Below the pieces are notes generated by a model, which was not told the DNA's origin, did no database searches, and saw only the letters and a program-made list of their open reading frames with translations. Of a stretch of DNA of 64,000 bases, positions 1 to 64,000 are shown piece after piece. The DNA lies in assembly GCA_027021615.1 (NCBI GenBank), contig JALUTY010000087.1:1-64000 (forward strand), in the 5' to 3' direction. Position 1 is the stretch's first letter. Each line of letters starts with the position of its first letter. The position numbers and the translations under genes are program-made. The stretch is from a bacterium. Lineage in GTDB: Bacteria; Desulfobacterota; Deferrisomatia; Deferrisomatales; Deferrisomataceae.

Positions 1-33
1 GCAAGGTGCGCAGAAGACGCGGTTCGAGCGGAG

Positions 34-716
34 GTCGCAATCCCTTCTGAATCAGGTCAGTGGTTCCTACCGAAGAGGACGAGGAGCTGGAGTCCCACAT
101 CCAGTCGCAATCCCTTCTGAATCAGGTCAGTGGTTCCTACGTATTTCTTCGCGACGGACGACGTTTCATGAACAAAGACATGTCGCAATCCCTTCTGAAT
201 CAGGTCAGTGGTTCCTACGAGCTCACAAAGACGTCCCCACCCATCCGACCCCGTCGCAATCCCTTCTGAATCAGGTCAGTGGTTCCTACCTGGAGTCCCA
301 CATCCAGTTCCTCGAGGAAATCCGTCGCAATCCCTTCTGAATCAGGTCAGTGGTTCCTACGAAGCAGTGGAGAAAGTTGAAGCTGCGTGGGGGGTCGCAA
401 TCCCTTCTGAATCAGGTCAGTGGTTCCTACAACATGTGGCAGACGTCTGTCCGGCTTGCGGTTCGGTCGCAATCCCTTCTGAATCAGGTCAGTGGTTCCT
501 ACCTCGAGGAGGTCTCCCAAAGAGAATCACTTGGGACGTCGCAATCCCTTCTGAATCAGGTCAGTGGTTCCTACAGCAAGGCCCCTCCTATGTGACCCCC
601 GAATCAATGTCGCAATCCCTTCTGAATCAGGTCAGTGGTTCCTACACTCAGAAGTAATTCACCTACCTAGCGCCCTTTCGTCGCAATCCCTTCTGAATCA
701 GGTCAGTGGTTCCTAC
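34..716 (-). CRISPR. CRISPR array, 10 repeats in view
   Basis: Ten identical 37-nt repeats start at 34, 104, 182, 253, 324, 394, 466, 538, 609 and 680. They are separated by nine spacers of 33-41 nt. Bases 1-33 look like another spacer, so the array runs off the left edge. Read on the minus strand each repeat ends in GGGATTGCGAC, giving an 8-nt crRNA 5' handle ATTGCGAC, a form typical of type III/I arrays (established knowledge). With the cas genes also on the minus strand, transcription is probably right to left, making the right end the leader-proximal, youngest end. Every repeat is intact, including the last one at 680-716. Spacers 71-103 and 290-323 share 17 nt. Confidence 0.98.
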
Positions 717-860
717 GGCACCGTCATTTTTTCCTCCATGATTTCAAAGAGTTCCAAGGACACATGTCGGGCCTGTCCGGAATAAAACGGATCTCCGCGC
801 AGCGCAAAACAACTTGACTTTTTGGGTCGAGAACAAAGTGCAGTCATTTCAACATGTTGC
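717..860 (-). promoter_or_regulatory. Probable CRISPR leader
   Basis: This stretch directly abuts the last repeat and is clearly more AT-rich than its surroundings, with several A and T runs, as expected for a leader. On the minus strand a weak promoter-like pair is visible: TTGTTT (812-807) and TTTTAT (787-782), spaced 19 nt. The assignment depends on the repeat orientation inferred from the ATTGCGAC handle; the actual start of transcription cannot be read from sequence alone. Confidence 0.6.
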
Positions 861-979
861 AAAACGCACGGGTTTGTGAAAGTGTGCATGTGACAAGCGT
901 TCCCAACCCCGCCCCGCACCCACCGTTTGGTTCCACACCTCGCAAGTCGTCAACGGTGGGGGGCCGAGTCAAGCTCCTC

Positions 980-1150
980 GCCCGGCGCATCCCCTGTCCG
1001 GCGGCCAGGGGCCGCCCTATGAACTTTGGGTCGGCTTGGACGTGCGGACGTTTGGACGTGCGGACGGAAACCCCGTGGCGCCCCGCGCATAGGGCGCGCC
1101 GAACACGGGGCGGTTGGACCGCCGTCTCCGCCACCGGGTCCAAGACTTCA
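980..1150 (+). repeat. Dispersed repeat, copy A (pair with 11,126-11,290)
   Basis: The gene-free stretch 861-1197 between the leader and cmr6 contains blocks found again at 11,126-11,290. One shared block begins GTGCGGACGGAAACCCCGTG and runs through CGCATAGGGCGCGCCG to GGACCGCCGTCTCCGCCACC. A second is CCCCTGTCCGGCGGCC followed by GGGCCGCCCTATG. The order of the blocks differs between the copies. GGACGTGCGGACG tandem units precede the first block. No credible gene is seen in 861-1197; open frames there lack coding character. Confidence 0.75.
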
Positions 1151-1197
1151 TCGCCGATCCCGCACGTTCGTTTGCCCGCGGCTGGGCGCCACCGCAG

Positions 1198-2907
1198 TCA
1201 CCGGCCCCGCTTTTCCCTCAATAGAGCCTCGAGTCGGTCCACGTGCTTCTTTTTTTGGGCCTTTACCTTCTTTTTGTAGTACCCCCACGCACGAAATTTC
1301 CCCCTCAGCACCAGCAGTTCCTCGAGTTCCATACTCTCCAGGGGTCTCTCGTTGGACAACTGCAGGTAGTCCTCCCAGCTCTGGAGGGCTGAGACGGAAC
1401 CCCCGGGGCCCCCGTGTTCGCTCCCCGACTCATCTTCTCCGCCGGTCATGGCGGGGACGGTCTCCCATTCTCTCCCTGCCCGGGCGAGCCAGTCTGCCAC
1501 CATTCGGTCCCGGTCCGCGTCCCACTTCTTTTTTCGCATCTGCCGAGCCTTTTCCTCGACCACTTCGGCCACTTCTGCCTCGCCGAGGTGTTCGGCCAGT
1601 GGCCCCTCGGCCATCTGTCGCAGTTCGCCCCAGTTGTCCGCCTTGCGAAGCCGAGGCAGGAACTCCCGCCAGGGATGACGCGCAAGCTCTTCGGCCCGAC
1701 GAAGTTCCTCGATCGCCCTACTCCGCGCCTCTGCCGCTTCAACATCGAGTTCGCCGTACCCGTAGCCCACCCGGGTCTTTGCCCCAAGCCCCAGGTCGCG
1801 TACAGCGGGTTCGGCGATCTCTTCGAGCAGTGACTGCCAGGAGTTGCGGAAGGGAACCAGCGCCTTCCCCTCCCGCATGGCCCACGATACCCGGAGCGTC
1901 AGCCTGCAACCGGGCTTCAGAACCAAAAAATATACGGGCACCGGATTCTCGGCGTCATCGGGCGTGGCGTCTTCTGGAGACTGCCCTGAGTAGTACTCCT
2001 TGTGGTGGGGGTTGAGGATATCCACCCCCATCTCGGCGTTGGGCGAAGGGAACGCGTCGTGAAACACCAACAACCCTCCCCAGTGGACGGAACGCGCCAC
2101 CTCAGAGCCATTCCCCGCGAAAGCGCGAAAGATCTCTCGCACGTCCTTGTCTCGCCAGCGCTTCGGGAGCTGGGGCCGGATCACCTCGACCCACGACGCC
2201 GCCTCGACTTCGACTTCGCTGCTCCACCGAGCGGCGCACCAGGCGAGATACCCCTCGCATGCTTCCGCCGCCGGGTCAAACCACTCCGCGGTGGCATCGA
2301 ACCCAAACAATGCCCACACGCGCACGGGATTCCAGGGCGACTCCTCTTCCAGCCCCGCCAACTCGGCCGCCCGCCGGAACACCCCTTTCACCGCCGACCC
2401 CGCGAGGAAGGGCACCCCGTAGGGTGGACAGAACGAGAACCCGTTCTCTACGGGATGCGGCAACCCGAGCCCCGTGGCAAGGGGCGCTAGAAGTCGCACG
2501 TCGCAGGTCCACGCCTCTCCCCCCGCCAGCGCCGCCCCCCGGGCTTCCAAGGCTTTCAGGATCTTTTGGACCTCGACGCCCATGCCGCAGGCCGCTTCGA
2601 GCGCCACCCTCTTCTTGTCCTTGAGGGGACCCCGGCTTTTGAGGACGCCCCCCTCTTTCTCAAGAACCGACCAGTTTCCCTGACTGGCCGCTTCGCGCAC
2701 CCTGTCTTTCTGCTTCTTCCAATGATCCTCGTCTCGGTATCGGAGTTCCCCGAAGTCGGCCCACCCGTGAAAGTAGAGTTGGAACCGGTGGCCGGGCGGC
2801 ACGTCGCACCATTCGGTTTCGGAGAAAGCAACGGCGCTGAGGTACCCCGGGACTGCTCGGCACGGAATTTCAAGCTTCACCGGCCGCTCCCATTGTGCGT
2901 GCGTCAT
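1198..2907 (-). CDS. cmr6: Cmr6, type III-B RAMP protein, enlarged
   Basis: Cmr6 caps the 3' end of the crRNA-guided Cmr RNA-cleavage complex in the cytoplasm. The RAMP signature FLAGSAVKGVFRRA, the segment VHWGGLLVFHDAFP followed by ILNPHHKEYY, and the glycine-rich GAKTRVGYGYGEL are characteristic of Cmr6. At 569 aa it is much longer than usual: about 150 residues precede the first RAMP motif and about 170 charged, probably helical residues follow the last. It is the final gene of the operon cmr1-cmr2-cmr3-cmr4-cmr5-cmr6, starting 3 nt after the cmr5 stop. ATG start at 2907. Confidence 0.93.
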   Translation of the reverse strand: MTHAQWERPVKLEIPCRAVPGYLSAVAFSETEWCDVPPGHRFQLYFHGWADFGELRYRDEDHWKKQKDRVREAASQGNWSVLEKEGGVLKSRGPLKDKKRVALEAACGMGVEVQKILKALEARGAALAGGEAWTCDVRLLAPLATGLGLPHPVENGFSFCPPYGVPFLAGSAVKGVFRRAAELAGLEEESPWNPVRVWALFGFDATAEWFDPAAEACEGYLAWCAARWSSEVEVEAASWVEVIRPQLPKRWRDKDVREIFRAFAGNGSEVARSVHWGGLLVFHDAFPSPNAEMGVDILNPHHKEYYSGQSPEDATPDDAENPVPVYFLVLKPGCRLTLRVSWAMREGKALVPFRNSWQSLLEEIAEPAVRDLGLGAKTRVGYGYGELDVEAAEARSRAIEELRRAEELARHPWREFLPRLRKADNWGELRQMAEGPLAEHLGEAEVAEVVEEKARQMRKKKWDADRDRMVADWLARAGREWETVPAMTGGEDESGSEHGGPGGSVSALQSWEDYLQLSNERPLESMELEELLVLRGKFRAWGYYKKKVKAQKKKHVDRLEALLREKRGR

Positions 2908-2910
2908 GAC

Positions 2911-3285
2911 TCACCCCTCTCCGCCACGGGCATCGGCAAACTGCCGGATCCATTTCAGGATGGCCAGGGTTTCTTCCGTAGCGCGTCGGTACTCGGCCGG
3001 TTCTAAAGCGACGAGTTCCTGGGTTGCTGCCACCCAGTCGAGTCCCGCCTCCGGCAGCACAGCCACCTCATCATTCCCCAGCCAGTCGGCGATGTCCTGG
3101 AACAGCCAGTCGTGCTCGTTGCGCCCCTTGCTCTTCAAAAACGCCAGGGCCTGAAGTAGACCGTTGGTCATGACCAGTGCCGGCATCCCCTTGGCGAGGT
3201 TACGGTACTCCTTGGAGCCCGCCCGTCCATCTTGGCCGAGCCGTTCCCACGCATACTGGGCCCGAACCTGATCCAGCGTCTTCAT
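2911..3285 (-). CDS. cmr5: Cmr5, small subunit of type III-B complex
   Basis: A 124-aa all-helical type protein with the Cmr5 pattern: an N-terminal LDQVRAQYAWE helix, then KGMPALVMTNGLLQALAFL and a C-terminal ILKWIRQFADA. Cmr5 forms the minor filament along the crRNA-target duplex and has no catalytic role. Its ATG overlaps the cmr4 stop codon (ATGA at 3285-3282), so translation is coupled. A longer frame upstream to 3675 is only the shadow of cmr4. Confidence 0.93.
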   Translation of the reverse strand: MKTLDQVRAQYAWERLGQDGRAGSKEYRNLAKGMPALVMTNGLLQALAFLKSKGRNEHDWLFQDIADWLGNDEVAVLPEAGLDWVAATQELVALEPAEYRRATEETLAILKWIRQFADARGGEG

Positions 3286-4217
3286 GCCCCACCTCCCGCG
3301 AACCTCACCGCCACCTGCCCCCGGCCCGTGGTAGCGTCGCCGCCCACCTGGAGCACCTTTTCGTGAAACGCCTGGCGCAAGGCGGCCAAAATCTGGTCTC
3401 CGCTCTCCCTCCCGTCTTTCCGGCCGGTGCGCTCCTCGGACGCCATCACGAGCGACGCGAACAGGCTCTCGGGGGGCACGTTCTCCGTGTAAAAAAGCCC
3501 CCGGTCGTCGGCCGTGCCGGTCGCGTCGTTGATCCGCACATGGGCCTCGACGCTCGTCGCGTTGCGCACGAAGTGGGAAAACCAGGTCTCCGGGAGCAAG
3601 ACGAGATGTCGCCGGAGCTTCTCGCGGAAGAAATCCCACGCGACCCGTTGGGGAAGGGCCGTGGCGGCCAACCACTTGGCAACGCCGGCGAGTGCGCCGG
3701 AGTCGCGCTGCGCCCTGAAGCGGTAACTCCCGAGAACCAGGGCATCCCGCACGAGGAGCGAGTCGTCGATCACGACGGCCGCGTCCTCTTCGGGCTCCGG
3801 GAGCGTCGCGTCCGGAACACCGTCAAGGCCCGCGATCCGCATCAACCGGAACGCCCGCCCCAGGGCCACGGCCGATGTGGCGTACACGTAAGCCCCTTTC
3901 AGGCTCCGCACCGGAAAGGCCACGAGCTGGGCGTCGCCCACCGAAACCGCTCCCGCGTGCTCAGAGGCGTTCGTGGCCCCGTTTTCCGAGACGTCTTGCC
4001 CCGGCCCAAACCGGCGCTTGATCTCGGCCTTCGACCACCCCGCCGCCGTGCGCGCGAAGTCGCGCATGGCCCCCTTGAGACCCGAACCGGCGAGGATCGG
4101 GTGACCGGTGTGGACCTCGCGCTGGATCGGGTTGTCCACCACCCCCACGGCGGTGCCGGCCCCCATGTGGACGGGCGAAACGGCGTACAGGAACATCAGC
4201 GAACAGCTCGTGTACAT
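3282..4217 (-). CDS. cmr4: Cmr4, backbone RNase subunit
   Basis: Cmr4 (311 aa) polymerises along the crRNA and cleaves bound target RNA at 6-nt intervals (family knowledge). Visible features are the N-terminal LYAVSPVHMGAGTAVGVVDNPIQRE, cut here to its start LYAVSPVHMGAG, the RAMP element HPILAGSGLKGAMRDFA, an Asp-containing segment around DNPIQREVHTGHP that carries the catalytic Asp in homologues, and the C-terminal GGDATTGRGQVAVRF. The start at 4217 follows an AGGAGG ribosome site 9 nt upstream. The cmr3 stop is 4 nt upstream of the start. Confidence 0.94.
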   Translation of the reverse strand: MYTSCSLMFLYAVSPVHMGAGTAVGVVDNPIQREVHTGHPILAGSGLKGAMRDFARTAAGWSKAEIKRRFGPGQDVSENGATNASEHAGAVSVGDAQLVAFPVRSLKGAYVYATSAVALGRAFRLMRIAGLDGVPDATLPEPEEDAAVVIDDSLLVRDALVLGSYRFRAQRDSGALAGVAKWLAATALPQRVAWDFFREKLRRHLVLLPETWFSHFVRNATSVEAHVRINDATGTADDRGLFYTENVPPESLFASLVMASEERTGRKDGRESGDQILAALRQAFHEKVLQVGGDATTGRGQVAVRFAGGGA

Positions 4218-4221
4218 GACG

Positions 4222-5370
4222 TCATGCCTCCTTTGGACCCCAGTATCCGAACCACACCCGGTTGAATCCCTCGCGCTTTCTCGCAGGAGACACCCGCTCG
4301 GCTTCCGCAGTCCACAGGCCTTCGCTCCACACCGCCTGAAGCGCCGCAGTGTCCCCTTGTTCGACCCGAAACCAGTACACGCTGCCCCAAGGCGCCACCT
4401 TGACCGCAGGTTTCGGTGCTCGTTTCGCGACGTCCCAGCCCGAAACCACGTCGTGACGGCCCACCTTGGCGGCAACCAGCCTGGCCCGCAAACCCGGCAA
4501 CTCCCACACCAGATCGTCGTCCACCCCGGGGGGCCGCCATCCCTTCGGGAACACGCCGGGCGTCGCCAACACCATTCGGAACCCCGGCCAACCGGGTTGG
4601 GGCCTGCCCATGTCGTCGAAGAATGCCCCTTCCTCCGGCCGGGCTGGCTCCATCATCGCCCCACGCCCGTCGCCGCCGAGACGAAGGAGCCCCTGTTCCG
4701 GTACGTTGCGCCCCCGGAAGGCGGCCACGAACGCCACCCCGTCATTCAGATGCACCGCATCGGTCGTGTAGATGCGGCCCTTTTCCGCGGTGCGGCGGTC
4801 CTCCGACAACGCGATACCGAGCCGTGCGTCCACGCCCCAGAGTCCCCGGGCTGGCACGAGATGCTCGGCCAGCGGGACTCCGCCCGCGAGGTGCCTCCGT
4901 AGCCCCTCGGCCGAAAGCCAAAACCCTCCGATCGGTTTCGCTCCGCGGTTTTCGCGGCGGTCGAGCACGGGCACCCACTCGGACACGCCCGGACCCCACT
5001 TCGGCCCCGCCCCCCCAGGCAAACGCCGGAGCGCCCAGCGAGCGACACGGATCGCGCCCTCCGCCCGCCCGTCGGGGTAACAGCTCAGGTCTGCCGGCAA
5101 CGGTACGCACACCTGCCCCCCCCGGGAGAGCCCGAGCCCCACGAGCGCGAATTCCGGCCCCAGAATTTCGGCGAGAACCCGTTCGGCCTGGTCCGGGGCG
5201 CGGGCAACCTCTTCCAGCCGGCCGGCATCCACCAGGGCGCGCGAGGCGGCAGCGCCGGAAAACACCGAAGGCCACGGCGGCATGATGGCATCGCCGTGCA
5301 CCCCCGCACCGAACAGTCGGTTCCCCCGGGGGCAGAACACGTCCAACGGCGTAATCGTGCGCACGATCAT
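4222..5370 (-). CDS. cmr3: Cmr3, 5'-handle binding RAMP subunit
   Basis: Cmr3 (382 aa) sits beside Cas10 and grips the 5' handle of the crRNA. The N-terminus ITPLDVFCPRGNRLFGAG matches the family's conserved 'PLDVLxFRDxRPF' element; other typical parts are IYTTDAVHLNDGVAFVAAF and a glycine-rich middle. The start at 5370 overlaps the cmr2 stop (ATGA at 5370-5367), which argues against the longer frame beginning at 5451. Confidence 0.92.
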   Translation of the reverse strand: MIVRTITPLDVFCPRGNRLFGAGVHGDAIMPPWPSVFSGAAASRALVDAGRLEEVARAPDQAERVLAEILGPEFALVGLGLSRGGQVCVPLPADLSCYPDGRAEGAIRVARWALRRLPGGAGPKWGPGVSEWVPVLDRRENRGAKPIGGFWLSAEGLRRHLAGGVPLAEHLVPARGLWGVDARLGIALSEDRRTAEKGRIYTTDAVHLNDGVAFVAAFRGRNVPEQGLLRLGGDGRGAMMEPARPEEGAFFDDMGRPQPGWPGFRMVLATPGVFPKGWRPPGVDDDLVWELPGLRARLVAAKVGRHDVVSGWDVAKRAPKPAVKVAPWGSVYWFRVEQGDTAALQAVWSEGLWTAEAERVSPARKREGFNRVWFGYWGPKEA

Positions 5371-8300
5371 GCTTCGCCTCCTTCCCGACGGGTGGGAGCG
5401 CGGCCTTCGCGCGCCAGGAACTCGGCCACGGTGACGACCTGCGCGAGCCACCGGGCGGCAAAGCGCTCCTGACTACGGCCGCCGCATTTGGCGAGCGCCC
5501 TTTCCGCCAGCGACCTCGCAACCCGCTCGAGCCGCTCCCCGTCGGCTGCACCCTCGACGTGCCGGCGGAACTGGTACAACAGAAGGGAGGTCAGGGCCTC
5601 CTGCGTCTCAGGAATGCTTTGCAAGGCGTCGATGATCTGGTAGGCCGCCCGGCGCGCAACCGGACCGGCGAAGAGGTTGCGCAATCCCAGCAGGGCGGCC
5701 ATGTCACCGCCCCCGGAATCCTCCAACGCCCATTTGCCGATCAACCGGGTGGCCCCGCCGCTTCGCTTGTGAACGGCGATGCAAAACGCGTCTCTGCCAC
5801 CCGCGTCCTTCGCCGCGCGCTCGGCGTCTCGAAGCTCCCCCAGCACCCGGCCCAAGGGCGCCTTGTGGTGGCCCACCACCGCACCCATGGAAGCGGTTGC
5901 GCGATCGCCCATGAGGCGAAGCAGCCGGACGGCGGGTGCCTTGTCCCCATCCGGGTTGCCGTTGCCGGGCTCGCCGTTGGGCACCCGGGCGAACCCCTTG
6001 CGCAGGAGAAACTTTTTCACGGGGTAATCGCTCACGACCTCCCAGAATGCCTCCGGCCGGTCACGAAACGGTTTTGGCAACTCCCCGGCATAGGCGCAAC
6101 GAAGCGTCCACATGAGGCCGGGCAGATCGCGCACCGACACGAGGGCGAGCAGATCGTCGCCGCCGGCGTAGATGAGCTTCCCAAGGAACAGCTGCTCCAC
6201 CACGTAGCGGGCGACGCGCAAGGCGAACCCGTTGAGCGCCGTGGACACGGCCTGGTGCCACGCCGGACTTGGAGGGCGCGGTGCCATTAGGTACTGCTCG
6301 AGGTCCTGGACCCCTTGCAGGGTGGAATGCGTCTCGCGGTGGAACCGCGACCCCAGGGTCACCGGCTCCTCTTCGAAGGCGGCGCCCCCTTCGGAGAGCA
6401 ACTTGCCCAACCGGTCGCCGTCCATGAGCACCAGGCCGTAGTAGGTTTCGGGCGGGGCGCCGAAGAAGTCCTTGATCAGTCCGGTCAGGCGCCCTCGGCC
6501 CTCCCCCGCGTCGTCGAGGTCCTCCTCTTCCACCAGATCGAGAAGCGCCGGAAGGGCGGAAACGAAGTCGCGTTCGCCGGCGGGCAACCGCCCCCAAAGA
6601 CGTCGGGGCCACGACGCGCGGGGCCAGCGTTTCTCTCGCTCGCCAAACGCGCCCACCAGCGAAGCCCGCAGGGCTTGCTTTGCTCTTTCGGCCCGGGTGG
6701 CGACTTCCGGGTCGCGCTGTCTCGCTTCCCGTGCCTCGAGCCAGCCCCACAGCGTGGTCGAAAGCGCCATCGCGCGCGTCGAGACGTTGTAGCGCCTCAC
6801 GCGTCCGGCCCCGTCGCCGCCTTCACCGAGGCTCGATGCAAACACGTCCGGCCAGGCGCGCTTGAGGGAACACCAGGCGCACAACCGCTCGCCCTCCTTG
6901 GCGAGGTACGGCGCGTTACGGGCAATGGGGCCCCAGAGGGGCTCCCCCTGGCCTTCCACCTGGCCCGGCCGCACGTGGAGCAGCGCTCGGTCGGCCGTGA
7001 GCCACTCGCGCTCGCCGCACAGGGTACACCGGTAGCCTTCGGCCGGGGCCCCATCGAAGCGGCGCGCGCTCTTGGCCGCGTCGAGCAGTTGGTTCATCGC
7101 CTCCATCAGTCCCGGGTACGCCACGCCCGGGTTCGGCCGGAAGAACGGATGGCCCTCCACTTCGATCTCCCGGCGCACGATGCCGTCGATCCGGGGCTCC
7201 AGGTAGCGCTCGCCCAGCCCGAGGATCTTGCGAAGGTCACGAAGAGCCCGGTCGTCCAAGATGTCGGTTCCGGCCAAATGCCAGGGAACAACCGCCCAGT
7301 ACACTTCCGGGAACCCGGCCATCTGCCCCGTCACCTGTTGTTCGGCTTCGGCCGGGATCCCCGTAAACTCCGCCGCCTCCGCCATGCAACGGAGCGCGGC
7401 GAGGGCCTTTTCGCGTGCCCATTTCCGCACCCGCGCCTCTATGGCCCGGGCGAGATCGGGCGCCTCGTCCTCGGGGACCACGGCCACGAATCGGTTGGGA
7501 AGCGCCGCAACGAACACCGGGTGGGTCTCGTCGGTGATGCAGTCGGGCACAGGGACGAAGGCTTCCGGCCAATGCTCGCCCAGTTCCGCCTTCAACCAAA
7601 GATCCACAGCGGGCACGCCCCGCAGGCTCGGGTACACCACCACGTCGGGTCCGTATCGTTCGCACACCACCCGGATGGCTTCCCAGGCGAGTTGCGAGAG
7701 GAAATGGGACCCGGCCCAGAGGTCCGAGAGGCTTCGCGCCTGGGCGATGAACCTTTGCACCGGCCCCAGGCTCACCGTGAACAAAGCCGGCCCGCTGCCG
7801 GTGAAAGCGCCGGCCAGGGCGGAACTCAGGCTCAGGTGCTCCCAGATGGTGTGGTCGGGGCTGCGGGTATCGGCCGGCAGGATCTCCCAGAACGCCCTAA
7901 GACCCGGCGCGGGGTTTTCGGGGGCGAAGCGCCAGAGGGCGAGGAAGGTTTTGCGCCAGTCCACGTCGCCGCCGCCGTCGCGCACGATGAGGCCCTTGAG
8001 GTGATCGAACCCCAAGGCCTCCACCCGGGCCACCCCCATGTCCTCGTCGCTTGCCAACTCCGGCAGCTTGACGCATTCCCCCGTCAGGGGATGCACGATC
8101 TGTGGGTCGTGAACGAACGCGCGCTGGGGTTTCAATCTGGCCGGAAGGGATGGGCGGTCAGCCGCCGACGACCACCAGTCAGCCCGCTTTACGACAGCCT
8201 CGCACCCCGGAGCCAGACGCCCGCGGAGAGCGAATAGCTCGTCCCCCAAGAGCTCACGCCGCATCTTCTCCACGGTGCCCTTGTCATGGGCCACGCCGCG

Positions 8301-8381
8301 CAGGAGGATCAGCGCCTTCTCCCCGGGATCGTGCAGAAACGCAAAGACCTTGTTCTTCCACCTTTCCATTGGATCCGCCAT
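5367..8381 (-). CDS. cmr2: Cmr2/Cas10, cyclic-oligoadenylate synthase
   Basis: This 1004-aa signature subunit of the type III-B complex has an N-terminal HD-like motif at H17-D18 (FLHDPGEK). It has a Cmr2-type SLGPVQRFIAQAR near 204 and a zinc-ribbon with C452xxC455 and C501xxC504. Two palm domains are seen: MDGDRLG (D654/D656) and the cyclase motif GGDD at 740-743. With GGDD intact it should convert ATP to cyclic oligoadenylate on target RNA binding, the second messenger for the CARF proteins at 11,284-14,573 and 17,380-18,615. The HD motif is minimal, as in most Cmr2, so DNase activity is uncertain. Start codon at 8381; an in-frame ATG at 8369 is an alternative. Confidence 0.96.
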   Translation of the reverse strand: MADPMERWKNKVFAFLHDPGEKALILLRGVAHDKGTVEKMRRELLGDELFALRGRLAPGCEAVVKRADWWSSAADRPSLPARLKPQRAFVHDPQIVHPLTGECVKLPELASDEDMGVARVEALGFDHLKGLIVRDGGGDVDWRKTFLALWRFAPENPAPGLRAFWEILPADTRSPDHTIWEHLSLSSALAGAFTGSGPALFTVSLGPVQRFIAQARSLSDLWAGSHFLSQLAWEAIRVVCERYGPDVVVYPSLRGVPAVDLWLKAELGEHWPEAFVPVPDCITDETHPVFVAALPNRFVAVVPEDEAPDLARAIEARVRKWAREKALAALRCMAEAAEFTGIPAEAEQQVTGQMAGFPEVYWAVVPWHLAGTDILDDRALRDLRKILGLGERYLEPRIDGIVRREIEVEGHPFFRPNPGVAYPGLMEAMNQLLDAAKSARRFDGAPAEGYRCTLCGEREWLTADRALLHVRPGQVEGQGEPLWGPIARNAPYLAKEGERLCAWCSLKRAWPDVFASSLGEGGDGAGRVRRYNVSTRAMALSTTLWGWLEAREARQRDPEVATRAERAKQALRASLVGAFGEREKRWPRASWPRRLWGRLPAGERDFVSALPALLDLVEEEDLDDAGEGRGRLTGLIKDFFGAPPETYYGLVLMDGDRLGKLLSEGGAAFEEEPVTLGSRFHRETHSTLQGVQDLEQYLMAPRPPSPAWHQAVSTALNGFALRVARYVVEQLFLGKLIYAGGDDLLALVSVRDLPGLMWTLRCAYAGELPKPFRDRPEAFWEVVSDYPVKKFLLRKGFARVPNGEPGNGNPDGDKAPAVRLLRLMGDRATASMGAVVGHHKAPLGRVLGELRDAERAAKDAGGRDAFCIAVHKRSGGATRLIGKWALEDSGGGDMAALLGLRNLFAGPVARRAAYQIIDALQSIPETQEALTSLLLYQFRRHVEGAADGERLERVARSLAERALAKCGGRSQERFAARWLAQVVTVAEFLAREGRAPTRREGGEA

Positions 8382-8393
8382 GGCAACCCCCGT

Positions 8394-9485
8394 TCATGGA
8401 AGACGGGTCAACATCTCGTCCAACTTGCTGTGCACCGCCGGCCAGACCTCGAGTTCCATCCGGCGCACCCGATCCCGCTCTTCAGAGGGGATTCCCTCGC
8501 GAAGCCTGCGCGGGAGGGCGTGCGGCAGATGGGCGGCCAGGCCGACGTAGCGGTCGCCGGGAAGAGTTAACACTTTGAACACCAGCTGGTTTGCGCACCG
8601 ATGCCACGGGTGGTCTCGTAGCGCACCACGGTACGCGTGCCGGGTAATCGGGTAGGCGAGCAGATGGCGCCTGTGGAGGCCGGAAGCCGTCGTGCTTCCC
8701 GGGAACCGAAACTGCGTGCGGAATTCGATCTTCGCTGCCCCCCAGTCGGCTAGCACCTCCTGCCAGGACGATCGCTCCGGAGTACGCCACAGCAGCAATC
8801 CCGTCTCGTCGGCTCCCACAGCATGACACCAGTCGGTGTCTGCTTGGACGGCCTGGTCCCACGCCCTGGAGTAATGTCGCACCCAGTCCCTCGCCGTGGA
8901 GTCGGCTGGGTCGAGGAAGCAGTCCATGTCGAGGTACTCTGTCGGGCCTCCCCCAATGTTCAGCGAGCCCCACCCGTTCCGACTCCGCCCACCCAACACG
9001 CCAAACACTTGGACCAAGCGAACAATCTCCGCAAACTGCTCGGCCTCTCCAAGCGGCCACCCAACCCGGAGCGTCTGCCGCGCGCCGGGCGGCAGAAAAC
9101 TTCTTTGCGCCCCCCGGCGGCCGATCGGTCCGTAGCCAAGGTACAAATCTGCCGAAACGGGGCGGTTCACTTCGGGATGCCGCAGGCGTTGGAAAGAATA
9201 CTCTTGCCACGTCGTCTGGGGTGCCGCCTCGGGCCTCCAGTCGAGCCGGAACCGCACGCGGCTCGCGGTGGTGCCGGTATCGGCGGCGCGACCGAACAGG
9301 GCAGACTCCGCCCGAAAGAGGTCGGCCGGTACCGGAGCGCTCCCTTTTGCGTAGACCACCCGCCACCACCGCCGGAACAGCGCCTTGAACGGGGGGGTGC
9401 GCCATTGGGCGTTGCCATCCGGCCCCCCCAAAAAGACCGGCGTCGTGAACGAAACCTTCAGTTCCCACCACTCGACTCGACTCAT
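8394..9485 (-). CDS. cmr1: Cmr1, 3'-end RAMP subunit
   Basis: Cmr1 (363 aa) sits near Cmr6 at the top of the Cmr complex. The N-terminus ELKVSFTTPVFLGGPDG and then FKALFRRWWRVVYA match the conserved Cmr1 opening ('ltPlflgG...iRaslRgwwR'). LGGRSRNGWGSLNI is the glycine-rich RAMP loop. It is the first gene of the cmr operon, 12 nt ahead of cmr2. The frame stays open far upstream, but the start at 9485 is the one that matches the family N-terminus. Confidence 0.93.
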   Translation of the reverse strand: MSRVEWWELKVSFTTPVFLGGPDGNAQWRTPPFKALFRRWWRVVYAKGSAPVPADLFRAESALFGRAADTGTTASRVRFRLDWRPEAAPQTTWQEYSFQRLRHPEVNRPVSADLYLGYGPIGRRGAQRSFLPPGARQTLRVGWPLGEAEQFAEIVRLVQVFGVLGGRSRNGWGSLNIGGGPTEYLDMDCFLDPADSTARDWVRHYSRAWDQAVQADTDWCHAVGADETGLLLWRTPERSSWQEVLADWGAAKIEFRTQFRFPGSTTASGLHRRHLLAYPITRHAYRGALRDHPWHRCANQLVFKVLTLPGDRYVGLAAHLPHALPRRLREGIPSEERDRVRRMELEVWPAVHSKLDEMLTRLP

Positions 9486-9741
9486 GGCCGGTTTTCCTCC
9501 TGGCTCGGTTCGTGCTCGGCCCAATCTCCTCGATCCGTGCTCCCCGCCGCCACCCCGGCAACGTTGCCGTGGGTTGCCGGAGGCCCTGAAACGAAAACGG
9601 CCACGCGCGCGCCCCGGGTGGGCGCGTCGCGTGGCCGCGTGTGTCGTCTCCTCCCCGTCCCCGCCATCTTCCCCTCCCTGCAAACGGCGGTTGTCGATCA
9701 TAGGGGAACCGCCGACCCGTTCGCAAGCCGCTGCCCAGCCG
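9486..9741 (-). promoter_or_regulatory. cmr operon promoter and structured leader
   Basis: On the minus strand TTGCGA (9726-9721) and TATGAT (9702-9697), 18 nt apart, form a good sigma70-type promoter just after the 3' end of cas2. That would give a leader of about 200 nt. The leader holds a 40-nt near-perfect hairpin at 9598-9637 (arms CGGCCACGCG / CGCGTGGCCG), the string CCGGCAACC (9580-9572) and a perfect 14-bp palindrome CGGCAACGTTGCCG (9556-9569). The same parts in the same order occur upstream of the CARF-HEPN gene at 18,777-18,869. Confidence 0.55.
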
Positions 9742-10068
9742 CTACTCCGCCCGGGCCTCGTCAGCCACCATGAGGCGCCCCGCGCCGCCCACCCCCACCA
9801 ACACCACGCCGGGGGGCAGCGGCGAGGCCTTGCCCACGGGAATGACCTCCACCCCTTCGGGCAGGGTGTAGATGCGCACGTCGTCCTCGTCGGGGTCGAT
9901 GAGCTCCTCGAGCCCCGCCGCCAGGGACCCGCGGTCCGCGTCGGTGCCCTCCATCACGAACACGCTGTACTGGAGGGCCAGGCCCCGCTCCTTACAGAAC
10001 CGGTGGACCTTTTGGAGCCGCCGGGGGTCGCGGATGTCGTAGCTGGTGAGGTAGAGCTTGCGGTTCAT
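9742..10068 (-). CDS. cas2: Cas2 (first adaptation pair)
   Basis: A 108-aa Cas2-type ferredoxin-fold protein: YLTSYDIRDPRRLQKV carries the conserved Asp of 'YDIxDxrR', QYSVFVMEG is the second strand, and DDVRIYTLP the fourth. A C-terminal tail of about 25 residues extends beyond the usual Cas2 end. Cas2 normally bridges two Cas1 dimers in the spacer integrase; here its partner Cas1 looks catalytically dead. Its ATG overlaps the cas1 stop (10,068-10,065). Confidence 0.92.
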   Translation of the reverse strand: MNRKLYLTSYDIRDPRRLQKVHRFCKERGLALQYSVFVMEGTDADRGSLAAGLEELIDPDEDDVRIYTLPEGVEVIPVGKASPLPPGVVLVGVGGAGRLMVADEARAE

Positions 10069-10919
10069 GGCGCCCTCCGTTCCCGCGGGGGCCTGCGGGC
10101 GTCGAGGCTGGGCTGCCAGTCCCGGGCGAGCCGGGCCACCTCGCCAAGCCGGCGGCCGAGGTCGCGATCGAGCCACTCGCGGTCGCCCTCGAACCGGGCG
10201 GTCCAGCGCCGCAGTTGGGCCGGGGTGAGCTCTGCCCCGCCGCTGTCGGCCCGGGGCAGCAGCCCGGCCCGGGCTCCGGTGAGCACGCACCCGTCGATCC
10301 AGGGGACGAACGGCCGGGTCATCTCGCGCACGAACCCGTAGCGCTGCCGGGCGTCGAGGACGCCGGCATGGGGGTCGAACCCCTCGGCCAGAACCCGGGC
10401 CGTGACCGTCTCCCACACCAGGCCCCGCAGGTACTTCCACACCGGGTCCACGCCGGGCTCCAGGGGCTCGAGCCGGACCCGGCGCCAGGCCTGCCAGTCG
10501 CGGCCCCGCAGCCCCCGCTCGCACCAGCGCTCGGCCGTGGCAGGGTCGAGCCGGCGCACCAGGTCGAGCCGGGCCTCGCGTACCCAGGCGTCGAGCCGGC
10601 GGCGGTAGGCCTCGCGCCACTGAGGGTCGGCCCGGCGCGCCGCCAGGAGCAGGGCGGGCCGCGCCAGCCGCTCGGCCGGGGACCAGGCGATGCCCAGGGT
10701 CTCGCCGCCCCGGGCCACGAACGAGATCGGCACGTTGCGCCGCAGGAGGAGGCCCAGGGCCTCGGTGTCGAGGCGCACGCTGCCCCACACGACGGCCCGC
10801 TCCACCCGGGCCGCGGGCACGTACCACGGGGCCTTGCCCTTTTGCTCAATGCGCAGCGCGCCGCCCTCGGCGCCCATGAACTCGAGCCCGTCGCTTTCCA
10901 CGAGGTAGAGACTCTTCAT
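10065..10919 (-). CDS. cas1: Cas1-family protein with degenerate active site
   Basis: The 284-aa sequence aligns along the whole Cas1 fold: an N-terminal beta domain with SVRLDTEALGLLLRRNVPIS, then helices ending GFDPHAGVLDARQRYGFVREM. By eye alignment, the three metal-binding positions of active Cas1 are replaced. The Glu of the 'xEGxaaraYf' helix is R138 (GLRGRDWQAW), the His of 'GflH' is D189 (GVLD), and the Asp of 'alDlmE' is R198 (FVREM). The last Asp (D209) remains. It is translationally coupled to an ordinary Cas2. The open frame and coupling argue against a pseudogene; a structural or regulatory role is inference. Start at 10,919; longer frames run into the repeat. Confidence 0.88.
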   Translation of the reverse strand: MKSLYLVESDGLEFMGAEGGALRIEQKGKAPWYVPAARVERAVVWGSVRLDTEALGLLLRRNVPISFVARGGETLGIAWSPAERLARPALLLAARRADPQWREAYRRRLDAWVREARLDLVRRLDPATAERWCERGLRGRDWQAWRRVRLEPLEPGVDPVWKYLRGLVWETVTARVLAEGFDPHAGVLDARQRYGFVREMTRPFVPWIDGCVLTGARAGLLPRADSGGAELTPAQLRRWTARFEGDREWLDRDLGRRLGEVARLARDWQPSLDARRPPRERRAP

Positions 10920-11125
10920 GTGCCACCCCCTTTTGGGCCTTCGGCCCGTTGGGACGTTGGGACGCGCGGACGTTCGGACGGCGGAAAGGCCGTGAATAGT
11001 GAAGTCGTGAATCGTGAATCGAGCCGGCGCGTGGACCGGCTGCCTTGCTTGGAATCCACGCGCCGTCGCCAACTCCGGGCGTCGCTTGTTCGGCGACCGC
11101 GGGCCGCCCCATGGCGTGCGTACGT

Positions 11126-11290
11126 TGGGACGCGTGGGCGTGCGGACGGAAACCCCGTGGCGCGCTACGCATAGGGCGCGCCGTGCGCGCCGGACATCCG
11201 GCGGTCGGACCGCCGTCTCCGCCACCCGGCCCGAGAACCACCCCGGGCCCACGCATTCCCCTGTCCGGCGGCCACGGGCCGCCCTATGGG
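11126..11290 (+). repeat. Dispersed repeat, copy B (pair with 980-1150)
   Basis: The 364-bp gap between the cas1 start and the CARF gene (10,920-11,283) begins with GGACGTT/GGACGC tandem units at 10,950-10,980. It then carries the block starting GTGCGGACGGAAACCCCGTG that also lies at 1,059. At its end is the CCCCTGTCCGGCGGCC...GGGCCGCCCTATGG block seen at 988-1,020, running a few bases into the CARF stop region. Both copies are on the same strand and bracket cmr6 to cas1. No gene is seen in the gap. Confidence 0.75.
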
Positions 11291-12411
11291 GCTCCGCGGA
11301 CCACCCGCACCGCTTCGGGGCCGATGCCCACGGCGTAGCGCACCGGCGACCGGCCGACTCTGCGGATCTCGAGCCGGGCTGCCACCGCCGGCGGAAACGC
11401 CCGGCCGATGGCGGCGTTGACCTTGGACACCGCCGAAACGAAGTTCCTGTCGCCCTTTTTCGACAGGGCCAGGGCCTCCAGACGGTCCGCCAGGTCCCGG
11501 GCCTCCTCGCCCCGCAGCCCCAGGGTACGCGCCCGATCGGGCCATAGGGCCTCGACCCGCGGCTCGGCCACCAGTTCCAGGAACGGGAGGGGTTCGGGGG
11601 TCTCCCCGGCCACGAGCACCAGGTGCAGGTACAGCGCGAACCCCTGGGGCCGCAGCCGGCACTCCCGGCCCGCGGCCCGCAGGGTGTGGGTGGCCGGGTC
11701 CGCCTCGAGCCGCAGCCCCCCGCACCGGGCGGCCAGGGCCTGCTCGGCCCCGGACACCATCTCGGAGAACGAGCCCCGGAGCACGTTGGCCGGCACGAAC
11801 TCCCGGAGCCGGACGAACGGGATGTCCACCAGGTCGATCCGGGCGTCGGCCGTGCTCACGCGTTTGTCGGCGCCGGTCCGGAGCTCCATCGACCGCGGCG
11901 GGGGGTAGAAGAACTCCGGGTGGCCCTCGAAGTCCTCGCTCACCAGCACGTGGGTGAGCCGGTCGCCGGGCCGGCCGAACAGGGACAGGGCGTAGCCCAG
12001 GTAATAGGTCATGGTCTTCCGCCCCCCCGCGAGGCTCGCGTGGATGCGCACCCCCGGGTCGATCGCGAGGTCCCGCACGAATTTGGCCAACTGGTCGGCC
12101 ACGGCCGCGTTCTCACGGGCCGTGCGCAGGTCCTCCACCGGCCGGCCGTCGGGCGTGACGAGCAGGTGCACCGTGCCCAGGTCGAACCGGATCCGCCGGT
12201 GGTCGATGCCGTAATCGCTGCAAAACCGGTAGAACGCCCCCCGGTGCGGGTCGAGCAGAGCCTCGCGCACCTTCTGCCGGCCCGGAAGCGTGGTGAGCAC
12301 GTGGATCTCGGCCGGCAGGTCGCCCTCGCGCCACAGCGCGTAGAGGGTCTCGGTGACCACCTGGGGCGTGAGCCCGGCCAGGGCCATCATCACGGTTCGC
12401 GGCTCGCTCAT
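11284..12411 (-). CDS. CARF protein, NE0113 family, with winged-helix C-terminus
   Basis: The N-terminal ~200 residues are a CARF domain of the NE0113 type (TIGR02584/PF09623). ALAGLTPQVVTETLYAL is the first-strand ligand loop (residues 10-26) and SLAGGRKTMTYYL (126-138) the second. It should bind cyclic oligoadenylate made by the Cas10 at 5,367-8,381. Residues ~250-370 look like a winged helix: LRPQGFALYLHLVLV, then FVSAVSKVNAAIGRAF as recognition helix, then a beta wing. No HEPN motif is present. It may be a ring nuclease, as this family is often labelled, or a ligand-controlled transcription factor. Its ATG overlaps the cad1 stop (12,411-12,408). Confidence 0.85.
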   Translation of the reverse strand: MSEPRTVMMALAGLTPQVVTETLYALWREGDLPAEIHVLTTLPGRQKVREALLDPHRGAFYRFCSDYGIDHRRIRFDLGTVHLLVTPDGRPVEDLRTARENAAVADQLAKFVRDLAIDPGVRIHASLAGGRKTMTYYLGYALSLFGRPGDRLTHVLVSEDFEGHPEFFYPPPRSMELRTGADKRVSTADARIDLVDIPFVRLREFVPANVLRGSFSEMVSGAEQALAARCGGLRLEADPATHTLRAAGRECRLRPQGFALYLHLVLVAGETPEPLPFLELVAEPRVEALWPDRARTLGLRGEEARDLADRLEALALSKKGDRNFVSAVSKVNAAIGRAFPPAVAARLEIRRVGRSPVRYAVGIGPEAVRVVRGAP

Positions 12412-14573
12412 GGGGCCTCCGCCAGCACACGGTACACCTCGGCATCCACATCCCGGAGCAAGGCCCCCCGGTCGGGAAGCGGCAGGAATGCCGCCTGGAA
12501 CCCCGTGCGTACCAGGGCCAGGAGGGCCCACCGGCTCAGGCCCCCGGGCGTCATGGCCGCGGCAGCCCAAAGCTCCTCGGACCAGGTGGTGCGCGAAAGC
12601 CCCGGGTTGTCGGTGCACACGCACACCCGGACGCCCTGCCGCAGGTACTCGCCCAGGGGATAGACGGGCCCCTCCGGCCCGCGCGGCCCGGCGAAACCGA
12701 CCACCTGGTCGTTGCTGGTGGGGCACATCTCCACGGCGGTTCCCCGGTCGCGGAAATGGGCGAGCAGCTCGGGGTGATCGAGGAGCTTGAGGCCGTGACC
12801 GATACGGTCGGCGTTCAGGTGGTACACCGCCTCCCACACCCGGTCCACCGGCTCGGTCTCGCCGGCGTGGATGGTGATCTTGCGGCATCGCCGGAAAAGC
12901 GGCTCGAACCGGCCGCGGAGCTCCATGGGGGATCTGGTGGACTCTTTGCCTGCCACGTCAAACCCCAGGACCCGCGGGCTCGGGCCGTCGTCGTCGACCG
13001 CTGCCAGGGCCACGTGCTCGGCGAAGCGCTCTGGCGCCTTGTGGCGCGTGCCGATGATCAGCAGCTCCACCCACGGCGCGCCGGGCACCCGGTCGCAGGC
13101 CGCGCGAAACCCGGTCCGGACGGCCTCGAGGGCCTCGGCGGCCGTAAGGCCCCCGCGGGTCAGGTTGGCCGGGGAGCACCGGACCTCCAGGTAGCGCACC
13201 CGGTCGGCAGCCGCCCGCTCCACGAGAAGCCGGCAGGCCTCGGCGATGGCCCGCGGGCCCTGGAGCAAAGAACTCCCCTGGAGGTCGCCGGCCGCGAAAT
13301 AGGCCCGGAGACGGTCCTCGGCCGATCCGCCCCTGTCCGCCCAAGGGTCCGTCAGAAGGTCGAGCCACGCCGGCACGGCCGAAAGCCCCAGGATCACCGC
13401 CGCGGTGAACGCTTGGGGCGGGAGCCCCGCCCCCACCCTGGCCTCCCGGATCCGCTGCCGAGCCTCGGCCCCGCGCTCCGCGGCCGGGGGGGTGCCCCGA
13501 AACCACGCCATTAGATCGGCCGCGGCCGCCTCGGCCTCGGGAAAGGCCTCCCCGGCGTCGGCCGCGGCCGCCCGGGCGAGCCGGGGGAGATCGTCGGGCC
13601 GGGCCACCCCGCCCAGGTGACAGTGGAGATCCGCTTTGGGAATCTGCCGAAGCCATGCGAGCTCTTCCGCACGCCGCCGGGGGTCCACACCGAGCCGATC
13701 GTCGCGCAGGGCCTGGATGCGGGAGGCCGGCAGCCGGTAAAGGCTCCGGAAGTTCTCTCGGACCTCCCGCCCCAGGAGGTGCACGAAATAGTTTCCTGCG
13801 ATGCGGTGGGCCTCGCGCCGCCGGCGCTCCACCTCGCGGTAGAGGCTCCCGTCGAGCCCCTCCACCACCTCCACCCCCGCGCGCCGCTCCGACACCCGGA
13901 TCGGGAACCGCTCGGCCCGCACCGGCTCCGTGCCGTCGAACCGCCAATCGAGCCCCTCGAAGGCCGCCTCCCGACCCAGGTCCACCGGCACGATGCCCGC
14001 GGCCGTCGCGGTGTCGAACCCCCTGCGGGCGAGCACCTCGGGGGTGAGGCCCCGCGTGGCGGCGTCGGCTGCCTGCGTGGAGGCAACGTGGAACACCCGC
14101 TCGGCCCCGAACACGCCCGCGGCCTTCTGGAGCAGGCTCGACATGGTCTTGCGGCCGCCCGCCAGGCTGTAGAGGGTGGTCCCCCCGGTGGCCCGGGCGG
14201 CCAGACCCAAGCGATAGATCAGCTCGGCCATGGGATCGTCTTCGGGGGCGCCGGCCACGTCGGTGACTCCCTCGGGGGCGAACACGCGCAACGTCGGCGC
14301 GCCGGGCCCCAGGAGCTCCCAATACCGCCGCAGGGCGTTCACCCCGGCCAGGGCCAGGTCGCCCAGGGTGGTGGCCGCCCACACCTCGGCCGGAGGTCCC
14401 ACCCCGGCCGGCGCCCGCTCGCGCCACCACGAAGCCGGGTACACCCGGAACCGTTCGGGGTCCAGGTAGCCCAGGAGTTCCGGCACCACGAGCCACGTGG
14501 TGCCCAGGGTGTACAGGAGCAGCCCGTCCCGCGGGGGGATCTGTTTCGTCCTCGTTCGCGCACGGTCGGCCAT
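12408..14573 (-). CDS. cad1: Cad1-type CARF-adenosine deaminase effector
   Basis: A 721-aa fusion. Residues ~15-230 form a CARF domain (LLLYTLGTTWLVV; TLYSLAGGRKTMSSL with the ligand loop at 138-143). Residues ~305-715 are an adenosine deaminase TIM barrel: H317/H319 (KADLHCHLGG), YLEVRCSPANL (461-471), GFDVAGKES (537-545), H569 and E572 (ITIHAGET), H593 (RIGHG) and zinc ligand D655 (CTDN). All expected zinc and catalytic residues are present. Cad1 proteins from other type III systems deaminate ATP to ITP when cyclic oligoadenylate binds (published recently), which fits this context. It follows cas1 by 47 nt. Start at 14,573; upstream frame is shadow. Confidence 0.92.
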   Translation of the reverse strand: MADRARTRTKQIPPRDGLLLYTLGTTWLVVPELLGYLDPERFRVYPASWWRERAPAGVGPPAEVWAATTLGDLALAGVNALRRYWELLGPGAPTLRVFAPEGVTDVAGAPEDDPMAELIYRLGLAARATGGTTLYSLAGGRKTMSSLLQKAAGVFGAERVFHVASTQAADAATRGLTPEVLARRGFDTATAAGIVPVDLGREAAFEGLDWRFDGTEPVRAERFPIRVSERRAGVEVVEGLDGSLYREVERRRREAHRIAGNYFVHLLGREVRENFRSLYRLPASRIQALRDDRLGVDPRRRAEELAWLRQIPKADLHCHLGGVARPDDLPRLARAAAADAGEAFPEAEAAAADLMAWFRGTPPAAERGAEARQRIREARVGAGLPPQAFTAAVILGLSAVPAWLDLLTDPWADRGGSAEDRLRAYFAAGDLQGSSLLQGPRAIAEACRLLVERAAADRVRYLEVRCSPANLTRGGLTAAEALEAVRTGFRAACDRVPGAPWVELLIIGTRHKAPERFAEHVALAAVDDDGPSPRVLGFDVAGKESTRSPMELRGRFEPLFRRCRKITIHAGETEPVDRVWEAVYHLNADRIGHGLKLLDHPELLAHFRDRGTAVEMCPTSNDQVVGFAGPRGPEGPVYPLGEYLRQGVRVCVCTDNPGLSRTTWSEELWAAAAMTPGGLSRWALLALVRTGFQAAFLPLPDRGALLRDVDAEVYRVLAEAP

Positions 14574-14620
14574 TCCGTTCCACCTCCCCTTTCCCGAACC
14601 CTGCGGGCCGACCCACCCGT

Positions 14621-15598
14621 TCACGACGTGTCGTGCCCGGGCGCCTGCGCCTCGGCCGCCCGCTCGGCCAGCCGGGCGGCCAGGTCCCGGGCCTCGGTTC
14701 TCCACGCGCCCCGCAACGGCTGAGCCCAGCCTTCGAACCCCAGGTAGAAGCGCCTCCTCGCCGTCGGCTTCAACCAGCAGCCGGCCCGAGCGCCTCCGCG
14801 GGCGAAATCGGTGGACCGGAACGCGCGCTCCCGCAGTTGCTGCACCACCCACCGGTCGTAGGCGGGCCGCCACGGCTCCACCAGATCGCACACGAGGGAC
14901 GGACGGCCGAACTCCAGGGCGTGGTAGAAGCCCACGGCCGGGTCCAGGCCGACCAGGCGCACCAGGCGCTCCCACTCGGCGTGGAGCAGGGTGTAACCCA
15001 GGCTCAACAGAGCGTTGACCGGATCGGTGGGAGGCCGGCGGGTCCGGCCGGAGAACCCGTACGAAGACGGGATCACCCGGGCCAGGGCCTCGAAGTAGGC
15101 CCGGGCCGCCGCCCCTTCGTGGCCGAGCAGCGACTCCGCAGAGGCCGCCGGCACCCTCGCGGCGATCTCGAGGACGCCCGCGGCGGCCGCCCGACACGCC
15201 TTGGCGTCGGCGGGGCGCGCCCCCTCGGTCCACAGGAGCAGGTTGTCGGCCTGGGCCCGGAGTTTTCGCTCCACGATCTCCCGGGCGATCGCCGACCGGG
15301 TGGGCCCCTGGTGGTACGCGGCGAACTGCCCCACCCGAACGCCGGCGTCGTTGTGCGCCGGCCCCACCAGGGTGGCCCGCCACTGGCCGTGGCGGCCCGA
15401 GAGGAAGTGGACGCTCACCCCCTGGTCGGCCAGCAGGTGGAGCGCCCGGGTGTCCACCCGGAGGCCCCCCTGGAACACCACCCGCTCCAAGGGGGGCACC
15501 GGCACCCGGCCCTGGAGCTTTCCGCCCTTGTAGAGGGTGAGGGTGCGGCCGTCGCGCCGCACCTCGTCGATGGAGGAGTCGACCACCAGGGTGCCCAC
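14621..15598 (-). CDS. cas1: Cas1 integrase, intact (second adaptation pair)
   Basis: This 325-aa Cas1 keeps the metal site: E161 (GHEGAAARAYF), H226 (GFYHALEFGRPS) and D238/E241 (CDLVEPWRP). It should insert new spacers together with the Cas2 just upstream. The start is GTG at 15,598, reading VGTLVVDSSIDEV, with GGGAGG 9 nt upstream and the cas2 stop 6 nt away. No ATG fits, and the longer frame to 15,895 is the shadow of cas2. It is only distantly similar to the Cas1 at 10,065-10,919. Confidence 0.93.
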   Translation of the reverse strand: MGTLVVDSSIDEVRRDGRTLTLYKGGKLQGRVPVPPLERVVFQGGLRVDTRALHLLADQGVSVHFLSGRHGQWRATLVGPAHNDAGVRVGQFAAYHQGPTRSAIAREIVERKLRAQADNLLLWTEGARPADAKACRAAAAGVLEIAARVPAASAESLLGHEGAAARAYFEALARVIPSSYGFSGRTRRPPTDPVNALLSLGYTLLHAEWERLVRLVGLDPAVGFYHALEFGRPSLVCDLVEPWRPAYDRWVVQQLRERAFRSTDFARGGARAGCWLKPTARRRFYLGFEGWAQPLRGAWRTEARDLAARLAERAAEAQAPGHDTS

Positions 15599-15603
15599 GG
15601 GGG

Positions 15604-15888
15604 TCAGCCTCCCACGAAGAAAAACGCGGGGTCTTGGGGCGGCACGGCGCGCCCCAGGCAGGTGACCTGGCAGTTTCGCCGCAGCCGCACGAAGTGGGCC
15701 CGGTCTTCCTTGAGGTCGAGCACCTCGGAGAGTTCGGCCACGAGCCGGGCCCGCTCGCCTTCGGTCAGAAAGCACTCGTAGGCCGACTTCTGGCCGCCCG
15801 CTGCGTAGGACACGACGACCTTGTGGGCCCGGTGAAGCCGCCGTTGGTTCCGGACGTCGTAAGCCACGAAATACAGATCGCGTTCCAT
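15604..15888 (-). CDS. cas2: Cas2 (second adaptation pair)
   Basis: A 94-aa Cas2 with YFVAYDVRNQRRLHRAHKV (conserved Asp in the first strand), GQKSAYECFLT and a charged helix LVAELSEVLDLKEDRAHF. It is the expected partner of the intact Cas1 6 nt downstream. Upstream lies a repeat-rich gap and then cas6. Confidence 0.92.
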   Translation of the reverse strand: MERDLYFVAYDVRNQRRLHRAHKVVVSYAAGGQKSAYECFLTEGERARLVAELSEVLDLKEDRAHFVRLRRNCQVTCLGRAVPPQDPAFFFVGG

Positions 15889-15900
15889 GGTTCACCCTCC

Positions 15901-16125
15901 CCAGTGGCTTCCGCGAGAAGGCTGGAAGGCTAGGACGCTAGAAGGCTGAACCCCTTCAGGATTCCAGGACGCTCTAGGAACCACCACACCTTTTCGCCTC
16001 CACATCACGGTCCGGCGGCAAGGGGCCTGCGCCCGGCGAGGGCGATGGAAGGCTGGAAGGCTAGAAAGCCGGGAGGCTGGGAGGCCTGAAACCCGTTGTA
16101 GTTCCAGCCTGGTAGCCCGAAGCCT
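15901..16125 (+). repeat. GGACGCT/GGAAGGCT tandem tract
   Basis: The 302-bp gap between cas6 and cas2 (15,889-16,190) holds two imperfect tracts built from units such as GGAAGGCTAGGACGCTAGAAGGCT, quoted in part (15,918-15,943 and 16,047-16,085). The tail of the first (GGATTCCAGGACGC...ACCTTTTCGCCTCCA) resembles the tail at 27,725-27,770. It is one member of a family also seen at 27,572-27,750, 46,845-46,933 and 55,290-55,340. No gene is seen here. Confidence 0.7.
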
Positions 16126-16190
16126 TCTTCTGGAAACGGCCCCGGGACCGTCACGCATCCCCTGCTCGGGCCTGCGGCCCGGGTGCCCCC

Positions 16191-17147
16191 TCACCCCCGG
16201 CCCCCCTCCCGCTCGATCTCCACCCGGCCCAAGCCGAACGACGTGGCCTTTCCCAGATGAAACCGCTCGGCCCAAGCGAGCCACGGCACGAGCTCGGCCA
16301 CGTCGCCCTCGATCTCCACCCGGCCCACCACGCCGCCGAGCTGCATCCGGCTTCGCTGGCGGTTCGAGTAGCGGGTCCAGTCGAGCCACCGCAGCTCGGA
16401 ACGGCCGAACCGCACCCGCCCCCGCAGCCCCAGGATCGCCCGCACGCCCGGCTCCGGGTCGATGCCGCCGCCGTAGTACCGGGCCAGGTCGCCCCACCGC
16501 CGCGCCAAGGCCACCAGCAGGTCGTCGGCCGATAGCTCGTCCACCAGCCGGCCGTTTCGTTTCAGGCGAAAGGGGGTCACCAGCCGCACCGCCACCCGGC
16601 CGTCGAGCCGGGCCGGCGGCACGGGGGCCGGCGCCTCGACCAACGTCCCGGTGAGCGACTCCCACCCTTCGGCGTACACGGTGCGCCACCCGTCCTCGGC
16701 CAGGGCCTCCACGCGCCGAAGCGCCAGGGGCCTGCGCTCGCGCGTGAGGCCCCGGCGGCCCACCTCTTGGAAGGTGTACACCAGGTACGGAAGGGTGCCC
16801 CGGGCCGGGCCCATGAGCAACAGGGTGCAGGCGAGCTCCCGGCCCGGGCCCGCCTCGCGCTCCTCGCCCAGAGGCGGCACCAGCACGTAGGGGTGGGGGG
16901 CCCGGTCCACCCCGGGCTTTGGCCCCTGCTCGGGAGCCACCTGGGTCTCGAACAGGCGCTGGTACGTGCAGGTGGCCCGCACCAGGCAGGTGGGGCAGCG
17001 CTCGTCGCGCAGGGCGCAGGCCACCCGCCGCAGGCTGTGGCCGAACACCCCCCGGAAGGTGGAGCCCTTGTAGGCGGGAAGTCGCATGGGTTCCAACGGC
17101 TCCAGCGCGAAGCGGTACAGCTCGTGGGGCAGGTCGTTGAGCATCAT
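16191..17147 (-). CDS. cas6: Cas6 pre-crRNA endoribonuclease
   Basis: A 318-aa RAMP protein of the PF10040 Cas6 family. It opens with FALEPLEPMRLPAYKGSTFRG, quoted in part, then a Cys-rich CPTCLVRATCTYQRLF. It ends with the glycine-rich loop HLGKATSFGLGRVEI that binds crRNA in Cas6 proteins. It should cut the transcript of the array at 34-716 within each repeat to leave the ATTGCGAC handle. It stands alone between two repeat-filled gaps. Two adjacent ATGs (17,147 and 17,144) could be the start. Confidence 0.92.
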   Translation of the reverse strand: MMLNDLPHELYRFALEPLEPMRLPAYKGSTFRGVFGHSLRRVACALRDERCPTCLVRATCTYQRLFETQVAPEQGPKPGVDRAPHPYVLVPPLGEEREAGPGRELACTLLLMGPARGTLPYLVYTFQEVGRRGLTRERRPLALRRVEALAEDGWRTVYAEGWESLTGTLVEAPAPVPPARLDGRVAVRLVTPFRLKRNGRLVDELSADDLLVALARRWGDLARYYGGGIDPEPGVRAILGLRGRVRFGRSELRWLDWTRYSNRQRSRMQLGGVVGRVEIEGDVAELVPWLAWAERFHLGKATSFGLGRVEIEREGGRG

Positions 17148-17205
17148 CCCTTCGTCCCCTTGTGTTGGTTTGGACGTGCGGACGCTATTACTAATTCCAA
17201 CGAAA

Positions 17206-17300
17206 GTATTGCCAGGCCCGTGCCCCCTTCCCCTTGGGGAGTGCGGGGTGGGGGCCTGCTGGAGCGCCGGGTGCAGCTCCGACAGTCGCTGCCTCCGGCA
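17206..17300 (+). repeat. Short dispersed repeat (pair with 21,782-21,830)
   Basis: Within the gene-free gap 17,148-17,379, GTATTGCCAGG followed by TGCGGGGTGGGGGCCT and then GCGCCGGGTGCA recurs nearly unchanged at 21,782-21,830 in the gap before the AraC gene, without the 28-nt insertion seen here. A GGACGTGCGGACG unit precedes it at 17,172. No gene or clear terminator is visible. Confidence 0.6.
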
Positions 17301-17379
17301 CTCAGCCTACGCCTGGTGCTCTTCCGGCCTGGGGGACTCCGAACCGGTGCCTCCGCGTCCTCCGTGCTGCCGCCTCCCC

Positions 17380-18615
17380 TCACGGCATCCGGGGAAACAC
17401 GAGATCGTCCCTCAGGCCGAAGGTCTCCCGCAGTAGGGCCTCGAACCGCTGCGGGAGGTCGGCCTTCACCGGCTCGAACCCGTGGGCCAGGATGGAGTGG
17501 TTGCGGGCATAGAGCAGCGCCTTGAACTCCTCCTCCCTCTCCCGAAGCCGCACCCCCTCGGGCCGCCCCGCCTCGGCCAGGGCGGCGAACGTGGCCATCA
17601 GCGGGATCTGGCACGCCCCCTTCTCCTCGCTCCAGTACTTTTTTCGGTAGGCCTCGCGGATCGCCTCGGGCAGCAGCCCGGGGTCGGCCGCTCCGGTCTC
17701 GCAGCCGAACGTCTCCTCAAAAGCGATCTGGCCCAGCAGCTCCAGCGCCCGGTACAGCCGCGCCACGGCGTCGTCGTGGCGGCCCACCTCGGCCCGCCGC
17801 CGGGCGTTGGCCAGGAGGTCGATCACCTGCAGCCGGTGGCGCCGCCGGAACCCCCGGGTGCCCTGCTGGAGTCGGCTCAAAAACTCCAGGTTCGTCCGGG
17901 CCGCCTCGCCGACCTCCCGGTACCCCGCGTCGGGCCGGTACGCGACCCACTCCTCGATCCGGGCCACCCCCTCGCGCAGGCACTCCTTGGCCTGGGTGTG
18001 ACGGAAAGCGTCCCAGTGCTGGTAGCCCCGGGTGAGCGTCAGAAGCCCCTCGAGGAGCCGCCGGTCCTCGGGATCGTGGCCCAGCGCCCGCTCCAGCACC
18101 TCGGCGGCCGAGCCGTAGAGGTGCCGGTTGAACAGCGCCGCGAACAGCCGCCGCTCCTCTACGGCGAACAGCCTCCAGGGGCTCCACCCCGTGTGCACCC
18201 GCTCGGTACCGGTCTCCACGACACCCAGCCCACCCTTGTCGCGGCGGTCGCCGCCCACGTAGGAGAACCGGTACCCCCGGCCCACCGTGGCGAGCGCCAG
18301 GGCCGCGCTCATGGTCTTGGTGCCGCCGGTGTAGTCCACCATCACCTCGGCCGGCGGCACACCCTCGGCCTCCAGCACCTCGGCCGCTTGCAGGGCATCG
18401 GCGTAGCACCGGGCCAGGTCCTCGGGGTCCGATGCCAGAACGAGCCGGTAGTGGTAGTCGAGCCCGCTCTCGGCCGTCAGGGCCCGCACCTCCCCCAGCT
18501 TCTCCACCGACCGTTCGGAGCAGAAAAAGCACACGACCTTGGGCCGGTGCGCGGCCACGGCCGCGGCCACCGGCTCGGCCGTACCCCCCACCGACACGAG
18601 AAGCCCCTGAGCCAT
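17380..18615 (-). CDS. CARF-HEPN protein, TIGR02710 family
   Basis: A 411-aa Csm6/Csx1-like protein of the TIGR02710 (PF09670) group. The CARF domain shows GLLVSVGGTAEPVAAAV at the N-terminus and the ligand loop VDYTGGTKTMSAAL near 93-106. A helical linker follows. The C-terminus carries a HEPN-type RNase motif R371-x6-H378 (RNHSILAHG), within the Rx4-6H range. It would act as a cyclic-oligoadenylate-activated RNase in the cytoplasm. It is the rightmost gene of the CRISPR island and has its own long leader. Confidence 0.88.
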   Translation of the reverse strand: MAQGLLVSVGGTAEPVAAAVAAHRPKVVCFFCSERSVEKLGEVRALTAESGLDYHYRLVLASDPEDLARCYADALQAAEVLEAEGVPPAEVMVDYTGGTKTMSAALALATVGRGYRFSYVGGDRRDKGGLGVVETGTERVHTGWSPWRLFAVEERRLFAALFNRHLYGSAAEVLERALGHDPEDRRLLEGLLTLTRGYQHWDAFRHTQAKECLREGVARIEEWVAYRPDAGYREVGEAARTNLEFLSRLQQGTRGFRRRHRLQVIDLLANARRRAEVGRHDDAVARLYRALELLGQIAFEETFGCETGAADPGLLPEAIREAYRKKYWSEEKGACQIPLMATFAALAEAGRPEGVRLREREEEFKALLYARNHSILAHGFEPVKADLPQRFEALLRETFGLRDDLVFPRMP

Positions 18616-19147
18616 GGATCCCTCCGTTGCCTCGATTTTTGCCACACGCCGCCGCCCCGGCAGACGTCGGGTGCCGGGAACGCCGCCCGGCACCCCATAC
18701 GACGCCGCCCGCCCCAAAAGAGCAAGGCCCCGCGAGCCGGGAATCATGCTCCGGCAGGGCGGGTTCCGGGGCCAGGGCGGCAATGCTGCCGCCGGTTGCC
18801 GGCTGGGCGCGCGGCCCCGAACACACGAGCGGCCACCCCGCACGTCCTATGCGCGCGAGGTGGCCGCTCCTCGTTTCGTCTCGGTTCCCGCCGCCGTCAT
18901 GGGCTGCCCTCCCGCATCTTCGCCGCCTGCCATGGTAGCCGAGACGGTGGATGCCCAGCAACGAAACGACCAGAACCATCTTTATGCCGTGGGCCGGTGC
19001 AGGCTCACAGACGCCAACCGGGGCGCCTGCCCAGCGAGGAGCGGGGCTTCACTGTGGGTGGCCCCTCCCCTGGGTCGAAACAGCGTGCCCCAAGCGGAAC
19101 CGCGTCTGACGATCCGGCTAGCCAGGGAACAGGCAAGGGGGAGAAGG
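18616..19147 (-). promoter_or_regulatory. Leader and possible promoter of CARF-HEPN gene
   Basis: A 532-bp gap between convergent-free neighbours, with no credible gene. On the minus strand TTGCTG (18,961-18,956) and TACCAT (18,937-18,932) are 18 nt apart, a modest sigma70-like pair. Downstream are a dyad with 11-bp perfect arms GAGCGGCCACC (18,827-18,837) and GGTGGCCGCTC (18,859-18,869), then GGCCCCGAA, CCGGCAACC (18,802-18,794) and the hairpin GCGGCAATGCTGCCGC (18,777-18,792). This order repeats the element in front of cmr1. The stretch 18,970-19,147 shows nothing recognisable. Confidence 0.45.
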
Positions 19148-21466
19148 TCACGCCTTCGTGACCCTCACCCTCACCCCCCGGAAGGCCACCTGGCCGGAGA
19201 CCGGGCAGCGCGCCTCCAGGTTGGTGACGTGGTTGATGGACCGCCAAGCCGTGAAGGGGCTCTTTTCGCCGTAGGAGTAGGGCACGAACACGGTGTCCCT
19301 GCGGATGTCCGGCGAGACCACGGCCCGAGCCTCGGCCTCGCCGAACGGGGACCGCACCCTGACGCGGTCCCCGCTTCGGATGCCCAGCCGAGCGGCCGTG
19401 TCCTCGTGGATCACGCACACCTGGTCCGGTGCCAGGTCGTTGAGCCGTCGGATCCAGTGGGACGTGTGGCCCATGATGGCCCGGCAGGGGCGGCCGGTTG
19501 CCAGGTAAAGGGGATAGCCGTCCGGCTCCTCTCGTTTCCGGGTGAGCCGCACCCTGCGGGTGTACGTCCGGCCCTTCTGGAAGGGGGAGGGCACGACTGC
19601 CGAGCGGTCATAGGCGATGGTGAGCTCACCCGCCGGGGCCGCATCGGGGTCCGTGTAGTAATGGGGAACCGCGCTCAGCCCGTAGGCCGCGAACCGGCTC
19701 TCCAGCTCCTCGGTCCAGATCTCGATCCTGCCACTCTTCGTGGGAAACCGCTTGTCGAGGAACAGGGTGCCCCGCTCCTTCACGGCGTTGCCGTCGACCC
19801 GGATCGGCGCCCTAAGGGCATGATCCGGCCGGGCCGTGAACCGATCCACGGTGTAGCCTCCGGCGGCGCCGGCGAGGTTCTGTAGCTTCACCGGGTCCTT
19901 CAGGTCGTCGGTGAACACCTCGCCCCACCCCATGCGCTGACCCAGCTCGACCCACCACCACCGGTCCGGCCGGCACTCGCCGGGGGCCCGGACGATCTGC
20001 GGCACCCAGACGAACCGGCTGTCGTCGCTCACCGGGGCCAGGCCCCCGGCCTCGATCCACGTGGCCGCGGGCAAGATGTAGTCGAAGTAGTACGCGTTCA
20101 CGTTCTTCGTCAGGCCGTTGTAGACGCTGATCACGAGGCGGTCCATGAGCCGGCGGAGCCGGGACTGGTCGGGCCACTGGGTCAGGGGGCTTCCCGTGGC
20201 GATGAGGCCGCGGAGCGCGTAGGGGTACGCAGGGTCTTCGATGGACTCGAGCCAGCCCACCGGGTTCTTGCTGAGCTCCATCTCCGGCGGGGGCAGCTTC
20301 TCCTCGGGCAGGGGGATCCGCCCCGTGGACCGCCCGCCGTTGTTCAGGCAGCCATAGCCCATGGCCTTCTCACCGAAGTGCCCGGTGATGGCCGCCAGCA
20401 GGTAGAACGCCCGGTGGGTCTGGACGGCATTGGTGTGGTGGCTCAGACCCGAATTGCCGATCACAATCGCTTTGCGGGTGCGTGCGTAGAGCTCGGCCAG
20501 GTCCTGGATCTGCCTTTCGGAGAGGCCCGTGACCCCCGCCCCCCACGCAAGGGTGTACCCCCGGGCCAGGATCTCGGCCCGGAGGCGTTCGTAGCCCACC
20601 GTGTGGTCTCGGATGAACGCGTGGTCCACGAGGCCCCGGCTGATCAGGTGGTGGATCAGGGTCAGGGCCAGGGCCAGGTCGGTGCCGGGCCGGATCGGGA
20701 GCCACGTGTCGGCGTGCCCGGCGGTCTCGGAGCGGCGGGGATCGACGACCACCAGTCGGCACTTCCCCTGGGCCCTGCGCTCCCGGAGCCGGGAGTGGAT
20801 CACGGGGCGGGTGGCGGCCATGTTGCTGCCCACGAAGACGTAGAGATCGGCGGCGAAGAAATCGTCGTCGGTGTAGGTCCACGGGGTGTGCCGGGCTCCC
20901 ACCACGGAGACGCCGGCCGGCTTTGCGGAGTAGTTGCAGAAGGGGCCGGTCTTCTCGTAGTTGGGGGTGCCGTAGAGCCGGGCGAAGGCCGCGTTGAGCT
21001 TGCGGCCGTCCGAGGCGCTTCGGCCCGAGGCCCAGATCCCCAGGGCCCGGCCCCCGTGCCGCTCGCGCAGGGACCGGAGCTTGGCCGCGATCTCGTCCAG
21101 CGCCTGGTCCCACGAGATCCGCTGGAACCGGGCGCCGTCCCCGCGGGGGCCGACCCGTTTCAGGGGATGGGTGAGGCGAAGGGGGCTCTGGAGGAGCTCC
21201 AGGCTCCCCAGGGGCTTCACGCACATGCGTCCCCGGGTCACGGGATCCGCGGGGTTTCCGGTCACGTGCACGGCCTTGCCCTCCTTGACGTGGACGACGA
21301 GGCTGCATCCGCTCTGGCACCACATGCACCCCGTCACGTGTCGCTCCACATCTCCCTCAAAGGAGAGCAGAGAGCTTGCGTCCGCATAGGACAACACCGG
21401 GTGGACTCCTGCGGCCAGGGCCGCCTGCACCGCCAGCCCCACGAACTCCCTCCGATCCATCCGCAT
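19148..21466 (-). CDS. Tat-exported molybdopterin oxidoreductase
   Basis: A 772-aa catalytic subunit of the Mo-bisMGD (DMSO reductase) superfamily. It has an RR-type Tat signal (DRREFVGLAVQAALAAG), a 4Fe-4S site C47-x2-C50-x3-C54-x27-C82, and GPFCNYS, whose C177 is the likely Mo ligand, as in thiosulfate/polysulfide reductases. A C-terminal MGD-binding domain contains GRPCRAIMGHTSHWI. No dedicated Fe-S or membrane subunit lies beside it on the same strand; the ferredoxin at 23,290 is divergent. Substrate unknown. Start 21,466 is set by AGGAGG 8 nt upstream, giving an RR motif near the N-terminus. Confidence 0.88.
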   Translation of the reverse strand: MRMDRREFVGLAVQAALAAGVHPVLSYADASSLLSFEGDVERHVTGCMWCQSGCSLVVHVKEGKAVHVTGNPADPVTRGRMCVKPLGSLELLQSPLRLTHPLKRVGPRGDGARFQRISWDQALDEIAAKLRSLRERHGGRALGIWASGRSASDGRKLNAAFARLYGTPNYEKTGPFCNYSAKPAGVSVVGARHTPWTYTDDDFFAADLYVFVGSNMAATRPVIHSRLRERRAQGKCRLVVVDPRRSETAGHADTWLPIRPGTDLALALTLIHHLISRGLVDHAFIRDHTVGYERLRAEILARGYTLAWGAGVTGLSERQIQDLAELYARTRKAIVIGNSGLSHHTNAVQTHRAFYLLAAITGHFGEKAMGYGCLNNGGRSTGRIPLPEEKLPPPEMELSKNPVGWLESIEDPAYPYALRGLIATGSPLTQWPDQSRLRRLMDRLVISVYNGLTKNVNAYYFDYILPAATWIEAGGLAPVSDDSRFVWVPQIVRAPGECRPDRWWWVELGQRMGWGEVFTDDLKDPVKLQNLAGAAGGYTVDRFTARPDHALRAPIRVDGNAVKERGTLFLDKRFPTKSGRIEIWTEELESRFAAYGLSAVPHYYTDPDAAPAGELTIAYDRSAVVPSPFQKGRTYTRRVRLTRKREEPDGYPLYLATGRPCRAIMGHTSHWIRRLNDLAPDQVCVIHEDTAARLGIRSGDRVRVRSPFGEAEARAVVSPDIRRDTVFVPYSYGEKSPFTAWRSINHVTNLEARCPVSGQVAFRGVRVRVTKA

Positions 21467-21913
21467 CCCTTCGTCCTCCTTTTCCCTCGGATCCAAGCAT
21501 TCCATTGGATTTCTACAGGTCTAGGATCGGGATATCCAATCGATAATCCGGATAGGAGACGGCGGGGGACATCGACGCCGACTATGCCTGGCCAAGGCCC
21601 CCCATCCATCCTCGTGTCGGGGGCGGGGCCCTGGAGGCGGCTCGGGCCGGTTTCGGCAAGGGGCCACGCACCCCCCTTCCAAACAAAAGGGCGCGGGTCG
21701 CTCCCCAGGGCCGGCCGCCGCAAAATCGTACAAGACCCCTCCGGACCCGTGCGGTATGGTTATTACTGAGACCTTTCAAACGTATTGCCAGGATGCGGGG
21801 TGGGGGCCTTCTGAAGCGCCGGGCGCAAGCGCGGCGTCCGATCGCCGCGCCTTCTCATGCCGCCGCTTGCGCGTCTTTATCGCCGCCGGGTTCATGGTAA
21901 CGAGGAGCTCAGC
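21467..21913. promoter_or_regulatory. Divergent control region, oxidoreductase/AraC
   Basis: 447 bp between divergent starts. Three copies of ATCCAA/TTGGAT lie at 21,491-21,496, 21,505-21,510 (together an inverted repeat) and 21,534-21,539, close to the oxidoreductase start, as a binding site for the AraC protein might. GGATATCC and ATCGAT palindromes follow. A copy of the short repeat at 17,206 is found at 21,782-21,830, then a GCGGCG-rich stretch. Exact promoters could not be assigned. Confidence 0.4.
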
Positions 21914-22798
21914 ATGAAGCAGACGGCGCGGTACTGGCGGGACCCCCGTCTGGGAGGGATGGCCTTCCTGGAGGCCGCCTTCGTCAGGCACTCCTTCACC
22001 CGGCACTACCATCAGACCTTCGCCCTGGGGGCGACCGCCCGGGGAACCGGAGCCTTCTACTACCGCGGGGGCGAGCGCACCACTCCTCCCGGGAGCCTCA
22101 TCGTGATTGCGCCGGGGGAGATGCACACCGGCCGGCCCGTGGGGGATGCCGGATGGGCCTACAGGCTCTTCTACCCGGAGCCCGAGGTGCTCCGCCGGGC
22201 AGCGGAAGAGCTCGACGCCCGCCCCCGGGGCGTACCCCGCTTCTGCCGGGGGGTGGTGGAGGACCCGGACCTGGCGAGACGCGTGCTCCGCTTCCACGCT
22301 GCGGACGCGGCGTCCCCGATGGAGCGGGAGACGGCTTTGATGGAGGTCCTGGCCCTGCTCATCCGGCGTCACGCGGACGGCCGGACGACGTTGCGGCCCC
22401 CGGGCCGAGAGCGGCGGGCCGTGCGCCTCGTCAAGGAGTACATCGAGGCACGGTTCGCGAAACGGATCCATCTGGCGGAGCTGGCGCGGGTCGCGGGGCT
22501 CAGCCCGTTCCACCTGGTCCGGACCTTCCAGCGCGAGGTGGGGCTCCCTCCCCACGCGTACCTCACCCAGGTCCGAGTGGAGCGGGCTAAGGCGATGATC
22601 GCCAAAGGGACACCCCTGGTGGCCGTCGCGAACGCGGTGGGGTTCGTGGACCAGAGCCATCTGACCCGCAGCTTTCGCAGGATCGTCGGGGTCACCCCGG
22701 GGCTCTACGCCCGGGTGACGGCCCGGTTCCCCGCGGCCCCGGCCACATGGGCACGGGGCGCGGGGGACGATCGCCTGGGAGGCAGGGAGACGTCATGA
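21914..22798 (+). CDS. AraC-family transcription regulator
   Basis: A 294-aa regulator. The N-terminal cupin-like ligand domain contains HYHQTFALG and PPGSLIVIAPGEMHTG. The C-terminal double helix-turn-helix (about residues 175-275) reads IHLAELARVAGLSPFHLVRTF, cited from its start, and then AVANAVGFVDQSHLTRSFR. It likely controls the divergent molybdopterin oxidoreductase and its own operon with the MaoC-like gene, whose ATG overlaps its stop (22,795-22,798). The start at 21,914 follows GAGGAG; the upstream extension to 21,857 lacks a ribosome site. Confidence 0.9.
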   Translation: MKQTARYWRDPRLGGMAFLEAAFVRHSFTRHYHQTFALGATARGTGAFYYRGGERTTPPGSLIVIAPGEMHTGRPVGDAGWAYRLFYPEPEVLRRAAEELDARPRGVPRFCRGVVEDPDLARRVLRFHAADAASPMERETALMEVLALLIRRHADGRTTLRPPGRERRAVRLVKEYIEARFAKRIHLAELARVAGLSPFHLVRTFQREVGLPPHAYLTQVRVERAKAMIAKGTPLVAVANAVGFVDQSHLTRSFRRIVGVTPGLYARVTARFPAAPATWARGAGDDRLGGRETS

Positions 22799-23253
22799 GC
22801 AGACGATACTTCGAGGACCTTCGCGAGGGGGAGCGCCTTCCGTGCCGTAGCGTGCACCTCACCCTGGAGGAGATCGTGGGGTTCGCCAGGCGGTACGACC
22901 CCCAGCCGTTCCACATCGATCCGGCCGCGGCCGAGAGCTCCATCTTTGGGGGGATCATCGCCTCGTCGCTCCACACGCTCTCAGCCTGCACCCGGGTGGT
23001 GGTGGAGGCCCAGGGGGACATCGTGATCCTGGGCGGGGTCGGGCTTCACGAGGCCAGAATGCTCGGGCCGGTGAGGCCGGGGGACACCCTGACGGTGAGC
23101 GCGTCGTGGTGCGACCTCAGGCGGTCGAGAAGCCGGCCGGACCGTGGCCTCGCGTCCATCCGGTGCGAGGTGACCAACCAGAGGGGGGAGCGGGTGATCG
23201 GGTACGGCTACCGTTACATGGTGGCCTGCCGCCAAGGAGCCCGGCTTCGCTGA
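22795..23253 (+). CDS. MaoC-like hotdog hydratase
   Basis: A 152-aa single hotdog domain of the MaoC/(R)-enoyl-CoA hydratase type. It has the Asp/His active-site segment RYDPQPFHIDPAAA and FGGIIASSLHTLSACTR. It probably hydrates an enoyl-CoA or acts on a related thioester; the substrate is unknown. It is translationally coupled to the AraC gene, and the ferredoxin gene follows 36 nt on, so the three form a small operon. Confidence 0.85.
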   Translation: MSRRYFEDLREGERLPCRSVHLTLEEIVGFARRYDPQPFHIDPAAAESSIFGGIIASSLHTLSACTRVVVEAQGDIVILGGVGLHEARMLGPVRPGDTLTVSASWCDLRRSRSRPDRGLASIRCEVTNQRGERVIGYGYRYMVACRQGARLR

Positions 23254-23289
23254 GGCTTGGCGGCTCTTGACTTCCACGAGGAGAGGTCC

Positions 23290-23979
23290 ATGGACTGGGA
23301 GGCATACATCGACGCGACCGTGGCTCGGTACGACCGGTGGATCGCCGAGGGGAGGATGGTCTGCTCCTCCAAGGTGGTGCCGGTGGGCGAGTCGCTCCGG
23401 CTCCGCCAGTGGGTCATGCCGGGGGAGCAGGTGCTCGAGTACCTTCGGGCAAGCCCCTCCATCGCCCTGGCCGACTGCAGGTGCCGGGCCCTCGCCCGGC
23501 GGTGCGACAAGCCCCTGGACGTGTGCCTGTACCTGGGGCCCTTCGCCGAGCGCAACGTCGCAAGGGGGAGGGCCCGCGCGGTGAGCCTCGACGAAGCACG
23601 CGCAGCCCTTGGCCGGGCCGACGAGAGCGGCCTGGTTCACCTGACCCTGTACAACGAACACCGCGCGGTGTTCGCCGTGTGCAGCTGCTGCGAGTGCTGC
23701 TGTCACGACCTCCATCTTCTCAAACGCCGGGGCCGCGTGGATCTGGTGGCGCGCTCGGAGTACGTGTCCGTGACAGAGCCGGACGGCTGCGTCCACTGCG
23801 GTGCGTGCGTGGATCGGTGCGTGTTCGGAGCGCGGGCCCTGGAGGCCGATCGGATGATCTACTGCGCCGACAGGTGCTACGGCTGCGGGCTCTGCGTGAG
23901 CGTCTGCCCCGCCGGAGCCACCCGCATGGAAGAGCGCCCTCGGCAGCCCACGGGCCCGTCCCCAGGGACCCGCCCTTGA
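23290..23979 (+). CDS. Cys-rich 4Fe-4S ferredoxin-like protein
   Basis: A 229-aa soluble iron-sulfur protein. An N-terminal Cys cluster (DCRCRALARRCDKPLDVC) and CSCCECCC in the middle precede a classic two-cluster ferredoxin domain (CVHCGACVDRC then CYGCGLCVSVCP). It is a likely electron carrier for an unidentified oxidoreductase; the divergent Mo enzyme at 19,148 lacks its own Fe-S subunit, so a partnership is possible but unproven. ATG at 23,290 follows GAGGAGAG. Confidence 0.85.
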   Translation: MDWEAYIDATVARYDRWIAEGRMVCSSKVVPVGESLRLRQWVMPGEQVLEYLRASPSIALADCRCRALARRCDKPLDVCLYLGPFAERNVARGRARAVSLDEARAALGRADESGLVHLTLYNEHRAVFAVCSCCECCCHDLHLLKRRGRVDLVARSEYVSVTEPDGCVHCGACVDRCVFGARALEADRMIYCADRCYGCGLCVSVCPAGATRMEERPRQPTGPSPGTRP

Positions 23980-24006
23980 CCCTCGGCGATGCCGGTGGGC
24001 GGCCGA

Positions 24007-24453
24007 TCAGGGGTCCGGGGGCCCCGGAGCCGGCTCGTCCAGCAGGTACCGACGGGCCTCGGCCTCGATCCAGGCCCGGAACGCCTCGTCCCCCATGAGG
24101 GGCACCCAGCCGGCCGAGGGGTCCGTCCGGATCTCGAAGAGCCAACCCCGGCCGTAGGGATCCTCGTTGATCCACCCGGGGCGGGCCTCGGTCTCCCGGT
24201 TCACGGCGCTCACGGTGCCCCCGCACGGGGCGTAGACCCGGCCCACCCACTTGCCCGTCTCGATGCTGGCCACGGCGCCGCCGGCAGCGGCCCGGGTGCC
24301 AGGGGTGGGGAGCTGCAGGTACAGGATGTCGCCCCGGGTGTCCTGGCCGAAGTCGGTCAGGCCCACCCGCACGGCAGACCCCCGGAACAGGGCCCACTGG
24401 TGGTGCTCGTCGTAAAGGCGGTCCTCCGGGAAGTACCATCTGCCCACTCTCAC
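24007..24453 (-). CDS. GcvH-like lipoyl carrier protein (1)
   Basis: A 148-aa H-protein fold. WALFRGSAVRVGLTDFGQDTRGD is the typical opening, cited in part as VGLTDFGQDTRGD, and ASIETGKWVGRVYAPCGG places the lipoylated lysine at K68. No other glycine cleavage genes are nearby. It is the last gene after a second GcvH-like gene, a flavoprotein and an Fe-S protein, so it more likely serves that redox unit than glycine cleavage (inference). The start is GTG at 24,453, with GAGAGG 7 nt upstream. Confidence 0.85.
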   Translation of the reverse strand: MRVGRWYFPEDRLYDEHHQWALFRGSAVRVGLTDFGQDTRGDILYLQLPTPGTRAAAGGAVASIETGKWVGRVYAPCGGTVSAVNRETEARPGWINEDPYGRGWLFEIRTDPSAGWVPLMGDEAFRAWIEAEARRYLLDEPAPGPPDP

Positions 24454-24513
24454 GGTAGGGCCTCTCCTCTCCGCATCGGGTCAGCGGCTGCGGGCCCGGG
24501 AGCCGGCCGGAGC

Positions 24514-25686
24514 TCAGTCCTCAAACGCCTCGCCCACCAGCTGCACCACGTCCACCACCCGCAGCCGGGCCCGCAGCCGGCGCGCGGCGTCGGCCAGCAC
24601 CTGGACGCACTGCTGGCACGCCGTGGCCAGCACCGAGGCGCCGGTGTCCAAGGCCTCCCGCACCCGCCGGCCGGCAAGGGCCCGCGCGAGCTCCGGGTCG
24701 AGGGCCTGGAGGTTCCCCCCGCCGCCGCAGCACCGGGCCAGCTCCCGGGTGTGGGCCATCTCCACGAGCCGCACCCCGGGGAGCCTCCGGAGCACCTCCC
24801 GGGGGGCGTCGTACACCCCCAGGTTCCGGCCCAGGTCACAGGGGTCGTGGTAGGTGACCACCGCGTCTAGGGGCTCGGCCTCGGCCGGGTCCAGGGCCCC
24901 CTCGTCCATGCACCGCAGCAGGTACCGGGTGAGGTGCAGCACCTCAAACCCCAGGGCGCCGCCCGCCGCCCCGGGGTAGGTGTGGGTCCAGGTGTGGAGG
25001 CACGAGGGGCAGCCCGTCACCAGGGTCCCGACCCCCGACCCCCGGACCGCCTCGATGTTGTGCCGGATCACCTCCCTCGCCCGAGCCCCCATGCCGGCCG
25101 CGATCAGGGGGAACCCGCAGCAGCGCTCCCGGGGCCCGAGCACGGCCACCGGCCGGCCCATCCGGGCCGAGAGCCCGGCGAAGCTCACCGGAATGCCGGT
25201 GACCATGGGGTAGAACGAGGCCACACACCCCACGAAGTAGCCCACCGGCGAGGCCGGGTCCACGGCGGCCCCGGCCTCCTCCACCTCGTCGAGCCAGTCC
25301 GCCCGGCAGGCGTTGTCGAAGGGGCTCACGTTGCCCCGCTCGGCCACGGCCCCGGCCAGGGCCAGGTAGGGCTCCGGGGACCGGCCCGCGGCCCCGATCT
25401 CGCGGCGAAGGTCCAGCAGGAACCGTCGGGTGTCGATCTCCGCCGGGCACGCGTGCCGGCAGCCCCCGCACAGGGTGCACTCCAGGGCCCTTCGGACCGA
25501 GGCCGGGTCGAGGCCGCCCCCGCCCCCCAGCGCCCGCCGGGCCAGCTCGACCCGGCCCCGGGGGCTCGCCGACTCCCACCCGATCTCGGCGTACACCGGG
25601 CACGCCATGCGGCAGGCGCCGCACCGGGCGCAGATCCGGGCCTCCTCCGGAAGACCCCGGTAGGGGTTCCCGCCGGCGGCGGTCAC
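24514..25686 (-). CDS. CCG-domain Fe-S oxidoreductase (GlcF/HdrD-like)
   Basis: A 390-aa protein with two 4Fe-4S motifs (CARCGACRMACP; CTLCGGCRHACP), followed by two CCG domains (GPRERCCGFPL; TRELARCCGGGGN). This is the layout of glycolate-oxidase GlcF and heterodisulfide-reductase HdrD subunits, which pass electrons from a flavoprotein or reduce disulfides. It starts with GTG at 25,686 overlapping the stop of the GlcD-like gene (GTGA), so the two are coupled. Flanking GcvH-like carriers suggest a dihydrolipoyl substrate. Confidence 0.9.
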   Translation of the reverse strand: MTAAGGNPYRGLPEEARICARCGACRMACPVYAEIGWESASPRGRVELARRALGGGGGLDPASVRRALECTLCGGCRHACPAEIDTRRFLLDLRREIGAAGRSPEPYLALAGAVAERGNVSPFDNACRADWLDEVEEAGAAVDPASPVGYFVGCVASFYPMVTGIPVSFAGLSARMGRPVAVLGPRERCCGFPLIAAGMGARAREVIRHNIEAVRGSGVGTLVTGCPSCLHTWTHTYPGAAGGALGFEVLHLTRYLLRCMDEGALDPAEAEPLDAVVTYHDPCDLGRNLGVYDAPREVLRRLPGVRLVEMAHTRELARCCGGGGNLQALDPELARALAGRRVREALDTGASVLATACQQCVQVLADAARRLRARLRVVDVVQLVGEAFED

Positions 25687-27128
25687 CGGGCGCCCCCCAG
25701 GGCCACGGCGAGCCGCCGGAGCCCCGACAGGAGCCCCATGGCCGCCGGGAAGACCACCGGCCCCAGGAGGAGGGGCGGTCCGTACACCTTGCCGGGGTTC
25801 AGAAGCCCCCCGGGGTCCAGCAGGGCCTTGCGCCTCCGGAGCTCCCGGAGCTCCCCGGCCCCCCGGGCCCTGGCGACGTGGGGCGTGTTCCACAGCCCCA
25901 CGCCGTAGGGAGCCCCGCCGAGATCGATCCCCGCGTCGTAGAGCCCCTTGAGCAGGCTCAGGTCCATCAGGTACCGGGCGGACCGGCGCCCGTCGGCAGG
26001 GTACAGGGTCACGACCAGAGCCCGGTCCCGGGACACCACGTGGGCGTAGCTGGCCATCCCGGTCCGGTGGCGCCGGCCCAGCGACCGGCACCGCTCCAGG
26101 TAGGCCGGCAGGCCCCCGAGGGGAAGGAGCAGCTCCGCCCCCAGGAGCCCCGGGAGCACCCGCTTGACCCGGAGCGAGCGGAACCGGGCCCCCCACTCCC
26201 CCCGGGCGGCCGGCTCCGGCAGGAGCGCGGCGCCGTGCCGGGAGGACAGGCGCCGGACCAGGTCCCCTGCCGCGGAGACGGCCCCGGCCGGTCCCTCCAG
26301 GTCCACCGCCAGGGTGGCTGCGGCCCTGTCGGACACGAGCCGGTTGTAGCCCGGGCCGCTGAGGTGCAGGTTGAACAGGGCATCCCCCGCCCGCTCCGCC
26401 AGGTCCCGGGCGAGCGCCACCAGGGGGGCCGGGTCCGGCGCCTCCACCAGGTGGTGGCCCTCCGCCTCCGGGACCCGGCGCACCCGAAGCCGCACCCCGG
26501 TCACCACCCCGAGGGTCCCCTCGGAACCGGCGAACCAGCCCAGGGGTGGCTCGCTCCGCCCGGTGACCCGAACGACCCACCCGTCGGCCAGCACCACCTC
26601 GGCCGCCTCCACCAGGCCGGCCAGGGGGCCGTGGCGAAGGCTCCCGATCCCGAGCCCGCCCATGGCGAGCCACCCCCCCACGGTGGCCGTGGGGGCGCTG
26701 CTGGGGTAGGAGCACACCGCCAGCCCCCGGCGCCGCAGGTCCCGGTCCAAGTCGAGCCACGCCGTCCCCGGCGCCACCCACGCGGTGCCCCGCTCCGGGT
26801 CCACCTTCCCCAGGCCCCGGAAGCCGTTCATGTCGAGCACCACGCCCCCACGGAACGGAACGGCGTTCCCGTAGGCCGTGGACCCTCCCCCCCGGGGGAC
26901 CACCGGGGTGCCCGTGGCCGCGGCCCACCGCACGATCCGGGCCACCTCCCCGGTGCTCACCGGCCGGACCACCAGGTCCGGGACGGGCCGCGCCACGAGC
27001 CCCATCACGGCGCCGGGCACGTCGGCCATGTCCCGGGCGTAGAACCCCCGCTCGAAGGCCGAGTCGGTGGCCCGGTCCCCGAGCTCCCGGAGAAGCTCGG
27101 CCGTGCCCGGGATCCGGCCCTCCGGCAC
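25683..27128 (-). CDS. FAD-binding oxidase, GlcD-like
   Basis: A 481-aa flavoprotein of the PCMH/VAO type. PVSTGEVARIVRWAAATGTP then VVPRGGGSTAYGNAVPF form the FAD-binding fold, followed by SAPTATVGGWLAMGGLGIGS, and a C-terminal FAD-oxidase domain ends with the family's LLDPGGLLNPGKVYGPP. Known relatives oxidise glycolate, lactate or other 2-hydroxyacids. It lies 3 nt after the GcvH-like gene at 27,132 and is coupled to the CCG Fe-S gene, making a four-gene unit. Substrate unknown. Confidence 0.9.
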   Translation of the reverse strand: MPEGRIPGTAELLRELGDRATDSAFERGFYARDMADVPGAVMGLVARPVPDLVVRPVSTGEVARIVRWAAATGTPVVPRGGGSTAYGNAVPFRGGVVLDMNGFRGLGKVDPERGTAWVAPGTAWLDLDRDLRRRGLAVCSYPSSAPTATVGGWLAMGGLGIGSLRHGPLAGLVEAAEVVLADGWVVRVTGRSEPPLGWFAGSEGTLGVVTGVRLRVRRVPEAEGHHLVEAPDPAPLVALARDLAERAGDALFNLHLSGPGYNRLVSDRAAATLAVDLEGPAGAVSAAGDLVRRLSSRHGAALLPEPAARGEWGARFRSLRVKRVLPGLLGAELLLPLGGLPAYLERCRSLGRRHRTGMASYAHVVSRDRALVVTLYPADGRRSARYLMDLSLLKGLYDAGIDLGGAPYGVGLWNTPHVARARGAGELRELRRRKALLDPGGLLNPGKVYGPPLLLGPVVFPAAMGLLSGLRRLAVALGGAR

Positions 27129-27131
27129 GCC

Positions 27132-27563
27132 TCAGCCCTTTTCCGCGTGCCGGGCGATCTCGTCCCGGAGCCACGCGGCCGCCCGCTCTCCCCCCGGGAT
27201 CAGTTCCGCCAGGTCGGTCTCGAGGTCGTCGGGCTCGAGCACCGCGATCCAGCCCTCGCCGTAGCAGTCCCGGTTGATCAGGCTGGGCTCGAACACCAAG
27301 GCCTCGTTCGCCTCCACCACCGTGCCCTGCACCGGGGTGCGCAGCTTCCCCGCCCACTTGCCCGACTGGATCGAGAAGAACACCTTGCCCCTCCGGAAGC
27401 TCCGGCCCACCCTGGGCACCTTCACAAACGAGATCTCCCCGGCCAGCTTCTGGGCGAAGTCGTCGAGCCCCACCCGCACCCGTCCCCCCTCCAACCGCAC
27501 CCAGGCGTGCTCGTCGGTGTAGTAGAGGTCGTCGGGCAGCTCGTACCCATCGATCACGGCCAT
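27132..27563 (-). CDS. GcvH-like lipoyl carrier protein (2)
   Basis: A 143-aa H-protein with YYTDEHAWVRLEGGRVRVGL, which is the canonical 'HEWv...vGit' start, and FFSIQSGKWAGKLRTPVQGT, placing the lipoyl lysine at K69. It differs clearly from the carrier at 24,007 but shares the GKW(A/V)G(K/R) motif around the lysine. It heads the GcvH-FAD-FeS-GcvH unit. The start at 27,563 follows AAGGAGGG. Confidence 0.9.
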   Translation of the reverse strand: MAVIDGYELPDDLYYTDEHAWVRLEGGRVRVGLDDFAQKLAGEISFVKVPRVGRSFRRGKVFFSIQSGKWAGKLRTPVQGTVVEANEALVFEPSLINRDCYGEGWIAVLEPDDLETDLAELIPGGERAAAWLRDEIARHAEKG

Positions 27564-27571
27564 GGGCCCTC

Positions 27572-27750
27572 CTTCCATGTAACTTCCGCTGGGACGCTAG
27601 GACGCTGGGACGCGGGGAAGCATGAAAACCTCTGGGATTCCCACGCGTTCTAGGCATCACTCTTCCATGTAACTTCCGCTAGGACGCTGGGAGGCTGGGA
27701 CGCTGGGACGCTTGAAATCCTCTGGGATTCCCATGCGTTCCAGGCATCAC
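27572..27750 (+). repeat. Two tandem copies of a ~90-bp repeat
   Basis: Two units, 27,572-27,660 and 27,662-27,750, each begin CTTCCATGTAACTTCCGCT. Each continues with a variable run of GGACGCT-type octamers and ends GGGATTCCCACGCGTTC(C/T)AGGCATCAC or close to it (quoted in part). A third copy is at 46,845-46,933. The whole gap 27,564-28,276 has no credible gene. Confidence 0.85.
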
Positions 27751-27851
27751 CATACCTCTTTGCCTCCATCTCATGCCCGCCACGGGCGATGGCCCCGGAC
27801 CAACGCAAGTTACCCTTCTCCGTTGTAGGGTCGCGCAGCGCCCGAAGGGGG

Positions 27852-28117
27852 CTTCCATGGAACTTCATTGCCCGGGGCCCCTGCGCCCCCGGGCTTTGGC
27901 GCCGGTGGGGGCTGTGGGTGGGCCGCCCGATCCGGGGGGCGCGAATCCGGCATTCGAACCGCCGCGGCAACGAGGCTTCGGATGCCCGGGTGCCACAGTG
28001 GATCGACAACGGCGCCTCCGGGACACGGCAGGCCGCGGCGGCACTGGAGGTGGTGCACCCCCCTTCCCAGGTGACCCACCCACAGCCCAAGGGTTCCTGT
28101 GCGGGTGGAAACGTCGG
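27852..28117 (+). repeat. 265-bp dispersed element, copy 1
   Basis: This block recurs at 46,935-47,198 with roughly 90% identity by eye, over almost exactly the same length. Both start CTTCCATGGAACTTCATTGCC and end GGAAACGTCGG, shortened here. In both places the ~90-bp GGACGCT repeat lies to the left. No transposase, terminal inverted repeats or target duplication were recognised. Open frames inside differ between copies and look non-coding. 28,118-28,276 shows only CCTCGAGGTTTTTT and a GC hairpin near 28,190. Confidence 0.85.
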
Positions 28118-28276
28118 CCGCCAGGCCCCCCCTACTGCTGCTGCAGAGAGACCTCGAGGTTTTTTCTAGTCTCTAGTCTCTGGACGGCCCCGCAGGGGCC
28201 CGGGGCCTTCCCGGAAAAAGTCCCGCCACAGATCACGAGGCCGTCCCCGCGGAGGCGCTCGGTCCGGGCAGCGGGA

Positions 28277-29230
28277 TCAGGCCATGCTGCAGCACCGCTC
28301 CACGAAACGGCACCGAAGCCCCCGGCCCGCCGCGTGACGAACCGTGTCCTCGGCCGGGAACGCCAGGCTGTTCACCCCCGCGTCCACCAGGCACCGCTCC
28401 AGGGCCTTCCTGCCGGGGCCGTGGGGCCGGGCGCACCCGAACGAGACCCGGGCCCGTGGGCTCGTCACCCTGGCCAGGGCCGCCAGGGCCGCCACCGCCC
28501 CGGGCTCCGGGCCCTCCACCCCCTCCATGGGGGTCCCCGGCAGGGGCTTCAGGGCCACCAGGACGAGCCGCTCCACCCCAAGGCGCCCCAGGGCCTCCAG
28601 GGCCCGGGGCTCCCCCCGGATCCGCCCGAAGTGGAGGCCCACCACCACGTGGGGGGCCACGGCGAGCCCCGCCTCCACCAGGTGCGCGAGGCTCCGGAGG
28701 TGGTCGTCGAGGCCCCGGTCCAGGTGCAGGACCTCCCGGGCGGTATCCGGGTCGCCCACCACGTCCGCCAGCACCTGGTCCACCCCGGCATCCCGAAGGG
28801 CCCCGGCCTCGGACCGGGTGACCAGCCCGGTGTGGGCCAGCACCGTGAGCCCCAGGGCCTTGAGGGCCGGCACCGTGGGGAGGAAGGGCCCCAGGGGCAC
28901 CCGGCCCTGCTCGTCGCACCCCCCCGTGAGGAGGATGCCAGAGGCGCCCCGCCGGGCCAGCACCGACCCGACCCGCTCCAGGTGACCTGGGTCCCGAACC
29001 GGGATCATGCCCTCCAGGAGCCGGCCCCGGCAGTGCTCGCACCCCAGGCGGCACCCCGCGCCGGTCACGCTCACGGCCGCGAAGGACTCGCGCCGGTTGG
29101 TGTGGGCCGAGGTGTCGTACCGGATCATCCCGGGCACGGCAAACGTGATCTCGTCCGGGAAGTGGGCCCGGCGCACCGCCCACGCCCGGGCCAGGGCCCG
29201 GTCCAGGGGCTCCCCTGGAGCCCCGGTCAC
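28277..29230 (-). CDS. lipS2: LipS2-like radical SAM lipoyl synthase subunit
   Basis: A 317-aa radical SAM protein with C60-x3-C64-x2-C67 (GAGCRLGCEHCRGR) and a triose-isomerase-like body (GILLTGGCDEQGRVP). The LipS1/LipS2 pair inserts two sulfur atoms into protein-bound octanoate and replaces LipA in several prokaryotes (established by recent work). The assignment rests on pairing with the radical SAM gene upstream and on LipT-like and lipoate-ligase genes in the same operon. GTG start at 29,230 overlaps the lipS1 stop. Confidence 0.75.
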   Translation of the reverse strand: MTGAPGEPLDRALARAWAVRRAHFPDEITFAVPGMIRYDTSAHTNRRESFAAVSVTGAGCRLGCEHCRGRLLEGMIPVRDPGHLERVGSVLARRGASGILLTGGCDEQGRVPLGPFLPTVPALKALGLTVLAHTGLVTRSEAGALRDAGVDQVLADVVGDPDTAREVLHLDRGLDDHLRSLAHLVEAGLAVAPHVVVGLHFGRIRGEPRALEALGRLGVERLVLVALKPLPGTPMEGVEGPEPGAVAALAALARVTSPRARVSFGCARPHGPGRKALERCLVDAGVNSLAFPAEDTVRHAAGRGLRCRFVERCCSMA

Positions 29231-30300
29231 GGTTCCGGCCCTTCCAGGCCCAGCTCCCGGGCCACGGCCTCCAGGTCCTCCGGGCCGGGCCGGAAGGGGT
29301 AGTTGTAGAGCACCCCCCCGGGCCGCTCGTTCCCGTAGGGGCGGTTGCACGCCACCCCGCCGTCGGGCCCCGGGCATCCCGAGGTCATGAAGGCCGCCCC
29401 GTCCCGGAGCAGCGGGCCCGGGTCGGCACCGAACGAGACGATCCGGCCCGACCGGTCGAAGGCCATCTCGTCGGGCCCCAGCCGGTGCTCCACGATCAGG
29501 TGCCGGGCCACCTGGACCCGGCGGTACCGGTCCACGGGGGGCTGCCCCCGGCGGGCCAGGCGGCTTCCCGGCTCGGGGAAGAACGAGAACAGGTGGGGCA
29601 CCGCCCCGGCGTCCCGGGTCCGCCGGATCGCCCCGACCATCTCGCGCTCGGTCTCCCCCAGGCCCACGATCAGGTGCACGCTCACCCGGCCCGGGCCGAA
29701 CGTCCCCACGGCCTCGTGCACCGCGGCCCAGTACCGGTCCCACCGGTGGGCGCCGCCCACCCCGCGCCCCCGGTGGCGCTCGAAGAGCTCCGGGGTGGCC
29801 GCGTCCACGGCCACCCCCACGCAGTCCGCCCCGGCCCGCCGCAGCGCCTTGGGCCAGCCCGCCCCCGGGAGCGCCGTGGGCGCCACCAGGGCGCTCACCG
29901 CGAGCCCCGTGGCCCGCCGGACCCGGCGAATCACCCCCAGCGCGTCCTCGAAGGCCCCGGGCCGGGTGACCATGGACACGCACGCCCGCCGCAGCCTGCC
30001 CTGCCTGGCCCGGGCGCGGGTCAGGATCTCGTCCAGGGGGTAGGCGGGCCACCCCACCCGGATGAAGGTCCGGCCGGCACCCTCCGTCCGGCGGTCCCGG
30101 GCCAGCCCGCAGTAGCTGCACCGCCCCGTGCACCCCCGGGCGTAGGTGAGGAGCAGGTTCAGGCACCCAAGCCGTGCCCCCCGGTGGAACCGGCCGGGCT
30201 TGAGCCCCAGGGTCATGGCCGCCGCCAGGCTCGTCCGGACCCACTCCGGGCTCTCCCCCTTCCCGGGAACCCCGCCCCCGCCCGCCGTCAACGTGACCAC
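29227..30300 (-). CDS. lipS1: LipS1-like radical SAM lipoyl synthase subunit
   Basis: A 357-aa biotin-synthase-like radical SAM protein with C57-x3-C61-x2-C64 (ARGCTGRCSYCGLAR) and later VSVHLIVGLGETEREMV, typical of this superfamily. A C-terminal Cys-containing segment (MTSGCPGPDGGVACNRPYGN) could hold the auxiliary cluster. It is the partner of the LipS2-like protein. GTG start near 30,300, with GGAGAGAG upstream; 127 nt separate it from the LipT-like gene. Confidence 0.75.
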   Translation of the reverse strand: MVTLTAGGGGVPGKGESPEWVRTSLAAAMTLGLKPGRFHRGARLGCLNLLLTYARGCTGRCSYCGLARDRRTEGAGRTFIRVGWPAYPLDEILTRARARQGRLRRACVSMVTRPGAFEDALGVIRRVRRATGLAVSALVAPTALPGAGWPKALRRAGADCVGVAVDAATPELFERHRGRGVGGAHRWDRYWAAVHEAVGTFGPGRVSVHLIVGLGETEREMVGAIRRTRDAGAVPHLFSFFPEPGSRLARRGQPPVDRYRRVQVARHLIVEHRLGPDEMAFDRSGRIVSFGADPGPLLRDGAAFMTSGCPGPDGGVACNRPYGNERPGGVLYNYPFRPGPEDLEAVARELGLEGPEP

Positions 30301-30426
30301 CTCTCGGCTCTCTCCTTCCCAGCGCCCTGGCTGGAAGGCTGGGAGGCCGAGGACCTCCTCGCTTCCGCAACGCCGGAGGCGGCCCCGGCCGGGTGCCCCA
30401 GACCGGAAACGCCGCCGCCCTGCCGC

Positions 30427-31503
30427 CTAGCCGCCCTGCCGATAGTACTCCCCGAACGCTGCCCAGGTCCGTCGCACCAGGTCGTCGTGCGGCCCACCGG
30501 ACCGGCAGCCCTCCCGGTACAAGGCCCGCCGCCGGACCGCCCGGACGAGGGTCGGCCCGAGCCGCTCCGCCAGGGCCGGGGCGTACTCCCCCAACGCCCT
30601 GGCATCACCCCCGGCCGCCCGGGCCGCGAGCCTGCCCGCCAGGATGCCCCCCACCAGGGCGTGGTGGATGCCCGCCCCGGTGACGGGGTGGGTGTGCCCG
30701 GCGGCGTCGCCCACCAGCACGACGTTGCCCCCCTGAACCCGGGGCCTGGGGCCCCCAACCGGGATCCACCCGCCGGTGCGGCACACGGGCGCACCGGCGC
30801 GCACCGCGCCCCGGGCCGTGAGCAGGGCCAGAAGGGCCTCGAGACCCTCCCGGGGGCCCGTGCCGAGACCCGGCTCCACGGCCGCCCCGGCGTTGGCCAC
30901 CTCCCCCTTGGGGAAGAGCCAGCCGTACCCCCCGGGCCACCGGGGCCCGAAGAAGACCTCCGCGTCGGCCGCGGGCCGGGCCAGCCGGACCACCGCCTGG
31001 ACCCCGGCGGCCCGGGGCTGGGGAGGGTTGCCGATCCACCGGGCCACCGCAGAGGTCGGGCCGTCGGCCCCGATCACCACGGCCGCCCTCACCCGCACCG
31101 CCGCCCCCCCCACGGCCACGAGCACGTCCCCCCCCTCGCGGCCCACCGCGCGCGCCCCGGTCCACACCACGGCTCCGGCCGCCACCGCCCGGCGCACCAG
31201 GGCCCGGTCGAGCCGGTCCCGGTGGAGAACATACCCGGGGGCCCGGGTCACCTCCACCGCACCGGACGGCAGGTGTGTCACGAGCCGCGCCACCCGCCCG
31301 GCCACCGCCCCCGGAGGGAGTTCCATCACCCCGGCCGCGGCCAGGGGCACGTGCTCGGCGCACCGGACCGGTGCCCCCACCCGGCGCCGCCGCTCCACCA
31401 GGAGCACCCTTGCACCGGCCCGGGCCGCCTCCCGGGCCGCGGCCGCGCCCCCGGGCCCGGCCCCCACCACCAGCACGTCCACCTCGTGCCGCCGGGCGCT
31501 CAC
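30427..31503 (-). CDS. lipT: LipT-like FAD oxidoreductase (geranylgeranyl-reductase fold)
   Basis: A 358-aa flavoprotein with an N-terminal dinucleotide fold VDVLVVGAGPGGAAAAREAA and the second FAD motif VVLVGDAAGHTHPVTGAGI. In LipS1/S2 lipoylation loci such a protein, LipT, accompanies the synthases and is thought to supply their electrons (family knowledge). Context rather than sequence supports this over a true geranylgeranyl reductase. GTG start at 31,503 overlaps the stop of the ligase-DUF116 gene. Confidence 0.75.
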   Translation of the reverse strand: MSARRHEVDVLVVGAGPGGAAAAREAARAGARVLLVERRRRVGAPVRCAEHVPLAAAGVMELPPGAVAGRVARLVTHLPSGAVEVTRAPGYVLHRDRLDRALVRRAVAAGAVVWTGARAVGREGGDVLVAVGGAAVRVRAAVVIGADGPTSAVARWIGNPPQPRAAGVQAVVRLARPAADAEVFFGPRWPGGYGWLFPKGEVANAGAAVEPGLGTGPREGLEALLALLTARGAVRAGAPVCRTGGWIPVGGPRPRVQGGNVVLVGDAAGHTHPVTGAGIHHALVGGILAGRLAARAAGGDARALGEYAPALAERLGPTLVRAVRRRALYREGCRSGGPHDDLVRRTWAAFGEYYRQGG

Positions 31504-33110
31504 GCCGAGGCCGTCCCCTCCCGGCCCCGGAGCCCCGCCCGGGGGCCCGCCACCCGCCGCAGTACCTTCTCCAGCAGCCCCACCTTGAGCTCGGTCCGGC
31601 GCCGGAAGGCCCCGGACTTGGCCTCCCCCAGGAGCCCCAGCTCGTAGCAGGTGGTGCTGTCCACGTCCACCAGCACCCCGGGAAGGCCTGCCTCCTCGAA
31701 GTCGTCGGCGTGCTTGGCGTAGAAGGCCTCGCAGCAGCAACCCACGAACCCCGAGGTCCCCTGCCTCCGCTCCCGCTCCAGCACCTTCCGGAGCTCTTCG
31801 TAGCTGGTGATGCTCACCGCCCTCAGGCCCAGGGCCTCGGCCAGGCCGTAGGCCTCCCCCACGGTGCACTCCCCGCACCTGGCGCACCCGTCGCGGCTGC
31901 GCCAGGGGCACCCGGGCCGCTTGGCGCAGTAGGGCAGCAGCACCACCACCTCCCCCCGGGGCTCCAAGCCCGGGCTCGCGGCAAAGCTCAGGGCGTTGGC
32001 CTCGTCCACCGTGAGCCCCTGCTCCACCAGGGCGAGCCGCGACAGGGCCTTCTCCACGGCCCGGCAGAAGTCCTCGGGCGCGCACCCCGTGACCCGCACG
32101 CCGCCCCTGTGGAAGACCCGGCCCACCGCGTCCCGCAGCGCCCGGGGGTGGAACGGGGCGTCCTTGAGGGCGGCCTCCAGGTCGAGCACGGCCCGGGGCG
32201 GGCTCGTGAAGAAGTCCCCGGTGATCAGGACCTGGCGGATCCGGCGGGCCCGGGCGTCGGCCATCAGGCTCACCCGGATGAGCCCCCCGGGGGTGGGGTG
32301 GACGGCCCGGAGCTCCAGGCGGTGGAGGAAGGGCCGGCGCACGCCGTACACCCACCGGGCGGACCCGAACCGGGGAAGCAGCTCCCGGAGCAGCCGCTCC
32401 TCCCGGGGGGACGGGCCCGCGGCCCGCAGCGTGATCCCCAGGACCCTCCGGAACCCCGAGGCCAGGGCCCGCTTGACCGCCCCCGTGTCCGGCGCCGGTC
32501 GGAGCTCCCGCCCGAGCCAGGTGACCCGCTCCCGGATGGAGTCGATCTCCTTGTCCCGGAGCTTCTCGGCCGGCACCCTCAGGGCCCGGACCATGGCCTC
32601 CACGTCGAAGTCCACGAGAAGGGTCCCCTGGAACAGGAACGCCCGGCGCCCCTCGGTGCCCCCGGTGCCCGAGATCTTCCGGCCCCGGACCTCGATGTCG
32701 TTCCGGGGCCGGAACGACGCCGGGAGCCCCAGGGACCGCAGGCCCTCCACGGCGGCCTCGCACAGGAGCCGGTGGAGCCTCTCGGGCCGGGCCGGGAGCC
32801 CCGCGGCGTCCCTGGGGGCGATCACCTCCCAGCCGAGCTGGCCCGGGCCACACAGGATGGCCCCCCCTCCGGTGATCCGCCGGTTGATCCCGATCCCCCG
32901 CTCCCGGCAGTAGGCCTCCCGGACCTCCAGCTCCACCGCCTGGTTGAACCCCACCAGCACGCAGGGCTCCGACCACTCCAGGAACCGCAGGGTGGCGGGG
33001 CTCGCCCCCTCGTCGCAGGCCGTGAGCAGGGCCTGGTCAAAGGCCATGTTCTCGGCCGCGCCCAGGGGGCCGGTGTCCAGGAGCCGCCAGGGCCGCACCG
33101 GGGCGCTCAT
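31500..33110 (-). CDS. Lipoate ligase-like protein fused to DUF116
   Basis: A 536-aa two-part protein. The N-terminal part is a lipoate/octanoate ligase fold: CVLVGFNQAVELEV, RRITGGGAILCGPGQLGWEV (nucleotide loop) and RNDIEVRGRKISGTGG with the binding lysine. An LplB-like segment follows. From about residue 380 a Cys-rich DUF116 domain is seen: LPYCAKRPGCPWRS, CARCGEC, GFVGCCCEAFY. This may bind an Fe-S cluster or handle sulfur. It probably attaches octanoate or lipoate to the carriers of this locus. The start overlaps the preceding ligase stop (33,110-33,107). Confidence 0.8.
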   Translation of the reverse strand: MSAPVRPWRLLDTGPLGAAENMAFDQALLTACDEGASPATLRFLEWSEPCVLVGFNQAVELEVREAYCRERGIGINRRITGGGAILCGPGQLGWEVIAPRDAAGLPARPERLHRLLCEAAVEGLRSLGLPASFRPRNDIEVRGRKISGTGGTEGRRAFLFQGTLLVDFDVEAMVRALRVPAEKLRDKEIDSIRERVTWLGRELRPAPDTGAVKRALASGFRRVLGITLRAAGPSPREERLLRELLPRFGSARWVYGVRRPFLHRLELRAVHPTPGGLIRVSLMADARARRIRQVLITGDFFTSPPRAVLDLEAALKDAPFHPRALRDAVGRVFHRGGVRVTGCAPEDFCRAVEKALSRLALVEQGLTVDEANALSFAASPGLEPRGEVVVLLPYCAKRPGCPWRSRDGCARCGECTVGEAYGLAEALGLRAVSITSYEELRKVLERERRQGTSGFVGCCCEAFYAKHADDFEEAGLPGVLVDVDSTTCYELGLLGEAKSGAFRRRTELKVGLLEKVLRRVAGPRAGLRGREGTASA

Positions 33111-34090
33111 GCCGTCACCGCCGCGAGCAGACCGGCGACCGGGCCCGGCACGCCGGCCCCGGCCTGCCTCCGGAGCCGGTCCACCAGGAGCCGCCGGCCC
33201 AGAAACCTCCCGGCATCCACCGGGGCGCCGCCGCACCGGGCCACGGCCACCCGCCCCCGGCGGGTGACGATCACCACCGGGGGCCGCCCGGCCCGGGGCA
33301 CCGCGTACACCACCGTGCCCTCGGCGATCTTCACCTCCCGGTACGGGAGCCTCCGGCCGGGCTCCAGGAGCCACCCCGGCGACAGGAAGACCGACTCGAG
33401 CTCCCGGGCCTTGTCCAGAAGCTCCGGGTCGGCGGCCACCGGCTCGAGATTGGGGAACACCCGGGCAAAGGCACGGACCAGGGCCTCCTCCACCTCCTCG
33501 GGCCCGGGGCACGCCGGGAGCTCCCGGGCAAGGGTGGTGAGGGCCCGCTCCATCTCCCCCTGCACGATCTCCCGCACGGGCTCCCCCGGGAGGTTCAGAA
33601 CCCGGGCCATGGCCCCGAAGTCGAAGTCCAGGAGCAGGTTGCCCACGAGCACCACGTAGTCCCCGATCTCCCCGGCACCGTTGCCCGAGATCTTCCGGCC
33701 ACCCACCTGAATGTCGCAGGGGGGCACGATCCGGGCCGGGAGGCCGAAGCTCCCCAGGGCCTCCACCACGGGCCCGAGGAACCTCCGGAAGAACGCGGCC
33801 CGCCGCAGGGGCACGGCCGGTTCCCGCCGGCGCAGCACGAGCTGGTAGAACACCTGCCGCCCGTCCAGGTACACGGTGCCCCCGGCCACCTCCCGCCGGA
33901 ACACGGGGACGCCCCAGGACCGGCAGTGGCCCAGGTCCACCTCCTGGCGCAGATCCTGGTGGTACCCCACGCACACGTAGGGGGTGTCGGGCCGGCACAG
34001 CACGAGCCCCTGCCGCCCCAGCCGGGGCAGGGCGTGGTACAGGAGCTGGGACCAGGCCCAGGGAACGGCTCCCGGCCGATAGAGCTGCAC
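33107..34090 (-). CDS. Second lipoate-protein ligase-like protein
   Basis: A 327-aa LplA/LipM-type protein: YVCVGYHQDLRQEVDL, FRREVAGGTVYLDGRQVFYQ (ATP/acyl-adenylate loop) and CDIQVGGRKISGNGAGEIGD with the catalytic-type lysine. It has no DUF116. Two ligase paralogues side by side suggest division of labour between the E2 and the GcvH-like carriers (inference). GTG start at 34,090, 16 nt after the dihydrolipoamide dehydrogenase gene. Confidence 0.82.
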   Translation of the reverse strand: MQLYRPGAVPWAWSQLLYHALPRLGRQGLVLCRPDTPYVCVGYHQDLRQEVDLGHCRSWGVPVFRREVAGGTVYLDGRQVFYQLVLRRREPAVPLRRAAFFRRFLGPVVEALGSFGLPARIVPPCDIQVGGRKISGNGAGEIGDYVVLVGNLLLDFDFGAMARVLNLPGEPVREIVQGEMERALTTLARELPACPGPEEVEEALVRAFARVFPNLEPVAADPELLDKARELESVFLSPGWLLEPGRRLPYREVKIAEGTVVYAVPRAGRPPVVIVTRRGRVAVARCGGAPVDAGRFLGRRLLVDRLRRQAGAGVPGPVAGLLAAVTA

Positions 34091-34105
34091 GGCCCCCGCT
34101 CCCCC

Positions 34106-35455
34106 TCAGCCCTCGAGGGCGGCCCGGGCCGCCTCCACCAGGGCCTCGGAGAAGGTGGGGTGGAGCCGCATGCCCCGGGCCAGCTCGGCCACGGTGGCCT
34201 CGAGGTCCATGGCCAGGAGGGCCTCCCCCACGAGCTCGGTGGCGCCCGGGCCCACAATGTGCACCCCGAGGACCTCGCCGGTCCTGCCGTCCGCGACGAT
34301 CTTCACGGCCCCGTCGAGCTCGTCCCGGGCCAGGGCGAGGCCGTTGGCCGCGTAGGCCGCCTCCCCCAGAACCACCTCGATCCCCTCGTCCTCGGCCTCC
34401 TCCTCGCTGAGACCCACCGAGCCCACCTCGGGAAGCCCCCAGATGCCCCGGGGCACGCGAAGCTCCGAGAACGTCCGGCTCCCTCCCAGCGCGTTCTCGG
34501 CGGCCACCCGGCCCATGGCGCTCGCCGCGTGGCTGAGCATCCGCCCCCCGGTCACGTCCCCGGCGGCGAACACCCCGGGAACGCTCGTCTCGAGCCGGCC
34601 GTCCACCCGCACGGCCCCCCGGCCGTCCACCTCGACCCCGACGGCCTCCAGGCCCAGCCCTCCGGTGCGGGGGGCGCGCGCGCCCGCCACCACCGCGTCC
34701 ACCTCGACCTCGGGGGCCCCGGGGCCGGTCAGGGAAACCGCCCACCGTCCCCCCCGGGCCTCGACCCTGGCAGGGCCGGCCCCGGGGAGCACCCGAACGC
34801 CCTGGTCGAAGAGCGCCTTGGCCACCCGCTGCCCGGTGTCGGCATCCTCCCGGGGCAGGAGCCCCTCCGGCCCCGGGGCCAGGTGCACCTCGGCGCCGAA
34901 GGCCCGCAGGATGCCCGCCACCTCCACGTCCCAGGGCCCGCCCCCGAGCACCAGGGCCGCGGCCGGGATCTCCTCCGCGTCCAGGAACGCCTCGGCCGGG
35001 ATCACCGCCGGCTCCAGGCCCTCCACCGCCGGGAGGTCCGGCCGGCTCCCGGTGGCGATCACCACCGCCCCGGCCTCGATCACCCGGCCGCCCACCCGCA
35101 CGCGGCCCGCGCCCGCGAGCACCGCCTCGCCCGGGATCACCTCGATCCCCCGGCCCCCGAGAACGGCCGCCATGCCCTCCCGGATCCCCTCGGCCACCGT
35201 GCGCTTCCGGGCCGCCACCGCGGCAGGGTCCACCCCCTGGACCGCTGCCCCGATCCCGAAGGCCCCGGCCCCCTGTACCGTCCGGAGGACCTCCGCCGCC
35301 TTGAGCCACACCATGGTGGCGATGCAGCCGCGGTTCACACAGGTGCCCCCGAGGTCCCCTGCCTCCACCAGGGCCACGCTGCCCCCCAGGTCCGAGGCCC
35401 GGAGCGCGGCCGCGTAGCCTGCCGGGCCTGCGCCAATCACCACCAGGTCGTGCAT
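34106..35455 (-). CDS. lpdA: Dihydrolipoamide dehydrogenase (E3)
   Basis: A 449-aa flavoprotein disulfide reductase: VIGAGPAGYAAALRA binds FAD, GGTCVNRGC gives the redox-active C39/C44 pair, VIATGSRPDLP follows, and the C-terminal RLHPTFSEAL holds the catalytic His-Glu. It reoxidises dihydrolipoamide on the E2 of the acetoin dehydrogenase complex and perhaps on the GcvH-like carriers. Start 35,455 is set by the N-terminal MHDLVVIG match. Confidence 0.93.
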   Translation of the reverse strand: MHDLVVIGAGPAGYAAALRASDLGGSVALVEAGDLGGTCVNRGCIATMVWLKAAEVLRTVQGAGAFGIGAAVQGVDPAAVAARKRTVAEGIREGMAAVLGGRGIEVIPGEAVLAGAGRVRVGGRVIEAGAVVIATGSRPDLPAVEGLEPAVIPAEAFLDAEEIPAAALVLGGGPWDVEVAGILRAFGAEVHLAPGPEGLLPREDADTGQRVAKALFDQGVRVLPGAGPARVEARGGRWAVSLTGPGAPEVEVDAVVAGARAPRTGGLGLEAVGVEVDGRGAVRVDGRLETSVPGVFAAGDVTGGRMLSHAASAMGRVAAENALGGSRTFSELRVPRGIWGLPEVGSVGLSEEEAEDEGIEVVLGEAAYAANGLALARDELDGAVKIVADGRTGEVLGVHIVGPGATELVGEALLAMDLEATVAELARGMRLHPTFSEALVEAARAALEG

Positions 35456-35492
35456 GAGGTCGTCTCCTTGGGTGCGTTCGGACGTCGGGACG

Positions 35493-36524
35493 TCAGGAGG
35501 TTGGGACGTTCGGCGTGGCGGGGCACGGGCGCCCACCCCGGCGGCGGGGGGCCAGCACCCCCCTTCTTGCCGCAGCGGCCATGGTGCGCTCCACGTCCAC
35601 CACCCGGGGGCCGTGGGGCGAGAGCCGGATGGAGACCCGCTCCCGGCCGGTCACCTCCACCTCCCGCTCCCCGTCCAGGGCCACCACGGCCGGGGCTCCC
35701 CGGACCTCCACCCGGTCGCCGACCCCCAGCACCCGAAGGGTGGTCACCCCCACGGTCTCGATCAGGCCAGGGGCCACCGGGGCCGTGACGGGCCGCCCCC
35801 CCGGGCCCAGCTCCAGGTACAGGCCCTCGGGGGCGTCCGGCGCCACCGCGTGGAGCAGACCCCCGATGGACGAGAACCCGATGCTCCCGGGCGCGGCCCG
35901 GTTGAGCACGATCTGGCGGACCTTGGCGATGTCCCACACGGCCCGGGAGCCCAGGAACACGTCGTCACACACCACGGCGTCCACCAGGGCCAGGTCCGCG
36001 GGCTCCCCGTCCCGGAGCACCTCAAGCTGGGTGGACCGGAAGGTGGCCTCCTCCTCCGGCACGAGGCCCCGGGCCACGAGCGCCGCTGCGAGCCCGGCCA
36101 CCGTGGCCTCGATCATGGCCGGGAACACGTTGTTGGTGCCGGTGGAGATGGGCAGCACCGGGACCGCGCAGCTTCCCTTGGCCACCACCCGGTTCGTGCC
36201 GTCGCCCCCCAGGGTGACGACGCACCCCGTACCCAGGGCCTCCATGACCCGGGCGGCCTCGGTAGAGTCGGAGGGCTCCCCCCGGGCCCGGAAGTCCGCC
36301 GGGAAGACCTCGAGGGGCACCTGGATCCGGCGCAGGGCCCGCTCCACGATGTGGTAGGTGTCGGGCATGTAGCACACCCGCTCCATCCCCATGGCCGCCA
36401 GGCCCAGGAGCACCCGCCGCACGATGCGCACCTTCTCCTGGTTGTCGAACACGCTCCCGAACGCCACCAGCCGCCGGATGTCCTTTCCCGAGGCCGGGTT
36501 GGCGATGATGCCCACGAGTGCCAC
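35493..36524 (-). CDS. acoX: AcoX-type ATP-NAD kinase-like protein
   Basis: A 343-aa member of the ATP-NAD/AcoX kinase family: VGIIANPASGKDIRRLV, the nucleotide motif VTLGGDGTNRVV and LPISTGTNNVFP. AcoX is often encoded with acetoin dehydrogenase and its precise role is unsettled. The C-terminus runs through proline/arginine-rich residues into a GGACGT-type tract (35,470-35,520), so the last ~15 residues may be non-native. GTG start with GGGGAGA upstream. Confidence 0.85.
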   Translation of the reverse strand: MALVGIIANPASGKDIRRLVAFGSVFDNQEKVRIVRRVLLGLAAMGMERVCYMPDTYHIVERALRRIQVPLEVFPADFRARGEPSDSTEAARVMEALGTGCVVTLGGDGTNRVVAKGSCAVPVLPISTGTNNVFPAMIEATVAGLAAALVARGLVPEEEATFRSTQLEVLRDGEPADLALVDAVVCDDVFLGSRAVWDIAKVRQIVLNRAAPGSIGFSSIGGLLHAVAPDAPEGLYLELGPGGRPVTAPVAPGLIETVGVTTLRVLGVGDRVEVRGAPAVVALDGEREVEVTGRERVSIRLSPHGPRVVDVERTMAAAARRGVLAPRRRGGRPCPATPNVPTS

Positions 36525-36599
36525 GTCGGTCTCCCCGTCCGCAGGGTGGCTGCGACCCGGCCGGCTCCGGTGCCGCCCGGGGTGCCGGAGCCCGGCCCG

Positions 36600-37577
36600 C
36601 TACGCCCCCACCACCTCCCGGACCGCCTGGGCGATCCGCTCCTCGCTGGGGATGAACGCCTGCTCCAGGGGCGGGGAGAAGGGCACCGGGGAGAAGGGCG
36701 CCGCGACCCGCAGGATGGGCGCGTCCAGGTAGTCGAAGGCCTTCTCCGCTACCATGGCGGCGATCTCCCCGCCGGGCCCGGCGAACTTCACCGCCTCGTG
36801 CACGACCACCAGCCGGTGGGTCTTCTTCACCGAGGCCAAGATCGTCTCCTCGTCCAGGGGCAGCAGGGTGCGGGGGTCCACCACCTCCACACCGATCCCC
36901 TCGGCCGCCAGGGTCTCGGCCGCGGCCAGGGCCTTGGGCACCATGGCCGCGGTCGCCACCACGGTGACGTCCTCGCCCTTGCGCTTCACGTCCGCCTTGC
37001 CCAGGGGCACGGTGCACTCCCCCTCCGGCACCTCCCCCTCGGTGGCGTACAGGAGCTTGTGCTCCAGGAACACCACGGGGTTGTCGTCGCGGATGGCGGA
37101 GATCAGGAGGCCCTTGGCGTCGGCAGGGGTGCTGGGCATCACCACCTTGAGGCCGGGCACGTGCATGAACCAGGCCTCCAGGCACTGGGAGTGCTGGGCC
37201 GCGGCCCCGATGCCGGCGCCGCACGAGGCCCGCAGCACCAGGGGGATCCGGGCCTTGCCGCCGAACATGTAGCGCATCTTGGCGCCCTGGTTGTAAATCT
37301 GGTCCAGGCACACGCCGATGAAGTCCACGAACATGAGCTCGGCCACGGGCCTCAGGCCGGCCGCGGCCGCGCCCACCGCACACCCCACGAAGGCGCTCTC
37401 CGTGATCGGGGTGTCCCGGACCCTCATCTCGCCGAACTCCTCCAGCAGGCCCTTGGTCACCCCGAAGATCCCCCCGTAGATCCCCACGTCCTCGCCCACC
37501 ACGAACACGTTGGGGTCCCTGCGCATCTCGATCCGGTGGGCGTCGTTCAAGGCGTCTGCAAAGGTCATGGTCGCCAT
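36600..37577 (-). CDS. acoB: Acetoin dehydrogenase E1 beta
   Basis: A 325-aa transketolase-type beta subunit: VFVVGEDVGIYGGIFGVTKG, DTPITESAFVGCAVGAAAAG, ELMFVDFIGVCLDQI and the C-terminal EAVKFAGPGGEIAAMV. Together with E1 alpha it cleaves acetoin with TPP and passes the acetyl group to lipoyl-E2. The acetoin rather than pyruvate assignment rests on the AcoR, AcoX and Lin0512 neighbours. Confidence 0.9.
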   Translation of the reverse strand: MATMTFADALNDAHRIEMRRDPNVFVVGEDVGIYGGIFGVTKGLLEEFGEMRVRDTPITESAFVGCAVGAAAAGLRPVAELMFVDFIGVCLDQIYNQGAKMRYMFGGKARIPLVLRASCGAGIGAAAQHSQCLEAWFMHVPGLKVVMPSTPADAKGLLISAIRDDNPVVFLEHKLLYATEGEVPEGECTVPLGKADVKRKGEDVTVVATAAMVPKALAAAETLAAEGIGVEVVDPRTLLPLDEETILASVKKTHRLVVVHEAVKFAGPGGEIAAMVAEKAFDYLDAPILRVAAPFSPVPFSPPLEQAFIPSEERIAQAVREVVGA

Positions 37578-37604
37578 GGGAGCCTCCTCCTCTCGGTCTC
37601 GGGG

Positions 37605-38564
37605 TTACGCGTACACGTCCTCGGTGACCTCGCTCGGGTCCGGCAGCGGGCTCTCCTCCGCGAACCGCACCGCCTCCTCCACCTCGGCCAGCACGCCCGC
37701 CCGGATCTCCCGGATCCGGTCCTCCGCGAGCACGCCCATCTCCAGGAGCTTTTTCTCGAGGCGCGGGATGGGGTCCTTGGCCTTCCACTCGGCCACCTCC
37801 TCGGGGCTGCGGTAGCCGGCTGGGTCCCCTTCGAAGTGCCCCCGCTGGCGGTAGGTCTTGCACTCGATCAGGGTGGGGCCGGCACCGCGCCGGGCCCGCT
37901 CCACCGCCTCGGACGCGGCCTCGTACACGGCCATGAGGTCGTTGCCGTCCACGCTCACGGCGGGCATGTCGAAGGCCGCGGCCTTGTCGGCGATGTCCGT
38001 CACGCACGTGGCCCGGTCCACCGAGCAGGAGATCCCGTAGCGGTTGTTCTCGTTGACGAACACCACCGGCAGCTTCCAGCACGAGGCCAGGTTCATGGCC
38101 TCGTGGGTGGTGCCCTGGTTGGCGGCCCCGTCCCCGAAGAAGCACACGGCCACGTCGTCGCGGCCCAGGTACTTGCAGGCGAACCCGGCCCCGGCCGCCA
38201 GGGGCGGCCCGCCCCCCACGATGCCGTTGGCCCCCATGATCCCCAGGGTCATGTCGGCGATGTGCATGGAGCCGCCCTTGCCCTTGCAGTAGCCCGTGCG
38301 CTTTCCGAACAGCTCGGCCATCATGCGCTTCACGTCGCCCCCCTTGGAGATCAGGTGGCCGTGGCCCCGGTGGGTGCTGGTGATGTAGTCCGAGTCCCGC
38401 AGGGTGGCGCACACCCCGGCCGCCACGGCCTCCTCCCCCACGTACAGGTGGACGAAGCCCGGGATCTTCCCCTCTGCGAAGAGCTGTGCCGCGTGCTCCT
38501 CGAACGTGCGAATCTTGACCATTGTGGTGTAGGCGTCGACCAGCTTCTCTCTCGTGATGCTCAT
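37605..38564 (-). CDS. acoA: Acetoin dehydrogenase E1 alpha
   Basis: A 319-aa TPP-dependent E1 alpha: GFVHLYVGEEAVAAGVCATL, STHRGHGHLISKGGDVKRMM, GGSMHIADMTLGIMGANGIV, and the TPP motif GDGAANQGTTHEA...NENN. It forms the heterotetramer with the beta subunit encoded 27 nt downstream. Its ATG overlaps the stop of the Lin0512 gene (38,564-38,561). Confidence 0.92.
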   Translation of the reverse strand: MSITREKLVDAYTTMVKIRTFEEHAAQLFAEGKIPGFVHLYVGEEAVAAGVCATLRDSDYITSTHRGHGHLISKGGDVKRMMAELFGKRTGYCKGKGGSMHIADMTLGIMGANGIVGGGPPLAAGAGFACKYLGRDDVAVCFFGDGAANQGTTHEAMNLASCWKLPVVFVNENNRYGISCSVDRATCVTDIADKAAAFDMPAVSVDGNDLMAVYEAASEAVERARRGAGPTLIECKTYRQRGHFEGDPAGYRSPEEVAEWKAKDPIPRLEKKLLEMGVLAEDRIREIRAGVLAEVEEAVRFAEESPLPDPSEVTEDVYA

Positions 38565-38980
38565 GCCTGCTCCTCCTTCCGGTGGGGGGTCGTGTGAGCC
38601 CCGGCAGGGGAGTGCGGGGCCTCCACGAACACGGTGACGGCGGCGTTGGCCACGACGATCCGGTCACACCCCTCGGCGAACCGGGGGACGCAAAGGCCCG
38701 GGGCGGTCATCCCCCCGGCCACGGCCCGGGCCGTAGGCCGGCCGATGGGCACCTCGGCCCTCACGGCCGCCAGGTCCACGGCCTCGGGGTCCGGGCAGGC
38801 CACCAGGATGTCCACCCGGACCCGACCGAGGTCGTCCAGGGCCAGGATCTCCACCAGGCCGCACAGGCAGCTCCGGGACACCGCGTCCCGCACGGCCCGG
38901 CACGCCGCCTTGGTGACGTCGGCGCCGTGGAGGTCCGCGCCCGCGCCGAGCTCCACGATGAACCGCTTTCCCTCGGCCAT
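38561..38980 (-). CDS. Lin0512-family protein
   Basis: A 139-aa protein matching the Lin0512 family (TIGR02058): RFIVELGAGADLHGADVTKA at the N-terminus and VPIGRPTARAVAGGM in the middle. The function is unknown, but members are common in acetoin dehydrogenase operons. It sits between E2 and E1 alpha and is coupled to the latter. Start 38,980; the frame upstream to 39,055 overlaps no ribosome site. Confidence 0.82.
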   Translation of the reverse strand: MAEGKRFIVELGAGADLHGADVTKAACRAVRDAVSRSCLCGLVEILALDDLGRVRVDILVACPDPEAVDLAAVRAEVPIGRPTARAVAGGMTAPGLCVPRFAEGCDRIVVANAAVTVFVEAPHSPAGAHTTPHRKEEQA

Positions 38981-39015
38981 GGGTCTCCTCCCGGGGGCCC
39001 GTGCCCCCGATCCGC

Positions 39016-40359
39016 TCAGGCCAGCAGGGTGGCCGGGTGCTCCAGGTACCCGCACAGGGCCCCGAGGAACTCGGCGGCCGGGGCGCCGTCGATCACCCCG
39101 TGGTCAAACGTCAGGCTCAGGGTTACCACCGGCCGCACGCACACCTCCCCGTCTCGGGCCACCGGCCTGGGCACGACCCGTCCCACCCCCAGGATGCCCG
39201 TCTCCGGGGGCCGGAGGATCGGGGTGAACCCGTCCACCACCGTGCCGGCCAGGCTCGTGACCGTGAACGTCCCCCCGCAGGTCTCGTCCACCTCGAGGGC
39301 CCCCTGCCGGGCCCTGCGGGCCAGGTCCCGCACCTCCCGGGCGATCTGCTCCAGACCCTTGCGGTGGGCGTCTCGGAGCACGGGCACGATGAGGCCCTCG
39401 GGGAGAGCCACGGCGATCCCCACGTGGACCGCGTCGTGGACGCGGATCTCGTCGTCCACCAGGGAGGAGTTCATCCGGGGAAAGCGCCGGAGGGCCCGGG
39501 CCGCGGCCAGCACCACCACGTGGGTCAGGGAGAACCGCACCGCGTCGTCCCCCGTGCGGGCCTGACGGAGCCGCTCGATCAGGGCCAGGGCCTCGGTGAC
39601 GTCCACCTCGGTGTGGAGGGTGAGCTGGGACGTGCGCCGGAGGCTCTCGCGCATGTTCTCGGCGATCGCCCGCCGCATCCCCTCCAGGGGGATGCGCTCC
39701 GCCGGCTCCCCGGCAGAGGCCTCCGGCCCGGCCTCGGCCCGGAACGCGGCCCGGAGCACGTCGTCCCGGGTGATCTTTCCCCCCTCGCCGGTCCCGGTGA
39801 CGCTCCCCAGGTCCACGCCGTGCTCCCTGGCCACGGCCGCGGCCAGGGGGGTGGCCCGGGGCGGGGGCGGGCCCTCCTCGTGGAACCTGCACACGTCCTT
39901 CTCGGTGACCCGCCCGCCGGGACCGGTGCCCGGGACCCTGGAGATGTCCACCCCGAGCTCCCGGGCGAGCCTGCGGGCCGCCGGGCTGCTGGGCACGAAC
40001 GGCCGCTTCCCGCCGGGCGCCCCGGCTGCCGTGGGTCCCCCGCCGGCAGCCGCTGCAGATGTCTCGGGAAGCCCCTCCGGGGACAGCGGAGGGGCCTCGA
40101 TGCGCTCCGACTTCTCCCCGGGCTCGGCGATGATGGCGAGCACGGCGCCCACCGGCACGTCCTTGCGACCCGCCGGCACCAGGATCTGGAACAGAATCCC
40201 CGTGGCCGGGGACTCGATCTGGTTGGTGATCTTCTCCGTCTCGACCTCGTACAGGGGCTCCCCCTTCTCCACCCGGTCCCCCTCCTCCTTGAGCCACCGG
40301 ACGATCCGTCCCTTCTTCATGGTGAGGCCGAGCTTGGGCAGGATGACCTTTGTCGCCAC
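39016..40359 (-). CDS. acoC: Dihydrolipoamide acetyltransferase (E2)
   Basis: A 447-aa E2: an N-terminal lipoyl domain with K43 (YEVETEKITNQIES), then two peripheral-subunit binding domains, one at SSPAARRLARELGVDISRVP and another at AVAREHGVDLGSVTGTGEGG, and a C-terminal acyltransferase core ending in LTFDHGVIDGAPAAEFL with the His-Asp catalytic motif. Two binding domains are unusual; most E2 have one. It is the first gene of the aco-lip operon, behind a sigma54-type promoter. Confidence 0.92.
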   Translation of the reverse strand: MATKVILPKLGLTMKKGRIVRWLKEEGDRVEKGEPLYEVETEKITNQIESPATGILFQILVPAGRKDVPVGAVLAIIAEPGEKSERIEAPPLSPEGLPETSAAAAGGGPTAAGAPGGKRPFVPSSPAARRLARELGVDISRVPGTGPGGRVTEKDVCRFHEEGPPPPRATPLAAAVAREHGVDLGSVTGTGEGGKITRDDVLRAAFRAEAGPEASAGEPAERIPLEGMRRAIAENMRESLRRTSQLTLHTEVDVTEALALIERLRQARTGDDAVRFSLTHVVVLAAARALRRFPRMNSSLVDDEIRVHDAVHVGIAVALPEGLIVPVLRDAHRKGLEQIAREVRDLARRARQGALEVDETCGGTFTVTSLAGTVVDGFTPILRPPETGILGVGRVVPRPVARDGEVCVRPVVTLSLTFDHGVIDGAPAAEFLGALCGYLEHPATLLA

Positions 40360-40423
40360 GCTCCACTCTCCTCTCGGGTCCCGTGGTCCGGGGGCGGGAG
40401 CCCCGAGCCTTTCTCACGGATCC

Positions 40424-40439
40424 AGCAACTCCCATGCCA
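40424..40439 (-). promoter_or_regulatory. Sigma54 promoter of aco operon
   Basis: On the minus strand TGGCATGGGAGTTGCT matches the -24/-12 consensus TGGCACG-N4-TTGCW at all core positions (GG and GC 10 nt apart). It lies 65 nt upstream of the acoC start. An AcoR-type sigma54 activator is encoded at 41,141-43,207. Transcription would begin near 40,413. Confidence 0.75.
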
Positions 40440-40634
40440 AGAAAAAAGAAAAGAGATTACAGTATGTTAAAGATCTTCTGGCCTCATCCCTGTCCGAAGC
40501 CGCTTTCGGTGTCCCGTTTTCGAACAAGCCCGCCCCGGGTGCCGCGCTCCGGCCGGACGGGCTGTGCAGCTTCTCTCGATGCCGCCCCCAGGCCCCACAG
40601 CGCCCGTGCGCAGGGCTCCCAGGGCGGTCGAAAG

Positions 40635-40675
40635 CCGAACACCCTCCAGCCGGCAGGGTGTTCGGAACTCGAACA
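40635..40675. promoter_or_regulatory. Candidate AcoR operator (dyads)
   Basis: A perfect 11-bp inverted repeat, CCGAACACCCT (40,635-40,645) and AGGGTGTTCGG (40,655-40,665), overlaps a second dyad, TGTTCG-N5-CGAACA (40,659-40,675). A further TTCGAACA occurs near 40,516. Such upstream activating sites for sigma54 activators typically lie 80-200 bp from the promoter. These are ~200 bp from the acoC promoter and ~45 bp from the rightward one. Alternatively the 11-bp repeat is an RNA hairpin. Confidence 0.5.
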
Positions 40676-40714
40676 AAGGGAGGCAAGGGACCGGCAGGGG
40701 CGGCCCCCACTGCC

Positions 40715-40730
40715 GGGAACCCCGATTGCA
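40715..40730 (+). promoter_or_regulatory. Possible divergent sigma54 promoter
   Basis: GGGAACCCCGATTGCA keeps the invariant GG-N10-GC and the TTGCA of the -12 element, but its -24 half is weaker than consensus. It would transcribe the small gene at 40,793 from about 40,742. The rest of the 433-bp gap 40,360-40,792 shows an A-rich stretch at 40,440-40,470 and no gene. Confidence 0.45.
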
Positions 40731-40792
40731 AGGCTCCACGGGCAGACCCCCGGCCGCCGGGCCGGGCAACCTTGCCGACGGGAGAAGGAACC

Positions 40793-41098
40793 ATGACACT
40801 GAAGGCGGCGTTCGTGTTCGTGGCCCCTGACGCGGACCCCCGGGAGCACCGGGCGGTCGTGACCACCGGGGCGGTGGAGCTCACCGTGGTGGGGGTGAAA
40901 GACTATGCCGAGGCCGAGTCGGTGGCCCGGGAGCTCGTGGCCGGGGGGATCCGGGCCGTCGAGCTGTGCGGGGGGTTCGGGCACGGGGGAACCGCACGGG
41001 TGGCCGCGGCCGTGGAGGGGAAGGCGGCGGTGGGGGTGGTGCGCTTCGACAGCCACCCCGGGCTCGGCGGGAAGAGCGGCGACGGCATCTTCGGGTAG
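40793..41098 (+). CDS. Small DUF6506-like protein
   Basis: A 101-aa protein starting LKAAFVFVAPDADPREHRAV, with a glycine-rich GGIRAVELCGGFGHGGTARV and ending in VGVVRFDSHPGLGG. It resembles the DUF6506 group of small conserved proteins; the function is unknown. It has its own ribosome site (GGAGAAGGA) and is divergent from acoC and convergent with acoR, so it may belong to the acetoin regulon. Confidence 0.7.
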   Translation: MTLKAAFVFVAPDADPREHRAVVTTGAVELTVVGVKDYAEAESVARELVAGGIRAVELCGGFGHGGTARVAAAVEGKAAVGVVRFDSHPGLGGKSGDGIFG

Positions 41099-41140
41099 CC
41101 GCGTACTGGAGGCCCCGTCCGCGGTTCCTGCAGCAGCGCC

Positions 41141-43207
41141 TCAGCGGCGGATGCCGTACCGCCTGATCTTGTCGTAGAGGGTGTTCCGGCCGATGCCCAG
41201 GGCCCGGGCCACCTTGGTCAGGTTCCCCCGGTAGCGCACGATGGCCTGCTCGATGGCCCACTTCTCCAGGGAGGCCAGGGGCACGACCTCGTCACCGGGG
41301 GCGGTCGGGCCCGGGGGCCGGGCGCCTCGGACCGCCTCGGGCAGGTGCTCGGGGAGGATCACGTCGCCCCGGGCCAGGTTCACGGCCTGCTCGATCACGT
41401 TCACCAGCTCCCGGACGTTCCCCGGCCACGGGTAGGCCTCAAGGGCCTCCATGGCCTCCGGGTGGAAGGATCGCACCCGCCTGCCCAGGCTCCGGGAGAG
41501 CCGCGCCAGGTAGGCCCGGGCGAGGTCCGAGACGTCCTCGGGCCGGTCCCTCAGGGGAGGCAGGGCGATCGTGACCACGCTGATCCGGTAGTAGAGGTCC
41601 CGGCGGAACCTCCCCTGCTCCACCTCGGCCCAGAGGTCCCGGTGGGTGGCCGCGATGAGGCGCACGTCCACCGGGACCGGGTCGCTCCCTCCCACCCGCA
41701 CCACGGCCCGGTCCTCGAGCACCCGCAGCAGGTTGCCCTGCATCTCCAGGGGCATGTCCCCGATCTCGTCCAGGAGCAGCGTGCCCCCGTGGGCCCTCTC
41801 GAACCTGCCCGCCCTCCCCCCCGGCCGGGCCCCGGTGAAGGCCCCGGCCTCGTACCCGAACAGCTCGCTCTGGATCAGGTCCCGGGGGATCGCCGCGCAG
41901 TTGAGGGCCACGAAGGGGCCGTCGCACCGGTCGCTCGCGTTGTGGATGGCCTGGGCGAACAGCTCCTTTCCGGTCCCGCTCTCCCCGAGGAGCAGCACCG
42001 TGGACCGCCCCCGGGCCACCATCCGGGCCCGCTCCGCCGCGGCCCGGATGAGCCTGCTGCGGCCGATGACGTCGTCGAGGGTGTACCGGGCGCCCGCGGC
42101 CGGCCGGGGCTTGGGCACGGCCAGGGGCCGGCGGCGCACCCGCAGGGCGATCACGGCCCCGGTGGCGCCGGCGCTGCCGTACTGGAACGGCCGGGACGTG
42201 GCGATGCACGGCACCCTGCCCCGTCGGGTCTCGAGCACCAGCTCCCGCTCGGCCCGCACCTCGCCCCGGCGCAGGAGCCGCCCGGTCCTGGCGGCCGGGC
42301 CCAGCACGGACGCTGCCGGCCGGCCGAGTGCCTCCTCCCGGTCGAGCCCCAGCAGGTCGGCCGCCGCCCGGTTCAGGTTGGTGATCCGTCCCTGGGCGTC
42401 CACGGTAACGATGCCGTCCTCCACCGTGTCGAGCACGGCCAGGAGCTGCTCGTGGGCCGCCCCCAGCTCCTCGTGGCTGAGCTGGAGACGCAGCCGGTTC
42501 TCGATGGAGCGCACCGCCGCCAGCACCATGCCCATGATGTGGGGGTGGGAGTTCTCCCGAGGGCCCGAGATGTCGAGGCACCCGAGGACCTTACCGTGGG
42601 GGTCCCGGATCGGGGCCGCCGAGCAGGTCCACAGGTGGTGGCTCTCACAAAAATGCTCGGTGCCGGTCACCTCGATGGGGCGGCCCAGGGCCAGGGCGGT
42701 GCCGATGGCGTTGGTGCCCACGCTCGCCTCGGCCCAGCTCACCCCGGGACCGAAGTTGAGCCGGTCGGCCCGTCGCAGGGTGCGGGTGTCCCCCAGGGTG
42801 CGCAGGATGTGGCTCTCCGGGTCGGTGAGCACGATCACCATGCCCGTGCCCCGCACGCACTGGGCCAGGGTCTCGGTGATGGGGCCCGACGCCTCCAGCA
42901 GGTGGGCGTGGGCGGACTCCAGCTCCCCGAGCTCGGTGAAGTCCCACCCCGCCCCTGCAGTGGGATCCACCTGGGCGTGCCGGCACCGGTCCCAGGACCG
43001 CAGGATGGACTCTCGGACCAGGCCGGGCTCCACAGCCCCGGTCCGGACGTAACGGTCCCACGCCTCCCGCTCCACGGGCGAGCACCGCTGCCACACCCGC
43101 CTGGGGTCGGCGAGCAAGGGGGAAAGGTCGGCGGAGTCTACCCCGGCCCCCACGGTCTCGGTGCGGACCATCTCGAACCGGTTGCCCCTGCGGACCAGCT
43201 GGTACAT
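41141..43207 (-). CDS. acoR: AcoR-type sigma54 activator
   Basis: A 688-aa enhancer-binding protein. An N-terminal GAF-type sensor ([19 protein letters not shown]) comes first, then a PAS domain ([20 protein letters not shown]) and a sigma54 AAA+ domain with Walker A GESGTGKE, the sigma54-contact loop GAFTGA and Walker [13 protein letters not shown] Fis-type HTH lies at the C-terminus ([20 protein letters not shown]). It should activate the sigma54 promoter of the aco operon in response to acetoin. The start at 43,207 (MYQLV) has AAGGA 7 nt upstream. The longer start at 43,276 falls at or before the predicted transcription start. Confidence 0.92.
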
Positions 43208-43276
43208 CTCCCGGTCCTTCCCGCCCCGATGGGGGGCCTCGGCCCCGGGCGAAGCGATGAAAAACATATTTTTCAA

Positions 43277-43305
43277 ACCTACGTTCTTCCTCCAGGATTG
43301 TCAAA
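43277..43305 (-). promoter_or_regulatory. Sigma70 promoter of acoR
   Basis: On the minus strand a perfect TTGACA (43,305-43,300), a 17-nt spacer and TAGGTT (43,282-43,277) form a plausible promoter. Transcription would start near 43,270, about 60 nt before the MYQLV start, which is why that start is preferred. The rest of 43,306-43,431 shows nothing. Confidence 0.6.
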
Positions 43306-43431
43306 CGGACACGCCGCGACCGACTCCCCGGGCCAGCGGGGATCAAAGGCCGTTTGTCGACCCAGGGGGGCGGCCCGATCCCCGAGCGACGGCGGCTCGG
43401 GCGAGCAGGGGGGCCCGGGGACGGCGGCCGG

Positions 43432-45114
43432 CTACGCGCCGACCATGGCGAGCACCGCCGCGAGGATCAGGACGAGGAGGGTCAGGGCGAGGCTCGCGCC
43501 CACCGGGGCCCGGCGGATGCCCCGGGCCGTGAGGTCCCGCACCCGGTCGGCCAGGGCCCGGGCCGAGCGGTTGGCCAGGGCGTCGCAGGCCGAGAACACC
43601 CGGTTGACGCCCCCCACCACGAGCCGGTCGGCCACGGGGGCCCCCTTCCGGTAGAACCAGTCGGTGTCCAGGGCGATCCTGTCCTCGCCGGCGAGCTTCT
43701 CCCGCAGGAGCCAGAACGCCACGAAGGTGAACACCAGGATCTGGGCGGTCTCGGCCAGGTGGGGCACGGTGTAGGGCCGGTACGCCATGGGGAACGGGAG
43801 GATCCCGTACAGGAGCCCGGGGGCCACCCCGTACAGGATGCACAGGGCCGCGACCCCGGCCATGGCCGCCAGCATGTTCCGGGGCGCGGGGGCCGGCACG
43901 ATGCCCCGGTCCCGGCCGAACCAGGTGAAGTACGGCAGCTTCAGCCCCGTGTGGAGGAACGTCCCCACCGAGGCCAGGATCAGGAGCACCATGGCGGCGG
44001 TGTGGCCGCTCTTGCCGGCGGCGCTCACGATCACGGCCTTGCTGATGAACCCGTTGAACAGGGGGAACCCCGAGATCGAGAACGCCCCGATCATGTACAG
44101 GGCCACGGCCAGGCGCTGGCGCTTGGCGAACCCCCCGAGCCGGGTGAGCTTGCTCCGGCCGGTGGTCTGGATCACCACCCCGGCCCCCATGAACAGCAGC
44201 GCCTTGTACAGGATGTGGCTGAACGCGTGGGCCGCGGCGCCGTTCAGGGCGAGCTCGGTGCCGATGCCCACGGCGGCGACCATGTACCCCACCTGGCTGA
44301 TGATGTGGTACGCGAGGATCTCGCGGATGTCGTTGGCCAGCACGGCGTAGACCACCCCGTACAGGGCCATGATCACCCCCAGGGGGATGAGCACGTCCCA
44401 CCCGGCGAACAGGGTGGCCAGCACGTACACCGAGGTCTTGGTGGTGTAGGCGCTCAGGAACACCGCGCCGGTGACCGTGGCCCGGGGGTACGCGTCGGGA
44501 AGCCACGCGTGGAGCGGCGGCAGGGCCGCGTTGAGCGCCACCCCGGCCAGCACCAGCCAGGCGGCCGCCGACGCGCCCGGGCTGAACGGCGCGAGCGCCA
44601 GGGACCCGGTGGCGGCCACCTGGAGCGCGATCCCGGCCAGGAGCAGGCTCCCCCCGAACAGGTGCACCAGGATGTACCGGCGGCCCGCGGCCGACGCCTC
44701 GGGGGTGCGGGCCGCCCACACCAGGGCGGCCGAGGCCACCGCCATGACCTCCCAGCCCAGGAACAGGCTGAGGTAGTCCCCGGCAAAGGTCACGGCCAGG
44801 GCGCCCCCGCCGTACAGGAGCGCCGCCGCCTGCTGGCCGGTGTCCCGCACGTGCAGGGCGTACACGCCTCCCAGCACCCCGATCAGGGTGAAGATGGCGC
44901 CGAACAGCCGGCTCATCCGGTCCACCTCCAGGGGGACCAAGCGAAAGCCCAGGTAGTCCACGCTCCACAGCACCCCCTCGGGCAGGGCCCACACCAGCGC
45001 CAGGGCGGCCAGGGGGAACAGGGGGAACACCGCCGGCCGGAGCCGGCGCGGCACCAGGGGAAGGGCGGCCGCGCCGAGCCACAGCACCAGGGCCGGGGGC
45101 AGCTCAGGAAGCAT
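43432..45114 (-). CDS. Mrp antiporter NuoL/M-like subunit (third)
   Basis: A 560-aa polytopic membrane protein of the proton-conducting NuoL/MrpA-D family: GGALAVTFAGDYLSLFLGWEVMA has the conserved transmembrane Glu, ALPPLHAWLPDAYPRATVTG the His/Pro loop, and HAFSHILYKALLFMGAG the conserved Lys helix. It is the terminal gene of the operon. It overlaps the preceding 72-aa gene by 11 nt. Confidence 0.88.
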   Translation of the reverse strand: MLPELPPALVLWLGAAALPLVPRRLRPAVFPLFPLAALALVWALPEGVLWSVDYLGFRLVPLEVDRMSRLFGAIFTLIGVLGGVYALHVRDTGQQAAALLYGGGALAVTFAGDYLSLFLGWEVMAVASAALVWAARTPEASAAGRRYILVHLFGGSLLLAGIALQVAATGSLALAPFSPGASAAAWLVLAGVALNAALPPLHAWLPDAYPRATVTGAVFLSAYTTKTSVYVLATLFAGWDVLIPLGVIMALYGVVYAVLANDIREILAYHIISQVGYMVAAVGIGTELALNGAAAHAFSHILYKALLFMGAGVVIQTTGRSKLTRLGGFAKRQRLAVALYMIGAFSISGFPLFNGFISKAVIVSAAGKSGHTAAMVLLILASVGTFLHTGLKLPYFTWFGRDRGIVPAPAPRNMLAAMAGVAALCILYGVAPGLLYGILPFPMAYRPYTVPHLAETAQILVFTFVAFWLLREKLAGEDRIALDTDWFYRKGAPVADRLVVGGVNRVFSACDALANRSARALADRVRDLTARGIRRAPVGASLALTLLVLILAAVLAMVGA

Positions 45115-45322
45115 CGTAGTAGTCCTCCGGCCGCTGGAGCAGCGCCTTGCCGAGCCTCTTGGAGACGACCACGATGGCCACGCACCCCAGGAAGCCGAAC
45201 AGGGCGTAGGAGCCCGGCACCAGGTCCCACCACCGGGCGTAGGGCGGGTGGGGCCCGAACGCCTGGGCCAGCACGGACCCGGCGGCCACGAGCCCCAGGG
45301 CGATCCAGCGCGTTCGCGTCAT
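45104..45322 (-). CDS. Small two-helix membrane protein
   Basis: A 72-aa protein with two hydrophobic segments (WIALGLVAAGSVLAQAFG; YALFGFLGCVAIVVVSK) and a charged tail. It overlaps its neighbours by 4 nt and 11 nt, so it is surely translated with the antiporter operon. I do not recognise a named family; similar small proteins occur between NuoL-like genes in Mrp/Mbh-type clusters. Confidence 0.75.
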   Translation of the reverse strand: MTRTRWIALGLVAAGSVLAQAFGPHPPYARWWDLVPGSYALFGFLGCVAIVVVSKRLGKALLQRPEDYYDAS

Positions 45323-46836
45323 GGCCCGATCCCCGCGGTCACGCCCCCGCCCGGACCGGCCAGCACGCTGGCGGTCACGGCCGTGGCGAGGTCGAAGAAC
45401 TGGTTGGGAAACAGCCCCAGGACCACCGAGAGCACGGCGACCACGGCGATGGGGATCACCATCGAGGCCGGGGCCTCCCGGCCCCGGTGCGGGTCCCTGG
45501 ACGGCCGGAAGAACGCCCGGTGGACGATGGGGAAGAAGTAGGCCGCGTTCAGGAGCCCGCTCAGGAGGAGCACCACGAGGGCGGCGATCTGGCCGGCCTC
45601 CAGGGTGCCCACGCACAGGAGGTACTTGCTCGCGAACCCGTTCACCGGGGGCACGCCGGCCAGCCCCAGGGCGGCCACGGTGAAGGCGCCCATGGTCCAG
45701 GGCATGTCCCGGCCCACGCCGTCGAGCTCGGAGACGTTCTTCTTGTGCAGGCTCACGTAGATGGCGCCGGCGCAGAAGAACAGGGTGATCTTCATGGTGG
45801 CGTGGTTGACGAGGTGCAGGAGCGCGCCGCTCAGGCCCGACGGCGTGAGCAGGGCCGCCCCGAGCACGATGTAGGACAGGTGGCCCACCGTGGAGTAGGC
45901 CAGACGCTTCTTCAGCTCGTCCTGCCGCAGGGCCAGCACGGACGCCAGCACCACGGTGGTCCCGGCGAACACGGCCAGCACGGTGGCCAGGCCCAGACCC
46001 CGCATCAGCTCGGGGCCGAACACGAACCCCACCAGGCGCAGCACCCCGAACACGCCGGACTTGACCACCGCCACCGCGTGGAGCAGGGCGCTCACCGGGG
46101 TGGGGGCCACCATGGCCGACGGGAGCCACCCGTGGAGCGGCATGATGCCGGCCTTCACCCCCACCCCGGCCAGGGCCAGGACGAAGATCGCCCGGATCGT
46201 GCCGGGCCCGGCCCCGGACCCGGCCAGGATGCCCCCGGGCCGGAACTCCAGGGTGCCGGCCGCCTGCCACGTCCACGCCGTGGCCACCAGCAGCAGGCCG
46301 CCGGCCGTGAGGGCGTAGGCCAGGTACTTGCGGCCCGCGGCCAGGGCCTCGGGGGTCTCCTTGTGGATCACCAGGGGGTAGGTGGCCAGGGACAGGATCT
46401 CGTAGAAGACGAGGAAGGTCAGGAGGTTGGCCGAGAAGGCGACCCCGATCGTGGCCGACAGGCACACGGCGAAGCTCGCGAAGTAGCGGGTCTGGTTGGC
46501 CTCGCCGCCGACGCGCACGTACCCGATGGAGTACACCGAGGTCACGACCCAGAGCCCCGAGGCCACCAGGGCGAAGAACACCCCCAGGGGGTCGGCCCTG
46601 AGGGCCAGGGCGATGCCCGGGGAGATCTCGAACAGCGTGACCTCGGCGGCCCGGCCGGCCAGGGCCCCGGGCAGGAGGCCCAGCACCAGGGCGAACTTGA
46701 GGGCGGCCGCGGCCAGGGTCCAGGTCTCCCGCAGGGCCGGCCGCCGGCCGCTCGCCACGATCAGCCCGGCCGCCACCAGGGAGACGAGCACCGCGAGGAG
46801 GGGGACCGCCGAGGGGTAGGTCTCGTAAAAGGTCAC
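45319..46836 (-). CDS. Mrp antiporter MrpD-like subunit (second)
   Basis: A 505-aa NuoL/M/N-type subunit: TFLVFYEILSLATYPLVIHK contains the functional Glu, MPLHGWLPSAMVAPTPVSAL the loop, LLHAVAVVKSGVFGVLR a Lys helix, and RLAYSTVGHLSYIVLGAAL follows. It is separated from the upstream mrpD by a 392-bp repeat-filled gap but has the same orientation. Its start overlaps no other gene; its stop overlaps the 72-aa gene. Confidence 0.9.
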   Translation of the reverse strand: MTFYETYPSAVPLLAVLVSLVAAGLIVASGRRPALRETWTLAAAALKFALVLGLLPGALAGRAAEVTLFEISPGIALALRADPLGVFFALVASGLWVVTSVYSIGYVRVGGEANQTRYFASFAVCLSATIGVAFSANLLTFLVFYEILSLATYPLVIHKETPEALAAGRKYLAYALTAGGLLLVATAWTWQAAGTLEFRPGGILAGSGAGPGTIRAIFVLALAGVGVKAGIMPLHGWLPSAMVAPTPVSALLHAVAVVKSGVFGVLRLVGFVFGPELMRGLGLATVLAVFAGTTVVLASVLALRQDELKKRLAYSTVGHLSYIVLGAALLTPSGLSGALLHLVNHATMKITLFFCAGAIYVSLHKKNVSELDGVGRDMPWTMGAFTVAALGLAGVPPVNGFASKYLLCVGTLEAGQIAALVVLLLSGLLNAAYFFPIVHRAFFRPSRDPHRGREAPASMVIPIAVVAVLSVVLGLFPNQFFDLATAVTASVLAGPGGGVTAGIGP

Positions 46837-46844
46837 GTCAGTGT

Positions 46845-47198
46845 CTTCCGTGTAACTTCCGCTGGGACGCTAGGACGCTGGGACGCTTGGAGGCTTGAAA
46901 ACCTCCGGGATTCCCACGCGTTCCAGGCATCACTCTTCCATGGAACTTCATTGCCTGGGCCCCTGCGGCCCGGGTTTTGGCGCCGGTGGGGGCTGTGGGC
47001 GGGCCGCCTGATCCGGGGGGCGCGAATCCGGCATTCGAACCGCCGCGGCAACGAGGCTTTGGACGCTTGTGTGCCACGATGGATCGACGATCGCGCCTCC
47101 GGGATACGGCAGGCCGCGGCGGCACTGGAGGTGGCGCACCCCCCTTCTCAGGCGACCCACGCACAGCCCAGGGGTTCCTGCCCGGGCGGAAACGTCGG
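46845..47198 (+). repeat. Composite dispersed repeat (90-bp + 265-bp element, copy 2)
   Basis: 46,845-46,933 matches the GGACGCT repeat at 27,572-27,660. 46,935-47,198 matches the 265-bp element at 27,852-28,117, starting CTTCCATGGAACTTCATTGCC. It sits inside the Mrp operon between two antiporter subunit genes and lacks any convincing gene. The flanking genes are intact, so it landed in or replaced an intercistronic space. Confidence 0.85.
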
Positions 47199-47228
47199 TT
47201 CCTCTTTCCGTTGTGCGGCTCCCGGCCG

Positions 47229-48719
47229 TCACAGCCCGGCCGGCAGCATCGGCCGGATCAGGTGGGTGACGAGCCAGGCGTTGCCGAGCCCCAGGACGAG
47301 CAGGCCTCCGGCCAGCGCCACGGTGGGCACGAGCATCGAGACCGGCACCTCCCCCTCCTCGATCGGCGCGGGCGCGGCCGCAGCCCCCTCGGAGGCGGGG
47401 ACCAGGTACATCCGCTCCAGCACCCGGAAGAAGTACACCGCGTTGAGCAGGCTGCTCGCCACCAGGGCGGCCAGCAGGAGCCAGTTGGCCTGCTCCAGGG
47501 CCCCCAGGGCCAGGTACCACTTGCTGAAGAAGCCCGCAAAGGGGGGGATGCCGATCATCGAGAGGGCCGCCAGGGCGAACGCCGCCATGGACCACGGCAT
47601 GGCCCGCCTGAGGGACCGGTCGAACCACGGGATGTCGCTGTGCCCCCGCTGGGCCCGGAGGTTCCCGGCCACCAGGAACAGGCAGGCCTTCATGAAGGCG
47701 TGGTTGAGGATGTGGAGGACGGCGCCGATGAACCCCAGGGGCGAGGCCAGGCCGATGCCGGCGGCGATGTAGCCCACCTGGGACACGCTGCTGTAGGCGA
47801 GCATGCGCTTGAGCTCGGGCTGGAGGATCGCCATGACCGAGCCCCACACGACCCCTGCGGCGCCCAGGTAGCCCACCGCGGCGAGCAGGGGCAGGCCCCG
47901 GGAGTACTCGGGCGCGAGCACGAAGAAGAACAGCCGCAGCAGCACGTACGCGGCCACCTTGGTGCCCAGGGGCGCCACCAGGGACGTGCCGGCGGACGAC
48001 GCGTCGGTGTAGGCGTCGGGCAGCCACCCGTGAAGCGGGAACAGGGCCATCTTGAGGGCCATGCCCACACCCATCAGGGTGATGCCCATGATCACCGGGG
48101 AGCGGCCCTCCACGAGGGTGAGGATCCGGCCCATGTCGGCCATGTTCAGGGTGCCGGTCTCCAGGTACAGGAAGGCCAGCCCGAGCAGGTACAACGACGC
48201 CCCCGCCGTGCCCATGGTGAGGTACCGGAAGGTGGACAGGGGGGCCTGCCGGCTCCCCACGGCCAGGAGCGCGTACGCGGCCAGGGAGCTGATCTCCAGG
48301 AACACGTACAGGTTGAACAGGTCCCCGGTGAGCACCATGCCCGTGAGGCCGGTGAGGAAGATCATGGACGCGCTCATGAACGGCACCACCCGGCCCGGGG
48401 TCTGGGACCGGGCGGTGTGTGTGCCGTGGGCCAGGGCGGCCAGGCCCACCACCGCCACCACGGCCACGACGAACGCCGACAGGCCGTCGAGCACGAACTC
48501 GATCCCGACCGGGGGCGGCCACCCGCCCATCCCGTACGAGAGCGGGCCGGACGCGGCCACCCGCACCAGCCCCCCCAGGGCGAGCGCCGCCCCGGCGGAC
48601 GCGCCGGCCAGGGCCATGCCCGGGGCCAGGGAGGGCCGCCAGGCCCCGGCCAGGGGGATGAGCAGGGCCGTCACCAGGTAGGTCAGGGGGATGAGGGCGG
48701 GCAGGTTCGCGGCGATCAT
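47229..48719 (-). CDS. mrpD: MrpD, cation/proton antiporter subunit
   Basis: A 496-aa polytopic protein: TGDLFNLYVFLEISSLAAYA holds the conserved Glu, LFPLHGWLPDAYTDASSAGT the loop, LNHAFMKACLFLVAGNL the Lys helix and RMLAYSSVSQVGYIAAGIGL another conserved helix. With MrpC just upstream (stop/start overlap at 48,719-48,716) this is the standard MrpC-MrpD pair. Acts in the inner membrane, exchanging Na+ or Li+ for H+. Confidence 0.92.
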   Translation of the reverse strand: MIAANLPALIPLTYLVTALLIPLAGAWRPSLAPGMALAGASAGAALALGGLVRVAASGPLSYGMGGWPPPVGIEFVLDGLSAFVVAVVAVVGLAALAHGTHTARSQTPGRVVPFMSASMIFLTGLTGMVLTGDLFNLYVFLEISSLAAYALLAVGSRQAPLSTFRYLTMGTAGASLYLLGLAFLYLETGTLNMADMGRILTLVEGRSPVIMGITLMGVGMALKMALFPLHGWLPDAYTDASSAGTSLVAPLGTKVAAYVLLRLFFFVLAPEYSRGLPLLAAVGYLGAAGVVWGSVMAILQPELKRMLAYSSVSQVGYIAAGIGLASPLGFIGAVLHILNHAFMKACLFLVAGNLRAQRGHSDIPWFDRSLRRAMPWSMAAFALAALSMIGIPPFAGFFSKWYLALGALEQANWLLLAALVASSLLNAVYFFRVLERMYLVPASEGAAAAPAPIEEGEVPVSMLVPTVALAGGLLVLGLGNAWLVTHLIRPMLPAGL

Positions 48720-49084
48720 CGCATCCGCTCCAGCAGCTCCTCCTCGTCCAGGGTGTCGTAGGAGCGGTGGATCGCGATCAGCAGGGCGAACGCCACCCCA
48801 AGGGTCACCACGGCCACCACGATGGCCGTGAGCATCAGGGTGTGGGGCAGGGGGTTGACGTACAGGCCCGGGTCCGCCGTGCCCAGCCGCTCGTCGAGGA
48901 TGGGCACGCTTCCCCGTCTCTTGTAGGCCCCCACCAGCCAGAACAGGATGATCGAGCTCTGGAGGATCGTCATCCCGATGAGCTTCTTCACCAGGTTGCG
49001 CTTCGCGAGCATCCCGTAGAACCCGATCACCGTCAGGATCGCCAGGAAGTAGTAGGCGTAGTGGCCCTGGAGGTTCTCAATCAT
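48716..49084 (-). CDS. mrpC: MrpC (NuoK-like subunit)
   Basis: A 122-aa protein with three hydrophobic helices: YYFLAILTVIGFYGMLAKR, LIGMTILQSSIILFWLVGAY and LPHTLMLTAIVVAVVTLGVA. This is the NuoK/MrpC pattern. It has a ~25-residue loop between helices 2 and 3 (RRGSVPILDERLGTADPGLY) that is also common in MrpC. It overlaps mrpB by 8 nt. Confidence 0.92.
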   Translation of the reverse strand: MIENLQGHYAYYFLAILTVIGFYGMLAKRNLVKKLIGMTILQSSIILFWLVGAYKRRGSVPILDERLGTADPGLYVNPLPHTLMLTAIVVAVVTLGVAFALLIAIHRSYDTLDEEELLERMR

Positions 49085-49517
49085 CGTCTTCGCTCCCGAG
49101 GAGCTCGTCGTAGATCGCGGTCAGGACCGCGGCCACGGCGATCGCCACCCCCACCTCGATCACCAGGATCATCACGGAGCGCAGCTCGGCCGGGGCGAAC
49201 CCCGGCACGGGCACCCGGCCGTGGTCCAGGAGGTTGCCGCCGGTGAGGAACGCCGCGGCGCCCACGGCCGCGAACAGGAGCACCCCGGCCGCCCCCAGCA
49301 GCGGCCCGGCGCGGCGCGTGATCTGGTGTCTGCCGGTCTCGTATCCCCCGGCCAGGCGCACCAGCACGAACGCCGCGGCCAGGAGCACGCCCCCCTGGAA
49401 CCCTCCGCCGGGGCTGTAGTGGCCGTGGAACACCACGTACAGGGCGAACAGCTGGATCACCGGGGCCAGGCCCCGGGCGGCCAGCACCACCACCAGGCTC
49501 CGGGAGGTCTCTCTCAT
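49077..49517 (-). CDS. mrpB: MrpB
   Basis: A 146-aa membrane protein with the MrpB signature HGHYSPGGGFQGGVLLAAAF and four hydrophobic segments. It starts at ATG 49,517 overlapping the stop of the MbhE-like gene. The acidic C-terminus LLGSEDDD ends within mrpC. Confidence 0.92.
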   Translation of the reverse strand: MRETSRSLVVVLAARGLAPVIQLFALYVVFHGHYSPGGGFQGGVLLAAAFVLVRLAGGYETGRHQITRRAGPLLGAAGVLLFAAVGAAAFLTGGNLLDHGRVPVPGFAPAELRSVMILVIEVGVAIAVAAVLTAIYDELLGSEDDD

Positions 49518-49807
49518 GATCGCCTCCGGAGGATGAGCAGGCACGCGATGCCGCCGGTGAACACCACGAGGGTCTCCCCCAGGGTGTCCACGCTCCGGTA
49601 GTCGGCCAGCACCACCGTGACCACGTTGGGGGTGGCCGCGTCCTCCAGGGCGTGCTCCAGGTAGTAGGTGCCGGCGCCGGGGGTGCCGGCGGGGCTGGTG
49701 CGGCGGTGGGCCGGCGCGGACGGGTCCCCCCTGCCGGGCAGGTGCCCCACGGCGTACAGCAGCACGGCGGCCAGGCCGGCCAGCACGAGGGCGTGTCGGA
49801 ACTTCAA
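49514..49807 (-). CDS. MbhE/MrpA C-terminal-like subunit
   Basis: A 97-aa protein with an N-terminal helix (ALVLAGLAAVLLYAVGHL), a loop, TYYLEHALEDAATPNVVTVV and DYRSVDTLGETLVVFTGGIA. This is the region that forms the C-terminal end of MrpA or the separate MbhE subunit. The start is TTG at 49,807, overlapping the upstream stop (TTGA), with AAGGAG 6 nt upstream; no ATG or GTG fits. Confidence 0.85.
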   Translation of the reverse strand: MKFRHALVLAGLAAVLLYAVGHLPGRGDPSAPAHRRTSPAGTPGAGTYYLEHALEDAATPNVVTVVLADYRSVDTLGETLVVFTGGIACLLILRRRS

Positions 49808-50049
49808 TCGGCGCTCCTTCGGGTGGTGCGGAAGATGGCGACGATGTAGAACACCCCCACCAGGCCCGCCCCCACCACCGCCTCGGTGAACGCCACGTCC
49901 ACCGCCCCCACCGACAGCATGAGCAGGGCGCACACGAAGCTGAACGCGGTCAGGGTCACCGACGCGGCCAGGAGGTTCTTCACCTCCAGGGAGGCCAGCG
50001 CCGTCAGCACGAGCACCACGTACAGGACGAGCTCGATCGGCCAGGTCAT
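49804..50049 (-). CDS. DUF4040/MbhD-like subunit
   Basis: An 81-aa protein with three helices, including LEVKNLLAASVTLTAFSFVC and DVAFTEAVVGAGLVGVFYIV, the DUF4040 (MbhD) pattern that corresponds to another C-terminal piece of MrpA. Together with the MbhE-like gene and the terminal NuoL-like gene it represents a split MrpA. ATG at 50,049 overlaps the mrpG stop. Confidence 0.88.
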   Translation of the reverse strand: MTWPIELVLYVVLVLTALASLEVKNLLAASVTLTAFSFVCALLMLSVGAVDVAFTEAVVGAGLVGVFYIVAIFRTTRRSAD

Positions 50050-50375
50050 CGGTCGGGCCCCCCCTCGTCCGGCGCCCCCCGCCAGGGCCTCAGCCCCGAG
50101 CGCACCGCGGCCCGGGCCAGGGCGTGGGCGGCCACCGGGCTCGACACGGCCACGAACGCGATCACGAGCAGCAGCTTCACCCCGCTCAGGGTGGGGCCCT
50201 CGTGGACCGCCAGTCCCCCGAGGCACAGCATCATGCCCACACTGTCCACCTTGCCCGAGGCGTGGGTCCGGGTGAAGAAGTCGGGCAGCCGCAGCAGCCC
50301 CAGGCTCCCCACCAGCATGAACAGCACCCCCGACGCGAACAGCACGATGGCCACGACCTCCTGCAGGATGCTCAC
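50046..50375 (-). CDS. mrpG: MrpG
   Basis: A 109-aa protein with the MrpG core LFMLVGSLGLLRLPDFFTRT and HASGKVDSVGMMLCLGGLAV, then a third helix. GTG start at 50,375 overlaps the mrpF stop. The polar C-terminal tail is GAPDEGGPDR. Confidence 0.92.
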   Translation of the reverse strand: MSILQEVVAIVLFASGVLFMLVGSLGLLRLPDFFTRTHASGKVDSVGMMLCLGGLAVHEGPTLSGVKLLLVIAFVAVSSPVAAHALARAAVRSGLRPWRGAPDEGGPDR

Positions 50376-50641
50376 CGGCCCGCCTCCCGGGAGGAGAAGT
50401 ACTTCTCGATGGCCACCGCGCCCACGAAGTTCAGGACCGCGTAGCCCAGGGCGATGTCGAGGAACATCTCGATGCGGCCGAACGCGTACCCGAACAGGCA
50501 CGAGATCACGATGGTCTTGTTCCCGACCACCGAGGCGCCGAGCAGCCGGTCGAACACCGTGGGCCCCCGGAGCACCCGGTACAGGGGGGGCAGCAGGATC
50601 ACCGCGAGGAACGCCGCCAGGGGCGCGAACAGGACCTCCAC
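50372..50641 (-). CDS. mrpF: MrpF
   Basis: An 89-aa three-helix protein: PPLYRVLRGPTVFDRLLGAS is the conserved MrpF cytoplasmic loop, with further helices ISCLFGYAFGRIEMFLDIAL. GTG start at 50,641, 4 nt after the mrpE stop. Confidence 0.92.
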   Translation of the reverse strand: MEVLFAPLAAFLAVILLPPLYRVLRGPTVFDRLLGASVVGNKTIVISCLFGYAFGRIEMFLDIALGYAVLNFVGAVAIEKYFSSREAGR

Positions 50642-50645
50642 GGCG

Positions 50646-51197
50646 TCACTCCTCCCACCGCACGTCGTACACGGCGCGGCCCGGCCGGTCGCAGAACAGG
50701 CGGGCCACCTTGGCCTGCATCGTCCCGTCCAGCAGGCCCCGGGCCGTGGCCTCGGTCAGGGCGTGGACCGTGAACGCGTCGCCCTCCACCTCGACGGTGA
50801 GGGTCCCCGGGGTCAGGGTGATCGAGTTGGCCAGGAGCATCCGGGCCACGCCGTTGGGCTGGTCCGACCGGAACCGCACCACCCTCGGGCTCACGGGCAT
50901 CCGGGGGTGGAGCACCACCCCGGCCACGTGGAGCGCGGACAGGACGATCTGGCCCAGGAGCCACCCGCAGTAGGCCGCGAACCGGAGCACGTGCACCTCG
51001 GCCTCCCCCCGGGACGCCCCGGCGGCCCGGGGGAGTCTTCGGTCGAGCCACAGCACGCAGGCCACGGACACCACCCCGAGTCCCAGGTGGAAGGGGTCGT
51101 AGAGACCGCTCAGGGCGAGCCACAGGGCCATCAGGAGCAGCGCCCGGCCGACCAGGCCCAGGGACAGGCGCCGCGCGGGAGCCGGGGAGCGGGGCAC
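50646..51197 (-). CDS. mrpE: MrpE
   Basis: A 183-aa protein with two N-terminal helices (RALLLMALWLALSGLY; LGLGVVSVACVLWL) and the MrpE domain, including GQIVLSALHVAGVVLHPRMP and ANSITLTPGTLTVEVEGD. GTG start at 51,197, with GAGGAGC 7 nt upstream. It follows the alarmone-synthetase-like gene by 11 nt, so they share a transcript. Confidence 0.9.
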   Translation of the reverse strand: MPRSPAPARRLSLGLVGRALLLMALWLALSGLYDPFHLGLGVVSVACVLWLDRRLPRAAGASRGEAEVHVLRFAAYCGWLLGQIVLSALHVAGVVLHPRMPVSPRVVRFRSDQPNGVARMLLANSITLTPGTLTVEVEGDAFTVHALTEATARGLLDGTMQAKVARLFCDRPGRAVYDVRWEE

Positions 51198-51208
51198 GTC
51201 CGCGCTCC

Positions 51209-52381
51209 TCACCGGCCCCCGGCCGGCGCGGCCGCCATCTCGGCGAACCGCCGTGCCAGCCGGGCGATGCGGGGAAGCCGGCCCCTGGGCTTGTCCGACT
51301 GGTGGCGCCGGAGCACCTCGGGGGCCCTGCGGGCCAGCAGGAGCACCAGCAGATGGTCCGAGCTGCCGGGGTCGAGCACCACCCCCCAGTCGTGGGTGCG
51401 GAGCTGATGGGCCCGGAAGGCCTCGAACAGGTTCCACGACTCCCGCTGGTAGTCGCCGACCAGCAGGTGCTCCTCAATCTTCTCCGGGGTGGTCAGCCCG
51501 AACGCCCGCAGCTCCTCGAGCAGGGCCAGGGCGTGCATCTCGAAGTTGTGGGCCATGGGGAAACGCTCCCGCATCCGGGCCACGAAGTCGAAGGTGTCCG
51601 TGAACTCGCCGGTCCGCCGGGCCAGCCGGCACCGGGTGGCCGCGATCAGGGCGTTCAGGACCTCGTCCCCCTTCTTGGTCAGCGCCCCGAGGGCCGACAG
51701 GAGCTCCATCTCCTCGTCCGAGGGCTCGCCGTTGGCGGCCTTGTACACCAGGTTGTGCTCGATCTCGTTCCACACGTGGGCCAGCAGGCTGCACACCTGG
51801 ATCTCGCAGCTGGTGCCCTGGAGGTTGGCCCCCCGGCCGGTGAGGTCCCGGGAGGGCAGGATCACCTGGCAGTGGATCGCGCGGTAGTGGCGTGAGGGGT
51901 CGGCCTTGACCTCCACGTCCACCTCGCCCCCCTCGCCGGGGCCGTCGAACGCCAGCCGGATGTCCTCCACCACCTTGTCCCGGTCGGCCTCCACGTAGGT
52001 CTTGACCCGCACCCCGGCCAGGTCGCTGACCATGTCCAGCAGATCCTCCGGGGCCCGGGCGGCCGGGGGCTCCCCGGCCAGGAGCTCCTCGAGCTTGCGC
52101 TCCAGGCTCTCGAGGGTCTTGGCCCGGGCGTCCACGACCCCCAGGATGGCGTTGGCCTTCAGGAGCCGCCGGCACTTCTCGGCCACCATGTTCGCCAGCT
52201 TGACGTACCGGTCCTGCTCCCGCCGGTACCGGGCCACGGCAGCCGAGACCAGGTCTCGGGTGTCTGCCGCAGCCGTGGCCCTGCCCCCCGCCAGCCGGCG
52301 GGGCGGTCCCCACCCGCAAGCCAGGGGAAAGCCTTGGTCTTTGGCCTGGTAGGGGCTTCCGTTCGGAGTAGGGTGCCTCAC
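51209..52381 (-). CDS. RelA/SpoT-domain protein (small alarmone synthetase-like)
   Basis: A 390-aa soluble protein. Residues ~40-250 form a RelA/SpoT nucleotidyltransferase domain: LLDMVSDLAGVRVKTYVEAD, HYRAIHCQVILPSRD and CEIQVCSLLAHVWNEIEHNL. There is no HD hydrolase, TGS or ACT domain. The C-terminal ~140 residues are helical and unassigned. It probably makes (p)ppGpp or another pyrophosphorylated nucleotide. GTG start at 52,381 is supported by AAGGAG 5 nt upstream. It heads the Mrp operon, an unusual partnership. Confidence 0.82.
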   Translation of the reverse strand: MRHPTPNGSPYQAKDQGFPLACGWGPPRRLAGGRATAAADTRDLVSAAVARYRREQDRYVKLANMVAEKCRRLLKANAILGVVDARAKTLESLERKLEELLAGEPPAARAPEDLLDMVSDLAGVRVKTYVEADRDKVVEDIRLAFDGPGEGGEVDVEVKADPSRHYRAIHCQVILPSRDLTGRGANLQGTSCEIQVCSLLAHVWNEIEHNLVYKAANGEPSDEEMELLSALGALTKKGDEVLNALIAATRCRLARRTGEFTDTFDFVARMRERFPMAHNFEMHALALLEELRAFGLTTPEKIEEHLLVGDYQRESWNLFEAFRAHQLRTHDWGVVLDPGSSDHLLVLLLARRAPEVLRRHQSDKPRGRLPRIARLARRFAEMAAAPAGGR

Positions 52382-52571
52382 GTGATCTCCTTACCCATGC
52401 CTGGAGGTCCCCCCGGCTGTGGGGGCTCCAGCGGCAGGCTTGGGGAGGCCGCCATACGCCCCAGGGCTACAGAGAGAAACAGCCGGATCCGCCCCCGCCT
52501 TGGGGGACAGACCCGGCCGTCGGGCGCCAAGGGAAAACCCCCTGCGCCGTTGGGCTGGGCGTCACGGCGAC
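52382..52571 (-). promoter_or_regulatory. Structured 5' leader of rel-mrp operon
   Basis: On the minus strand this 190-nt region holds several strong stem-loops. One is CCGGGTCTGTCCCCC paired with GGGGGCGGATCCGG near 52,480-52,520. Another is CTGGAGCCCCC paired with GGGGG and CTCCAG near 52,402-52,437, ending 20 nt before the GTG start. No known riboswitch could be matched by eye. It follows the terminator at 52,572 directly. Confidence 0.4.
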
Positions 52572-52610
52572 AAAAAAAGCCGGACGAGGGCCTCTTACCC
52601 TCAGTCCGGC
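52572..52610 (-). terminator. Rho-independent terminator
   Basis: On the minus strand GCCGGACTGAGGG and CCCTCGTCCGGC pair in a 12-bp stem with one bulge and a 7-nt loop, followed by TTTTTTT. It could end the transcript of the DUF2294 gene at 52,782, or act as an attenuator within a longer leader of the rel-mrp operon. 52,611-52,781 contains no gene. Confidence 0.85.
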
Positions 52611-52781
52611 CTATTCCTCGACCGACTCCCCTGCGGCGGGGAGCCCTTCCAGGAATCTGCTCTTTCGTTTCTTCTACCGGATCGTCTCCGGGTCGTCAAG
52701 GCGGCGAGGCGATCTGCTCCGTCTGTCGATGGATGTCAGCAACCCCGGGGGGCGGTCGCCGAGCCCCTTGGGGAAGGGGGG

Positions 52782-53141
52782 TCAGCAGCGGGGCGGGCCG
52801 TCCAAGGTGAAGACGAAGATCCGCTCCCCGGTCTGGGTACTCAGGTCCGTGTGCATGGCCACCACCCGCCTGCAGGTGACGTCCTCCACCACGGTGTATA
52901 CGAGCTCCTTGGCCCCTTCGATCAGGTTGGCCCGCATCTTCTTGACAAGATCGATCCCCTCGGGGTTCTTAGCGAGGTGCTGCTCCGCCGGGGTCAGCAC
53001 CCCGTTGAGGCGCACCAGCACGATGTCCCCGATCACGTGGCAGGTGGCCTCCTTGGGCCCCCGGCCCATGTACTCCTTCTCGAAAACCACGAACGCCTTG
53101 GCCAGCTCGTCCTCAATGCGGCCGTAGGGGCTGCGCGGCAT
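52782..53141 (-). CDS. DUF2294-family protein
   Basis: A 119-aa protein fitting DUF2294: [40 protein letters not shown] and a C-terminal [10 protein letters not shown]. The function is unknown; relatives are small cytoplasmic proteins sometimes near cation transport genes. Single gene, divergent from the PpiD-like gene. Confidence 0.82.
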
Positions 53142-53303
53142 CCCGCATCTCCTCCGCCCAGGGTGGTAACGTTCCCCTTCTTATGCCACCGCCAGCGGGG
53201 AAGTCCAGTGCCCGGCCGGTCGAAGGCCGATCCCGCCCGGGATCTCGGCCCCGGAAGAGCCGCCGGGACGCCGCCGCGGCCAGGGATAACCGCCCGGGGC
53301 TTC

Positions 53304-53333
53304 TTGATTTTCCACGGGTCCGTGCGGTAGCGT
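53304..53333 (+). promoter_or_regulatory. Possible promoter of the PpiD-like gene
   Basis: TTGATT (53,304-53,309) and TAGCGT (53,328-53,333), 18 nt apart, lie 54 nt before the ATG at 53,387. The match is moderate. The rest of the 245-bp divergent gap 53,142-53,386 is GC-rich with no gene. Confidence 0.4.
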
Positions 53334-53386
53334 TACCGGCTTCGTGCGTGGCATCGCTTTTCGAGCCGAACCGGGAGATCTCACCG

Positions 53387-55282
53387 ATGCTCAACCAGAT
53401 CCGGAAAAACGTTCGGAACCCCTACGTACAGGCGGTTCTCGGCCTCATCATCCTGGTGTTCATCTTCTTTTTCGGGTGGGGGGTGCGGTCCAAAAAGGCC
53501 ACATACGTAGCCAAGGTGAACGACACCGAGATCGACCTGGCCACCTACCAGAGGGCCTACGGCAACCTGACCGACCTGTACCGAAAGGCCTACGGCGACC
53601 GGTGGAACCCCCGGATGTCCAAGGAGCTGGGGCTGGCCCGGCGGGCCTTGGACCAGCTGATCGACCAGACCCTGCTGCTGCAGGAGGCCGACCGACGCGG
53701 CATCGAGGTCACGGACGAGGAGCTGGCGGCCGCCATTCAGGCGGTGGACGCGTTCCAGGAGGGGGGCCGGTTCAGCAAGCAGAGGTACCTCCAGATCCTC
53801 GACGCGAACCGGATCACTCCGCTGGAGTACGAGGAGTCCACCCGGCGCGAGCTGCTGCTGCGCAAGGTGGAGCAGGCGATCCGCTCCCAGGCCCAGGTCT
53901 CGGACGCCGAGGTGGAGACCGAGTACCGGGACCGCAACACCAAGGCCCGGATCGCGCTCGTGGCGTTCCGGCCCGAGGCGTTCGAGGCTGACGTGAAGGT
54001 GACCGACGCGGTCTTAGCCGATTTCTATGAGGCCCAGAAGGAGCAGTACCGCACCCCGGAGCGGCGGTCGGCCCGGTACATCCTGTTCGGCCCCGAGGCG
54101 TTCGAGAAGGACGTGGAGGTGACCGATGCAGAGGTCGAGCAGGAGTACAACTGGCGGGCCGGGGAGTTCACCGTGGCCGAGGCGGTGCGGGCCCGGCACA
54201 TCTTGCTGAAGGTGCCGCCCAACGCGGACGAGGCCAAGGAGAAGCAGGTCCGCGAGCGGATCGAGAAGCTGCGCAAGCAGGTTCTGGACGGTGCGGACTT
54301 CGCGGAGCTGGCCAAGAAGTACTCGGAGGATCCGGGATCCAAGGACCGGGGTGGGGACCTGGGCTACTTCGAGCGGGGGAAGATGGTGCCCGAGTTCGAG
54401 AGGGCGGCGTTCGCGCTCCAGCCCGGGCAGGTGAGCGAGCCGGTGAAAACCGCCTTCGGGTACCATCTGATCCTGGTGGAGGACCATCGCCAGGCCCGGC
54501 AGCAGCCCCTGGAGGAGGTCCGCGACCGGATCGAACGGGACATTCGCCGGCGAAAGGCCCTGGAGCTGGCGTTCACGGCCGCGGACAACACCCTGATGGA
54601 CCTGGAGGACGGGAAGGTCACCTGGGACGACCTGGCCAAGGACCACGAGGTCAAGACCACCGGCCTCGTGGCCAAGACCGACCGGATCCCGGGGGTGGCC
54701 AAGCCCGACGAGTTCCGGGACCTGCTGTTCTCCACCGACCCCGACGGGCCGGGGGAGATCCTGGAGACCCCCCAGGGTACCTACCTGATCGCCGTGGCCG
54801 AGGCCAAGCCGGCCGAGATCCCCCCGCTGGAGGCGGTTCGGGACCGGGTGGAGGCCGCATACCGCAAGGCCCAGGCGGCCCGGCTGGCCCGGGAGAAGGC
54901 CGGGCAGTTCCTGTCCGAGGCCCGGGCAAAGGGCTGGGACGAGACCCTCAAGGCCTGGAGCCTCGACGCCGAGACCACCCAGCCCTTCGCCAAGAAGGGC
55001 GGTGCGGTGCCCAAGATCGGGTGGTCTCCGGAGCTCAAGGAGGCGGTGTTCGGCCTGGAGCCCGGCCAGGTGGCCGATGCTCCGTTCGAGGTGAACGGCG
55101 TGGTGTACGCCGTGCGGCTCGTGGAGCGAATCGAGCCCGACATGTCGGGGCTGGAGGAGGCCCGGGAGCGGATCCGCAAGGAGCTGCTGTCCAAAAAGCA
55201 GGATGAGTACTTCGAGGAGTACCTCAAGAGGCTCCGGGCCGAGGCGGAGATCGAGATCAACGAGGACCTGCTGAGGCTGTGA
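53387..55282 (+). CDS. ppiD: PpiD/SurA-type peptidyl-prolyl isomerase
   Basis: A 631-aa periplasmic chaperone anchored by one N-terminal helix ([17 protein letters not shown], ~18-34). A SurA-N-like region ([20 protein letters not shown]) follows, then a parvulin domain about residues 265-365 ([39 protein letters not shown]) and a second, degenerate rotamase-like region. It assists folding of exported proteins at the inner membrane. The start at 53,387 places the anchor at the N-terminus; the longer frame from 53,183 is not coding-like. Confidence 0.92.
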
Positions 55283-55367
55283 CAGGCTGCAAGGCTAGGA
55301 CGCAGGGAGGCGGGGAGGCGAGAAAGCTAGAAGGCTGAACGCGGACACGAATGCGACGGCCCGGCGG

Positions 55368-56102
55368 TCAGCGCCGGGCCGTCTTGCGTGCCGGCGCCGC
55401 CCAGGACACCACGGCATCGAGCTCCCGGCCCGGCGGGAGCCTCGGCGGCAGGAGCGCCCGGAGCCGTGCCGTGAGGGCCTCGTAGCCCCCGCCTCCGGGG
55501 CCACCCCAGCGAGCCGAACCCTCCCCCGGCAACGTTCCCACCAGGAAGCACGCCACCCCAGCGGCCCGAAGCCGGCCCCCGAGCCGGTCCGCCGCGGCCA
55601 GGGCGTGCAGATTGCCCACCAGCACCACCGCCCGCGGGGCCCCCTCGGCCAGCACCCGGAGAACCCGCGAGGCCATGAAGGCGTCCCGATCCCCCCGCCG
55701 GCCCCAGGGCAGGTCCAGGGCCACCAGCCGAAGCCCGCCGCCCCGGGCCTGCCGGCCCAGGGCCAGCAGGAGGTCGCGGTACGACGGCGTGCCGATGACC
55801 CGGGGCAGGAGCGCCGGAGGGACCGGCCCGGCGCCCAGCCGGTCGAGGAGCGGCTGGCGGTCGGCCGGGATCTCGAGGCCCACCACCGTGCCAGGAAAGC
55901 GGCGACCCGCCTCGGCCGCGATCCGGCCGAACAGGGCTCGGCCCGGCGCGAACCCGTGGCGCTCGCCCATCACCACCACCCGGTGGGTGACAAGCGCCGC
56001 CAGCACCTCGCCCTCGGCCGGAGCGGCCGCGCAGGGCCCGGCCAGGCCCACCGCGGCCAACAGAGAGGCGGCCCCAGCGGCCGCCCGCATGCCTCCGTGC
56101 AA
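55368..56102 (-). CDS. ChaN-like secreted protein
   Basis: A 244-aa protein with a signal peptide (AAAGAASLLAAVGLAGPCAAAP). The ChaN/erythromycin-esterase-like motifs are VVVMGERHGFAPG, GTVVGLEIPADRQ, LVALDLPWGRRGDRDAF and VLVGNLHALAAADRL. ChaN-type proteins bind heme or are uncharacterised lipoproteins; no lipobox is seen here. TTG start at 56,102 has GAGGAGG 5 nt upstream; ATG at 56,090 is an alternative. The 85-bp gap to ppiD holds a short GGACGC/AGGCTAG tract. Confidence 0.7.
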   Translation of the reverse strand: MHGGMRAAAGAASLLAAVGLAGPCAAAPAEGEVLAALVTHRVVVMGERHGFAPGRALFGRIAAEAGRRFPGTVVGLEIPADRQPLLDRLGAGPVPPALLPRVIGTPSYRDLLLALGRQARGGGLRLVALDLPWGRRGDRDAFMASRVLRVLAEGAPRAVVLVGNLHALAAADRLGGRLRAAGVACFLVGTLPGEGSARWGGPGGGGYEALTARLRALLPPRLPPGRELDAVVSWAAPARKTARR

Positions 56103-56200
56103 CGAAACCTCCTCGTCCGGCACTCGGGCCCCCCTGTCGGGGGGCAAGGGCCCTCCGGAGAAACAAGCCTATTCTGTCGCCGGGTTGAACACCGCGTCCT

Positions 56201-56548
56201 TCACCCCTTCCGGTCCAGGAGCGTCCCGAGCATCTCGTCCTGGCTGCGGAGCACCTGGAGGTTGGCCTCGAACCCCCGCTCCCCCTCGATCCGGCGCGCC
56301 GTCTCCTGGACCAGGTCCACGTTGGACCCCTCGGCGGGCTCGGTCTCCGGCGGAACGGGCGGAACGGGAGCGCCGGGGGCGTCCGAGCGGGTGGCCTCGG
56401 CCCGGACCCCGGACGGGGTTTCGGAGAACGTCACCTCCACCCGCTTGTACCCGCGGGTGGAGACGTTCGCGAGGTTCTTCGAGGCCGCGTTCACCTGTGT
56501 CTCACGGGCGAGCGCTCCGGCCAGCGCGGTGTTCAAGGCTCGAATCAT
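56201..56548 (-). CDS. Orphan FlgC/flagellar-rod-like protein
   Basis: A 115-aa protein with the flagellar basal-body rod N-terminus (LAGALARETQVNAASKNLAN then VSTRGYKRVEV) and the matching C-terminal helix (GERGFEANLQVLRSQDEMLG). Between them the typical FlgC core is shortened. No other flagellar gene is nearby. It may be a divergent rod protein or a relic with another role. ATG at 56,548 follows GGGAGG. 56,549-56,740 shows nothing. Confidence 0.8.
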   Translation of the reverse strand: MIRALNTALAGALARETQVNAASKNLANVSTRGYKRVEVTFSETPSGVRAEATRSDAPGAPVPPVPPETEPAEGSNVDLVQETARRIEGERGFEANLQVLRSQDEMLGTLLDRKG

Positions 56549-56740
56549 GGAAACCTCCCGCCGTCTGGTGTGACGTCCTTCTTCCCTTCTCGGCCTCGCC
56601 CTTAACCGGCTTGAACCCAGGAGGGAGCGGGCTATGTTTTCTTTGCGTGACGCCGACCCCCGGTCCTCGGTCGTGGGGGCTCCCCGGGAGCCACGGGCGG
56701 CCTGTGACCAACGACAAACGGCGCCGGAGGGAGACCAACA

Positions 56741-58441
56741 ATGGACCGAGGCCGACTCCTGGCCGTGGCCAGGGGCGACGAACCCGCCGACCTCGTGTTC
56801 CGGAACGCCCGGGTGCTCGACGTGTTCCTGGGGCGTCTGGAGGACGCCGATGTGGCCGTGGCCGAGGGCCGGGTGGCAGGGGTCGGTCGCGGGTACCGGG
56901 GCCGGGAGGAGGTGGACGTGGGGGGGCGTGTCCTCGGCCCCGGCCTCATCGACGCCCACGTGCACCTGGAGAGCTCGCTCCTGCATCCGCGGGAGTTCGC
57001 TCGGGCCCTCGCCGGCCGGGGGGTCACCACCGCGATCACAAACCCCCACGAGATCGCGAACGTCTGCGGGCTCGCGGGCCTGCGGTGGCTCCTGGGGGAG
57101 GGCCGCGGGGCCGACTGCGACCTCCTCGTGACCCTTCCCTCCTGTGTCCCTGCCACGGATCTGGCCACGTCCGGTGCCGAGGTGCTCCCGGCGGACCTGC
57201 GAGAACTCCGGGATTGGCCCGGCGTGGTGGGGCTTGGGGAGATCATGGACGTGGCCGGCGTCGTGGAGGGGAACCTCCGGATCCTGGAGGAGATGGCGTT
57301 GGGGTTCCCCCATGTGGACGGCCACGCCCCAGGCCTCACCGGCCCGAGCCTCAACGCCTACATCGGTATGGGCCCTTCCACCGACCACGAAGCCGTGGCG
57401 CCCGAGGAGGCCCGGGAGAAAGCCGCCCGGGGGATGCGGATCCTGATCCGGGAGGGCAGCGCCGCCCGTAACCTGGAGGCGCTCCTCCCCGCTGTGAGCC
57501 CTCGCACCGAGCGGCGCTTCTGCCTCTGCACCGACGATCTGTCTCCGGCCGACCTCCGGGACCGGGGCGGGGTGGACCACGCCCTTGGCCGGGCGATCGA
57601 TCTCGGGCTCGACCCGTTCATCGCCTGGCGGCTCGCCACCCTGAACGCAGCCGAGACCTGGGGGCTCACCGACCGTGGGGCCGTGGCCCCGGGCCGTCGG
57701 GCAGACCTGGTGATCTGGGAAAGCGTGGAAGAGCCGAGGGCCGTGGCCGTGTATCGACAGGGTCGAAGGGTGGGGCCGGGAGAGCGGGGCCCCGGCGAGG
57801 CCCGGCCGTCGGGGGTGCCGGAGGAGCTGCTCCACACCGTTCGGATCGACTGGAACCGGGTAAGCCTCGAGGTTTCGGCGAGCGGCGACCGGGCCCGAGT
57901 GATCCGGGTGCTCCCCGGCCAGATCGTGACCCCCTGCGAGGTGGTGGACCTTTCCCCGGCCGAGCCGGATCCGGCCCGGGATCTCGCCAAGCTCGCCGTG
58001 ATCGAGCGGCATCGGGGGAGCGGCCGGGTCGGGCTCGGGTTCGTGAGGGGTTTCGGGCTCCGGCGGGGCGCTCTGGCAACCACCGTGGCCCACGACCACC
58101 ACAACCTGATGGTTCTGGGCATGGACCACGTCTCCATGCTCACGGCCGCCCGGGCCGTGGCGGAAGCCGGGGGCGGCATGACCGCCGCCCTGGGCGACCG
58201 GGTACTGGCGCAGCTGGAGCTGCCCGTGGCCGGGCTTTTGTCCCTCGCGTCCCTGGACCGGGTAGCCCGCGCCCAGAAGGCGCTCGACCGGGCGGCTCGG
58301 GATCTCGGGGTCTCGATCTCGGAGCCGTTTTGGAGCCTGAGCTTCCTTGGGCTCGAGGTGGTCCCGGAACTCAAACTCACCGACCGCGGGCTCGTGGACG
58401 TGGGGTCGGGTCGGGTCGTGCCGTTGTTTTTGGAGAGGTAA
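56741..58441 (+). CDS. ade: Adenine deaminase
   Basis: A 566-aa amidohydrolase of the AdeC/Ade type: GPGLIDAHVHLESSLLHPRE (metal-binding His pair), TNPHEIANVCG, LPSCVPATDLATSGA, CLCTDDLSPADLRDRGGVDH and ATTVAHDHHNLMVLGMD. It converts adenine to hypoxanthine, which the Hpt encoded 2 nt downstream turns into IMP. It is unrelated in fold detail to the CRISPR-associated deaminase at 12,408. Confidence 0.94.
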   Translation: MDRGRLLAVARGDEPADLVFRNARVLDVFLGRLEDADVAVAEGRVAGVGRGYRGREEVDVGGRVLGPGLIDAHVHLESSLLHPREFARALAGRGVTTAITNPHEIANVCGLAGLRWLLGEGRGADCDLLVTLPSCVPATDLATSGAEVLPADLRELRDWPGVVGLGEIMDVAGVVEGNLRILEEMALGFPHVDGHAPGLTGPSLNAYIGMGPSTDHEAVAPEEAREKAARGMRILIREGSAARNLEALLPAVSPRTERRFCLCTDDLSPADLRDRGGVDHALGRAIDLGLDPFIAWRLATLNAAETWGLTDRGAVAPGRRADLVIWESVEEPRAVAVYRQGRRVGPGERGPGEARPSGVPEELLHTVRIDWNRVSLEVSASGDRARVIRVLPGQIVTPCEVVDLSPAEPDPARDLAKLAVIERHRGSGRVGLGFVRGFGLRRGALATTVAHDHHNLMVLGMDHVSMLTAARAVAEAGGGMTAALGDRVLAQLELPVAGLLSLASLDRVARAQKALDRAARDLGVSISEPFWSLSFLGLEVVPELKLTDRGLVDVGSGRVVPLFLER

Positions 58442-58443
58442 GC

Positions 58444-58992
58444 ATGAGCGGGTCGATCCAGGTCCTTTACGACGAGGCCTCAATCCGGCGTCGGGTGGCG
58501 GAGCTGGCCGACGAGGTGGACCGGGACCACCAGGGAGCGGGTGAGCTCGTTCTCGTGGGAGTGCTCAAGGGGAGCTTCATCTTCCTCGCAGACCTCGCCC
58601 GGACCCTCACCGTGCCCCGGAGGGTGGACTTCCTGGCCGTCTCTACCTATCCGGGGGAGACGCGGGAGCCCGGGGCTGTGCGCCTCCTGATGGATCTCCG
58701 CATCGACATCGCCGGCCGCCACGTGCTCCTGGTGGAGGACATCGTGGACACCGGGTCTACATTGGCCTACCTCCAGGGCCTGTTGGCCGCGCGCAAGCCG
58801 GCCGCGCTGCGCACCTGCGTGCTTCTGCGCAAAGGCGTCCGGCTCCGGCACGACGTGACGCTCGACTATGTGGGGTTCGACATCCCGGATGTCTGGGTGG
58901 TGGGCTACGGGCTCGACATGGCCGAGCGGCTCCGGTGCCTGCCCTACATCGGTGCTGTGGAGCCCCCGGTGACCAACGCCAACCCAGCCTGA
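58444..58992 (+). CDS. hpt: Hypoxanthine phosphoribosyltransferase
   Basis: A 182-aa type I phosphoribosyltransferase: LVLVGVLKGSFIFLADLART, DFLAVSTYPGETREPG and the PRPP-binding HVLLVEDIVDTGSTLAYLQG. It makes IMP or GMP from hypoxanthine or guanine. ATG at 58,444 directly after ade gives a purine salvage pair. Its last 49 nt overlap, on the opposite strand, the end of the glycosyltransferase gene. Confidence 0.94.
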   Translation: MSGSIQVLYDEASIRRRVAELADEVDRDHQGAGELVLVGVLKGSFIFLADLARTLTVPRRVDFLAVSTYPGETREPGAVRLLMDLRIDIAGRHVLLVEDIVDTGSTLAYLQGLLAARKPAALRTCVLLRKGVRLRHDVTLDYVGFDIPDVWVVGYGLDMAERLRCLPYIGAVEPPVTNANPA

Positions 58993-59882
58993 AACGCCCG
59001 TGCAGGGTCCAAGGCCGCGAGGCAAACGGGCTCGGCGCACGCGATGGCCCCGCCCGTCGCACAGGGAGCGCAGGCTGCGGCCGCGGTCACCACATGCACC
59101 CGTCCCCCCAGGGGCCGCCACAGCCGCGGATCGGTGGGGCCGAAGGCTGCCACCGTGGGCACGCCCAGGGCCCCCGCCAGGTGAGTGGGACCGGCGTCGT
59201 TCCCGAGGTAAAGGGCCGCGTCGCCCAGAACCTGGAGGAGGTCCGGGATCGTCTCGCACACCCGGACCTCCCCGACCGCGCCCCACCCGGCCGCCCCCCT
59301 CTCCACCTCGATCGGCCCAAGGATCACGCGGACCGGCAGACTGAGGGCCTGGGAGAGCTCCCCGCAGACCTCGGCCCAGAAACCGAGGGGAAAGCTTTTC
59401 TTGGGATCGCCGCTGCCCGTGTGGACCACGAGCGACCGGGGCGCTCGATGGGGCAGCGCCTGCGCCCTCCACCTCCGGAGCAGGGGCACCCGCGGCCGGG
59501 GCACCCCGGCCTGATCGAGCTGGAGCGCTTGGAACCGGGGGACCCAGGGCCCGGCGGGCGGGGGAAACGATGCCACGCCGAGGCTTCTGGCCCCCGCGTG
59601 CCGCAGCCACTCCGGAGGCCTTCGTCCCCCGAACGCCACGACCTGGTCGAAGCCGGCCAGGGTGCGGAGCACGGCCTCCGAGGGCGCGTCGCCCCACAGC
59701 TCGTGGCCCCGGCGGAGGAGCTCCGCAGGGGCCGGCCCAAACCCTGGGAGGAGCTTCAAGCGATCCGAAGGCCCCCAGAAGACCCTTTCGCCCCGAGCCC
59801 CCGCCCCAACCCGGAGGACGGCTGGCAGCGACAGAACGAGGTCCCCCAGACCCCCTCGGTGATAAACCAGCAACTTACCCAA
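58944..59882 (-). CDS. Heptosyltransferase-like glycosyltransferase (GT9)
   Basis: A 312-aa GT9 protein: KLLVYHRGGLGDLVLSLPAV at the N-terminus, PRSLVVHTGSGDPKKSFPLG (sugar-nucleotide site) and YLGNDAGPTHLAGALGVPTV near the C-terminus. It probably adds heptose or a related sugar to lipopolysaccharide core. The start is TTG at 59,882, with GGGAGG 7 nt upstream; longer frames to 60,356 run through the tautomerase gene. Its 3' end overlaps hpt convergently. Confidence 0.85.
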   Translation of the reverse strand: MGKLLVYHRGGLGDLVLSLPAVLRVGAGARGERVFWGPSDRLKLLPGFGPAPAELLRRGHELWGDAPSEAVLRTLAGFDQVVAFGGRRPPEWLRHAGARSLGVASFPPPAGPWVPRFQALQLDQAGVPRPRVPLLRRWRAQALPHRAPRSLVVHTGSGDPKKSFPLGFWAEVCGELSQALSLPVRVILGPIEVERGAAGWGAVGEVRVCETIPDLLQVLGDAALYLGNDAGPTHLAGALGVPTVAAFGPTDPRLWRPLGGRVHVVTAAAACAPCATGGAIACAEPVCLAALDPARAFQAGLALVTGGSTAPM

Positions 59883-59981
59883 CGCGACACCTCCCTCGGT
59901 TTCGTTCCGATCCGTTGCCAATGCTACCCGGCCGTGGCAAGCTTCGGCCACCCACACTTCGAGTACCGCAGGAGGACGTCC

Positions 59982-60164
59982 ATGCCCATCGTGAACATCG
60001 ACTGGCTCGAGGGCCGCACCGTGGAGCAGAAGCGGGAGATCTCCCGCCGGGTCACCGAGGTCATTGTGGAGGTGAGCGGGTGCCCGCCCGAGGCGGTAAC
60101 CGTGATCTTCACCGACCACCCCCGCCACGACATCGCCAAGGCGGGAAAGCTCCTCTCGGACTGA
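59982..60164 (+). CDS. 4-oxalocrotonate tautomerase-family protein
   Basis: A 60-aa protein beginning MPIVNIDWLEGRTVEQKREI. Pro2 (Pro1 after Met removal) is the catalytic base of this family, and VTVIFTDHPRHDIAKAG fits the second strand. Length is typical. The substrate is unknown. It is followed after one nucleotide by the hydrolase gene, so the two form an operon. GGAGGA precedes the ATG. Confidence 0.9.
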   Translation: MPIVNIDWLEGRTVEQKREISRRVTEVIVEVSGCPPEAVTVIFTDHPRHDIAKAGKLLSD

Positions 60165-60165
60165 G

Positions 60166-61023
60166 GTGGAGCCCCGGCTCGAGACCGTCCGGTACCTCGC
60201 GCCCAGCGGGTTCCGGCGGCTCGCGCTCTGGGACTGGGGAGACCCGGTCAACCCGGAGGCGGTGGTCTGCGTCCACGGTCTCACCCGCACCGGGCGGGAC
60301 TTCGATCCCCTGGCCCGGACCCTATCGAGAAGGTTCCGGGTGGTCTGCCCCGACATGCCCGGCCGAGGCCAGAGCGACTGGCTCGCCGGACCGGAGGAGT
60401 ACGCCTACCCCGTGTACCTCCAGGCACTGGCCTGTCTGCTGGCCCGCCTGGGCGTCCGGGAGGTGAGATGGGTGGGCACTTCCATGGGTGGGCTCCTGGG
60501 CATGATGCTGGCGGCCGAGCCCGGTACCCCTTTGTGCCGACTCGTCCTGAACGACATCGGCCCGCTCGTGCCGGCGGCCGCCCTTGAGCGAATCGCCGGG
60601 TACGCCGGCGCTGACCCCCGGTTTGCCGACCTGGCCGAGGCCGAGAGCTACCTGCGCCGGGTCCATGCCCCGTTCGGTCTGCTGGCCGACGACGAGTGGG
60701 CCGAGCTTGCCCGCCACAGCGTCCGGGTCCTTCCTGAGGGCGGGTACGCCCTCCACTATGACCCTGCCATCGGGAAAACCCTGGGCACGGGCCCTTGGGA
60801 GGACGTGGACCTCTGGGAGGTGTGGGAACGGGTGACATGCCCCGTGCTCGTGCTCCGCGGCCGGGAGTCGGACGTGCTGCCTCCTCCCGTGGCGGAGCGG
60901 ATGAGCGGGGGGGCGGGCGTGGACCTCGTGGAGTTCCCAGGCGTCGGACATGCGCCCGCGCTTCGCGCCGGGGATCAGATCGAGGCCGTGGTCCGGTGGT
61001 TGACCCCGGACCCGAATGTTTGA
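60166..61023 (+). CDS. Alpha/beta hydrolase
   Basis: A 285-aa protein with the fold's landmarks: VVCVHGLTRTGRDFDPLART (oxyanion loop), VGTSMGGLLGMML (nucleophile Ser), LVLRGRESDVLPP (acid) and EFPGVGHAPALRAG (His). The substrate is unknown; co-transcription with a tautomerase hints at an aromatic- or keto-acid pathway. GTG start at 60,166, 1 nt after the tautomerase stop. Confidence 0.88.
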   Translation: MEPRLETVRYLAPSGFRRLALWDWGDPVNPEAVVCVHGLTRTGRDFDPLARTLSRRFRVVCPDMPGRGQSDWLAGPEEYAYPVYLQALACLLARLGVREVRWVGTSMGGLLGMMLAAEPGTPLCRLVLNDIGPLVPAAALERIAGYAGADPRFADLAEAESYLRRVHAPFGLLADDEWAELARHSVRVLPEGGYALHYDPAIGKTLGTGPWEDVDLWEVWERVTCPVLVLRGRESDVLPPPVAERMSGGAGVDLVEFPGVGHAPALRAGDQIEAVVRWLTPDPNV

Positions 61024-61114
61024 CCCCGCAAAATCGGCTCTGGAAATCTTCTCCCGGATCCCCTATCCTCCGCGCGGACCTTCCCCGCCCCCCTCTAAAC
61101 CCGAGGGAGAAGCC

Positions 61115-62230
61115 GTGAGCGAACGCGCCCGAAGAGTGCTCGGCGTACTGGCCGTCCTCTGCCTCCTGTACCTCTTCCTGGTCAGCATCGGCATGGTGGG
61201 GACCGCGTTCAAGCTGGCGGGCAAGGGGCTTGCCAAGGAGATCTTCGGGTTCGCCTCGAACCCCCTGACCGGCCTGTTCATCGGGATCTTCGCCACCTCG
61301 CTGGTGCAGAGCTCCTCCACCACCACCTCGATCGTGGTGGGGCTGGTGGCCGGGGGGATGCCGGTGAACACGGCGATCCCGATCATCATGGGAGCCAACA
61401 TCGGCACCAGCGTCACGAACACCCTGGTGAGCCTGGGCCACATCTCCCGCACCAACGAGTTCGAGCGGGCGTTCGCCGCCTCCACGGTGCACGACTTCTT
61501 CAACCTGCTGTCCGTGCTCGTGCTGTTCCCCCTGCAGTACGTTACCGGGTTCCTGGGCCACCTGGCCCACGGGCTGGCCGGGGCCGTGACCGGCGGCTCC
61601 GACCTCCAGTTCCACAGCCCCCTCAAGGCGGTGGTGAAACCCACGGTCCACCTGCTGGTGAACCTGGTGGGCGGGCTCACGCAGACCAAGATCCTTCACG
61701 CGGCCGCGGTGGTGGTGCTGGCCGGGGTGCTCCTGTTCATCTCCTTGAAGTACATGACCGCCATCCTGCGCGGCCTGGTCATGGAACGGGCGTCCGGGTT
61801 CTTCGAGCGCACGATCTTCCGCAACGCCCTCACCGCCTTCGTGGTGGGCATCCTGCTGACCGTCGGCGTCCAGAGCAGCTCCATCACCACCTCGGTGATC
61901 GTGCCCCTGGCCGGGGCCGGGCTCCTGACCCTGGAGCAGATCTATCCCTACACCCTGGGCGCCAACGTGGGCACCACGGTGACCGCGATCCTGGCTTCGC
62001 TGGCGGTGCCCGAGCACTTCACGGCGGCCGTGACCACCGCGTTCTCCCACCTGCTGTTCAACGTGTGCGGCATCATCGCGATCAACATCCTCCCGCCCAT
62101 ACGCCGGCTTCCCCTGCGGTTGGCCCGCACGCTGGCCGGCCAGGCCGCCCGGAGGAAATGGGTGCCTGTTTTGTACATTCTCGTGGTATTCTTTCTTATC
62201 CCCCTTTCCCTGATTCTTGCGACCCGGTGA
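61115..62230 (+). CDS. Na+/phosphate symporter
   Basis: A 371-aa membrane protein with the duplicated Na/Pi cotransporter repeats: ATSLVQSSSTTTSIVVGLVA and TVGVQSSSITTSVIVPLAG, each with the QSSS motif, and ANIGTSVTN / ANVGTTVTA. It moves phosphate into the cell with sodium. The PhoU-like gene starts 4 nt after its stop. GTG at 61,115 with GAGGGAGA is preferred over an ATG at 61,016 that lacks a ribosome site and overlaps the hydrolase. Confidence 0.9.
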   Translation: MSERARRVLGVLAVLCLLYLFLVSIGMVGTAFKLAGKGLAKEIFGFASNPLTGLFIGIFATSLVQSSSTTTSIVVGLVAGGMPVNTAIPIIMGANIGTSVTNTLVSLGHISRTNEFERAFAASTVHDFFNLLSVLVLFPLQYVTGFLGHLAHGLAGAVTGGSDLQFHSPLKAVVKPTVHLLVNLVGGLTQTKILHAAAVVVLAGVLLFISLKYMTAILRGLVMERASGFFERTIFRNALTAFVVGILLTVGVQSSSITTSVIVPLAGAGLLTLEQIYPYTLGANVGTTVTAILASLAVPEHFTAAVTTAFSHLLFNVCGIIAINILPPIRRLPLRLARTLAGQAARRKWVPVLYILVVFFLIPLSLILATR

Positions 62231-62234
62231 GCCC

Positions 62235-62924
62235 ATGTGGAAGGAACTGATCAAGATCTGGACCTCCCAGAGCCTGCTGGACCAGGCGTGGAAGGAGTCG
62301 TTCGACGCCCTGGAGATCGACCGGAAGATGTTCCTGGAGGCCGTGCGCATCCTCCGGGAGAGCGACGACCAGGAGCTGGCGTCCGAGATCCGGGAGATGG
62401 ACCGGCAGGTCAACAAGTACGAGCGCGACGTCCGGCGCAAGGTGATGACCCACTGCGCGGTCACCGGGACCGGCACGGCCGACCTGCCCAGCGCCATGGT
62501 GCTGGTGTCGATCATCATCGACATCGAGCGTATCGGCGACTACTGCAAGAACATCGTGGACCTGGCCCGGCACCATCCCCAGACCCTCTCTGCCGGGCCT
62601 TACGAGACCGACCTGGGCGAGGTGGAGAAGGAGCTCAAGGACCGGTTCGCCCGCACCATCGAGGTGCTGCACCACCACCACGTGGAGGGCGCCCGGGAGC
62701 TGATGGCCACCTACCGCACCGAGGTGGGGTCGGTGTGCGACCGGATCGTGCACGGCGTGGTGGGCGGGGAGAACCCCGAGTTCTCCGCGGCCGACGCGGC
62801 CACCCTGGCCCTGTACGCCCGGTACCTCAAGCGGATCACCGCCCACCTGAAGAACGTGGCCTCCAGCGTCGTGAACCCGTTCCCCCGCATCGGGTTCAAG
62901 GAGAAACGGCCGAAGAACCCTTAG
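62235..62924 (+). CDS. PhoU-like protein
   Basis: A 229-aa helical protein with two PhoU-type halves: REMDRQVNKYERDVRRKVMT, MVLVSIIIDIERIGDYCKNI (metal-binding E/DxxxD pattern) and a second set around YARYLKRITAHLKNVASSVV. It probably controls the Na/Pi symporter it is encoded with. ATG at 62,235. Confidence 0.9.
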   Translation: MWKELIKIWTSQSLLDQAWKESFDALEIDRKMFLEAVRILRESDDQELASEIREMDRQVNKYERDVRRKVMTHCAVTGTGTADLPSAMVLVSIIIDIERIGDYCKNIVDLARHHPQTLSAGPYETDLGEVEKELKDRFARTIEVLHHHHVEGARELMATYRTEVGSVCDRIVHGVVGGENPEFSAADAATLALYARYLKRITAHLKNVASSVVNPFPRIGFKEKRPKNP

Positions 62925-62946
62925 GACCCCTGGCCTGGGAGGCGAT

Positions 62947-62979
62947 GCGGGCCGCCCTGGGGGCGGCCCGCTTGCGTTT
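62947..62979 (+). terminator. Terminator after PhoU-like gene
   Basis: An 11-bp perfect GC stem, GCGGGCCGCCC / GGGCGGCCCGC with a TGG loop (62,947-62,971), is followed by TTGCGTTT. The weak T tail suggests an imperfect intrinsic terminator ending the symporter-PhoU transcript. Confidence 0.65.
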
Positions 62980-63046
62980 GGCAAGGTTGCACGGGCCGGA
63001 GGCCCGGGTACGGTTCCCCCCACACCCCAGCCCGGAGGAGCCCCCC

Positions 63047-63655
63047 ATGGCCACCCTGGAGATCTTCTTCGACTACGTCTGACCCTGGTGCTACTTCGAC
63101 ACCGTGGGTGTCGCCGCTGTGGAGCGCGATCTGGGAGTCGAGACCCGTTGGCTTCCGTTTCCCCTGCATCCCGAGACTCCAGACGAGGGGCTTCCGTTGG
63201 ACGAGCTCTTCGGTGGCCGGGTGGACGTGCCCGCCATGCTGGAGCGGGTGCGTCGCGTGGCCCAGGCCCTGGGGCTTCCCGTGGGGGAGCGGGCCCGGAC
63301 CTTCAACACTCGCAGGGTGCAGGAGCTGGGGCTCTGGGCCGAGGACGAGGGGAGGGGGGCGGCATTCCGCGACGTCGCGTTCCGAGCATACTTCGCCGAG
63401 GGTCGAAACCTGGCCGATCGTGAGGTGCTGAGGGATCTCGCTGAGACCGCCGGCCTCGACTCGGCAGAGGCGTTGAGGGTTCTGGGCTCCAGCCGCTATG
63501 CCCCGGCCCGAGAGAGGGCCTGGGCCGAGGCCTGGCGGCGGAGGGTGCGGGCCGTGCCCACCCACTTCCTGGGTCGGGCCGTGGCCGAGGGGTTTCACCC
63601 GCCCGACGAGCTGGCAGCGTGGGTCCGCCGTTTCCTGCCGGCCTGCGACCCATAG
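63047..63655 (+). CDS. DsbA/FrnE-like selenoprotein (TGA = selenocysteine)
   Basis: ATG at 63,047 with GGAGGAG 6 nt upstream opens MATLEIFFDYV, then an in-frame TGA (63,080-63,082, codon 12), then PWCYFDTVGVAAVERDL and 183 further residues in the same frame to 63,655 (202 aa). Proteins of the DsbA/FrnE/HCCA-isomerase thioredoxin family read 'FFDYVCPWC' here, so TGA replaces exactly the first active-site Cys (UPWC). The remainder is family-like (VPTHFLGRAVAEG near the C-terminus carries the cis-Pro loop). A hairpin fitting a bacterial SECIS lies just downstream. It is probably a thiol-disulfide oxidoreductase; there is no signal peptide. Alternative: nonsense mutation or sequencing error. Confidence 0.82.
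63080..63113 (+). promoter_or_regulatory. Candidate bacterial SECIS element
   Basis: After the TGA, a 14-nt gap leads to a 6-bp perfect stem CGACAC (63,097-63,102) / GTGTCG (63,108-63,113) with loop CGTGG. The loop begins 20 nt after the TGA and has G in its second position. This agrees with published rules for bacterial SECIS (UGA-to-loop distance 16-37 nt, G in the first two loop positions). Confidence 0.65.
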
Positions 63656-63712
63656 ATCTGTGGCCAAAATCTCTCCACTGGGCTCATGGTACTATTAACC
63701 TGGCAGCGATAA

Positions 63713-63738
63713 AGACGCGCTCTGGGGCGCGTCTATTT
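63713..63738 (+). terminator. Terminator after selenoprotein gene
   Basis: AGACGCGC (63,713-63,720) pairs with GCGCGTCT (63,727-63,734) around TCTGGG and is followed by ATTT. The T tail is short. The 142-bp gap 63,656-63,797 is relatively AT-rich and otherwise empty. Confidence 0.55.
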
Positions 63739-63797
63739 AGCCGGGGTATCAGTATCCTTGGGCACCGAGAGGGGCAGGATTCTCGGATCGGGGTCCC

Positions 63798-64000
63798 ATG
63801 CGTCTGTTCGTGTTCCTGGGCGTCGCCTTGTCCGTGTACGCGGCGATGCACGCGGTCGTGTACTGGGCCTTGCGGCCGATCTGGGCGGGGGCACCCCGGG
63901 CGGGAGCAGGCGTTGCGGCATGGATGGCCGCCATGGTCGCGGCGCCGGTGGCCGTGCGGCTCCTGGACCGGGCAGGCCTGGAGGCCGTGGCCCGGCCCCT
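63798..64000 (+). CDS. Partial gene, membrane-anchored N-terminus
   Basis: An open frame from ATG 63,798 to the window edge (67 residues). It begins MRLFVFLGVALSVYAAMHAV and has a second hydrophobic stretch VAAWMAAMVAAPVAV. The opening resembles that of membrane-anchored metallophosphoesterases (YkuE type), but no catalytic motif is inside the window, so this is a guess. The recognisable ribosome site is weak. Confidence 0.55.
   Translation, partial: MRLFVFLGVALSVYAAMHAVVYWALRPIWAGAPRAGAGVAAWMAAMVAAPVAVRLLDRAGLEAVARP

Follow-up and report, generated by a model that had tools for sequence, protein, structure and literature searches.

A bacterial FrnE-like thiol/disulfide oxidoreductase with a probable selenocysteine as catalytic nucleophile

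Introduction

Does a TGA codon that interrupts an otherwise open bacterial gene terminate translation, or does it specify the insertion of selenocysteine (Sec), and what kind of protein would result in the latter case? This question is raised by a locus close to the end of a 64,000-nucleotide stretch of bacterial DNA, hereafter termed the window, where a sequence-only reading had proposed a DsbA/FrnE-like protein carrying Sec instead of the first cysteine of a CPWC redox motif. That Sec is already known in DsbA-like folds, as stated in the same reading, is borne out by the literature: nine DsbA-like selenoproteins of COG2761 with the motif UXXC were described in the Sargasso Sea study of 2005 (Zhang et al.; PMC1088965), the GOS study contained 63 'DsbA 1' sequences (pfam01323, UxxC; PMC2398784), a list from 2006 included DsbA-like selenoproteins from sequenced bacterial genomes (PMC1794560), and a 2026 review with its table of prokaryotic selenoproteins has retained the 'DsbA-like protein form 1' (PMC13188914).

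Results

Reading frame and start of the gene

The sequence and frame of the gene are as described in the sequence-only reading (Table 1). Translation from the ATG at 63047 encounters a single in-frame TGA at codon 12, in place of the first Cys of the CPWC motif, and a frame scan of the 202-codon gene detected zero other stops ahead of the terminal TAG (63653-63655). The anticipated ribosome-binding site is found upstream of the ATG. The read-through product, which begins with MATLEIFFDYV-U-PWCYFDTVG and contains the UxxC motif U12-P-W-C15, matches the Pfam family PF01323 (DSBA) with 97.3 bits (cut-off 25.6, E=1.3e-27), and the GC content of its gene is similar to that of the window (70% and 71%). 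The expectation that automatic annotation would start at a downstream GTG and lose the active site proved correct, as a mechanical ORF caller selected GTG 63104 and returned a protein of 183 residues from which the UPWC motif is cut off. The window protein has no matching model in NCBIfam, and the best match of other family members (E=3.8e-13) is to a model built for another protein, a thioredoxin-like (seleno)lipoprotein. A terminator-like hairpin located between the preceding PhoU-like gene and the gene under study weakly suggests that the latter constitutes a separate transcription unit. Among the invariant residues of the family is Pro171, which we take to occupy the position of the cis-proline in thioredoxin folds.

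Table 1. Positions in the window of the gene and its associated features.
Feature	Position	Strand	Basis
Probable selenoprotein gene, DsbA-like (PF01323), FrnE-like, 202 codons including one UGA	63047..63655	+	Sequence, Pfam, profile and structure matches
Ribosome-binding site GGAGGA, 7 nt 5' of ATG	63034..63039	+	Sequence
In-frame UGA, probable Sec12 of the UPWC motif	63080..63082	+	Translation, homologue codons, hairpin comparison
Cys15 codon (TGC), proposed resolving Cys, invariant in family	63089..63091	+	Alignments
SECIS-like hairpin inside the coding sequence, CGACAC-CGTGG-GTGTCG	63097..63113	+	Sequence; stem comparison in 53 distinct Sec homologues
Pro171 codon (V170-P171-T172), invariant	63557..63559	+	Alignments
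Terminator-like GC-rich hairpin between PhoU-like gene and probable selenoprotein gene	62947..62971	+	1 site found vs 0.7 expected by chance, weak

Machinery for Sec decoding

The window belongs to a draft genome of 4.25 Mb in 134 contigs (97.8% complete). The sequence-only reading had proposed a search of this genome for selA, selB, selC and selD, and SelA (E=2.9e-152), SelB (336.7 bits, cut-off 242), SelD (356.4 bits) and a 98-nt tRNA-Sec bearing the anticodon tca (UCA) are all present. In selD itself, a UGA in frame occupies the catalytic position (TCGUAAK), and two FdhA-type genes (L098, L099) contain one at the usual U-H site, in the contexts ARL-U-HSATVAGL and ARV-U-HSTTVAGL. The presence of the machinery together with the UGA codons in selD and both FdhA genes thus implies that UGA is used for Sec elsewhere in the organism. 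The UGA of selD (L028 1471-2424) is located at codon 19, and ordinary gene calling would also cut this gene short.

Codon 12 in homologues

Homologues were collected from 59 related genomes and from a GTDB-wide contig collection, resulting in 73 loci that are readable at codon 12. As the alignment proposed in the sequence-only reading might have revealed, both TGA and Cys codons occur at this position, the former in 61 loci and the latter in eight, with TGG in one and Ser in three very distant sequences. Since one of the six peptides used to search the GTDB-wide collection contained Cys, which disfavoured TGA loci, the excess of TGA does not reflect a search bias. Sec forms are found in Desulfocapsaceae, Desulfobulbaceae and Desulfobacteraceae, and also on contigs labelled Acidobacteria, Planctomycetaceae, Chloroflexi, Longimicrobiales and Defluviicoccus. 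The TGA is also present in the genomes of the isolates Desulfofustis glycolicus DSM 9705, Desulfopila aestuarii DSM 18488 and Desulfonema magnum, the last of which is a complete chromosome. In an alignment of 31 sequences, D9, residue 12 (as Sec or Cys), P13, C15, P45, G48, N87, R89, F116, P171 and G182 are invariant, and this conservation of the protein on both sides of codon 12 strongly disfavours a decayed gene.

Several individual loci deserve mention. A close homologue from a metagenome-assembled genome (L051 2443-3009) contains TGG (Trp) at the Sec codon with the sequence of the SECIS stem intact, which points either to an error in sequencing or to a new replacement of Sec by Trp. In a homologue from Geobacteraceae (L071 3077-3595) the codon is TGT (Cys) and the core of the stem is retained, which suggests a recent change from Sec to Cys. 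Desulfofustis glycolicus DSM 9705 harbors a Sec form (L055) besides a Cys paralogue (L080). Three distant homologues of the same phylum (L010, L012 and L013; 25-33% identity) contain TGA at the aligned codon, and the use of Sec may on this basis extend past the compact clade.

A SECIS-like hairpin downstream of the UGA

The hairpin following the UGA is composed of the stem arms CGACAC (63097-63102) and GTGTCG (63108-63113) and of the loop CGTGG (63103-63107), in which C63103 and G63107 could also pair to leave a loop of GTG. A G is found within the first two bases of the loop and the spacing between UGA and loop is 20 nt, as expected of a bacterial SECIS element. The six-base-pair stem at SECIS distance is thus present as the sequence-only reading had claimed, but on its own it is no better than expected by chance: stems of at least six pairs appear at this distance in 29% of random synonymous recodings encoding the same peptide and follow 89 of the 456 TGAs in the window, and the fold energy of the hairpin is ordinary, with 20% of recodings being equally low. 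An Rfam scan found no element at the hairpin and hence adds no independent support.

The picture changes upon comparison of the stem in 53 distinct Sec homologues (numbered with the T of TGA as column 1). Three pairs covary, namely 21-31 (TA in 48, CG in 5), 22-30 (AT in 50, GC in 3) and 19-33 (AT in 45, GC in 5, GT in 1); the pair 23-29 is CG throughout, 18-34 is CG in 51 sequences and GC in one, and 17-35 is TA in 50. The mean paired fraction of 0.786 compares to a maximum of 0.778 in 2000 shuffles of codon columns, which do not remove shared ancestry, and to a maximum of 0.602 in 1000 uniform synonymous recodings. Codon choice in the stem region varies much less than in the sequence beyond it (ACC for 49 of 50 Thr, GGG for 43 of 43 Gly and TTC for 47 of 47 Phe). 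Pairs 20-32 and 24-28 are unpaired in most relatives, and what these sequences have in common is thus an internally mismatched stem closed by a mostly five-base loop of the type CGKGN. Among the eight Cys homologues the stem is mostly lost, with a mean pairing of 0.47. It is the comparison, with its covarying stem and the retained TGA, that lends significance to the putative hairpin, the single sequence being weak evidence.

Relationship to FrnE

The assignment as FrnE-like made in the sequence-only reading was confirmed by three kinds of searches. The FrnE of Deinococcus is the top match both in phmmer (E=3e-14) and in a sequence-profile search (E=2.9e-37), ahead of Streptomyces SCO1869 and 2-hydroxychromene-2-carboxylate (HCCA) isomerase. 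Using an AlphaFold2 model based on 31 sequences (pLDDT 97.3), Foldseek again placed FrnE first in the PDB (5xwh, E=1.5e-14; 5cp1, TM 0.92 on query length), with HCCA isomerase (2imd, E=1e-9, TM 0.78) and subsequently GST kappa as the next relatives in fold. In the model, Sec12 directly precedes a helix extending from residue 13 to 29, and the N-terminus leads straight into a strand comprising residues 3-8. As this first strand begins at once, leaving no room for a signal peptide, the protein would probably be located in the cytosol.

Distribution and genomic neighbourhood

The closest relative in the tree, a homologue from another family of the same order (G005), is placed as sister with a support of 0.97 and shares 53% identity. 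The gene is absent from the two congeners and the one further family member that were searched, all three of which retain selB, and it is thus dispensable. In the complete genome of one congener (G002), matches to positions 61017-62977 (~92%) and 63797-64000 (91%) of the window are found in the same order and close together, separated by 534 bp of unrelated DNA that replaces positions 62978-63796, and a search of this locus for a remnant of the gene found none. These features are explained either by a gain in the lineage of the window or by clean loss in its relatives. The largest cluster of conserved neighbours comprises nine loci, all of the Desulfobulbales type and none near the window gene, and provides no functional hint. 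Recognised by eye, the upstream neighbours (61016-62924) resemble a sodium/phosphate cotransporter and a PhoU-like gene, and the downstream neighbour (L002 2252-3376) resembles a membrane metallophosphoesterase; no functional link of these genes to the selenoprotein is evident. A plasmid collection contained distant matches only, with less than 40% identity among the ten matches listed.

Discussion

From the computed reading frame, its UGA, the decoding machinery, the conservation of both UGA and hairpin, and the fold, we infer that the gene very probably encodes a cytosolic FrnE-like thiol/disulfide oxidoreductase with a Sec nucleophile, which would be inserted at the UGA by SelB with the help of the hairpin. 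The interpretation of the TGA as Sec codon is strongly supported by the machinery, the 61 of 73 loci with TGA and the covarying stem. In the proposed mechanism, SelB and Sec-tRNA(Sec), bound to the downstream hairpin, would insert Sec at the UGA and thereby avert the stop. As part of UPWC at the N-terminus of helix 1, Sec12 would then attack its oxidised substrate, be it a disulfide or another compound; Cys15 would resolve the intermediate by forming a Se-S bond, whose reduction would fall to a cellular thiol system, the presumed recycling partner. Judged by analogy, the protein most likely acts by reducing disulfides or mixed disulfides, Sec serving as the nucleophile and Cys15 as the resolving residue. 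The assignment of a reductive direction would follow from the FrnE-like character of the protein, since the FrnE of D. radiodurans has been described as a cytosolic disulfide reductase that is recycled via a C-terminal CxxxxC motif (residues 239-244; PMC8945050).

The alternatives concern either the decoding of the gene or the chemistry of its product. A true stop or a sequencing error, converting a Cys-type FrnE homologue into an apparent Sec gene by a nonsense mutation or a wrong base, would be compatible with the draft state of the assembly and its 134 contigs, with the distance of TGA from both TGC and TGT of a single base and with the TGG in L051, which illustrates that base errors or mutations at codon 12 occur in draft genomes. 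However, this explanation is highly improbable and in practice refuted by conservation, as the TGA is shared by 61 homologues including isolate genomes, the gene is devoid of any other stop and the hairpin is conserved. Exceedingly improbable is a decoding of the UGA as another residue, by reassignment to Trp or Gly or by near-cognate read-through: the TGG in L051 would be in its favour, but the genome contains a full Sec system with UGA at the Sec positions of SelD and FdhA, it is the catalytic Cys that the UGA replaces, and, the TGG apart, close homologues that deviate at this codon encode Cys. A true start at GTG 63104, as chosen by the mechanical ORF caller, would yield a 183-residue protein without redox motif and has to be regarded as hardly credible, since no ribosome site precedes this codon, the stretch on its 5' side forms the SECIS stem, and the N-terminal strand and UPWC are conserved, with D9, residue 12, P13 and C15 invariant in 31 sequences.

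More serious, although still unlikely, is the view that the protein is a Sec enzyme other than a disulfide reductase, acting as isomerase or glutathione transferase akin to HCCA isomerase and GST kappa, or as peroxidase. Its basis is the rank of HCCA isomerase, followed by GST kappa, as next fold relative. However, HCCA isomerase and GST kappa have a catalytic Ser replacing the first Cys, a feature recalling the Ser homologues L014 and L016, and in HCCA isomerase this Ser is found instead of a UxxC or CxxC redox motif. Redox chemistry is favoured by UPWC, by the invariant Cys15 and by the top rank of FrnE among the matches.

Collectively, our analysis adds a firmly supported selenoprotein that is truncated by standard gene callers and unnamed in NCBIfam. 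The Sec and Cys forms and the one Trp form, with SECIS stems decayed in most Cys forms, constitute a natural series for the gain and loss of Sec in a single active site. General knowledge of selenoproteins is unchanged by this gene. As a tentative extension, the compact FrnE-like clade (~195-215 residues, without C-terminal CxxxxC) might be essentially Sec-based with Cys as the exception, being patchily spread among anaerobic lineages, missed by annotation models and recycled unlike classical FrnE.

The suggestion of the sequence-only reading that the subfamily assignment looks uncommon did not hold, since DsbA-like proteins of COG2761 with a UxxC motif have been listed as a selenoprotein family since 2005, and the window gene is a well-supported new example of this kind. 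COG2761 corresponds to the FrnE group. With HCCA isomerase (2imd, 3fz5), the window protein has fold and length in common at a lower level of matching. It shares the DsbA-type fold and, presumably, the cytosolic type with FrnE of D. radiodurans (DR_0659; PDB 5cnw, 5cp1, 5xwh), where the motif is CPWC and the first Cys occupies the position of Sec in UPWC. The C-terminal CxxxxC of FrnE is absent in the window protein, which ends at residue 202 and contains a single unconserved Cys200; this motif is found in many but not all FrnE proteins, being absent from those of S. roseofulvus and D. maricopensis (PMC8945050). Finally, the published DsbA-like selenoproteins (COG2761/PF01323) are likened to the window protein by the family PF01323, by Sec as first residue of UxxC, by a SECIS-type hairpin inside the coding sequence and by the existence of Cys homologues, whereas they differ in habitat, the published proteins originating from surface sea water and the homologues of the window protein mostly from anaerobic lineages of the Desulfobacterota type.
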